Assembly (NCBI GenBank): GCA_026398785.1
Contig: JAPLSF010000044.1
Location: forward strand, 1 to 32,594
Source of the DNA: Pseudomonadota bacterium
Lineage (GTDB): Bacteria; Pseudomonadota; Gammaproteobacteria; Steroidobacterales; Steroidobacteraceae
DNA: 32,594 bases
Reading direction: 5' to 3'
In this document: piece after piece, positions 1 through 32,594 of the stretch
Position numbering within the stretch: the first letter of the stretch is position 1
How the letters are laid out: every line of letters begins with the position of its first letter
Translations under genes and position numbers: made by a program
The notes under the pieces: generated by a model
Seen by the model: the letters and a program-made list of their open reading frames with translations, nothing else
Told to the model about the DNA's origin: nothing
The model's database searches: none

Positions 1-84
1 GGCTTCGGCCGCGAAGGCTCGAAGTACGGCATCCTCGACTACACCGAGCTCAAGTACCTCTGCATCGGCGGCATCGAGGGTTGA
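1..84 (+). CDS. gabD: Succinate-semialdehyde dehydrogenase, C-terminal end only
   Basis: Only the last 27 codons are inside the window, ending in TGA at 82-84. The tail reads GREGSKYGILDYTELKYLC followed by IGGIEG. This is the C-terminal signature of NAD(P)-dependent succinate-semialdehyde dehydrogenases, which oxidise succinate semialdehyde to succinate as the last step of GABA catabolism. The stop codon overlaps the TTG start of the MFS gene (TTGA at 81-84), so the two are probably co-transcribed. The call rests on a short tail, and other aldehyde dehydrogenases of the same clade are possible. The downstream putrescine operon makes a GABA-pathway role sensible. Confidence 0.7.
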   Translation, partial: GFGREGSKYGILDYTELKYLCIGGIEG

Positions 85-1265
85 ACCAGCGCTCGCTCAT
101 CTACCTGCTGGCGTTCATCGTCACGATCGGGTCGGTCGCCACCAACATCTACATTCCGGCGTTGCCGGTCGTGCGGGAGTACTTCGGCTCGAGCGTCGCG
201 CAGGTCCAGGCCACTTTCTCTATCGCGCTGCTGACGTTCGCGATCGGCATGCTGTTCTGGGGTCCGTTCGCGGATCGCTACGGGCGGCGCCTGGCGATCC
301 TCGCCGGCGTCGGCCTGATGGCGGCAGGCTCCATCGTCTGCCTGTTCGCCCCGAGCCTGGCCTGGCTGATCGTCGGCCGCGGCGTGCTCGCGTTCGGCAC
401 GGCCACGGGCATTGCCGTCTCGCGCACGATCGTGAGCGACCTTTACCCGGACAGCATGGCGCGCATGCTCGCGCAGCTCGCGATCTTTGCGGTGGTGTCG
501 AGCGCGTCGGCCCCCGTCATCGGCGGCTTCCTGACGTCGTGGTTCGGCTGGCGCGCGGTCTTCGTGGCCCAGATCGTGATGGCCGCGGCGGTAGCCTGGC
601 TCACCTGGAAGCACCTGCCGGAGACGCGCCCCGCGACGAAGCAACCACCGGCCGTGCGCGAGATGGCTCGCGTGGCGCGCGCGCTGGTGGTCAAACCCAG
701 TTACCTGAGCTGCGTGCTGCAATCATCGGCCGCCTATTCGATGTTCGTGGTGTTCATATCGCTCGCGCCGTACGTGATGGTGACGGCGATGGGCCGCTCG
801 GCCACGGAGTACGGCTTGTACTACCCGCTGATCTCGTTCGGCTACGTCGCCGGCAACTGGGCCGTCGGCCGGTTCTCGGCTCGCGGACAGCACTGGATGA
901 TCGCCTTCGGCGTCAGCCTGCAGATGGCGGCCGCACTCTGCGCCCTGGTGTTCGCCGCGTTCGATTTCCAGCACCCGCTGTGGATCTTCGTGCCCATGGG
1001 CGTGCTCTATTTCGGCCAGGGCCTGTTCATGCCCCATCTGACGGCGATCGCCGTAAGCCTGGCGCCACCGCATGCGACCGGCGTCGGTTCGAGCACGCTC
1101 GGGTTCCTGAACCAGTTCATTTCGGCGGTCTGCGTGCAAATCATGGGCCTGGTGGGAGCGGAGACCGCGCTGCCGATGCTGCTGTTCTGCGCCGGGGCGG
1201 CCTTCTTCCAGCTGGTCGTGCTGCGGCTGTCGCCCCGCATGGAAGCCCGGGCCCGGGTCGCCTGA
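81..1265 (+). CDS. MFS transporter, Bcr/CflA drug-resistance type
   Basis: A 394-residue, strongly hydrophobic protein with about 12 predicted membrane segments. The first helix is followed by IYIPALPVV (residues 23-31), typical of the Bcr/CflA branch of drug:proton antiporters. The MFS motif A lies in the TM2-TM3 loop as GPFADRYGRR (residues 61-70). The likely role is proton-driven export of a small molecule across the inner membrane; the substrate cannot be read from the sequence. The start is a TTG overlapping the stop of the upstream gabD-like gene. The next in-frame ATG (residue 57) would remove the first helix, so TTG is preferred. It may form a small operon with gabD. Confidence 0.88.
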   Translation: MNQRSLIYLLAFIVTIGSVATNIYIPALPVVREYFGSSVAQVQATFSIALLTFAIGMLFWGPFADRYGRRLAILAGVGLMAAGSIVCLFAPSLAWLIVGRGVLAFGTATGIAVSRTIVSDLYPDSMARMLAQLAIFAVVSSASAPVIGGFLTSWFGWRAVFVAQIVMAAAVAWLTWKHLPETRPATKQPPAVREMARVARALVVKPSYLSCVLQSSAAYSMFVVFISLAPYVMVTAMGRSATEYGLYYPLISFGYVAGNWAVGRFSARGQHWMIAFGVSLQMAAALCALVFAAFDFQHPLWIFVPMGVLYFGQGLFMPHLTAIAVSLAPPHATGVGSSTLGFLNQFISAVCVQIMGLVGAETALPMLLFCAGAAFFQLVVLRLSPRMEARARVA

Positions 1266-1360
1266 GCCTGTCCAGTCCGCAGGAAACTGCCCGCCCGGCA
1301 CGGCTGCAAACAGTCGCCATGATATCGTTCGCCGCCCGGCCCGCCCCGCGATTTCCTTAA

Positions 1361-2458
1361 ATGACCTACCTCGGCACTCCAGACTTCGTCCACGGTTCGC
1401 GCCCCCGCGTCGGCGTCATGCTCGTGAACCTGGGCACCCCCGCGGATCCTTCGCCTCGGTCGGTGCGGAAGTACCTGGCCGAGTTTCTGTCCGACCCGCG
1501 CGTGATCGAGGCGCCGCGCCTGCTCTGGTGGCTGGTCCTGCATGGCGTCATCCTGCGTACGCGCCCGCAGCGCAGTGCCCACGCTTACCAGAAGGTCTGG
1601 ACGCCGGAGGGTTCGCCGCTCCTGATCGAATCGCGCAAGCTCACCACAGCCCTCGCTGCCCGGCTGCAGCAGCGCTTCGGCGACGACGTCGTGGTCGATC
1701 TCGCGATGACCTACGGCCAGCCGTCGATTCCCTCGGTGCTCGCACGGTTCCGCGAACAGAACGTGCGGCGCCTGCTGGTGCTGCCGCTCTACCCGCAGTA
1801 TTCATCGACCACGACCGGCAGCATCTTCGAGTTCGTCACGCGCGAACTGTCGCAGTGGCGCTGGATGCCGGAGCTGCGTTTCGTCAACCAGTACTGGGAA
1901 CGCGAGTCGTACCTGCGCGGCGTGGCGGACAGCGTCGCCAAGCACTGGGAGACGCACGGTCGCAAGCACCTGCTGTTCTCCTTCCACTCGATCCCGAAGC
2001 GCTACTTCCTCGCCGGCGATCCGTACCACTGCTTCTGTCTCGGCACGGCCCGCGGCGTCGCGCAGCGGCTCGGCCTCGCCCAGGACGAATGGTCGCTGGG
2101 TTTCCAGTCGCGGTTCGGCCGCGAAGAATGGTTGCAGCCGTACGTGGACATGCTGCTGCAGGACTACGCCAAGTCGGGTCCGAAGCGCGTCACGGTCGTC
2201 TGCCCGGGATTCGCGACGGACTGCCTCGAGACACTCGAGGAAATCAGCATGCAGAACCGCGAACTGTTCCTCGCGCAGGGCGGTGAGGCGTTCGACTACG
2301 CGCCGTGCCTGAACTCGACCCCGGCACACGTCGATGTGATGGAGGACGTCGTGCTCCAGCACGCGGGCAGCTGGCCTGAACTCGGCGCCGAGCGTCTCGA
2401 CGACGCGGCCCTGGCCTCGGTGCGCGAACGCGCAGTGGCCAGCGGCGCGCAGCGATGA
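1361..2458 (+). CDS. hemH: Ferrochelatase
   Basis: Inserts Fe2+ into protoporphyrin IX in the last step of protoheme synthesis. The 365-residue length fits proteobacterial ferrochelatases. Visible family blocks are VGVMLVNLGTPADPS near residue 17, LPLYPQYSSTTTGS (151-164), LLFSFHSIPKRY (204-215) with the metal-handling His209, and CPGFATDCLETLEEI (281-295) with the conserved acidic residue Glu290. A GDPYHCFC segment follows the His motif. No clear Shine-Dalgarno sequence precedes the ATG, and the 95-bp gap upstream holds only a weak GATATC -10-like element near 1320. The stop overlaps the next ATG by four bases, so the VOC gene is translationally coupled. The family call is secure. Confidence 0.97.
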   Translation: MTYLGTPDFVHGSRPRVGVMLVNLGTPADPSPRSVRKYLAEFLSDPRVIEAPRLLWWLVLHGVILRTRPQRSAHAYQKVWTPEGSPLLIESRKLTTALAARLQQRFGDDVVVDLAMTYGQPSIPSVLARFREQNVRRLLVLPLYPQYSSTTTGSIFEFVTRELSQWRWMPELRFVNQYWERESYLRGVADSVAKHWETHGRKHLLFSFHSIPKRYFLAGDPYHCFCLGTARGVAQRLGLAQDEWSLGFQSRFGREEWLQPYVDMLLQDYAKSGPKRVTVVCPGFATDCLETLEEISMQNRELFLAQGGEAFDYAPCLNSTPAHVDVMEDVVLQHAGSWPELGAERLDDAALASVRERAVASGAQR

Positions 2459-3207
2459 CGGCGCGCAGCGGCGGGTCTCGCATGCCGCTCGGACGCTTTC
2501 TGGAAGTCAGCCTGGCGGTGGTCGAACTCGCCGAGTCGCTCGCGTTCTACGAATCGCTCGGTTTCGTGCAGGCATCGGTCGGCGAAGCATGGCCGCATCC
2601 GTATGCCGTGGTGACGGATGGTCGCCTCAGCCTCGGACTGCATGGGGCGGACTTCGAGAGTCCGCTGCCGACCTGGGTCGCGCCCTCGTTGCGCGAACGT
2701 CTCGCTGCGCTCGACGCGCTCGGCGTGACCATCGAGGACGCACGTCTCGACGATGTTTCGATGCATCAGGCGCTCTTACGCGACCCCTCGGGCCAGCCGT
2801 TGCGGCTGCTCGAGGCGCGCACGTTCTCGCCGCCGGCGCTTGCGCCGGCGCATGCGACGGCCCTGGGTTATTTCGAAGAGTTCGCCATCGCAACGACCGA
2901 CCTCGCCGCCGCGAGCGCGTTCTGGGAACGCCTGGGGTTCGTCGCGTTCGAGCCTGTCCGCGAGCCGTTCGCCAGAGCCGTCGCCGCCAGCCGTGACCTC
3001 AATGTCGGACTCTACGCGATCGACCTGCCGGCGCCGGTGCTGGTGTTCTCCGATGTGGCGATGCAGGAACGAGTCGCAAGCCTGCGCGATCAGGGCCATC
3101 GCTTCGCGCAGCGCATGCCACGCGAACTGGCGGTGATGGGAGCGGCCCTGCTCGAGGCACCGGAAGGCACGCTGCTGCTGTTGCTTACGGAACCCGCGGC
3201 AGACTGA
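2455..3207 (+). CDS. VOC (glyoxalase/dioxygenase superfamily) protein with two VOC modules
   Basis: 250 residues with two consecutive beta-alpha-beta-beta-beta modules. The first is about residues 11-120 (start LEVSLAVVELAESLAFYESLGF, given here in shortened form as SLAFYESLGF) and the second about 135-245 (ATTDLAAASAFWERLGF). Members include glyoxalase I, extradiol dioxygenases and resistance proteins. The usual metal-binding His/Glu set is not obvious, so the reaction cannot be named. It overlaps hemH by the ATGA junction. Its 3' end overlaps the convergent YceI gene by 23 bp. Function unknown; family assignment is good. Confidence 0.8.
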   Translation: MTARSGGSRMPLGRFLEVSLAVVELAESLAFYESLGFVQASVGEAWPHPYAVVTDGRLSLGLHGADFESPLPTWVAPSLRERLAALDALGVTIEDARLDDVSMHQALLRDPSGQPLRLLEARTFSPPALAPAHATALGYFEEFAIATTDLAAASAFWERLGFVAFEPVREPFARAVAASRDLNVGLYAIDLPAPVLVFSDVAMQERVASLRDQGHRFAQRMPRELAVMGAALLEAPEGTLLLLLTEPAAD

Positions 3208-3949
3208 CCGCGCCGATCGATGCGGCCACGATCTCAAAGCGGATCTCGAGCACGCCCGCAACCTGGATGGCACCGCCAGCGACCGAGAACGGCGTGATGC
3301 CGAAATCGGTCTGGTTCAACCGCAACTCGCCGCGCGCGATCACGCCTGTCGCATCGCGCTCGACGATGACTGGAATCTCCTGCTCACGCTCGACCCCCTT
3401 CAGCGTCACGGCCACACGCACGATGGGTTGCGGCCAGACACCGGACGTCGCCGAGGATCGCAGCGTGATGGTGGGAAAATGCTCCCCGTCGAGCACCTCG
3501 GCGCGCAGCATGTTGCGGCGCGTGCCAGCCCGCGCATCGTCCGGCACCGGCGCAGCGAACTCCGGGCCCGCCGCGGCGCGCGCTGCAGGCAAGTCCACAT
3601 CGAAGCGTTCCACCGGCAGGGTCAGCTCGAAGGACGAGTCTGCCGGTGCGCTCCCGAGCCAGACTGAGCCAGCCTCGTCCGCTGAAGTGATCACGTGGTC
3701 GTGGCCCAGTTTCGCGAGCGGGCCGGCCCGGCGGACGATGACGGTGACGACGGTCCGCTCCGGGTCAACCTGAAACGTGCGCGTGCCTGCACGTGTCGCC
3801 GTCGCTGCGGCGCCTGCGGATTGCGACTGCGAGGCGTTCGCAGCAGCCGGCGGTGCCGTGGTCGAACGACAACCGGCCAGGATGCCCAACGCCGCAATCA
3901 TCACGCAACGACCGGCGGGCCCTGCGTTTTCCTGCGCGTTTGCTAACAT
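3185..3949 (-). CDS. YceI-family lipoprotein
   Basis: 254 residues from the ATG at 3949. A hydrophobic stretch ends in a lipobox-like ILAGC (Cys27), followed by an Ala/Ser/Gln-rich linker and then a YceI lipocalin-like beta-barrel (about residues 58-245). The barrel carries the family features KLGHDHV, VKG-type strand VAVTLKGVERE and LNQTDFGITPFSVAGG. YceI proteins bind isoprenoid-type lipids in the periplasm; anchoring by a lipid makes this one unusual. The start is uncertain: the N-region has a single Arg before the hydrophobic core, and a possible -10 (TAACAT, about 3942-3947) for the divergent cytochrome gene lies inside the first codons. ATG at 3901 is the alternative but would leave a very short signal. 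It overlaps the convergent VOC gene end. Confidence 0.8.
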   Translation of the reverse strand: MLANAQENAGPAGRCVMIAALGILAGCRSTTAPPAAANASQSQSAGAAATATRAGTRTFQVDPERTVVTVIVRRAGPLAKLGHDHVITSADEAGSVWLGSAPADSSFELTLPVERFDVDLPAARAAAGPEFAAPVPDDARAGTRRNMLRAEVLDGEHFPTITLRSSATSGVWPQPIVRVAVTLKGVEREQEIPVIVERDATGVIARGELRLNQTDFGITPFSVAGGAIQVAGVLEIRFEIVAASIGAVSLPRVP

Positions 3950-3978
3950 GCACCGATCATCCCACAGGAAGTCGCTCC

Positions 3979-4527
3979 ATGCTCCTGCGCAATACTGCGG
4001 ACGCCTACGGCAGTCTCTCCAGGTTCCTGCACTGGGCCATCGTGCTGCTGATCGTGCCGCAGTACTTCCTCGCGGAAGCCGCAGATGAATTGCCGAACGG
4101 CATCGAGAAACTTCAAATCCTCAACTGGCACAAGTCGCTCGGCATGGTGGTCCTGCTGCTGGCGCTGGCGCGCATCGGCTGGAAGGTCATGAACCGCGGC
4201 ATGCCGGGCCCCATCGGCGAACCATGGCAGCGCAAGGCCGCGGCGGTAGGCCACGGGCTGCTCTACCTGCTGATCCTGGCCCAGCCGGTTTCCGGTTGGG
4301 CCATGTCCTCGGCCGCCAACTACCCGGTGACCCTGTTCGGCTGGTTCCAGTTCCCCGCGCTGGTCGCCGAAAACCACGACCTGCACGAAACGCTGGAGGA
4401 AGTGCACGAAGTGTTTTTCTACTCGCTCGTCACGGTGACGGCCGTGCACATCGCCGCGGCGCTCTATCACCACTTCGTGCTGAAGGACGGCGTGCTCCGG
4501 CGCATGCTGCCGTTCTCCAGGTCATAG
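3979..4527 (+). CDS. Cytochrome b561
   Basis: A 182-residue, four-helix inner-membrane di-heme cytochrome of the bacterial b561 type. It starts with the family-typical YGSLSRFLHWAIVLLI (His near residue 18). Further membrane His residues occur in LNWHKSLG, AAVGHGLLYL and VTAVHIAAALYHHF, which supply axial heme ligands. The start is chosen at ATG 3979 because AGGAA lies at 3966-3970, nine bases upstream. The stop is two bases before the GTG of the following YceI gene, so the two form an operon, matching the yceJ-yceI pairing known from Escherichia coli. It probably moves electrons between quinol and periplasmic acceptors. Confidence 0.92.
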   Translation: MLLRNTADAYGSLSRFLHWAIVLLIVPQYFLAEAADELPNGIEKLQILNWHKSLGMVVLLLALARIGWKVMNRGMPGPIGEPWQRKAAAVGHGLLYLLILAQPVSGWAMSSAANYPVTLFGWFQFPALVAENHDLHETLEEVHEVFFYSLVTVTAVHIAAALYHHFVLKDGVLRRMLPFSRS

Positions 4528-4529
4528 GC

Positions 4530-5117
4530 GTGCCTACGCGCCGCCGCGCAGGTCTCCTGGCGCTGCTGGCGGCCCTCGCACTGGGGCCCGCAGCGCGAGA
4601 TGCGACGGCGGCGGCCTGGACAATCGATCCGGCGCACAGCCAGCTGACGTTTCATCCCCGGCTCGCGGGCGGCGAATTCGCAGGCCGCTTCGAGCGTTTC
4701 GAGGCGACGATCCGGTTCGATCCCGCCGATCTCGCCCATTCCAGCCTGCTGGTCGTCGTCGACTTGCTCGGTGCCCGTACCGGCGACACCGATCGCGATA
4801 CTGCGTTGCAAGGAAGCGACTTCTTCCAGACCACGCGCTGGCCCAAGGGCACGTTCACCAGCACCGGGATCAGGTCGTTGGGCGGCGGCCGCTATGAAGC
4901 CACAGGCAAGCTCACGCTGCGCGACGTCAACCGCGACGTCCGCGTCCAGTTCCGCTTCGACCCACCTGCACCCTCCGGGGGCGCAGCGCACATGGTCGGC
5001 TCATCGGTCGTCCGTCGCCTCGACTTCGGCGTGGGTCAGGGCGACTGGCGCAGCACCGAGTGGCTCGACGATGCGGTGCGGGTCGAATTCGATCTCGCGT
5101 TGCGCGGCGCACGCTGA
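4530..5117 (+). CDS. YceI-family periplasmic protein
   Basis: 195 residues from the GTG at 4530, which lies two bases after the cytochrome stop. A signal peptide with an RRR n-region and the core GLLALLAALALGPAA probably ends near residue 27 (DATA/AAW). The mature part opens with the family motif WTIDPAHSQLTFHPRL and contains RFDPADLAHSSLLVVVDL, KGTFTSTGIR, LTLRDVNRDVRVQFRF and a LDFGVGQGDW segment, all standard for YceI barrels. Unlike the upstream lipoprotein paralogue it has no lipobox. A role as isoprenoid carrier partner of the b561 cytochrome is inferred from the operon. Confidence 0.9.
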   Translation: MPTRRRAGLLALLAALALGPAARDATAAAWTIDPAHSQLTFHPRLAGGEFAGRFERFEATIRFDPADLAHSSLLVVVDLLGARTGDTDRDTALQGSDFFQTTRWPKGTFTSTGIRSLGGGRYEATGKLTLRDVNRDVRVQFRFDPPAPSGGAAHMVGSSVVRRLDFGVGQGDWRSTEWLDDAVRVEFDLALRGAR

Positions 5118-5160
5118 CGCAGCACTCGCCGTCATGTAGGCGGCGCGGTGGAAACGGGCA

Positions 5161-5228
5161 TAGAATTCCCGCTCGCTGCGGGAGCTGGCAGCGTCTTCAT
5201 CACCAAACGAGACGGGGTGTCCCAAATG
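5161..5228 (+). promoter_or_regulatory. Leader of the ydcSTUV-patD operon, with -10-like element and small hairpin
   Basis: The 108-bp gap before ydcS holds a TAGAAT hexamer (5161-5166) resembling a sigma-70 -10 box, without a convincing -35. Just downstream is a hairpin TCCCGC-tcgct-GCGGGA (about 5167-5183). A GGGGTG ribosome binding site (5214-5219) lies seven bases before the ATG at 5226. Weak evidence. Confidence 0.3.
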
Positions 5229-6434
5229 TCATTGCGTTCCACTTCGGTTGCTGCAAGCCTGGCGCTTGCACTCGCCATCGGGCTCGCGGCTGCCGGATGC
5301 CAGAAGAAGGAAGAACAGGCTGTCGCGCCTGCCACGGACGCCGCTGCTCCTGCTGCAACGACGGCGTTGGAGGCCCTCGAAGGCCAGGTCGACATCGTCG
5401 CGTGGCCGGGCTACCTCGAGCGCGGTGAAACCGACAAGAACTTCGACTGGGTGACCCCGTTCGAGAAAGACACGGGTTGCAAGGTCAACATCAAGACGGC
5501 CGGCACGTCCGACGAAATGGTCTCGCTGATGACGCAGGGCGGTTACGACCTGGTCACGGCTTCGGGTGATGCATCGCTGCGCCTGATCCGCGGCGGCACC
5601 GTGCAGCCGATCGACGTCGCGCGCGTCCCGAGCTTTGCCAACGTGGACGAGCGCCTCAAGCAGGGCGCCTGGCATTTCGTCGACGGCAAGAATTACGGCA
5701 CGCCGTACCAGTGGGGACCGAACGTGCTGATGTACAACACGAAGGCGTTCCCCACCGCGCCGAAATCGTGGTCGGTCGTGTTCGAAGAACAGAAGCTCGG
5801 CGACGGCAAGAGCAACAAGGGACGCGTGCAGGCCTACGACGGCCCCATCTACATTGCGGACGCCGCGCTGTACCTGATGGCGAAGAAGCCGGAACTCGGC
5901 ATCAAGGACCCGTACGAACTCAACGAAGAACAGTACGCCGCCGTGCTCGACGTCCTGCGCACGCAGCATCCGCTGGTGCACCGCTACTGGCACGACGCCA
6001 ACGTCGCCGTGCAGGACTTCACCAATGAGGGCGTGGTGGTCTCGGGCTCCTGGCCGTTCCAGGTCAACACGCTCGTCGCCAACAAGCAGCCGGTCGCCAG
6101 CGTCGTCCCCGACGAAGGCGCGACGGGTTGGGCCGACACCACCATGCTCGCAGCGAACGCAAAGCACCCCAACTGCGCGTACAAGTGGATGGAGTGGTCG
6201 CTGAACGCCAAGGTGCAGGGCGACGTCGCTGCCTGGTTCGGCTCGGTGCCGGCCGTGCCGGCCGCGTGCAAGGGCAATGCCCTGCTGACCGACACTGGCT
6301 GCGCCACCAACGGCTTCGACAACTTCGACAAGATCCACTTCTGGCGTACGCCGGAAGCCGCGTGCGGCACGGGCACGTGCGTACCCTACAGCCGCTGGGC
6401 AACGGATTACGTCGCCGTGATGGGCGGCCGCTGA
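5226..6434 (+). CDS. ydcS: Putrescine-type ABC transporter substrate-binding lipoprotein
   Basis: 402 residues. The body follows Escherichia coli YdcS closely as I recall it: AWPGYLERGETDKNFDWVT, TSDEMVSLMTQGGYDLVTAS, GTPYQWGPNVLMYNTKAF, GWADTTML, WFGSVPAVP and the C-terminus YSRWATDYVAVMGGR. It belongs to the PotD/PotF class that captures polyamines in the periplasm. A lipobox LAAAGC puts the modified Cys at residue 25, so it is probably membrane-anchored, whereas E. coli YdcS has an ordinary cleaved signal. The start at ATG 5226 is chosen over a GTG at 5148 because only the former begins directly at the signal peptide. First gene of a five-gene operon. Confidence 0.93.
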   Translation: MSLRSTSVAASLALALAIGLAAAGCQKKEEQAVAPATDAAAPAATTALEALEGQVDIVAWPGYLERGETDKNFDWVTPFEKDTGCKVNIKTAGTSDEMVSLMTQGGYDLVTASGDASLRLIRGGTVQPIDVARVPSFANVDERLKQGAWHFVDGKNYGTPYQWGPNVLMYNTKAFPTAPKSWSVVFEEQKLGDGKSNKGRVQAYDGPIYIADAALYLMAKKPELGIKDPYELNEEQYAAVLDVLRTQHPLVHRYWHDANVAVQDFTNEGVVVSGSWPFQVNTLVANKQPVASVVPDEGATGWADTTMLAANAKHPNCAYKWMEWSLNAKVQGDVAAWFGSVPAVPAACKGNALLTDTGCATNGFDNFDKIHFWRTPEAACGTGTCVPYSRWATDYVAVMGGR

Positions 6435-6456
6435 CCGGAGGAACAGGTCTCGATCG

Positions 6457-6482
6457 CGCGGCATTCCACGGGGAATGCCGCG
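6457..6482 (+). promoter_or_regulatory. Intercistronic hairpin between ydcS and ydcT
   Basis: A perfect 11-bp stem CGCGGCATTCC / GGAATGCCGCG around the 4-nt loop ACGG, placed 23 bases after the ydcS stop. There is no U-tract, so it is not a simple terminator. In ABC operons such as malE-malF, hairpins here protect the binding-protein message and keep its amount above that of the membrane parts. The right arm contains the ATG at 6475, which would be buried in the stem. This supports 6502 as the real ydcT start. Confidence 0.7.
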
Positions 6483-6501
6483 TGCCGAACCCATAGTCGA
6501 C

Positions 6502-7524
6502 ATGACTCCCGCGATCGAACTGCGCGCAACGCGCCGCGCCTTCGGCTCCGTCGTTGCGCTCGATTCCGTCTCGCTGACGATCGCACCCGGTGAATTCTTC
6601 GCCCTGCTCGGCCCGTCGGGCTCGGGCAAGACCACGTGCCTGCGCCTGATCGCGGGCTTCGACCAGCCGGACAGCGGCACCATCCTGCTCGACGGCGAGG
6701 ACGTGACGAACACGCCGCCGTTCGCACGCAACGTCAACACGGTGTTCCAGGATTACGCGCTGTTTCCACACATGACCGTGGCAGAGAACGTCGCGTACGG
6801 ATTGCGGGTGCGCGGCGTCGCCGCCGCCGAGCGGGCGAGACAGGCCAGTGAAATGCTCGACCTCGTGCGACTCGGCGAGTTCGGCGCGCGTCGGCCGCAC
6901 CAACTCTCCGGTGGTCAGCGTCAGCGCGTGGCGCTGGCGCGCGCGCTGATCAACCGCCCGAAGGTGTTGCTGCTCGATGAGCCACTCGGCGCGCTCGACC
7001 TCAAGCTGCGCGAGGAAATGCAGGCGGAACTCAAGGGTCTGCAGCAGCGTCTCGGCATAACGTTCGTGTTCGTCACCCACGACCAGGGCGAGGCCCTGAG
7101 CATGGCGGATCGCGTTGCCGTGTTCAGCCAGGGCTGCATCGAGCAGCTCGACACGCCGCGCGAACTCTACAACCGACCGCAAACCGCTTTCGTCGCAAGT
7201 TTCGTCGGCAGCGCCAACGTGGTCGGGCGCGCAGCGGCGCAGGTCCTGACCGGCCGCAACTTTGCCTTTGCGATCCGACCCGAACTGATCGACATCCTCG
7301 CGTCGGGCGAGCCGGCGGCAGACGGCTACGTCCAGTGCGCCGGTGAAGTCGTGGACGTCCTCTATCACGGTGCGAGCAGCCGGCTGCGCGTGAAAATCGA
7401 CGGGCAAACGACGCTGGCCGTGGCGCGCGCCGAGATAGCGGGCAGTGGTGTCGAAGGGCTTACGACGGGTGCGAGGGTAAGTCTTGCCTGGCGTCCCGAA
7501 CACGCCGTGCCGCTGCAGTACTGA
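6502..7524 (+). CDS. ydcT: Polyamine ABC transporter ATP-binding protein
   Basis: 340 residues from the ATG at 6502. It has all ABC ATPase motifs: Walker A GPSGSGKTT (37-45), Q-loop Gln83 in VFQDYALFPH, signature LSGGQRQR (135-142), Walker B VLLLDEP (155-161) and H-loop His193 in VTHDQGEA. A C-terminal TOBE-like domain follows (about 235-340; FAIRPELIDI). It energises putrescine import with YdcS, YdcU and YdcV. An upstream ATG at 6475 lies inside the intercistronic hairpin and is less likely. ydcU follows after two bases. Confidence 0.94.
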   Translation: MTPAIELRATRRAFGSVVALDSVSLTIAPGEFFALLGPSGSGKTTCLRLIAGFDQPDSGTILLDGEDVTNTPPFARNVNTVFQDYALFPHMTVAENVAYGLRVRGVAAAERARQASEMLDLVRLGEFGARRPHQLSGGQRQRVALARALINRPKVLLLDEPLGALDLKLREEMQAELKGLQQRLGITFVFVTHDQGEALSMADRVAVFSQGCIEQLDTPRELYNRPQTAFVASFVGSANVVGRAAAQVLTGRNFAFAIRPELIDILASGEPAADGYVQCAGEVVDVLYHGASSRLRVKIDGQTTLAVARAEIAGSGVEGLTTGARVSLAWRPEHAVPLQY

Positions 7525-7526
7525 CC

Positions 7527-8435
7527 ATGTCCGGCCGCGCGGAGTTTTCGCTGCAGGGACGCCGGTCGTTCTACTTCGCGTTGCTGCTCGCTCCGCCGTT
7601 GCTCTGGCTCGGCATCGTCTACCTCGGCTCGCTGTTCACTCTGCTGCTGCAGAGCTTCTATGCGATCGACGAATTCACGGCGCGCATCGTGCCCGAGTTC
7701 ACGCTCGCGACCTACAAGCAGTTGCTCACGCAGCCTGCGCACGTCGACATCATCCTGCGCACGCTGCTGATGGCGGTCGCCGTCACCCTGGCTGCGGCGG
7801 TCATCGCGTTCCCGGTCGCGCTGTACATGGCGCGCTACGCCGGTCCGCGCATGAAGGCACTGTTCTACGTCGGCGTGATGCTGCCGATGTGGACCAGCTA
7901 CCTCGTCAAGGTCTATGCATGGCGGTTGATCCTCGCCAAGCAGGGCATCGCCAGCTGGGGCTTCGAGCACCTCGGCCTCATGGGTGCACTGGACAAGGCG
8001 CTGGAGCTGCCGGTCGTCGGCGGGCCGTCGCTGGCCTCGTCGTACATCGGCATGTTCGTCGTGTTCGTCTACATGTGGTTGCCGTTCATGATCCTGCCGG
8101 TCGCCGCCGCGCTCGAACGCGTGCCGTCTTCGCTGCTGCAGGCCTCGGCCGACCTCGGCGCCAGGCCGGGCCAGACGTTCCGCAACGTCGTGCTGCCGCT
8201 AGCACTGCCCGGACTCGCCGCGGGCTCGATCTTCACGTTCTCGCTCACGCTCGGCGACTACATCATTCCGAGCGTAGTGGGCGCGCCGGGTTACTTCATC
8301 GGCATGATGGTTTATCAGCAGCAGGGCACCGCCGGCAACCTGCCACTTGCGGCCGCGTTCTCAGTGGTGCCGATCGTGCTGATCGGCCTGTACCTGATGC
8401 TCGCCAGGCGGCTGGGGGCTTTCGATGCCCTCTGA
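7527..8435 (+). CDS. ydcU: Polyamine ABC transporter permease (PotB type)
   Basis: 302 residues with about six membrane segments. The cytoplasmic EAA loop that docks on the ATPase reads [20 protein letters not shown]. The N-terminal segment [19 protein letters not shown] and the [11 protein letters not shown] stretch are typical of PotB/YdcU proteins. ATG follows the ydcT stop by two bases. The 3' end overlaps ydcV by 11 bases, indicating coupled translation. Inner-membrane partner of YdcV. Confidence 0.93.
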
Positions 8436-9249
8436 GCAGCCGCGCCGCCCGTCATGGGAACGCCCCTCGCTGTTCACCAGGGCGATGGCGGCAGCCGGCC
8501 TGGTGTTCCTGCACGCGCCCGTCTGGGTGATCACGCTGTATGCGTTCACTACCGAAGATCGCACGTACCAGTTCCCTCCGCCCGGGTTGACGCTGCACTG
8601 GTTCGACGTGGCCTTGGCCCGCAACGACATCTGGGAGTCGATGCGGCTCTCGCTGCTCGTCGCCTCCGCGGCCACGCTGCTCGCAATCATTCTCGGTACG
8701 CTGGCCGCATTCGCGCTCGCCCGTCGCACGTTCAGCGGCAAGGAGTCGATCACGCTGCTGTTCGTGCTGCCAATCGCACTGCCTGGCATCCTCACCGGCC
8801 TGGCCTTGCTTGCGGGTATCCGTACGGTCGGACTCGAGCCCGGTTTCTGGACCATCGTCGCGGGCCACGCCACGTTCTGCCTCGTCATCGTCTACAACAA
8901 CGTCGTCGCGCGCCTGCGCCGCATTCCACCGAACTGGGTCGAGGCCTCGATGGACCTCGGGGCGCGCGGCCACCAGACTTTCCGTTACGTGCTGCTGCCG
9001 CAGATCGCCACGGCGCTGCTGGCGGGCGGCATGCTCGCCTTCGCGCTGTCGTTCGACGAGATCATCGTCACTCTATTCACGGCCGGGCACGAACGCACCC
9101 TGCCGATCTGGTTCTACAGCGAATTGTTCCGGCCGCGCGAGCGGCCCGTCACCAACGTCGTCGCGGTCGTCGTGATCCTCGTGACGCTCGTTCCGATCCT
9201 GCTCGCGTACTACCTGACGCGGCCGGACGAGCAGTCGCAAGGTAACTGA
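8425..9249 (+). CDS. ydcV: Polyamine ABC transporter permease (PotC type)
   Basis: 274 residues with about six membrane segments and the EAA loop [20 protein letters not shown]. The [13 protein letters not shown] segment and the closing [18 protein letters not shown] are PotC/YdcV features. It overlaps ydcU by 11 bases. It forms the second half of the membrane channel. The following gap of 40 bases to patD holds a strong ribosome binding site, consistent with one operon. Confidence 0.93.
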
Positions 9250-9277
9250 TGCTCCGCGCTGTCCTGCAACATTTCCT

Positions 9278-9282
9278 GGAGG
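9278..9282 (+). promoter_or_regulatory. Strong ribosome binding site of patD
   Basis: GGAGG seven bases before the ATG at 9290. It is stronger than the sites of the preceding transporter genes. Confidence 0.7.
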
Positions 9283-9289
9283 CGGATCC

Positions 9290-10714
9290 ATGCAAACCAA
9301 GCTCCTGATCAACGGCAAGCTCGTCGCAGGCGAAGGCAAGGTCGAGGACGTGCTGAACCCGGCTACCGGCAAGGTGCTGGCCCGGGTTCCTGAGGCGTCG
9401 CGCGGCCAGGTCGACGCGGCCGTGAAAGCGGCCGACGCTGCGTTCGCAGGTTGGGCGCGCACCGCGCCGAAAGACCGCGCGTACCTGCTGCTGAAGCTTG
9501 CCGATCGCATCGAAGCCGACGGCGCCGCATTCGCCAAGGTGGAGTCGCAGAACTGCGGCAAGCCGCTGTCTGCCGCGCTCAACGACGAGATCCCAGCGAT
9601 CGCCGACGTCTTCCGCTTCTTCGCCGGCGCTTGCCGCACGATGACCGGCGCGGTCGCGGGCGAATACCTCGCCGGGTTCACCAGCATGATTCGCCGTGAC
9701 CCGATCGGCGTCGTCGCCTCGATCGCGCCGTGGAACTATCCGCTGATGATGGCGGCCTGGAAACTCGGCCCGGCGCTCGCGGCGGGCAACACTGTCGTAC
9801 TGAAGCCGTCCGAGCAGACTCCGCTCACGGCGTTGAAGCTCGGCGAATTGCTGGCTGAGATCTTCCCGGCCGGCGTGGTGAACATCGTCTGCGGTCGTGG
9901 CCGCAGCGTCGGCGCGCCGCTGACGCGGCATCCGAAGGTGCGCATGATCTCGCTGACCGGCGACGTCGCGACGGGCGGCCGGATCCTCATGCAGGCCGCA
10001 GACGGCATCAAGCGCACGCACCTCGAGCTCGGCGGCAAGGCACCCGTGATCGTGTTCGACGATGCGGACATCCAGAGCGTCGTGGAGGGCGTGCGCACGT
10101 TCGGCTACTACAACGCGGGCCAGGACTGCACGGCCGCCTGCCGCATCTACGCGGGCGCGAAGGTGTACGACAGGCTCGTCGCCGATCTCTCGAGCGCGGT
10201 GAGCACGATCAAGACCGGGCTGCAGACGGCGAAGGGCGTCGAGATGGGTCCGCTGATCAGTGCCGAGCAGCGCGATCGTGTCGCGGGTTTCGTCAAGCGC
10301 GCGAAGCGACAGAAGCACATTGAAGTCACCGCAGGCGGCAATGCTGTCGCAGGCGGCGGCTTCTTCTTCGAGCCAACCGTGATAGCGAATGCACGGCAGA
10401 GTGATGAGATCGTGCAACGCGAAGTGTTCGGACCCGTCGTCTCGGTCACGCGCTTCAAGGACGCGGACGACGCCGTTCAGTGGGCCAACGATTCGGAGTA
10501 CGGACTCGCGTCGTCGGTGTGGACACAAGACGTCGGCAAGGCGATGACTGTCGCGTCACGCCTGCAGTACGGCTGCACGTGGATCAATACGCACTTCATG
10601 CTGGTGAGCGAGATGCCGCATGGCGGCTTGAAGCGCTCCGGCTACGGCAAGGATCTTTCGGCGTACGCGCTCGAGGATTACACGGTGGTGCGGCACGTCA
10701 TGGCAAGACTTTAG
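9290..10714 (+). CDS. patD: 4-aminobutyraldehyde (gamma-aminobutyraldehyde) dehydrogenase
   Basis: 474 residues, the length of E. coli PatD (YdcW, 474). It follows that sequence almost throughout: [69 protein letters not shown] and the C-terminus [16 protein letters not shown]. Catalytic residues are visible: Asn149 in PWNYP, Glu246 in LELGGK and the nucleophile Cys280 in [13 protein letters not shown]. It oxidises 4-aminobutyraldehyde, made from putrescine by an aminotransferase, to GABA using NAD+. Last coding gene of ydcSTUV-patD, the same order as in E. coli. No aminotransferase gene is in the window. Confidence 0.95.
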
Positions 10715-10750
10715 GCCCTGCGCACAAAGGGTTAAGCGGCGAACCTCTCC

Positions 10751-10803
10751 AGGTCGGCAGGAGTTGCAATGTGCAAGCAACGAATCTGTCACAGCATCGA
10801 CCT
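10751..10803 (+). other. Foldable leader upstream of the 31-codon ORF
   Basis: AGGTCG (10751-10756) can pair with CGACCT (10798-10803), enclosing GTTGC (10763-10767) with GCAAC (10777-10781). A nested TTGCA/TGCAA palindrome sits in the inner loop. The element lies between patD and the small ORF. It may be a leader structure or part of a small RNA; no known riboswitch consensus was recognised. Confidence 0.3.
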
Positions 10804-10818
10804 ACCTGGGGGCGCACG

Positions 10819-10914
10819 ATGATTTCCGTCAAGCAAGCCGTCCTCCAAGGTGAGCGTGACTCAGGCCGAGAGGCAGCATCAGCCGATATATGGCAGCAGG
10901 GACGGATGCACTAA
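10819..10914 (+). CDS. Possible 31-residue small protein
   Basis: A short ORF from ATG 10819 to TAA 10914, beginning MISVKQAVLQGERDSGREA. It has a G-rich Shine-Dalgarno stretch GGGGG (10808-10812) six bases upstream and ends 22 bases before a strong intrinsic terminator. No signal peptide or membrane segment; the peptide is polar and I do not recognise it. It lies in the 255-base stretch after patD, so it could be the operon's last small gene, an independent transcript, or chance coding inside a structured RNA. Confidence 0.35.
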   Translation: MISVKQAVLQGERDSGREAASADIWQQGRMH

Positions 10915-10936
10915 GCCCTCGACGCCCGACCGAACA

Positions 10937-10971
10937 CCGGAGCAGGAACCCCCTCCTGCTCCGGTTTTTTT
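10937..10971 (+). terminator. Rho-independent terminator after patD / small ORF
   Basis: A perfect 11-bp stem CCGGAGCAGGA / TCCTGCTCCGG with loop ACCCCC, followed by seven T (10965-10971). The T-tract is only on the plus-strand side, so it ends rightward transcription. The final T and the next A form part of the stop codon of the convergent fructosamine kinase gene. Confidence 0.95.
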
Positions 10972-11869
10972 ATGCCGCGAATTCGGCGAGCAGCCTGTCG
11001 ATCATCCCTGCGGCCTGCCGGCCGTAGCCGCCGCCGAAGAGATTGAAGTGATTCAGCACGTGGTACAGGTTGTAGAGCGTGCGACGTGTGCCGGCAGCCT
11101 GGTCCAGTGGCCATGCGGACTGGTAGGCAGCGTAGAACCGCGGACCAAAACCGCCGAAGAGCCGGGTCATCGCCATATCCGCCTCTCGATCGCCGTAGTA
11201 CACCGCCGGATCGAAAACCGCGGGCTCTCCTGCGCCTGCGACCGAGCCCCAGTTGCCGCCCCACAGATCGCCGTGCAGCAGCGACGGGACCGGGCGGTAA
11301 CTGGAAAAGAATGCCCCGCAGCGTTCAGCCAGCCCATGGCCGCGATCGACGATGCGGGACTCGAGACCATTGCGGGCCGCGAGATCGAGCTGCACGCCCA
11401 GCCGTCGCTCGCGGAAGAACCGCACCCAATCGTCATCCCATGCGTTCTGTTGCGGGGTTGCGCCGATAGTGTTGTCGCGGTGCCAGCCGAAGCGCGGCGC
11501 CGTCATGCGATGCTGCATCGCAAGCCGCTCACCGAGTTGTGCCTGCAGTGCGCCGTCGCTCCCGGCCGCTGGCTTGAGATCCAGCCATTCGAGCGCGAGC
11601 AGCGCGTGCCCGCCAGCTTCTCCCACTGCAAGCACCGCGGGCACACGCAGGGTGCCGGTTTCAGCCAGCGCCTGCAATCCTTCCGCCTCGGCTTCGAACA
11701 CGGGCAGCGTGTCCGCGTCTGCAAGTTTGACGAAGGCGTCGCCACCCTCGCCGCGCCAGCGAACGCAACGATGAATGCTGCCACCGCCGACTTCCGCTGC
11801 GGCAGTCGCTGCAAATCGACGTCCACTGATGCGAGACAGCCAGGTGGCGATCGCGACGTCGGAGGTCAT
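10970..11869 (-). CDS. Fructosamine kinase family protein
   Basis: 299 residues from the ATG at 11869, preceded by GAGG six bases upstream; an ATG at 11875 is the alternative. The protein-kinase-like fold of the fructosamine-3-kinase/YniA family is visible: a lysine in DAFVKLA (Lys48), the segment NTIGATPQQN (133-142), the catalytic loop LLHGDLWGGNW (197-207, Asp201) and the metal-binding VFDPAVYYGDREADMAM with Asp220. Such enzymes phosphorylate ketoamines so that glycated proteins and amines can be repaired. It is the last gene of a leftward operon after the exonuclease, with a gap of 28 bases. Its stop codon abuts the convergent terminator. Confidence 0.92.
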   Translation of the reverse strand: MTSDVAIATWLSRISGRRFAATAAAEVGGGSIHRCVRWRGEGGDAFVKLADADTLPVFEAEAEGLQALAETGTLRVPAVLAVGEAGGHALLALEWLDLKPAAGSDGALQAQLGERLAMQHRMTAPRFGWHRDNTIGATPQQNAWDDDWVRFFRERRLGVQLDLAARNGLESRIVDRGHGLAERCGAFFSSYRPVPSLLHGDLWGGNWGSVAGAGEPAVFDPAVYYGDREADMAMTRLFGGFGPRFYAAYQSAWPLDQAAGTRRTLYNLYHVLNHFNLFGGGYGRQAAGMIDRLLAEFAA

Positions 11870-11897
11870 GGACATCCTCGCGCCAGTGGGCGTCGAC

Positions 11898-12791
11898 TCA
11901 GGCTGCGTGCCGTGAATGCAGTCGTCGCGCCTGGTCGCGCAGCAAACGGCCGAAGCCCTGCGTCTCGCAGAAAGTATCGAGCGTCACGAGGTCCGGCGGT
12001 AGCAGCCGCAACTCGCTCATGCGGCTGATCGGCAGCGGCATGTCGCATGCAATTGCGGTCAGTCGCCGCGACAACAGCGCTGTCTCGCGATGTTCGCGCA
12101 AGCTTTCGGCAACGAACGTCGCATTGCGGAATTTCAGCTTGCCGATCTGGTCGATGCTGTCGAGCACGCCATCGAGCGTGTGGAAATGCTTGAGCAGCGT
12201 CTGCGCCGTCTTGCGGCCCACGCCCGGCACGCCCGGGATGTTGTCGACGGCATCGCCCATGAGCGCGAGAAAGTCCGCCATGCGCTCCGGGACGACGCCG
12301 AAGCGCTCGGCAATGTCTTCGTACCCGTAGCGGACGTCGGCCACCGCGTCCCAGTACACATCGACGGACGACAACAGCTGCGTCAGGTCCTTGTCGCGGC
12401 TCACGATCGTGACGGGCAGCCCCGCCGCGCGCGCGCGCGTCGCCAGCGTCCCGATGATGTCGTCGGCCTCGTAGCGCGAGCTGCTGTAGCGCGCCACGCC
12501 GAGCGCGGCGCAGATCTCCTGGCACAGCGCGAATTGCCGCTTCAGTTCGACGGGCGCGGGCTCGCGATTTGCCTTGTAAGCCGGATAGATTTCGTTGCGA
12601 TACCCCTGCTCCAGGCTTTCGTCGAACGCGACGGCGATGTGCCGCGGGGATTCCTTTTCGAGCAATTCGGCGAGGAAACGCGCGAAGCCGAGCACGGCAT
12701 TGACGGGATTGCCGTCGCGATCCGCGACTTCCACGGGCACCGAAAACCATGCGCGGAAGATGAAGACACTGGCGTCGATGAGATAGAGCAT
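11898..12791 (-). CDS. 5'-3' exonuclease / flap endonuclease (PIN-like, H3TH)
   Basis: 297 residues related to the 5' nuclease domain of DNA polymerase I and to stand-alone enzymes such as ExoIX/Xni. Acidic metal-binding residues are visible in MLYLIDAS (Asp6), AVAFDES (Asp57), YEADDIIGTLA (Glu108-Asp111) and SRDKDLTQL (131-139). The helix-three-turn-helix DNA-binding segment is MGDAVDNIPGVPGVGRKTA (178-196). The arch residues NEIYPAYKANR (66-76) are also present. It cleaves 5' flaps or RNA primers in the cytoplasm. The ATG lies 12 bases after the stop of the upstream hydroxylase gene, so it is in one operon with it and the fructosamine kinase. Confidence 0.92.
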   Translation of the reverse strand: MLYLIDASVFIFRAWFSVPVEVADRDGNPVNAVLGFARFLAELLEKESPRHIAVAFDESLEQGYRNEIYPAYKANREPAPVELKRQFALCQEICAALGVARYSSSRYEADDIIGTLATRARAAGLPVTIVSRDKDLTQLLSSVDVYWDAVADVRYGYEDIAERFGVVPERMADFLALMGDAVDNIPGVPGVGRKTAQTLLKHFHTLDGVLDSIDQIGKLKFRNATFVAESLREHRETALLSRRLTAIACDMPLPISRMSELRLLPPDLVTLDTFCETQGFGRLLRDQARRLHSRHAA

Positions 12792-12803
12792 CGTGTGCGG
12801 GAC

Positions 12804-13985
12804 CTAGATACCCCACGCGGGCTTCTGGCCGGTGAACGCGTCGATACCTTCGAAGAGCGTCGAAACCCAGCGATTTTCCTGGTCAGTCAGCTCGGGTCGC
12901 ACAATGTCGAACAGCAGGATGACCCGTGTCTGATCGCTGTCGTTCCACGCCTCGTGATCGATCGAGTCGTCGAACACCCAGGCCCTGCCCTCCTGCCACT
13001 CGCGCACCTCGTTGCCGACGCGAAGGCGGCATTTGCCGGGTACGATCAGCGGCAGGTGTACGATCAGGCGAGTGTTGATCAGTCCGTTGTGCGGCGGGAT
13101 GTGTGCGCCCGCCTTCAATTGCGAGAACAGCACGGACGGCGTGCGCCCGGGAATCCTTGCGAGCGGCGCAGCGGCCAGCGCGGCCATCGTCTGCGGACAG
13201 CGCGCCGCGTTGGCTTCGTTCAGCTCACCGTTCTGCCAGAGATAAAACGCAGTCCACGCGGGATTGTTGGTCATCCCCATCTGCTCAGAGTACGGGCGGT
13301 TGGGGTCACCCGTCACGTACGGCGTGAAGGCAGCGGCGTCCTGCAGCACGCCTTGCAGCTCCGCACGGATATTGTCCGTCGCCGCCTCGACCGCGTCGAG
13401 CCACGGGAAGTCCGCGCGGTCGTAGAACTGCTTCTGCGGCAGCTGCGGGAAATAGAAATACCGCGGCTCCTGCAGGTAGATGCGCTTGCGCCCTACCACG
13501 ATGTCGAGTGCCTGGCCAAAGCGACTGTTGGCCTGCGATTCGTCGAAGCCGCGCTCCTTGAGCCACGCGCGCAAGTGGTCCTCGTAGCGCCTGGAGAACA
13601 GTTCACTCGCCTGCTGCGCGCGGCGCAGCTCCTGCACCAGGTCGGGCGATAACCGGTCGGCCGGTGGGGCTGACCGCAGTGCCGCGAGGTAGTAGGCCGA
13701 CGCTGCCTTGGTGTCTCCCGCCTGCTCGAGACTGTCGCCCTTCATCACCAGTGCGCGCAGGTTGCGCGGGTCGAGCGCGAGCACGCGATCGACGGAGGCG
13801 CCCATCCCGGCCCAGTCCTGCAACGAGCGGCAAGAGTAGGCCAGCCCCAGCATGACGGCGACGTCGGCCTGCCCGGCTCGCGCCGCCTGCATGAAAAGAT
13901 CGCGGGCGGCGCGGGCTTCGCCGCGGCGGAGAGCGTCGGCCGCAGCGCGTGCCAGCGCGGGGCCATCGTTGAGGGGTGCATTCAT
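12804..13985 (-). CDS. TPR-containing aspartyl/asparaginyl beta-hydroxylase family protein
   Basis: 393 residues from the ATG at 13985. The N-terminal third (about 10-110) is Ala-rich helical repeats of TPR type (for example WAGMGASVDRVLALDPRN). The C-terminal domain (about 190-380) resembles the Fe(II)/2-oxoglutarate-dependent AspH fold: HIPPHNGLINTRLIVHLPL with His299, the strand RVGNEVREWQEGRAWVFDDS, His344 in IDHEAWN, and an Arg in TRVILLFDIVRP for 2-oxoglutarate. The first metal His is followed by Asn-Gly rather than an acidic residue, as in other AspH-type enzymes with two ligands. The substrate is unknown. First gene of the leftward operon; no clear ribosome binding site. It diverges from the GNAT gene 86 bases away. 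Confidence 0.85.
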   Translation of the reverse strand: MNAPLNDGPALARAAADALRRGEARAARDLFMQAARAGQADVAVMLGLAYSCRSLQDWAGMGASVDRVLALDPRNLRALVMKGDSLEQAGDTKAASAYYLAALRSAPPADRLSPDLVQELRRAQQASELFSRRYEDHLRAWLKERGFDESQANSRFGQALDIVVGRKRIYLQEPRYFYFPQLPQKQFYDRADFPWLDAVEAATDNIRAELQGVLQDAAAFTPYVTGDPNRPYSEQMGMTNNPAWTAFYLWQNGELNEANAARCPQTMAALAAAPLARIPGRTPSVLFSQLKAGAHIPPHNGLINTRLIVHLPLIVPGKCRLRVGNEVREWQEGRAWVFDDSIDHEAWNDSDQTRVILLFDIVRPELTDQENRWVSTLFEGIDAFTGQKPAWGI

Positions 13986-14071
13986 GGTGCGCGAAGGATA
14001 AGAGATCGGGCGGCACGTTGGCAGTTTGCTGAGCGGCGACGCAGCGGGGCGACCCATGCGAGGATGGACGC

Positions 14072-14608
14072 ATGAGCAGCGTGTCCTGGCCCACGGTGGC
14101 CATATCGACGGCGGCAAGCATCGAAATCGTGCCGCTCGGCCGGCAGCACATCGCCGGCTTTCACGCGGCTCTCGACGGTGTCGCGAAGGAACGCCGCTAC
14201 CTCGCGATGCTCGAGGCGCCGTCGTTCTGGCGCACGCGCCGGTTCGTGCTCGACAGCCTGCAGGCTGGCGCGGTGCACATGGTGGCGGTGGCCGACGCCG
14301 GAGTCGTTGGCTGGTGCGACCTGCGACCGAAGGCAGCGCCGACCCTGCGGCACACCGCCGTGCTCGGCATGGGAATCGTCGCCGCTTACCGGGGCCAGGG
14401 TATCGGGAGCCGCCTGCTCACGACCGCGCTCGAACTGGCACCGGCGCGCGGGATCCGGCGGTCCGAATTGATCGTGCGCTCGGACAACGCTCCGGCCATC
14501 GCGCTCTATCGACGGTTCGGCTTCGTCGACGAAGGCACCTGCCGCAACTACATGCGTGTCGACGGCGTCGATTACGACGCGCTGCTGATGGCGCGGCTGG
14601 CACGGTGA
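14072..14608 (+). CDS. GNAT-family N-acetyltransferase
   Basis: 178 residues with the acetyl-CoA-binding motif A as GIVAAYRGQGIGSRLL (101-116) and the motif B end NAPAIALYRRFGFVDEG (129-145). ATG 14072 is preceded by GAGG at 14060-14063. It transfers an acetyl group from acetyl-CoA to an unknown amine. The RSDNAPAIALYRRFGF region resembles acetyltransferases acting on small molecules or on protein N-termini, but the substrate cannot be deduced. Single gene, divergent from the hydroxylase operon. Confidence 0.9.
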   Translation: MSSVSWPTVAISTAASIEIVPLGRQHIAGFHAALDGVAKERRYLAMLEAPSFWRTRRFVLDSLQAGAVHMVAVADAGVVGWCDLRPKAAPTLRHTAVLGMGIVAAYRGQGIGSRLLTTALELAPARGIRRSELIVRSDNAPAIALYRRFGFVDEGTCRNYMRVDGVDYDALLMARLAR

Positions 14609-14653
14609 TCCCAACGGTGCCCGGTTCGGTGCAGGTCCCCGGTCCACGAGCGC

Positions 14654-14696
14654 TATAATCGTGCGCTTGGGGCCTGGCACGTGGGGGACGAAGTCC
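14654..14696 (+). promoter_or_regulatory. Perfect TATAAT box followed by a small hairpin, upstream of the LysR gene
   Basis: TATAAT at 14654-14659 is an exact -10 hexamer. The -35 is weak (TTCGGT or GCAGGT, depending on spacing). About 28 bases on, GGAC-GAA-GTCC forms a tight hairpin, and GGGG/CCCC can pair around it. It may be a vegetative promoter for the LysR gene with a structured leader. Confidence 0.35.
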
Positions 14697-14751
14697 GCCG
14701 GCATCCCCGTATCCATTTGTATTTGTTGACTTTCAGCCAATTCGTTCGGGC

Positions 14752-14767
14752 TGGCACGCAAGTTGCC
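14752..14767 (+). promoter_or_regulatory. Sigma-54 (RpoN) promoter consensus upstream of the LysR gene
   Basis: TGGCACGcaagTTGCC matches the -24/-12 consensus TGGCAC-N5-TTGC. The invariant GG (14753-14754) and GC (14765-14766) are separated by exactly ten bases. The predicted start is near 14778, 12 bases before the ATG at 14790. The TTG at 14763 sits inside the -12 element, which argues against it as the translation start. Confidence 0.6.
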
Positions 14768-14789
14768 CGTCTCTTACGAAACGAACGGT

Positions 14790-15707
14790 ATGGACATGGT
14801 TGCCCAGATCAGGACGCCGCCTTTGCGGCTGCTGCGAGCTTTTTGCCTCGCGGCTCGCCACTCGAGTTTCAAGGATGCGGCAGACCGTCTGTCGCTGACG
14901 CCTTCGGCCGTCAGCCACCAAGTCAAGGAACTCGAAGAACAACTCGGCGTTACGCTGTTCCAGCGACGGACGCGGTCCGTCGTGCTGACACCCGTTGGCC
15001 GGCAACTGCTGGATGACCTCGAGCCGGCCCTCGGCGCCCTGAGCACGGCCATCGAACGCACGCGCAACACGTCCGGCGCCAGGCGCCAGCTGACGATCGT
15101 GATGCCGCCGTTCTTCGCCAGCGAACTGTTTGCGCCACGACTGCCCGACTTTCACGCCCACCATCCTGGCATCGACATCCAGGTCGACACGCACGACCCG
15201 CGCCCCGGCCAGCATTCGGGGTTCACGGATGTCTCGATCGTCCTGTCGGGCAGCCCGCCCGCCGACGGGGATGTCGAGGCCGTGCGTCTCATGCCCCTGC
15301 AGCTGGTGGCGGCGGCATCGCCGAAAGTCGCCAGTTCCATGGCCGGCAAGCTCAACGCCCGCGCGTTCGACGGCCAGACCCTGGTCATGCATCGCAGCTT
15401 CCGCAACGACGTCTGGGATCTCTGGCTCAACCAGGTCGGGCTCGATCTGCGCCGGGTCAGCAACGTGGTCGAATTCGACAACATGGTCGCCGTCACCCGC
15501 GCCGCGGAGCGTGATGGTGGGATCGCACTGGTGCCCGCAATCGTCTGCCAGCCCTGGTTCGAACGTGGCGCACTGGTGCACATTCAGGGGTTCGACCTGC
15601 GTGGGGATGAGGCGTATTACCTCGTGGCCCGGCGCGCTGATTTCGAGCGTTCGGAAGTCTGCGCGGTGGTCGCGTGGTCGATCGAACAGTTCCAGGTTCC
15701 GGCATGA
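14790..15707 (+). CDS. LysR-family transcriptional regulator (GcvA-like)
   Basis: 305 residues from the ATG at 14790. The N-terminal winged helix-turn-helix is RLLRAFCLAARHSSFKDAAD through SLTPSAVSHQVKELEEQLG, then LFQRRTRSVVLTPVGRQLL (about residues 10-68). A periplasmic-binding-like effector domain follows (about 90-300). The HTH wording SAVSHQVKELEEQLGVTLF is close to the GcvA/AmpR branch. Neither neighbour is an obvious target; the GNAT gene upstream and the putative small RNA downstream are candidates. Starts at 14763 (TTG) and 14796 (ATG) are alternatives; 14763 overlaps the sigma-54-like element. An imperfect hairpin spans the stop codon. Confidence 0.9.
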   Translation: MDMVAQIRTPPLRLLRAFCLAARHSSFKDAADRLSLTPSAVSHQVKELEEQLGVTLFQRRTRSVVLTPVGRQLLDDLEPALGALSTAIERTRNTSGARRQLTIVMPPFFASELFAPRLPDFHAHHPGIDIQVDTHDPRPGQHSGFTDVSIVLSGSPPADGDVEAVRLMPLQLVAAASPKVASSMAGKLNARAFDGQTLVMHRSFRNDVWDLWLNQVGLDLRRVSNVVEFDNMVAVTRAAERDGGIALVPAIVCQPWFERGALVHIQGFDLRGDEAYYLVARRADFERSEVCAVVAWSIEQFQVPA

Positions 15708-15720
15708 CTCCGAATGCCGG
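15699..15720 (+). terminator. Hairpin across the LysR stop codon
   Basis: CCGGCAT (15699-15705) and ATGCCGG (15714-15720) form a perfect 7-bp stem with loop GACTCCGA. No T-tract follows, so termination is uncertain. Confidence 0.35.
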
Positions 15721-15750
15721 CGGGTGACGAAACATCACTCATCGATTGAC

Positions 15751-15790
15751 GAGACTTCGTTTGTCGCACTGCAGCATCAGACGTAGTCTC
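15751..15790 (+). promoter_or_regulatory. Candidate promoter and inverted repeat for the small RNA
   Basis: TTGTCG (15761-15766) and TAGTCT (15784-15789) are 17 bases apart and could serve as sigma-70 -35 and -10 boxes, giving a start near 15797. The inverted repeat GAGACT (15751-15756) / AGTCTC (15785-15790) brackets the same stretch and might be an operator. A TTGACG at 15746-15751 has no good -10 partner. Confidence 0.3.
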
Positions 15791-15933
15791 AAAACCGTCC
15801 AGCGGCTTCACTTATGTGGCTCTGGGGTGCACTCCCCCTGCGACCCCCGTCACATGAACCCGCCGGAACTTGCCGGGTGGCCTGGGACGCACTCCCCCTG
15901 CTCCCCCAGGCCATCCTGGCAAGTTATTTAGTT

Positions 15934-15979
15934 GAGGAAGGGGAGGAAGCGTAGGAAGGGGTTAGGGGTTAGTCGGAAG
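15934..15979 (+). other. Purine-rich tract with repeated GGA and GGGG runs
   Basis: Four GGA triplets lie within 45 bases, three of them as AGGAAG, interleaved with GGGG runs at 15940-15943, 15958-15961 and 15965-15968; the last two flank TTA. Within a transcript it could bind CsrA/RsmA-type proteins, pair with the C-rich loops upstream (GGGGAG with CTCCCC), or fold into a G-quadruplex. Confidence 0.4.
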
Positions 15980-16020
15980 ACTGGCGCAATACTCGGTCAT
16001 GTCACTGACCCGTAACGATT

Positions 16021-16044
16021 AAAGGCGCCATCGGCGCCTTTTTT
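16021..16044 (+). terminator. Rho-independent terminator
   Basis: AAAGGCGCC-atc-GGCGCCTTTTTT: a 9-bp stem including A-T pairs and a run of six T. It ends rightward transcription from the small-RNA region. There is no protein gene within 300 bases upstream on this strand, which supports an RNA transcript. Confidence 0.9.
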
Positions 16045-16145
16045 GTTGGCTCTGTCGCCGGCAAGAACGGACGGCAGGTGATGGCGCTCATTCCGGGACT
16101 CATCCGGGCGAGCGGAAAGGCAAACACGCGACAATTGCGGGCGGC

Positions 16146-16209
16146 CGATCCGGTGTCTTTCCCCGAGCTTGGAAAGGCAGACACGCGCTCGGGGAAAGAC
16201 ACCGGATCG
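16146..16209. repeat. Long perfect hairpin 1 of the repeat cluster
   Basis: A 22-bp perfect inverted repeat, with arms 16146-16167 and 16188-16209, closes a 20-nt loop (16168-16187). The inner arm is CTTTCCCCGAG / CTCGGGGAAAG, the same as in hairpin 2; the outer arm (CGATCCGGTGT) is specific to this copy. An alternative CTTTCC/GGAAAG pairing into the loop is possible. Confidence 0.9.
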
Positions 16210-16388
16210 ACCGCTTGCGCTACAGCGCCTGAGCGGATTCTCGCCAAGGCCAGAGAATCCGCACGGCGCATGCAGCCTGCCAAGGGTCGATCGGAGCGAC
16301 CAGTCGTCCAGTGCCGTGCTCGTAGCCGGTGATCGAAGTGCCACGGCTCGAGACTTCATACGCTCGCAACGCAACGTGACCGTTGCGG

Positions 16389-16462
16389 GCAAGCGAAGCG
16401 GGACCTTTCCCCGAGCGCGTGTCTGATTTTCCAAGCTCGGGGAAAGGTCCCGCTTCGCTTGC
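16389..16462. repeat. Long perfect hairpin 2 of the repeat cluster
   Basis: A 27-bp perfect inverted repeat, with arms 16389-16415 and 16436-16462, closes a 20-nt loop (16416-16435) that is the reverse complement of the hairpin 1 loop with two mismatches. The inner arm is shared with hairpin 1; the outer arm GCAAGCGAAGCGGGAC differs yet is perfectly self-complementary. Confidence 0.9.
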
Positions 16463-16517
16463 GTGCAACCAGCGCATGTCTGCCTTTGCGACCGCAGGCT
16501 CACGTGATCGCGCCCGA

Positions 16518-17144
16518 CTAGCTCCGTGCCGCCGCACCCTGCCGCAACCGGGCGTGTAACGGACTCGACCGGGGAAAGTGCGCCAGCAGGTACTCCATCT
16601 GGTCGGCGAGCACGCGCCGGCCCTTCAGGTAGATGTACTCCGCGTAGCTGGGCGTGAACGGCACAGCGATCAGCTGCAGCCTGGCCTGCTCGGGGGTCCG
16701 CCAGGCCTTGAGGTTGTTGCAGCGCCGGCAGGCCGTGACGACGTTGTTCCAGGTGTCCAGTCCCCCGCGTGAAATCGGCGTGACGTGATCGCGCGACAGC
16801 TGGCCCGTGGGGAAGCGCTGCGCGCAGTACAGGCAGAGGTACGCATCGCGGCGGAACAGGGTTTCGTTGTTCAGCGGCGGCACGTAGCCCTGATGCCGGT
16901 TGCCGGGATTGTGGCGGTGGCCGATCGTCGCAACGATTGAACTCACCTTGACGATGGTGCGCTCACCGGTGCGCGCACTCACGCCGCCCCGCAGCGAGAA
17001 GAGAGTCTGGCCGAACGCATAGGCGACCTGTCCCATGAAGTGCAACCGGACCGCGTCACGGTAGTCGATCCACTCCAGGGGCATTCCCGAGACGTCCGTC
17101 CGCAGGACTTCCTGCGAAAGTGCGTACTGCGAAAGGGTGCGCAT
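16518..17144 (-). CDS. HNH endonuclease family protein
   Basis: 208 residues from the ATG at 17144; starts at 17180 and 17270 would add residues unlike the rest. The C-terminal half holds a zinc-ribbon HNH nuclease fold: CLYC (104-107), LSRDHVTPISRGG with His120, TWNNVV with Asn134, and CRRCN (139-143). The N-terminal half (MRTLSQYALSQEVLRTDVSG, then WIDYRDAVRLHFMGQV) resembles a widespread solitary bacterial HNH family of unknown role. It may nick or cut DNA. No methylase, phage or toxin partner is adjacent. It diverges from pntA, and its 3' side faces the hairpin-repeat cluster, a link that could be chance. Confidence 0.88.
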   Translation of the reverse strand: MRTLSQYALSQEVLRTDVSGMPLEWIDYRDAVRLHFMGQVAYAFGQTLFSLRGGVSARTGERTIVKVSSIVATIGHRHNPGNRHQGYVPPLNNETLFRRDAYLCLYCAQRFPTGQLSRDHVTPISRGGLDTWNNVVTACRRCNNLKAWRTPEQARLQLIAVPFTPSYAEYIYLKGRRVLADQMEYLLAHFPRSSPLHARLRQGAAARS

Positions 17145-17268
17145 GCCGTGAAGATACGGCACTGCTGTGCAATAATCCATGGCTGTCTTGCAGTCGTGAC
17201 TGTACAAAATATCCCTTTCACGGCAGCGGCTTAGCCGCGTCCGGGTTACGGGGAGGATGCCAGAACCC

Positions 17269-18864
17269 ATGTCGCTAACGATCGGAGTGCCGCGCGAAAT
17301 CTACGCGGGCGAGAAACGTGTTGCCGCCGTCCCGGAAGTGGTTGAGAAGCTGCTCAAGCTTGGTTTCGCCGTCCGCGTCGAAAGCGGTGCCGGGGCAGCC
17401 GCCAACTTCAGCGACGAGTCCTACCAAGCCGCAGGCGCACAGATCGCAGGCAGCGCCGCAGAGCTCATGGGCGGCTCGGACATCATCTTCAGGGTGCGCG
17501 CGCCGGCGCCGGAAGAGATCGCGTTGATGCAGCCAGGCAGCACCCTGATCAGCTTCATCTGGCCGGCGCAGAACCCGCAGCTCATGCAGCAGCTGGCCGA
17601 CCGCAAGCTCACCGTGCTGGCCATCGACTCCTTGCCGCGCCAGCTCTCCCGCGCCCAGAAGATGGACGCGCTCACCTCCATGGCCAGCATCAGCGGTTAC
17701 CGCGCCGTGATCGAGGCTGCCAACGCCTTCGGCCGGTTCTTCAACGGCCAGGTCACCGCTGCCGGCAAGATTCCGCCGGCCAAGGTCTTCATCGCCGGCG
17801 CCGGTGTTGCCGGTCTGGCGGCGATCGGCACGGCCGCCAACCTCGGCGCCATCGTGCGCGCCAACGATACGCGCGCCGAGGTGGCCGACCAGGTCGTGTC
17901 GCTGGGCGGCGAATTCGTCAAGGTCGACTACGAGGAAGAAGGCTCCGGTGGCGGCGGCTACGCCAAGGTGATGAGCGAGGGCTTCCAGCAGGCCCAGCGC
18001 GAGATGTACGCCAGGCAGGCCAAGGACGCGGACATCATCATCACCACCGCCCTGATTCCGGGCAAACCCGCGCCAAAGCTCATCACCGCCGAGATGGTGA
18101 AGAGCATGAAGCCCGGCAGCGTCATCGTCGACATGGCGGGCGAGCAGGGCGGCAACTGCGAACTCACCGTTCCCGGCGAAGCCGTGGTCCGGCACGGCGT
18201 CACCATCATCGGCTACACCGACCTGGTCAGCCGCCTGGCCAAGCAGGCCTCGACCCTGTACTCGACCAACCTGCTGCGCGTGACCGAGGAACTGTGCAAG
18301 ACCAAGGACGGCATCCTCAACGTCAACATGGACGACGACGCCATCCGCGGCCTGACCGTCATCAAGGCGGGCAGCATCACCTGGCCGCCGCCGGCACCCA
18401 AGTTGCCGGCCGTGCCGGCGCAGGCCAAGCCGGCGGCAACACCTGCTACGCCAGCAAGGAAGTCCGGCCATGGCCACGGCGCTGGCGAACCTGCGTCGGC
18501 CAGGAGCCTCGCAATCATCTTCGGCGCAGGCGCGCTGCTGTTCTGGCTGGTCGGCGCGTTCGCACCGGCTTCGTTCCTCGCCCACTTCACCGTGTTCATC
18601 CTGGCCTGCTTCATCGGCTACATGGTGGTGTGGAACGTCACGCCTGCGTTGCACACGCCGCTGATGAGCGTGACGAACGCCATCTCGAGCATCATCGCGA
18701 TCGGTGCGCTGGTGCAGGTCGCGCCGCCGCTCCTTGCGGGGACGGAAGGGCGGCCCGACACGCTGATCCTCGGTCTCGCGATCGTTGCGCTCACGCTCAC
18801 CGCCGTCAACATGTTCGGCGGCTTCGCCGTCACGCGTCGCATGCTTGCGATGTTCCGCAAGTAA
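17269..18864 (+). CDS. pntA: NAD(P) transhydrogenase subunit alpha
   Basis: 531 residues. Domain I (about 1-375) is the alanine dehydrogenase-like NAD(H)-binding part: TIGVPREIYAGEKRVAAVP at the start, the nucleotide fold FIAGAGVAGLAAIGTAANLG and GSVIVDMAGEQGGNCELT. A Pro/Ala-rich linker (about 375-405) leads to four C-terminal membrane helices (about 410-531), as in the E. coli single-chain alpha subunit. With PntB it couples proton flow to hydride transfer from NADH to NADP+. The start is uncertain: GGGAGG (17251-17256) is directly adjacent to ATG 17257 (spacing zero) but 12 bases from ATG 17269, so the latter is preferred. pntB follows after 12 bases. Confidence 0.96.
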   Translation: MSLTIGVPREIYAGEKRVAAVPEVVEKLLKLGFAVRVESGAGAAANFSDESYQAAGAQIAGSAAELMGGSDIIFRVRAPAPEEIALMQPGSTLISFIWPAQNPQLMQQLADRKLTVLAIDSLPRQLSRAQKMDALTSMASISGYRAVIEAANAFGRFFNGQVTAAGKIPPAKVFIAGAGVAGLAAIGTAANLGAIVRANDTRAEVADQVVSLGGEFVKVDYEEEGSGGGGYAKVMSEGFQQAQREMYARQAKDADIIITTALIPGKPAPKLITAEMVKSMKPGSVIVDMAGEQGGNCELTVPGEAVVRHGVTIIGYTDLVSRLAKQASTLYSTNLLRVTEELCKTKDGILNVNMDDDAIRGLTVIKAGSITWPPPAPKLPAVPAQAKPAATPATPARKSGHGHGAGEPASARSLAIIFGAGALLFWLVGAFAPASFLAHFTVFILACFIGYMVVWNVTPALHTPLMSVTNAISSIIAIGALVQVAPPLLAGTEGRPDTLILGLAIVALTLTAVNMFGGFAVTRRMLAMFRK

Positions 18865-18876
18865 GGGGTCGCAAGC

Positions 18877-20292
18877 ATGACCGCAAACATCGCAACGATG
18901 GCCTACATCGCCGCCATCATCCTGTTCATCCTGAGCCTGGGCGGCCTCTCCAATCCCGAGTCCTCGCGGCGCGGCAACCTGTACGGCATCGTCGGCATGG
19001 CAATCGCCGTGCTCGCGACTGTGTTCGGCCCGCGCGTCACGCTCGGCGGCATCCCGTACATCGTCGGCGCACTGGTCGTGGGCGGATCGATCGGCTTGTA
19101 CGCGGCCCGGAAAGTGCAGATGACGCAGATGCCGGAGCTGGTCGCGTTGATGCACAGCCTCGTCGGCCTCGCGGCGTGCCTCGTCGGCTATGCGAGCTAC
19201 GTCGACACCTCGATCGTGCTGACCGGCGCCGAGAAGGCCATCCACGAAGTCGAGATCTACATCGGCATCCTCATCGGCGCCGTGACGTTCTCGGGTTCGG
19301 TCATCGCGTTCGGCAAGCTGAACGGCAAGATCGGCGGCAAGCCGATGCTGCTGCCGGGACGCCACTGGCTGAATCTCGCCGGCCTGCTCGGCGTGATCTT
19401 CTTCGGCGTCCAGTTCCTGAACGCGCCCGACATCAACGCGGGAATGATGCCGCTCGTCGTGATGACGGTGATTGCGCTGCTCTTCGGCATCCACATGGTG
19501 ATGGCGATCGGCGGCGCGGACATGCCAGTCGTCGTCTCCATGCTCAACAGCTACTCCGGCTGGGCCGCGGCGGCGACAGGCTTCATGCTGTCGAATGATC
19601 TGCTGATCGTGACAGGCGCACTCGTCGGTTCGTCGGGCGCGATCCTGTCGTACATCATGTGCCGCGCGATGAACCGCAACTTCATCAGCGTCATCGCTGG
19701 CGGTTTCGGCACGGGTGGTGGCTCGGCACCGGCCGCGGCGGGCTCGGGTGCGCAGCCGGCGGGTGAAGTGACTGCCATCAGTGCGGTCGAAACGGCAGAG
19801 CTGCTGCGCAATTCGAAGAGCGTGATCATCGTGCCGGGCTACGGCATGGCGGTCGCGCAGGCGCAGCACACGGTGTACGAGATCACGAAGTTCCTGCGCG
19901 AGCAAGGCGTCAACGTGCGCTTCGGCATCCATCCGGTGGCGGGCCGCATGCCAGGCCACATGAACGTGCTGCTCGCCGAGGCCAAGGTGCCTTACGACAT
20001 CGTGTTCGAGATGGACGAGTTGAACGACGACTTCCCGAGCACTGACGTCTCGATGGTCATCGGCGCCAACGACATCGTGAACCCGGCGGCTGAAGAAGAT
20101 CCCACGAGCCCCATCGCCGGCATGCCGGTGCTGCAGGTCTGGAAGGCGAAGACGTCGATCGTGATGAAGCGCTCAATGGCGTCGGGCTATGCCGGCGTCG
20201 ATAATCCGCTGTTCTACAAGGAGAACAACCGGATGCTGTTCGGCGATGCCAAGAAGATGCTCGACGAAGTGCTGGTCGCGCTGAAGAGCTGA
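18877..20292 (+). CDS. pntB: NAD(P) transhydrogenase subunit beta
   Basis: 471 residues. The N-terminal half has about eight to nine membrane helices (for example [20 protein letters not shown]). The C-terminal domain III binds NADP(H): [47 protein letters not shown] and [20 protein letters not shown] are near-invariant family blocks. It forms the proton channel and the NADP site of the inner-membrane transhydrogenase and supplies NADPH. No terminator was seen directly after the stop; the MITE-like element begins 72 bases on. Confidence 0.97.
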
Positions 20293-20364
20293 GGTCGTTT
20301 CCCGGCGCGGCTGGGAGAGGCTGGTCGATCGCGCGGATTGGAACGAGTCGCGAGTGTCGGCAGG

Positions 20365-20584
20365 TTCGCCGTCGAGAGCGGTGCCTTGCTCCGGTCACCG
20401 TGTCGAACGCCGCAGCGCGAGCGCAGGTGCGAAGCGGCACCGCGGTCGTTTCGCTACTTCGCTGCCACCATCGCTTCGCGCTCGCTCGAGCAAGGATCGC
20501 CGTGAATCGTGCGGGTCCTCCGCGCGATTCACGAAGCGCGTGAGACCCCGGTGACCGGAGCAAGTCACCGCTCTCGATGGCGAA
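20365..20584. mobile_element. MITE-like element with 36-bp terminal inverted repeats
   Basis: The left end (20365-20400, beginning TTCGCCGTCGAGAGCGGTG) and the right end (20549-20584) are inverted copies with 34 of 36 matches. The interior (148 bp) has no real gene but can fold again: GTGAATCGTGCGG (20500-20512) pairs with CCGCGCGATTCAC, with one G-T wobble. Short ORFs on opposite strands encode the same SPSRAV-CSGHR motif, simply reflecting the symmetry. No clear target-site duplication is visible. It lies in the 343-base non-coding gap between pntB and the convergent DUF3106 gene; the rest of the gap shows nothing notable. Confidence 0.65.
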
Positions 20585-20635
20585 AGCCGCGCCATCCTAG
20601 CCGCGCTCGGCCGTGATCGACGAGGAACGCCGCGC

Positions 20636-21205
20636 TCAGGTCGCGCCGCGCTCCTGCATGCGCTTGCGCATCTTCTCGCGCTGTTCCGGCGTCGCGTTCT
20701 TCCAGCGCTCCTTAGTCTTCTGCCGCTGCTCGGGCGTCATGTCCTGCCAGCGCTCGCGCAGTTGCTCACGCTGTTCGGGCGGCAATGACTGGAACTTGTG
20801 GAACCCCTCGCGCAGCCGCTGCTGGTCTTCCGGTGGCAGCTCGCGGAACTGCTGGTAACGCTGCCGCACCTTCTGGCGCTCAGCCGGCGGCAGGCTTTGC
20901 CACTGCTGGAATCGCTGCTGCGCCTGCTGCTGCTGTTCTGGCGTCATCTGCTGCCAGCGTTCGGCGCCTCGGGCGATGGCCTGCTGCCGCTCCGGCGGCA
21001 ACTGGTTCCAGCGCTCGCGATAAGGCGCGAGCACACGCTGCTGTTCCGGGGCGAGTTGTGACCAGGGTACACCGGCCGCTGGCGCTGCATCCCTGGCAGA
21101 CGCTGCGGTCGACGCATTCGCCACAGAGCTGACGACCGGCGCCAGGCACAGCAGGCACGCGGACATGAGCAGTGCCGTCATGGTTCGGGTGTTCGTAATG
21201 TTCAT
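20636..21205 (-). CDS. DUF3106-type secreted protein with eight TPEQ/PPEQ motifs
   Basis: 189 residues: a signal peptide (about 1-31, core ALLMSACLLCLAPVVSSVA) and then a highly charged, Gln/Arg-rich helical body. Eight short motifs recur: LAPEQQ (51), LPPERQ (69), MTPEQQ (87), LPPAER (105), LPPEDQ (123), LPPEQR (141), MTPEQR (156) and ATPEQR (171). Spacing is exactly 18 for the first six and then 15. The motifs recall the LTxxQ signature of the periplasmic stress chaperones Spy and CpxP, though no homology is claimed. The start overlaps the preceding gene's stop. Last gene of the ECF sigma operon. DUF3106 is assigned from memory of the family. Confidence 0.8.
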   Translation of the reverse strand: MNITNTRTMTALLMSACLLCLAPVVSSVANASTAASARDAAPAAGVPWSQLAPEQQRVLAPYRERWNQLPPERQQAIARGAERWQQMTPEQQQQAQQRFQQWQSLPPAERQKVRQRYQQFRELPPEDQQRLREGFHKFQSLPPEQREQLRERWQDMTPEQRQKTKERWKNATPEQREKMRKRMQERGAT

Positions 21206-21489
21206 GGCTTGCGCTCCGTCGTCGCGGGCGATTGCACGGCACCGCGCTTTTCGATCGTCGTCGGGGTCGGCAGCTTCGAGTCCGCACTGCTTGCAGCGGG
21301 CGCGGGCGCAACGGCAGCGGCGTTCGCCACCACCCAGTCGGCGTCGTCCGCTTCCCAGCTGCCGAGGTATTCGAGAAAATCTGCAGGCAAAGGCGGTGCG
21401 TCCGCTGCGGCCGCCACGCCGCCTGCGGCGATGGCCGCGAGCAACAGGGCCTGATTCGATTGCGCGCGACTGCGACGGCGTGTCCGCAT
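21202..21489 (-). CDS. Small secreted protein of the ECF sigma operon
   Basis: 95 residues from the ATG at 21489, one base after the stop of the upstream gene, with GGGGTGGG as ribosome binding site; an ATG at 21504 is a less likely start. An Arg-rich n-region (RTRRRSR) and the hydrophobic core ALLLAAIAAGGVAAAA indicate a signal peptide ending near residue 29. The mature part begins PPLPADFLEYLGSWEADDADW and ends in a low-complexity Ala/Pro/Thr tail. I do not recognise a named family. It is coupled to the DUF3106 gene by a 4-base overlap, so it probably works in the same envelope process. Confidence 0.75.
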   Translation of the reverse strand: MRTRRRSRAQSNQALLLAAIAAGGVAAAADAPPLPADFLEYLGSWEADDADWVVANAAAVAPAPAASSADSKLPTPTTIEKRGAVQSPATTERKP

Positions 21490-21490
21490 C

Positions 21491-21907
21491 TCAGCCCACC
21501 CCATCGTCGTAGCCAGCGGTTTCGAGCTCGACCCAGGCGTAGAATTCCAGATCCGCTTCGGCGGCGAGATCGAGATCCTCGCCCGCCACCAGCAGTTCGA
21601 GCGGGCCCGGCTGCACGTCGGCGCTCGTCGCAGTCGCAGCGACCTGCGCGGGCGCTCCCGTCTCCGTCGGCAAATTCAGCAACAACACCGCGGCCAGCAC
21701 ACCGGCAGCAAGTGCCCCGACGGGCGTCCAGACCGTCCAGCGCCAACCAGTGCGGCTGCGTCCCTCGGCCACGGCAAGTGCCTGCTGACGCGACCGGTTC
21801 AAACGCGAGAGCGTGGCTGCATCGAGTTCGTCGACGCTGGCCTGGAACACATTCCGCGCGTGCCGCTCCAGCTCGGCATCGTCACGGTCGTCGGGTTGCA
21901 GTCTCAT
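21491..21907 (-). CDS. Single-pass membrane protein, putative anti-sigma factor (DUF3619-like)
   Basis: 138 residues: a cytoplasmic helical N-terminus (about 1-57, acidic then Arg-rich, with ASVDELDAATLSRLNRSRQQ), one membrane helix (about 60-80, VGALAAGVLAAVLLLNL) and a periplasmic tail with a D/E-rich segment ending LEFYAWVELE. Gene order and topology fit an anti-sigma factor for the ECF sigma encoded just upstream, with a 4-base overlap. The sequence resembles the DUF3619 family as I recall it. There is no zinc-binding HxxxCxxC motif, so it would not be a ZAS-type anti-sigma. Confidence 0.72.
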   Translation of the reverse strand: MRLQPDDRDDAELERHARNVFQASVDELDAATLSRLNRSRQQALAVAEGRSRTGWRWTVWTPVGALAAGVLAAVLLLNLPTETGAPAQVAATATSADVQPGPLELLVAGEDLDLAAEADLEFYAWVELETAGYDDGVG

Positions 21908-22533
21908 GTCCGTACCTCGGCAAGTTCAGCGCGCAGCGCCTGCAACGCACGGAAATAGTGTGTCTTCACGGTGCCTTCGCTGCAGTCCATCGCGGCGGCC
22001 GTCGCCGCCACGTCGAGACCCTCGAGGCAGCGCAGCGAGAACGCCTCGAACTGTCGCGCCGGCAACCGGTGCAGGGCGTGGTCCAGGTGCCGCATCGCTT
22101 CGTCCGTGGCGAGCTGCTGCAAGGGCTCGGGTGCGGAATCCGGTACCTGCTCGAGCGGATCCTCGCCGACCTCGTCCTCGTGCCGCGAAGCGCCGGGCAG
22201 CCACCCGAAAAACCGCCGCCGCACCCCGTGACGCCGCTGCAGGTCCCGGATGCCGTTGTAGAGGATCCGATAGAACAGCGGCTTCCATTCCTCGACTGAT
22301 CGCGACGCATAGCTCTGCGCCAGGCGCAGCATCGCGACCTGCACGACGTCGTGCGCATCGTCGGTGTCACGGAGTGCGCACTGTGCGATCCGGAAAGCGC
22401 GTCGCTCGACCCCGGCCAGGAACCGGTCAAGCTCGCGTACCTGCGCTGCGTCCAGTCGATCCTCCCCGCGGTCGCGGGATACGTTGCGTGCCGAACGGCC
22501 GGCGCGTGCTTCGAGACTAGCAAAGCCCTGCAT
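21904..22533 (-). CDS. ECF-type RNA polymerase sigma factor
   Basis: 209 residues. Region 2 (about 35-105) includes RRAFRIAQCALRDTDDAHDVVQVAMLRLAQ and WKPLFYRILYNGIRDLQRR. Region 4 (about 145-205) holds ALHRLPARQFEAFSLRCLEGLDVAATAAAMDCSEGTVKTHYFRA. Each run is quoted only for its key stretch; the region 4 core is CSEGTVKTHYFRALQALR. The C-terminal third thus contacts the -35 element. ATG 22533 has AAGGTGA nine bases upstream. The N-terminal ~30 residues before region 2 are polar and probably disordered. First gene of a four-gene operon with overlaps of 4, -1 and 4 bases. It probably controls an envelope response together with the membrane protein downstream. Confidence 0.9.
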   Translation of the reverse strand: MQGFASLEARAGRSARNVSRDRGEDRLDAAQVRELDRFLAGVERRAFRIAQCALRDTDDAHDVVQVAMLRLAQSYASRSVEEWKPLFYRILYNGIRDLQRRHGVRRRFFGWLPGASRHEDEVGEDPLEQVPDSAPEPLQQLATDEAMRHLDHALHRLPARQFEAFSLRCLEGLDVAATAAAMDCSEGTVKTHYFRALQALRAELAEVRT

Positions 22534-22716
22534 GCCGTAGACTCACCTTCCCCGCGGTTCCAGCATCGTCTGGCAGAAACAACGCCTTGCGGAACAAACG
22601 GTTGACGTGGCGCACCGCAAAAAGATGTGCACTTCCCCGGCGTGGCTGCCGACGGACAGTCGGGCCGGGTCAACCGCTTGCGCAGCAGAGCTGCGAAGAG
22701 CTGCGTCAATCCTGCG

Positions 22717-22745
22717 TAAGTAACTGAATTATTTAGTACTTTCTT
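22717..22745. other. A+T-rich stretch in the sigma factor/priA divergent gap
   Basis: About 29 bases with few G/C, in otherwise GC-rich DNA (the segment around TAACTGAATTATTTAGTAC). It lies about 75 bases before the DnaA-like boxes. It could be a promoter region for either divergent gene. The remainder of the 338-base gap shows no gene. Confidence 0.35.
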
Positions 22746-22817
22746 GGCGACGAAGACTTTGTGGTCAGTTCGTAAACCCCCCTGGCAGATTCCGCACTTG
22801 GGCGACATTCACGCAAG

Positions 22818-22852
22818 TCATCCACAGAGTTTTCCACAGGCGCTGTGGACAA
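22818..22852. promoter_or_regulatory. Cluster of three DnaA-box-like 9-mers upstream of priA
   Basis: TCATCCACA (22818-22826), TTTTCCACA (22830-22838) and, on the other strand, TTGTCCACA (22844-22852) each differ from the DnaA box TTATCCACA by one base. The last two form an inverted repeat TCCACAG-gcg-CTGTGGA. They end 19 bases before the priA start and could be a DnaA-responsive operator. Confidence 0.5.
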
Positions 22853-22871
22853 CTGCACGGGGCCGCGGCCG

Positions 22872-25082
22872 ATGACCGGCCCGATCCTGGGCGTGGCGAT
22901 CGACGCCCCCCTGCGCCGGCTGTTCGACTACCGGGCGCCGCCGTCTGCCGACCCCGAAAAACTTCAACCGGGCCAACGGGTTTGGGTGCCGTTCGGGAGG
23001 CGCAAGGCGGTCGGCGTCATCGTCGAATTGCGCGAGCGATCCGACGTGCCCGAGGCCCGCCTGAAGAGCGCACTAACGCTCATCGACGATGAACCGGTGC
23101 TCGACGCGACGCTGCTCGACCTGCTGCGCTGGTCCGCGGAGTACTACCGGCACCCGCCCGGCGAGGTCATCGCGGCAGCGCTGCCCGTTGCCCTGCGCAA
23201 CGGCACGGACGCCTTGGCCACCGCCGAGCGCTGGACGCTCAGCGCCGCCGCCCGAACCGGTGAGGCCGAGCCCATCGGCACGCGCGCCACCAGACTGCGC
23301 GAGCTCGCCGACTATCTGGCAGCGCACGGCCCCGCCGGTGCGGCGGAACTCGGCGCGCTGTCGAATCGCTGGCGCGACCATGTGCGCGAACTCGAAAAGC
23401 GCGGCTGGGTGATCCGCGTGCGCGAAGACGTCGTCGCGACCGGCAACATGAAAGACACTGTCGCGCGCGAACTGGGGCCCGCACTGACGCCCGAGCAGGA
23501 CGCCGCTGTCAGCGCGATCGTCGCAGCACACGGGCGCTTTGCGCCGTTCGTGCTGCATGGCGTGACCGGCAGCGGCAAGACCGAGGTCTACCTGCGCGCA
23601 ATTGCCGACGTGGTTGCACGCGGCGAACAGGCGTTGGTGCTGGTGCCGGAAATCTCGCTGACTCCGCAACTCGTTGCGCGCTTCGCAGCACGGTTTCCGG
23701 GGCCGCTCGCGGTGCTGCATTCGGGGCTTACCGACACCGATCGCCTGCAGGCCTGGCGCGCAGCCCGTGCCGGTTCAGCGCCGGTGGTGATCGGTACCCG
23801 TTCAGCAGTGTTCGCGCCGCTCGCGCGCCCCGGGTTGATCGTGATCGACGAAGAGCATGACGCGTCGTACAAGCAGCAGGACGGCTTCCGTTATTCCGCG
23901 CGGGACCTGGCGCTGGCCCGGGCGCAGCGTCACGGCATTCCCATCGTGCTCGGCTCGGCGACGCCCTCACTGGAGAGCCTCGAGCGCATTCGGGCCGGGC
24001 GCGCGCAGCGCCTCGACCTGCCCAATCGCACGGCGGGCGCCAAGCCGCCGAGCCTGCACCTGATCGACCTGCGCGCTCATGCCGACACGCAGGGCTTTGC
24101 GACGCCAACGCTGCTGACAATCCGCCGCCACCTCGACGCGGGCGGCCAGGTGCTGATCTATCTGAACCGCCGCGGCTACGCACCGACGCTGTTCTGCCCC
24201 GGCTGCGGCTGGGTCGCACCGTGTCCACGCTGCGATGCGCGCCTCACCGTGCATCAGCGCGAGCGTTCGCTCGATTGCCACCACTGCGGCACGCATCGGC
24301 CGATCCCCGATGCGTGCCCCGATTGCGGCGAAGCAGTCAAGCCCGTGGGCCAGGGCACGGAGCGCATCGAAGAAACGCTGGCCGATTTCTTCCCCGAATT
24401 CGCGCTGGCCCGCATCGACCGCGATGCCGTGCGCAAACGCGGCTCGCTCGAGGAAACCATCGAGCGCGTTCACAGCGGCGCGGTGCGCCTGCTGGTCGGC
24501 ACGCAGATGCTGACCAAGGGCCATCACTTTCCGCTGGTCACGCTGGTGGTCGTGCTGAACGCGGACCAGGGTCTGTTCGGTACGGATTTCCGCGCGGCCG
24601 AACGACTCGCGCAAACGATCGTGCAGGTGTCGGGCCGTGCAGGACGCGCCGAGAAACCCGGCGAAGTGCTGATCCAGACGGAATACCCGGAGCACCCGTT
24701 GCTGCAACAACTGGTGCATGGCGGTTACGACGCGTTCGCTGCAGCCGCACTCGTCGAGCGCGAGCAGGCACACTGGCCTCCATTCGCCCGCGTCGTGGTA
24801 TTGCGTGCCGAAGCGCCCGGACGCGAAGCGCCGCTCGCATTCCTTGATCATGCCAAGGAACTGGTCGCGACGTGCGGCGTTACAGGCGTCGAGGTGCTCG
24901 GCCCGGCCGCTGCGCCAATGGAGCGCCGCGCCGGCCATTACCGCGCGCAGCTGATGCTGCATGCGGCGACGCATTCACCATTGCAGCGGCTGCTGGCACG
25001 TTGGGTACCGTTGCTCGAGGCAGCACCCGGCGCACGCAAGGTGCGCTGGGCGCTCGATGTCGATCCGCTGGAACTGTTCTAG
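22872..25082 (+). CDS. priA: Primosomal protein N' (replication restart helicase PriA)
   Basis: 736 residues, near the 732 of E. coli PriA. An N-terminal DNA-binding domain (about 1-105, ending [17 protein letters not shown]) is followed by a superfamily 2 helicase core: Walker [12 protein letters not shown] (about 230-240) and Walker [13 protein letters not shown] (about 324). The zinc-binding insert [13 protein letters not shown] ... CHHCG ... CPDCG (about 442-486) comes next, then the helicase C part with [11 protein letters not shown] and [15 protein letters not shown]. It reloads the replisome at stalled forks. ATG 22872 is chosen over GTG 22845 because it matches where the family begins. 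The gene lies 19 bases after a DnaA-box-like cluster and is followed by argS. Confidence 0.96.
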
Positions 25083-25167
25083 TGCAGCGTGCCGCGCAAG
25101 TTGCCCTCGCATCGGCCGCCGGAATTCCCTAGACTCTCGACAGCCTCCGCTCGTTGACGGCAACACC

Positions 25168-26922
25168 TTGAAATACCTGATAGAAAAGCTCGTGCAGGAC
25201 GCTCTGGGCGCCCTGCCGGAAGAACTGCGCCTGCCCGAGTCGGCCACCGGCAGCGTCGTCGAGCGCACGCGCGATTCGACGCACGGCGACTTCGCGACCA
25301 ACGTCGCACTGCAGCTCGCCAAGGCCGCGAAACGCAAGCCGCGCGACCTCGCGCAGGCGATCGTCGCAGCACTGCCGGCCAGTGAACTCGTGTCGCACGT
25401 CGAGATCGCGGGACCCGGCTTCGTCAACTTCTTTCTCGCACCCGCCGCCTACCAGGCTGAACTCACTCGAGTGATCGACGGTGGCCGCCGCTACGGTCGC
25501 ACTTCGATCGGCGCCGGCAAGAAAGTAATGGTGGAGTTCGTTTCCGCGAATCCGACGGGGCCGCTGCACGTCGGCCACGGCCGGCACGCGGCTTTCGGCG
25601 CGTCGCTCGCCAACCTGCTCGACGCTGCCGGCTTCGACGTGTTCCGCGAGTACTACATCAACGACGCCGGACGGCAGATGGAAATCCTCGCCGCTAGCGT
25701 GTGGCTGCGGTATCTGGAGAGCTTCGGCGAGCAGTTCCCCTTCCCGTCCAATGGCTATCGCGGCGATTACATCCGCCCGATTTCCAACAAGCTCGTCGAA
25801 CGCGCCGGGCGCTCGCTGCACAAGCCGGCTGCCGTCGTGTTCGCGGATCTGCCGCCCGATGCGCCCGCAGGCGACAAGGACACGTACATCGATGCCGTGA
25901 TCGAGCGCGCGAAGTCGCTGCTCGGCGCAGCAGGCTTCCGCCAGGCGTTCGATCTCGCGCTCACCGACATCCTCGCGGACATCCGCGACGATCTCGAGGA
26001 ATTCGGCGTCCGCTACGACAGCTGGTTCAGCGAGCGCAGCCTCGAAGACGGCGGTGCCATCGACCACGCGCTCGACCTGCTGCGCCAGAACGGCGTCGTC
26101 TACGAGAAGGACGGCGCGGAGTGGTTTCGCGCCACCGACTTCGGCGACGAGAAGGACCGCGTCGTCGTGCGTGAGAACGGCATCAAGACGTACTTCGCGT
26201 CCGACATCGCCTACCACCTGAACAAGCGCGAGCGCGGCTTCGAGCAACTGGTCGACGTGCTCGGCTCCGATCATCACGGCTACATCGCGCGCGTCCGCGC
26301 CGGCCTGGTCGCGATGGGCCAGCCGGGCGACTGCCTCGACGTGCGGCTGATGCAGTTCGTCACGCTGTACCGCGGCGGCGAGAAGGTGCAGATGTCGACT
26401 CGGTCCGGCGAATTCATCACGCTGCGCACCCTGCGCGGCGAGGTGGGCAACGACGCTGCGCGGTTTTTCTACGTGTTGCGCAGCAACGAGCAGCACCTCG
26501 ACTTCGACCTGCAGCTCGCGACCTCGCGCTCGAACGAGAATCCCGTCTACTACATCCAGTATGCGCACGCGCGCGTTTGCAGCGTGCTGCGGCAGATGCG
26601 TGAGAAAGGCTTCGAGCATGACGAGGCGCGAGGGCGCGCGAGCCTGGATCGCCTCGTCGAGCCGCACGAGCAGGCGCTGCTCGCGACGATGAGCCGCTAT
26701 CCAGAGGTCATCGAGCTGGCTGCGTTGCAACGCGCGCCGCATGCACTGGTGCATTACCTGCGCGAACTGGCGACCGACTTCCATGCCTACTACAACGCGC
26801 ACCAGTTCCTCGTGGACGACGCAGCCCTGCGCGACGCTCGCATCACGCTGATCCGGGGCACGCGGCAGATCGTCTGCAACGGCCTCTGCCTGCTCGGTGT
26901 GTCGGCGCCGGAGGCCATGTAA
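25168..26922 (+). CDS. argS: Arginyl-tRNA synthetase
   Basis: 584 residues, a class I synthetase charging tRNA-Arg. The HIGH-type motif is [17 protein letters not shown] (His-Val-Gly-His around 134-137). The KMSKS counterpart is [13 protein letters not shown] (around 405-417). The N-terminal additional domain [19 protein letters not shown] and the C-terminal anticodon-binding helices ([25 protein letters not shown]) are also present. The start is taken as TTG 25168 because homologues begin with a KxxIxxLVQxAL-like helix just there; GTG 25192 is the alternative. It follows priA by 85 bases. Its TAA shares one base with the ATG of the SPOR gene. Confidence 0.95.
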
Positions 26923-27533
26923 TGGCCCAGTCCCGGGGCGGTGGCCGCACGCTCAATCGCGATTACAAGGATGTCCGGCGACACGCGCCGGGGCAGCCGT
27001 TCGGCGGCTGGGCAGGATTCGCCGCGGGCCTCGGTGTGGGCCTTGCTGTCGCGCTCGGAGTGCATCTCTACGACCGCAACCAGGTGCCCGTCCCGAGCGA
27101 ACCCGTTCCGGCCCCAGCCCAGTCACCGGCGTCCGCGTCGGCGTCGGACGATGGTGCGGTGACCGCCGCGGACCCGACAGCCGAACCTGAACTCGACTTC
27201 TACGACATGCTGCCGAAGCAGGAAGTGGAGGTGCCGGGCAGATCCGGCAAGGCTGCTGCGTCGGCCGCGAAGACCCCCCTGCCGACCGGCGGCGCGGTCC
27301 TGCAGGCCGGTTCCTTCAAGCAGTCCACGGAAGCCGAGAAGATGCAGGCGCAACTCGCGCTTGTGGGAATCTCGGCGAAGATCCAGCGGGCCTCGGTGGA
27401 CGACGAAACCTGGTACCGCGTGCGCATCGGCCCGATTGCCACGGTGGAGGAACTGCGCGTGGTCCAGTCGAAGCTGCGCGAGGCTGAGATTTCCGCCACT
27501 GCGGTTACGCCCGACGAGTCCCAGCTGCCCTGA
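26922..27533 (+). CDS. SPOR-domain cell-division-type protein (FtsN-like)
   Basis: 203 residues with bitopic FtsN-like architecture. A short, basic cytoplasmic N-terminus (RTLNRDYKDVRRHAPG) leads to a membrane helix (about 29-48, WAGFAAGLGVGLAVALGVHL). A Pro/Ala/Ser-rich periplasmic linker contains LDFYDMLPKQEVEVP, and the protein ends in a C-terminal SPOR domain (about 123-198: VLQAGSFKQSTEAEKMQAQL, WYRVRIGPIATVEELRVVQ). SPOR domains bind denuded peptidoglycan at the septum. The argS-SPOR order matches many gammaproteobacteria. The ATG overlaps the argS stop. Function in division is inferred from architecture. Confidence 0.9.
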   Translation: MAQSRGGGRTLNRDYKDVRRHAPGQPFGGWAGFAAGLGVGLAVALGVHLYDRNQVPVPSEPVPAPAQSPASASASDDGAVTAADPTAEPELDFYDMLPKQEVEVPGRSGKAAASAAKTPLPTGGAVLQAGSFKQSTEAEKMQAQLALVGISAKIQRASVDDETWYRVRIGPIATVEELRVVQSKLREAEISATAVTPDESQLP

Positions 27534-27561
27534 CGCGCGGGTCTTGTCCGAGTCCCGCGCG
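27534..27561 (+). terminator. GC-rich hairpin just after the SPOR gene
   Basis: CGCGCGGG / CCCGCGCG (8 bp) around a 12-nt loop starts at the base after the stop codon. There is no T-tract, so it is a possible Rho-assisted end or an mRNA 3' stabiliser. Confidence 0.4.
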
Positions 27562-27583
27562 ATCCGCCCTGGGTCTGGCGAGC

Positions 27584-27673
27584 GGGAGCCTGCAGCCGGA
27601 CCGCATTACGCATCCCTGCTTCCAGCTTCATGGCGGCGCTGTCCCTGCTGCAGCCCGCCCGGTGCAGGCTCCC
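27584..27673. repeat. Long inverted repeat between convergent genes
   Basis: GGGAGCCTGCAGCCGG (27584-27599) is inverted as CCGGTGCAGGCTCCC (27659-27673), differing by one deleted base, and encloses about 59 bases. It lies in the 195-base gap between the SPOR gene and comM. It may act as a bidirectional transcript end or be a REP-type relic. No ORF was found in it. Confidence 0.55.
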
Positions 27674-27728
27674 TGCGTGAATCTTCCACCGACGGGCCTG
27701 GCCGGGACGCGTCGATTAAGTCAGACGA

Positions 27729-29270
27729 TCAGTCAGAAACTGAACCTCCCTGCCCGGAGGCGTCGATCCGGCGATCGAGCTGACGCAGCGTGATCGCTTC
27801 CGCGACGTGCCCGGCGCCTACGCCGGGGCTGCCGGCGAGGTCGGCGATGGTGCGGGCGACGCGCAACACCCGGTGGTACGCGCGAGCCGACAGCCCGAGC
27901 TGACGCATTGCGCGCGCCAGCAGTTCGAGCGCCCCGGGTTCAGCGTGACACTGGACGGCAAGGTCATTGCCTTCGAGCCGGGCGTTGGTGCGCGCTTGCC
28001 GGCGTCGCTGCAGCAGACGCGCCGCGGCGACCCTGGCCGCGACAGCGGCCGAACACTCGGGGAGCGCAATCGCAGCGATCTCCTCCAGCGCAACCCGCCC
28101 CACTTCCACGTGCAGGTCGATACGGTCGAGCAACGGACCAGAGATGCGGCTGCGGTAGGCGGCAATACGCTCGGGTGGACAGCGGCACTGCCCACGCGAG
28201 TCGCCGAAGTGACCGCAAGGACATGGATTCATCGCGGCCACCAGCTGGAACCGCGCCGGGTATTCCGCTTGCCGCGCCGCTCGCGACAGCACGATGTGGC
28301 CGCTCTCCAGCGGTTCGCGCAATACCTCGAGCACGGTGCGGTCGAACTCCGGCAGCTCGTCCAGGAAGAGCACGCCATTGTGCGCGAGTGAAATCTCACC
28401 CGGTCGCGGGCGCCCGCCGCCCCCGACCAGTGCGACGGCCGACGCCGTGTGATGTGGCGCGCGAAACGGTCGCCGCCGCCAGCCCTCGAGCAGAAAGCCG
28501 TGCAGCGACAAGGAGCGGATCGCCGCCGACTCGATGGCTTCGTCCTCGTCGAGTTCCGGGAGCAGTCCAGGCAGCCGCTGCGCCAGCATGCTTTTGCCGC
28601 TGCCCGGAGGACCGATCAGCAGCAGGCTGTGTTCGCCGGCGGCCGCAATCTCGAGGGCACGACGCGCTCCCGCCTGCCCGCGCACATCGACGAGATCGGG
28701 ACCGCGCGGGTCTGCGCCGAGTGCGGGTGAGACGACCGCGGCTTCGAGCGCCAGCGCCTGCTGTCCCGCCGCGTGCCGGCAAACATCCCGCAGATGCGGG
28801 GCAACGAACACTCGGGTGCCTTTCGCGAGTGCCGCTTCGCGTCCATTGGCCAGCGGCACGATCAGGTCGTGACCGACCCGCGCGGCCTGCAGCGCACTGG
28901 GCAGCAAGCCACGCGTGCCGTGCAGTTCGCCGCCGAGCGACAATTCGCCATAGAGTTCGACGCCCGCGAATGGCCCCGCCGGCATTTGCTCCGACGCCAC
29001 GAGAATGCCCACCGCGATGGCCAGGTCGAACCGGCCTCCTTCCTTGGGCAGGTCGGCCGGCGCAAGGTTGACCGTGACGCGACCCGCCGGAAAATCGTAG
29101 CCGCAATTGGCGAGCGCAGCACGCACCCGGTCCTTGCTCTCCTTGACCGCGGTTTCGAGCAACCCGACCACCGAGAAGGATGGCAGGCCCGCCCCGACGT
29201 CGACTTCGACCCGCACCAGCGGCGCCTCGAGACCCTGCGGCGTGCGACTGAAAAGCGTGGCGAGCGTCAT
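27729..29270 (-). CDS. comM: YifB/ComM-type Mg chelatase-like AAA+ ATPase
   Basis: 513 residues from the ATG at 29270. The N-terminal Lon-protease-like domain (about 1-165) opens MTLATLFSRTPQGLEAPLV and has VVGLLETAVKESKDRVRAAL. The AAA+ module carries Walker A LLIGPPGSGKSMLAQRLPG (about 217-235) and Walker B VLFLDELPEFDR (about 297-308). A Cys-rich NPCPCGHFGDSRGQCRCPP segment and SGPLLDRIDLHVEV follow, then a C-terminal Mg-chelatase domain (ARAYHRVLRVARTIADLAG). ComM is a hexameric helicase that aids branch migration in natural transformation and recombination. It is a single gene, divergent from cysB. Confidence 0.95.
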   Translation of the reverse strand: MTLATLFSRTPQGLEAPLVRVEVDVGAGLPSFSVVGLLETAVKESKDRVRAALANCGYDFPAGRVTVNLAPADLPKEGGRFDLAIAVGILVASEQMPAGPFAGVELYGELSLGGELHGTRGLLPSALQAARVGHDLIVPLANGREAALAKGTRVFVAPHLRDVCRHAAGQQALALEAAVVSPALGADPRGPDLVDVRGQAGARRALEIAAAGEHSLLLIGPPGSGKSMLAQRLPGLLPELDEDEAIESAAIRSLSLHGFLLEGWRRRPFRAPHHTASAVALVGGGGRPRPGEISLAHNGVLFLDELPEFDRTVLEVLREPLESGHIVLSRAARQAEYPARFQLVAAMNPCPCGHFGDSRGQCRCPPERIAAYRSRISGPLLDRIDLHVEVGRVALEEIAAIALPECSAAVAARVAAARLLQRRRQARTNARLEGNDLAVQCHAEPGALELLARAMRQLGLSARAYHRVLRVARTIADLAGSPGVGAGHVAEAITLRQLDRRIDASGQGGSVSD

Positions 29271-29365
29271 GACGGATCCGCTGGCAAGGAATGGTGCTTT
29301 CGATATGCCGCGACGGCATGGGACGCTCAAGCGGCGAATCGTTCGCTTTCGCTTAGAATGCCGGC

Positions 29366-30343
29366 ATGAAACTGCACCAGTTACGCTATCTCGCCGCGGT
29401 GGCCCAGACCGGGCTCAATATCACGGCCGCTGCCGAGAAACTGCATACGTCGCAGCCGGGCGTAAGCAAGCAGATCAAGCTGCTCGAGGACGAACTCGGC
29501 TTCCAGATCTTCGTGCGCGACGGCCGGAACCTGACACGCGTCACGCCGGCAGGGCAGCAGGTCATCGATCGCGCGGTAAAGATCCTGCGCGAGGTGCAGA
29601 ACATCAAGCGCCTTTCGGACGACCTGAAGGACGAGGAGCGCGGTTCGCTCTCGATCGCGACCACGCACACGCAGGCGCGCTACGTGTTGCCCGAGGTCAT
29701 CAAGCAGTTCCGCGAGCGGTATCCGGAGGTGCGCCTGCATCTGCACCAGGGGACGTCGGAGCAGATCGCGGAGATGGCAGCACTCGATCGCATCGATTTC
29801 GCCATCGCTACCGGTTCGGAATCGCTCTTTGACGGCTACACACTGCTGCCGTGCTACCGCTGGCACCGACACGTGGTCGTGCCGCGCAATCACCCGCTCG
29901 CGCGCTTGAAGAAAGGCCTCACGCTGAAGCAGCTGGCGTCGTATCCCATCGTGACGTACGTCTTCAGCTTCACCGGTCCGTCGTCGCTGCACGGCATTTT
30001 TGCGAAAGAAGGCCTGGTGCCGAACGTCGTGCTGACGGCGCGCGATGCCGACGTGATCAAGACCTACGTACGCCTCGGCCTCGGCGTAGGCATCGTCGCC
30101 AGCATGGCAGTGGAACAGAAGGACGACGCAGACCTGGTGCACATCGACGCGTCCGACCTGTTTCCTGCGCACACGACGTGGATCGGTTTCCGGCGCGGCG
30201 GCCTGCTGCGGAAGTACCAGCTCGATTTCATCCAGCTGTTCGCGCCGCACCTCACTCGCCGCCTGATCGAAAGGGCGGCGAGCGCATCGACCCAGGCAGA
30301 CGTGGCGCAACTCATGGCCGGGATCGAGGTGCCACTGCGCTGA
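29366..30343 (+). CDS. cysB: LysR-type regulator CysB
   Basis: 325 residues against 324 in E. coli CysB, with the family's fixed opening MKLHQLRYLAAVAQTGLNIT and the HTH segment SQPGVSKQIKLLEDELGFQI. The effector domain shows TTHTQARYVLPEVIKQF, HQGTSEQIAEMA, DFAIATGSESLFDGYTLLPC and FSFTGPSSLHGIF, typical of CysB/Cbl. It activates sulfate uptake and cysteine synthesis genes in response to N-acetylserine and sulfide. The porin and sulfate-binding protein genes directly downstream are plausible targets. The 172-base gap to the porin gene holds possible regulatory sites. Confidence 0.94.
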   Translation: MKLHQLRYLAAVAQTGLNITAAAEKLHTSQPGVSKQIKLLEDELGFQIFVRDGRNLTRVTPAGQQVIDRAVKILREVQNIKRLSDDLKDEERGSLSIATTHTQARYVLPEVIKQFRERYPEVRLHLHQGTSEQIAEMAALDRIDFAIATGSESLFDGYTLLPCYRWHRHVVVPRNHPLARLKKGLTLKQLASYPIVTYVFSFTGPSSLHGIFAKEGLVPNVVLTARDADVIKTYVRLGLGVGIVASMAVEQKDDADLVHIDASDLFPAHTTWIGFRRGGLLRKYQLDFIQLFAPHLTRRLIERAASASTQADVAQLMAGIEVPLR

Positions 30344-30402
30344 GCCGGGTTGCCCCGCAGCGATGCCGGCGGGGTTGTCGCGCATTCGCCGCACCTGCGC
30401 TA

Positions 30403-30428
30403 TTGCGACAGCGCTCACAGTTTTGCGA
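30403..30428. promoter_or_regulatory. Direct repeats upstream of the porin gene
   Basis: TTGCGA occurs at 30403-30408 and 30423-30428, exactly 20 bases apart and so on the same helix face, each followed by a TCAC. They lie 28-53 bases before the candidate -35 of the porin promoter, a usual place for a LysR-type activator such as CysB. Weak evidence. Confidence 0.3.
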
Positions 30429-30442
30429 TGTCACCGTTTCCT

Positions 30443-30484
30443 AACCGGCCGGCGACTGACCCCGTAACCGCCGGTTCTTAGTAT
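30443..30484 (+). promoter_or_regulatory. Candidate promoter with overlapping palindrome for the porin gene
   Basis: CTGACC (30456-30461) and TAGTAT (30479-30484), 17 bases apart, form a fair sigma-70 promoter with a start near 30491. The inverted repeat AACCGGC (30443-30449) / GCCGGTT (30470-30476) straddles the -35 box and may be an operator. GGAG at 30504-30507 serves the ATG at 30516. Confidence 0.4.
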
Positions 30485-30515
30485 CTCGCTCGACCCTTTT
30501 CATGGAGAGCGAGTG

Positions 30516-31919
30516 ATGCAACCCGTAAGTTCGACAAGCCGGTTCCTGGCGGCGGCAATCGCCGCAGCGTTGCTGCCGGCCGTCGTCCAGGCCGACCCGA
30601 CCAGCGATGAGCTGCTGCAGAAGATTGAGGAACTGAGCCAGAAGGTGCTCGTGCTCGAGCGCAAGCTTGAGGTGCAGGACGAGGCCGCCAGGACGGCGGT
30701 GGCGTCCACGCCGGTGGTGAAGGCGAGCCCGCGCGGCTTCAGCCTGGCCTCTGCCGACAACAAGAACCAGCTCAAGCTGCGCGGCACCGTGCACATCGAC
30801 GGTCGCTTCTTCGAGAACGAAGACCCCGAGGGCCTCAAGGACTCCTGGCAATCGACGCGCGTGCGGCCGATCGTCGAGGGCACGCTGGGCGGCATCTACG
30901 ATTTCAAGATCATGCCGGACTTCGGCCAGGGCCGCACCGTCATCCAGGACGCCTACGTCACCGCCCGCTTCAAGCCTGAGTTCCAGGTCACGGCCGGCAA
31001 GTTCAAGTCACCGGTCGGCCTCGAGCGCCTGCAGTCCGCGAACGACATCCGCATGGTCGCGCGCGGTTTCCCGACCCAGCTCGCGCCCAACCGTGACCTC
31101 GGGCTGCAGGTGGCCGGCGGTCTCTGGGGTGATCGGCTGAATTACCAGGTCGCCTACCTGAACGGCTCGAACGACGGCGGCAGCAGCGAGACATTCGCTG
31201 ACGTGGACTTGAACGACGACAAGGAGTACGCGGCGCGCGTCTTCGCGCACCCGTTCGGCGAAAGCGAAAGCTTCGCGCTGCGCGGACTCGGCGTCGGCAT
31301 CGCCGGCACCTACACGTCGCAGACAGGCACGACCGCGCAGCCGCTGCTACCGGTCTTCCGCACGCCGGCACAGTCGACGTTCTTCCGCTACCGCACGGGC
31401 ACTACCCCGACGCTCGCCGACGGCGAACGCACGCGACTTGCGCCGCAGCTGTATTACTACGTCGGCCGCTTCGGACTGCTCGGCGAATACACGACGGTGT
31501 CGCAGGAGGTCTCGAGGACCACGACCGCCGGGCGACGCGACGGCACGCTGGATACTTCGGCCTGGCAGGTCCAGGCCTCCTGGTTCCTGACAGGTGAAGA
31601 GGAGAGCTTCCGTGGCTTCAAGCCCAACAACGTCTTCTCCCTGGCCGACAATACCTGGGGCGCCTTCGAACTGGTCGCGCGCTACCAGGAGATCGATCCC
31701 GACGACGATGCCTTCGTGGGCGGTGCGGCCTCTTTCGCGGATCCAGTCAACGCTGCCCGCGAGGCCACTGCATACGGCGTGGGCCTCAACTGGTACCTTA
31801 ACGAAAACCTGAAGTGGGTCCTGAACTACGACCACACGAGCTTCGACGGTGGCGCCCCGGGTGGTGCGGACCGCGAGGACGAGGACGTGTTCCTGACCCG
31901 TTTCGCGCTCGGATTCTGA
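30516..31919 (+). CDS. Outer-membrane porin, phosphate-selective O/P (OprP/OprO) type
   Basis: 467 residues from the ATG at 30516; a GTG at 30513 is adjacent. A signal peptide (core [17 protein letters not shown], cleaved before DPTSDE) is followed by a short coiled-coil ([20 protein letters not shown]) that is typical of trimeric OprP-type porins. A beta-barrel follows: [51 protein letters not shown], and a final strand FLTRFALGF ending in Phe. The family transports phosphate or other anions. Placed between cysB and a sulfate-binding protein gene, sulfate or organosulfur anions are a reasonable guess. Confidence 0.9.
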
Positions 31920-31933
31920 ACGGAGAACGGAAC

Positions 31934-32594
31934 ATGTCGACCCATCGAATCATGAAGGTGCTCGCGGCCCCCGTCATGCTGGCGGCGATGCTGCTGACCG
32001 GTCCCGCCCTGCACGCGGAAACGAAGACCCTGCTCAACGTGTCCTACGACCCGACGCGTGAACTGTACGACGACTACAACAAGGCGTTCACACAGTACTG
32101 GAAGAAGAAGTCCGGCAAGGACATCAGCATCCGCCAGTCACACGGCGGCTCGGGCAAGCAGGCGCGTACCGTCATCGACGGCCTGCCTGCGGACGTCGTC
32201 ACGCTGGCACTCGCCTACGACATCGACGCGCTCGCGACACAGGGCAAGTTGCTGCCCGCCAACTGGCAGACTCGACTGCCAAACAACAGCTCGCCCTACA
32301 CCTCGACGATCGTGTTCCTGGTACGCAAGGGCAACCCCAAGAAGATCAAGGACTGGGGCGATCTCGCTCGTCCGGGCATCTCCGTGATCACTCCAAACCC
32401 GAAGACGTCGGGTGGGGCACGCTGGAACTACCTGGCGGCGTGGGCCTGGGCCCTGAAGCAACCGGGCGGCAGCGCGGCCACTGCTGAGGAGTATCTCGGC
32501 AAGCTGTTCAAGAACGTGCCGGTGCTCGACACGGGCGCGCGCGGCTCGCTCACGACGTTCGCACAGCGCGGCATCGGCGACGTGATGATTTCGT
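31934..32594 (+). CDS. sbp: Sulfate ABC transporter substrate-binding protein (partial, runs off the window)
   Basis: The first 220 codons are present and the frame stays open to the window end. A signal peptide (about 1-28, core [20 protein letters not shown]) precedes the mature start [20 protein letters not shown]. Sulfate/thiosulfate-binding blocks follow: [65 protein letters not shown] and [13 protein letters not shown]. It has GGAG nearby (31922-31925) and starts 14 bases after the porin stop, so the two are co-transcribed. It captures sulfate or thiosulfate for the CysTWA importer, whose genes would be expected next. Confidence 0.93.

Follow-up and report, generated by a model that had tools for sequence, protein, structure and literature searches.

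We analysed a window of 32,594 nucleotides that makes up one complete contig (G000:C375) of a fragmented, 85% complete genome of 3.12 Mb (G000), which is known only as an environmental genome bin and belongs to a family represented mostly by draft genomes. On the + strand of this window, a gene for a LysR-type regulator (14763-15707) is separated by 810 bases (15708-16517) from an HNH endonuclease gene on the opposite strand (16518-17270). This gap, whose size agrees with the initial annotation, holds no plausible protein gene. The LysR protein, which carries the Pfam domains LysR_substrate and HTH_1, is GcvA-like: its best NCBIfam model is GcvA (192 bits, below the cut-off of 288) and its best solved relative is GcvA 8y6u. 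Directly 3' of this gene, and linked to it in both species in which we found it (see below), lies a conserved core of about 135 nt (15796-15929, + strand) that folds into two hairpins with C-rich loops. The gap is not otherwise empty and also contains a G-rich minisatellite (15934-15980) and a palindromic repeat (about 16108-16495).

The two hairpins carry identical copies of the 13-mer GCACTCCCCCTGC at 15829-15841 and 15889-15901 of the + strand, exactly 60 nt apart as noted initially, and no other copy occurs in the window (0.01 matches expected by chance). Folding placed both copies at the tips of consecutive hairpins, in keeping with the arrangement first described. Hairpin 1 (15799-15866, + strand) has an interrupted stem and a predicted energy of -29.8 kcal/mol (z -2.75; 5 of 200 shuffles as good), which is weaker than that of hairpin 2 (15867-15925, + strand), where a stem of 20 bp with one bulge, called near-perfect in the initial annotation, reaches -40.3 kcal/mol (z -7.3; equalled by none of 200 shuffles). 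The 13-nt C-rich loop that had been assigned to both hairpins is present as an identical sequence, but its outer GCA and UGC form a 3-bp collar and the unpaired part is strictly the 7-nt apical loop CUCCCCC (15832-15838 and 15892-15898). The loop region includes UCCCCCU, a motif reported for loop 3 of sX13 and for HPnc5490/RepG (PMC3771888). The two 13-mers are enclosed in a 26-nt direct repeat whose copies are 85% identical, which suggests that one hairpin may have been copied from the other.

A DNA search of 98 relatives returned one ortholog of this element. It comes from another species of the genus (G007; contig JAABQQ010000227.1 of a gammaproteobacterial bin), where it directly follows the ortholog of the LysR gene. 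The two LysR orthologs are 88% identical in amino acids, 91% in DNA and 83% at four-fold degenerate sites. Identity between the two species is 51% in the 45 nt that follow the LysR gene (15708-15752), 93% in a promoter block (15753-15794) and 95% in the RNA (15795-15929; 7 changes in 135), and only 5 of the last 13 readable G007 bases 3' of 15929 are identical, such that the conserved block has sharp edges. Had the RNA changed at the rate of the LysR four-fold sites (17%), about 23 differences would be expected in place of the 7 seen (P about 3e-5, treating sites as independent and taking the LysR four-fold sites as the neutral rate). On the basis of this selective conservation and of the sharp block edges, the unit under selection is about 15753-15929, that is, the promoter together with the 135-nt RNA. 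Among these seven changes, four affect unpaired positions, and the three within pairs all preserve pairing (GU to GC twice, GC to GU once); in this set of two sequences, which is too small to show much covariation, 0 of 47 pairs are lost in either species and both loops are invariant. We consider 15753-15929 very likely to be a genuine non-coding element, conserved and structured, and probably a small RNA.

The conserved block upstream of hairpin 1 contains a putative + strand promoter (15761-15789) with a -35 hexamer TTGTCG (15761-15766), a 17-nt spacer and a -10 hexamer TAGTCT (15784-15789). It is the only match to TTGNNN-N15..19-TANNNT on either strand of 15700-16050 and recurs at the same place in G007; the hexamers are weak, and a stricter sigma-70 consensus scan gave no match. 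A transcript initiated from it would be expected to start at about 15796, 7 nt after the -10 hexamer and directly before hairpin 1. Between the LysR stop codon and this promoter lies a dyad (15738-15753) that reads CTCATC-GATT-GACGAG here and TTCATC-AGAC-GATGAA in G007, with a compensated outer pair, and that may be an operator or a weak terminator.

Alternatively, the block could belong to the LysR mRNA as its 3' untranslated region and terminator, in which case the hairpins would only stop transcription and protect the mRNA end and any small RNA would be a by-product of processing. In support of this, the block shares the strand of LysR and lies some 90 nt beyond its stop codon, both species keep the two together, and UUAUUU comes after the very stable hairpin 2. 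Against it, the 45 nt that separate the block from LysR are unconserved (51%) while the promoter-type block 15753-15794 is conserved, and two identical, invariant loops are not needed by plain terminators. We therefore regard a LysR mRNA end as an unlikely explanation of the block.

The extent of the RNA can be read in two ways. Hairpin 2 is followed by UUAUUUAGUU (UUAUUUCUU in G007), and the U-rich tail ATTTAGTT (15926-15933, + strand) could provide a proximal 3' end; a terminator scan also marked 15906-15919 plus CAAGTTATTT as terminator-like. With UUAUUU directly behind it, hairpin 2 may thus terminate the RNA at a length of about 135 nt. Further downstream, the intrinsic terminator with which the stretch had been said to end is present by pattern on the + strand (AAAGGCGCCATCGGCGCCTTTTTT, 16021-16045), has near-identical copies elsewhere in this and other genomes, and could form the distal 3' end of a transcript of about 250 nt. 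The extent of 248 nt proposed initially is in accord with this distal terminator but is probably too long: conservation stops at 15929, and the core is therefore about 135 nt rather than 248, while 15934-15980 is one copy of a G-rich minisatellite that recurs across this genome and two others of the genus. Either 3' end is possible, with the short form the likelier functional core. A 250-nt RNA reaching to 16045 could also carry a built-in antagonist, in that the G-rich segment 15934-15980 would pair with the C-rich loops. The strength of the + strand terminator at 16021-16045 and the presence in this segment of GGGGAG, complementary to CUCCCC of the loops, are what such an RNA would call for; however, the segment is a genome-wide dispersed repeat that is absent from the 13 nt readable at this place in G007, and the minimum-energy fold of 254 nt leaves both loops open. 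An RNA with its own antagonist is, in our estimation, quite unlikely.

The consensus fold of the core from both species favours the + strand (-73.6 kcal/mol, z -9.5) over the - strand (-69.6 kcal/mol, z -5.9). This difference weighs against an RNA transcribed from the - strand, whose loops, reading GGGGGAG, might be bound at GGA by a CsrA/RsmA-type protein. Single-sequence folds are slightly more stable on the - strand, and the dyad at 15738-15753 pairs better there, with all pairs kept only on that strand; against this, the - strand has no promoter-type match, conservation is missing from the 13 nt past the block at that end, and only two GGA sites exist, neither in ANGGA context. Transcription of the element from the - strand thus appears very unlikely.

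As to protein coding, the ORF at 15814-15954 (+ strand, 46 aa) is the only ATG-started + strand ORF that runs across both loops without a stop, and a second listed ORF, TTG-started and in another frame, spans 15746-15931. The initial annotation had held that relatives losing the stems while keeping an ORF with synonymous bias would speak against an RNA, and the comparison with G007 gave the reverse pattern, with pairs kept and every codon difference in the aligned part of the 46-aa ORF non-synonymous, a substitution pattern on which we rejected a coding explanation. A small protein whose repeated ALPL codons account for the repeated DNA is thus extremely improbable, even though the 60-nt distance between the copies is a multiple of 3 that keeps them in the same reading frame, since all ORF differences to the ortholog alter amino acids, the C-terminus is not shared and no Shine-Dalgarno sequence precedes the ATG.

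Searches of Rfam at gathering and lenient thresholds gave nothing relevant, in agreement with the earlier remark that the sequence is not recognised as a known family; sX13 (RF02232) had no match in 15700-16100 (all Rfam, E<=10) or in the whole genome bin (E<=1), and the covariance model of sX9 (RF02228) gave none over the cut-off in the bin's own genome. The search of relatives with a covariance model that had been suggested at the outset was carried out with a model built from the two orthologs (R1), which recovered both known copies and no further one in 217 genomes of the family and 396 of the order, sets that overlap partly (some 550 genomes of the order) and were searched with strict filters that may lose diverged copies. 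A twin-loop pattern run over the genomes of 84,980 species returned 101 stretches; among the hits read, which left out those with several overlapping matches, only the G007 contig had both loops on matching hairpins, and the others were low-complexity, repeats or unrelated. The single 13-mer is present in 22 of the 217 family genomes, and among the folded contexts, those on the forward strand of their own locus, its loop-and-stem arrangement is limited to G000 and G007. Phages and plasmids gave no copy of the RNA, and none of seven pattern hits in viral contigs was alike. Nor was it found in the other genus members searched, some of them near complete, in which the LysR gene was represented by one partial ortholog (G008, 72%) ending at a contig edge and otherwise by distant paralogs. 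Because several genus members are incomplete and the filters strict, two species is a lower bound for the distribution.

C-rich hairpin loops on stable stems are known to act on G-rich mRNA sites in sX13 (PMC3771888) and in RepG/HPnc5490 of Helicobacter pylori (PMC8295292), and such action was inferred by the authors for the CCUCCUCCC RNAs of alphaproteobacteria (PMC3927594). In the work on sX13, re-established base pairs could fail to rescue regulation where the G-motif itself served as an enhancer (PMC3771888). The feature of this class, an unpaired C4-C5 motif in stable hairpin loops, is predicted here in both species. The RNA resembles sX13 of Xanthomonas (RF02232) in being intergenic and highly structured, in its similar size (115 nt for sX13), in its C4/C5 loops with UCCCCCU and in its variable flanks. 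By contrast, sX13 has three hairpins with C4/C5 loops, always lies downstream of polA and is restricted to Xanthomonadaceae (PMC3771888), whereas this RNA has two hairpins with identical C5 loops, lies beside LysR and has no covariance-model match. The polA gene of G000 is on another contig, where a protein-coding start follows about 80 nt later and the gap lacks C-run hairpins. Identity with sX13 is thus ruled out by the missing RF02232 match, the different locus and the two loops in place of three, as the initial annotation had supposed. With SmelA075 and SmelA099 of Rhizobiales and RSs0680a of Rhodobacter it shares a C-rich anti-Shine-Dalgarno motif repeated in successive loops, two in RSs0680a as here, and in the SmelA075/RSs0680a group the stems diverge and the loops persist (PMC3927594). 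These RNAs differ in being alphaproteobacterial and in having the loop CCUCCUCCC rather than CUCCCCC, no Rfam family was matched here, and membership among the CCUCCUCCC anti-Shine-Dalgarno RNAs was rejected on the loop sequence. RepG/HPnc5490 likewise has a C/U-rich loop with UCCCCCU that binds G-repeats in mRNA leaders and that is part of the terminator hairpin, as may be true of hairpin 2, but it belongs to a different phylum and has one active loop whose target is a phase-variable G-tract (PMC8295292). We conclude that this is probably a previously unlisted RNA family of a known functional kind, the C-rich-loop small RNAs, and separate from sX13.

We regard pairing of CUCCCCC with G-rich Shine-Dalgarno regions as plausible. 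At -12 kcal/mol, sites complementary to the loop were predicted in more start regions than coding regions (22 versus 4 among 245 genes of G000, and 10 versus 0 among 165 genes of G007, both sets from a simple gene caller). The reversed loop GUCCCCCUCAC scored about equally (20 versus 6 and 15 versus 4, respectively), and the enrichment therefore reflects the composition of G-rich Shine-Dalgarno regions and is not specific to this loop. Genome-wide, GGGGGAG is located 3-11 nt before an ATG at 20 sites in G000 and 24 in G007, compared to 6 and 3 for the reversed pattern. Orthologs share such a site in five of the 20 G000 cases, about what general similarity would give, and these five pairs (coaD, two acyl-CoA ligases, a wax-ester synthase and a GGDEF protein, the coaD and acyl-CoA ligase genes being named by eye from sequence) are candidates only. 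Sites of this kind thus stand before two acyl-CoA ligase genes and a wax-ester synthase gene in both species. In the window itself, the pntA leader also carries ACGGGGAGG, as a candidate target only; a cis-acting element for pntA was ruled out, as the terminator and the opposite-strand HNH gene lie in between.

The sequence, its predicted fold, its conservation, its linkage to LysR and its lack of an Rfam match are results of this analysis. In the best explanation, of which we infer transcription, the 3' end, target pairing, the direction of regulation and any LysR control, 15796-15929 would be a trans-acting small RNA that is transcribed from its own promoter 3' of the GcvA-like LysR gene and forms two stable hairpins, each displaying the same CUCCCCC loop. 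Several mRNAs whose Shine-Dalgarno or enhancer sequences are G-rich (GGGGGAG, GGGGAG) would be bound by these loops and translated less, and the presence of two identical loops could offer two chances on one mRNA or enable one RNA to bind two. This mode of action fits the anatomy of the element and the known RNAs compared above, and we judge it, overall, rather probable that a small RNA targets G-rich translation starts with its C-rich loops. Of the trans-acting small RNA with C-rich loops proposed initially, a conserved structured non-coding RNA with kept structure, no coding signal, a conserved + strand promoter and no Rfam match is thus well supported, and the 248-nt extent is probably too long.

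The GcvA protein of E. coli regulates GcvB, a small RNA encoded next to it. The present locus likewise places a GcvA-type LysR gene beside a small RNA gene, and by this analogy one idea is that the LysR protein might control this RNA; GcvB differs in being divergently transcribed and in having a G/U-rich region, and homology of the two pairs is not claimed. A more far-reaching account, which we offer tentatively and hold to be doubtful, is that a new family arose recently in one lineage beside a GcvA-like LysR gene and under control of its product, that its twin CUCCCCC loops tune a regulon with GGGGGAG Shine-Dalgarno sites, for which the five gene pairs above are candidates, and that the loop solution of sX13 and RepG evolved here independently. 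If real, the RNA would be another unrelated origin of the C-rich-loop design of sX13, RepG and the CCUCCUCCC RNAs, which would suggest that stable C5-loop hairpins are an easily evolved translation control in bacteria with G-rich ribosome-binding sites. With a range of two species and a LysR gene next door, it might also serve to study how small RNAs become linked to their regulators.

The two repeats of the gap are dispersed elements. The palindromic repeat (16108-16495) consists of two long hairpins of 28 and 35 bp in inverted orientation, 94-96% complementary and with 18-nt loops, common CTTTCCCCGAGC stems and a GGAAAGGCAGACACGCG core; it has 82 matches in its own genome and looks like a REP/BIME or MITE-type family. 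The minisatellite 3' of the conserved core (15934-15980, + strand), which ends in GGGGTTAGTCGGAA, has about 45 other partial matches in its own genome. Such minisatellites are variable arrays of 7- or 9-base units (GGGGTTA, AGGAAGGGN), mostly ending in GGGGWTAGTCGGAA. Exact ends number 14 in G000, 13 in G007 and 32 in G004 (0 for reversed-pattern controls), with one in a fourth genome of the genus and none in the other five members; a near-constant end on a variable array is unusual.

Follow-up and report, generated by a model that had tools for sequence, protein, structure and literature searches.

We find that the four-gene operon described here, which lies on the minus strand of a Steroidobacteraceae contig of 32,594 nucleotides (below, the window, meaning the whole stretch of DNA that was analysed), is, by sequence comparison, of the SigAb type known from Acinetobacter baumannii. 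It probably works as an autoregulated ECF sigma circuit, in which a secreted DUF3106 protein would grip the periplasmic tail of the anti-sigma factor and thereby keep the anti-sigma factor inhibiting.

Operon layout, sigma factor and promoter

An earlier sequence-only reading had described four tightly coupled genes in the order sigma factor, single-pass membrane protein, small secreted protein and DUF3106 protein, and all four open reading frames are indeed present, with overlaps between successive genes of 4, 14 and 4 bp (from sigma to DUF3106). The features considered below are:

21904-22533, minus strand: sigma gene (ECF sigma factor, 209 aa), from NF006550, sigma region 4 and identity to an A. 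baumannii sigma
21491-21907, minus strand: single-pass anti-sigma gene, 138 aa, from hydropathy, family position, AF2 helices and the 4-bp overlap with sigma
21202-21504, minus strand: small secreted protein gene, 100 aa, with a signal peptide or anchor and the acidic motif DFLEYLGSWE
20636-21205, minus strand: DUF3106 protein gene (AabB family), 189 aa, from PF11304; it has a signal peptide and a helical repeat of 18 residues
22581-22606, minus strand: operon promoter GTCAAC-N16-CGTT, 47 nt ahead of the sigma start codon
21530-21544, minus strand: anti-sigma tail motif FYAWV (residues 122-126), the proposed DUF3106 docking site, from conservation

The operon is flanked on one side by a plus-strand gene ending at 20292, which we take to be pntB-like, and on the other by a presumably priA-like gene starting near 22845. 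Scanning the own genome, we found no sigma-70 promoters or intrinsic terminators around the operon. Downstream of it, at 20365-20584, is an intergenic element of ~220 bp with 36-nt inverted repeats at its edges (94% complementary). Parts of this element match at least 12 other places in the same genome at 78-93% identity, and it looks like a dispersed repeat.

That this is an ECF sigma operon was borne out by family profile scores above cut-off and by the operon's own promoter. The sigma factor scores 215.2 bits against NF006550 (cut-off 173) and 76 bits against TIGR02937 (cut-off 42.9); its region 4 scores 54.7 bits, over the cut-off, and its region 2 scores 23.9 bits, just below the cut-off of 24. 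By these Pfam and NCBI profile scores it is of ECF type, with regions 2 and 4 only. A de novo search identified the dyad GTCAA-N17-CGTT upstream of 101/151 sigma genes, that of the window among them, with the best shuffled dyad upstream of 8, and the sole exact match to the motif within the window is the promoter at 22581-22606.

Relation to SigAb-AabA-AabB

As a tblastn search for DUF3106 in plasmids returned no match, we found the A. baumannii gene by way of the window sigma factor, which in the plasmid collection best matches an A. baumannii sigma (P0001; 39% identity over 175 aa; 236.7 bits against NF006550, cut-off 173). At this locus (L246), the gene order is sigma, a 106-aa protein and a ‘DUF3106 domain-containing protein’, the last of which (P0003) scores 38.1 bits against PF11304 (cut-off 24.3). 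The promoter ahead of the sigma gene, GTCAACCTCCCACCTCTTTTCAACGTT, carries the exact motif with a spacer of 17 and a four-T run. In the published account of sigAb-aabA-aabB, where SigAb is described as Acinetobacter-specific, promoter mutagenesis gave a -35 element of GTCAAC, a -10 element of CGTT and a 17-bp spacer that has a four-T run, with little effect of a 16-bp spacer; AabA is given as 107 aa with a transmembrane segment at 42-64, and AabB as having a signal peptide at 1-21 (PMC12153292). We matched the second and third A. baumannii proteins to AabA and AabB by such features rather than by accession, and on this footing AabB very probably belongs to the DUF3106 family; no word starting with DUF occurs in the main text of the SigAb paper (PMC12153292). 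A literature search found no paper on DUF3106, on DUF3619, or on DUF4382 with ECF.

Because gene order, sigma family, the GTCAAC/CGTT promoter and DUF3106 are common to both, we assign the window operon to the SigAb type. The two also share gene overlaps, a single-pass anti-sigma and secretion of the DUF3106 protein. Unlike the A. baumannii locus, the window carries an additional gene for a small secreted protein and an FYxWV tail motif that is missing from AabA; its DUF3106 protein is longer (189 vs 129 aa), and its promoter spacer is 16 rather than 17 bp. In a quick tree, SigAb falls among the DUF3106-linked sigmas with a support of 91, on a long branch. For the anti-sigma factors, sequence matches were few: a model built from those of the examined loci did not match AabA at E up to 10, BLAST aligned AabA with only some of 149 anti-sigmas (best 2e-7 for L198 and 2e-4 for L162), and a BLAST comparison of the window anti-sigma itself with AabA gave nothing up to E = 1. 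Its place and topology agree with those of AabA.

Distribution and co-occurrence

DUF3106 was found in 44/60 related genomes (own genome counted) and in 74/274 genomes drawn from the class. The 66 named DUF3106 loci come mostly from relatives of Rhodanobacter, Dyella, Luteimonas, Lysobacter and Stenotrophomonas, the others among the 66 being from Gammaproteobacterial, deltaproteobacterial and other MAGs. We examined 167 loci, window included, of which two pairs or more each represent a single contig (L032/L071, L034/L072). A same-strand sigma gene and a transmembrane protein lie upstream of DUF3106 in 149 of these; the rest comprise 14 without sigma, 3 with sigma and no transmembrane candidate and 1 without a DUF3106 ORF, and short contigs account for some of them. 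Of the 60 related genomes, 42 carry both DUF3106 and sigma (NF006550) and 15 carry neither, with DUF3106 alone in 2 and sigma alone in 1, i.e., 57/60 genomes are concordant (Fisher p 4e-11, phylogeny not removed). Judged from these sequences, the SigAb-type module is far wider than Acinetobacter.

Predicted target promoters

The pattern GTCAACC-N15-CGTT occurs at 175 sites in 43 sigma-positive genomes (67 for the reversed pattern) and at 24 sites in 17 sigma-negative genomes (28 reversed). We examined 108 of the 175 sites, from 23 of 30 returned loci, 4 own-genome sites and 80 regions of our own choosing, and called signal peptides by a simple hydrophobicity rule of our own. An ORF whose start looks like a signal peptide lies 15-90 nt downstream at 35/108 sites, a share that is slightly flattering, because the choice passed over one spacer that recurs six times within a coding stretch (presumably rlmN); the corresponding figures are 0/108 for the other side of the sites and 19/1852 for random positions in the fetched fragments. 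Among the 35 target proteins, Pfam identified 7 DUF4382, 4 EF-hand, 3 DUF4136, 2 MdoG, 2 glycine zipper and 1 LTXXQ protein, and two gave a match to the DUF3106 profile, at 1e-4 and 5e-4. A carboxylesterase-family lipoprotein starts 37 nt after one own-genome site (L242), and two other sites of this genome are inside ORFs. The targets reported for SigAb in A. baumannii include relA and sabS (PMC12153292).

An envelope regulon of mostly exported proteins is thus likely from these predictions. It is to be regarded as provisional, because sites in sigma-negative genomes have an exported gene downstream at 6/20, as often as the 35/108 (Fisher p = 1). Five of these six sites are in G001, G005 and G054, which are incomplete genomes (84, 80 and 92%), two of them in the own genus and one in the genus of a sigma-positive genome. 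As an after-the-fact explanation, these three may lack only the sigma contig; without them, the sigma-negative count is 14 sites vs 27 controls. Of the envelope-stress circuit proposed in the sequence-only reading, the ECF circuit is supported, and its predicted targets are rich in exported proteins; the sigma-negative genomes count against the envelope part.

Several kinds of protein were seen after the promoter motif. Secreted, DUF3106-like Arg/Glu-rich repeat proteins are encoded away from the sigma operon at L298 (G058), L302 (G045), L262 (G052) and L305 (G037), with GTCAACC/CGTT 34-78 nt before the start; these are possible paralogous targets of the circuit, judging by their sequences. 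DUF4382-like lipoproteins recur (L254, L260, L275, L287, L292, L295, L299, L331, L367), PF14321 (DUF4382) accounting for the 7/35 matches among the scanned target proteins. At L367, in a sigma-negative genome (G054:C251), two divergent promoter motifs are ~120 nt apart, one of them before such a lipoprotein. Secreted proteins of repeated GDRxxxRLDxK units, a short helical repeat, follow the motif at L284 (G038) and L312 (G040).

Anti-sigma factor and its periplasmic tail

The single-pass membrane protein noted earlier can be read as the anti-sigma factor, as supported by hydropathy, family position, AF2 helices and the 4-bp overlap with sigma. Hydropathy and AF2 give cytoplasmic helices at 7-27 and 30-50, a transmembrane segment at ~59-77 and an acidic periplasmic tail; the AF2 model is confident for the two cytoplasmic helices only, with low to moderate confidence for a tail helix at 113-131. 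No Pfam family scored over its cut-off against this protein. The part after the transmembrane segment is net negative in 144/146 distinct anti-sigmas, and 126/146 have the tail motif [FL][YF]xW[LIVAM] (FYxWL for short; shuffled tails gave a mean of 0.5 and a maximum of 3), in which W125 is invariant and Y123 nearly so across 43 aligned sequences. As controls we took zinc-finger anti-sigmas encoded elsewhere in related genomes: 0/17 usable ones have the FYxWL motif, and 13/17 are also net negative over the first 70 residues, so the acidic tail alone is not special.

In 99% of 105 distinct relatives, the mature DUF3106 protein carries a net positive charge. These opposite charges, the conserved motif and the genomes that have lost a partner are the reasons for proposing that DUF3106 grips the tail. 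In G030, no sigma was found, and the anti-sigma ORF is without its usual sigma-binding part and keeps the transmembrane segment and a DFYDWA tail beside DUF3106. In G022, sigma and anti-sigma are present, DUF3106 is missing, and the tail is without the motif. A further genome, G016 (L375), has the small protein and DUF3106 in one open frame, with no sigma or anti-sigma in the stretch. Each of the three is a single draft of ~50 contigs in which an assembly fault is possible; at face value, G030 and G022 suggest that the tail motif and DUF3106 have a linked fate. Weighing against the proposed grip are the AabA tail, which is without the strict motif, the 20/146 tails that also are, and the low to moderate AF2 confidence for the tail. 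Tail charge and DUF3106 charge covary weakly (rho -0.28, n=97, phylogeny not removed).

The cytoplasmic part is zinc-finger-like, with HxxxCxxC, in six of the middle proteins (L199, L201, L083, L102, L114, L125). Two of these (L199 and L201) retain the strict tail motif alongside it, which speaks for the proposed grip; the other four, which are among the 20 without the motif, have an acidic tail that is differently worded, and their sigmas group with other ECF sigmas in the quick tree. At L136, another ECF sigma gene is followed after 12 bases by the gene of a small membrane protein of a different kind (3445-3693), which contains RWQQMTPEQREKFRDRFG and looks like a separate sigma-linked family.

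Small secreted protein

A secreted acidic ORF lies between anti-sigma and DUF3106 in 59/149 loci, and 44 of the 59 have a loose FLEYLGSW-like motif. The gene is missing from A. baumannii L246, where the anti-sigma and DUF3106 genes overlap, and Pfam had no match for the window protein. To see whether this protein mimics the tail in general, we aligned the two locally at 18 loci, with 500 shuffles each. L114 and L102 showed clear similarity (0 and 1 shuffles reached the score) and L181 and L148 a weaker one (9 and 12); similarity was at chance level in the window (217/500 shuffles as high) and most other loci, and general mimicry was rejected. Our guess from the sequences is that the small protein might compete with the tail for DUF3106.

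DUF3106 protein and alternative roles

The last protein of the operon matches PF11304 at 125 bits (1.9e-36). The eight motif positions noted from the sequence alone are all there, at residues 51, 69, 87, 105, 123, 141, 156 and 171 (spacings 18, 18, 18, 18, 18, 15 and 15). The wording of the motif, (L/M)(T/P)PEQ, fits in a loose form at 8/8 sites and as the strict string at only 3/8 (87, 141 and 156). Chance is excluded for this repeat, since the protein has 8 copies of [LMA][TPA]P[EA][QERD] where 5000 shuffles averaged 0.04 and never exceeded 2, and since its lag-18 self-identity is 0.299 vs 0.101 +/- 0.025 (0/5000 shuffles as high). Lag-15 self-identity is 0.169, with 38/5000 shuffles as high. 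As W or F stands three residues ahead of the motif at 8/8 window sites, the unit is better described as [WF]xx[LMA]xP[EA]. Across the 105 distinct relatives, W, F or Y is found there at 400/426 motif sites and the commonest spacings are 18 (242), 36 (67) and 15 (50), so the period is, at the sequence level, a family trait.

Structure prediction, which the sequence-only reading had suggested as a check, gave a helical protein. The AF2 model (48 sequences) has a mean pLDDT of 86, averaging >90 over residues 51-180, and has helices at 71-86, 89-103, 107-121, 125-140, 143-155, 158-170 and 173-187 plus a short one at 53-58, i.e., roughly one per repeat, interrupted near the motif. Foldseek found no match to the model in the PDB, and a VIA alignment covered three chains only.

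The same reading had taken the protein for a chaperone or sensor and had called its motifs Spy/CpxP-like. One alternative, which we consider unlikely, is a Spy/CpxP-like chaperone that is a main output of the sigma factor, placed in the operon for co-expression and making no contact with the anti-sigma. It is true that the protein is periplasmic and helical with MTPEQ-like motifs, that a profile comparison with LTXXQ relatives gave a probability of 62, and that the predicted targets include DUF3106-like proteins and one LTXXQ protein. However, tests of membership used the motif, Pfam, a profile comparison and a fold search, and the first two were negative: there are 0 strict LTxxQ sites in the window protein (MTPEQ occurs at 87 and 156), and PF07813 (LTXXQ) is absent among the 18 families matching it up to E = 1 and among the matches listed for 48 DUF3106 members (25 of 35 families). 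The profile alignment spans only 41 columns. Unlike Spy/CpxP, the window protein has seven helices of ~13-16 residues in an 18-residue repeat. The linked fate of DUF3106 and the tail motif in G030 and G022 also speaks against a role without anti-sigma contact, as does the lowering of SigAb activity by AabB reported in A. baumannii (PMC12153292). The Spy/CpxP link is therefore not supported; the idea of a periplasmic regulator is kept, and ‘co-inhibitor or sensor’ fits what was found better than ‘chaperone’.

We give slightly less credence still to a CnrX-like metal sensor, whose binding of metal would release the anti-sigma. CnrYXH of Cupriavidus metallidurans resembles the window operon in having an ECF sigma, a short single-pass anti-sigma and a helical periplasmic partner, and differs in gene order and in its metal-binding partner, which is from another family. 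A related sigma (34% identical to that of the window) is encoded on a Novosphingobium plasmid (L248 2109-6060) in a CnrYXH-like set, with a hypothetical protein and a ‘periplasmic heavy metal sensor’ ahead of the sigma and copper resistance genes after it. PF13801 (Metal_resist) matches 3/48 DUF3106 members, at best 7e-6, and copper induces SigAb in A. baumannii, as the sole inducer measured for a system of the SigAb type (PMC12153292). Against this, the mature window protein has 1 His, no Cys and 4 Met, its conserved columns are without His, and the DUF3106 profile outscores Metal_resist by far. Finally, the repeat could be a low-complexity helical stretch and DUF3106 a passenger with no regulatory part, given its biased composition and weak matches to several unrelated helical Pfam families; we regard this as highly improbable in view of the conserved period and aromatic position in 105 distinct proteins, the 57/60 concordance with sigma, the high pLDDT over residues 51-180 and the measured effect of AabB (PMC12153292).

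Proposed mechanism and implications

In the favoured circuit, in which DUF3106 grips the tail, the helical N-terminal part of the anti-sigma would at rest hold the sigma factor in the cytoplasm, as judged by homology and topology. On the periplasmic side, the acidic, amphipathic FYxWL tail would be gripped by the basic, aromatic-rich helical-repeat protein, and this grip would keep the anti-sigma inhibitory. An extracytoplasmic stress (in A. baumannii, copper) would loosen the grip and lead to inactivation of the anti-sigma. The freed sigma would then transcribe from GTCAAC-N16/17-CGTT, both its own operon, restoring inhibition, and a modest predicted set of mostly exported proteins. RseB has a fold unrelated to that of the DUF3106 protein. 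RpoE-RseA-RseB of E. coli is alike in having a sigma, a single-pass anti-sigma and a periplasmic protein acting on the anti-sigma, and its promoter (GGAACTT/TCAAA) is unlike GTCAAC/CGTT (PMC12153292).

A broader reading, which we offer as possible and on balance doubtful, is that tail and DUF3106 together make a transferable lock in the periplasm, which evolution has fitted to anti-sigmas of two or more kinds (helical and zinc-finger), with the small acidic protein as a competing DUF3106 ligand in many Gammaproteobacteria, making a titration switch.

The link to AabB would make the widely spread orphan family DUF3106 a testable regulator, and a SigAb-type system described as Acinetobacter-specific is widened to many Gammaproteobacteria and some other lineages. 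The GTCAAC/CGTT promoter provides a handle for finding the system's targets, and the FYxWL tail may serve as a specific peptide for probing how signals from outside are passed on to the sigma factor.
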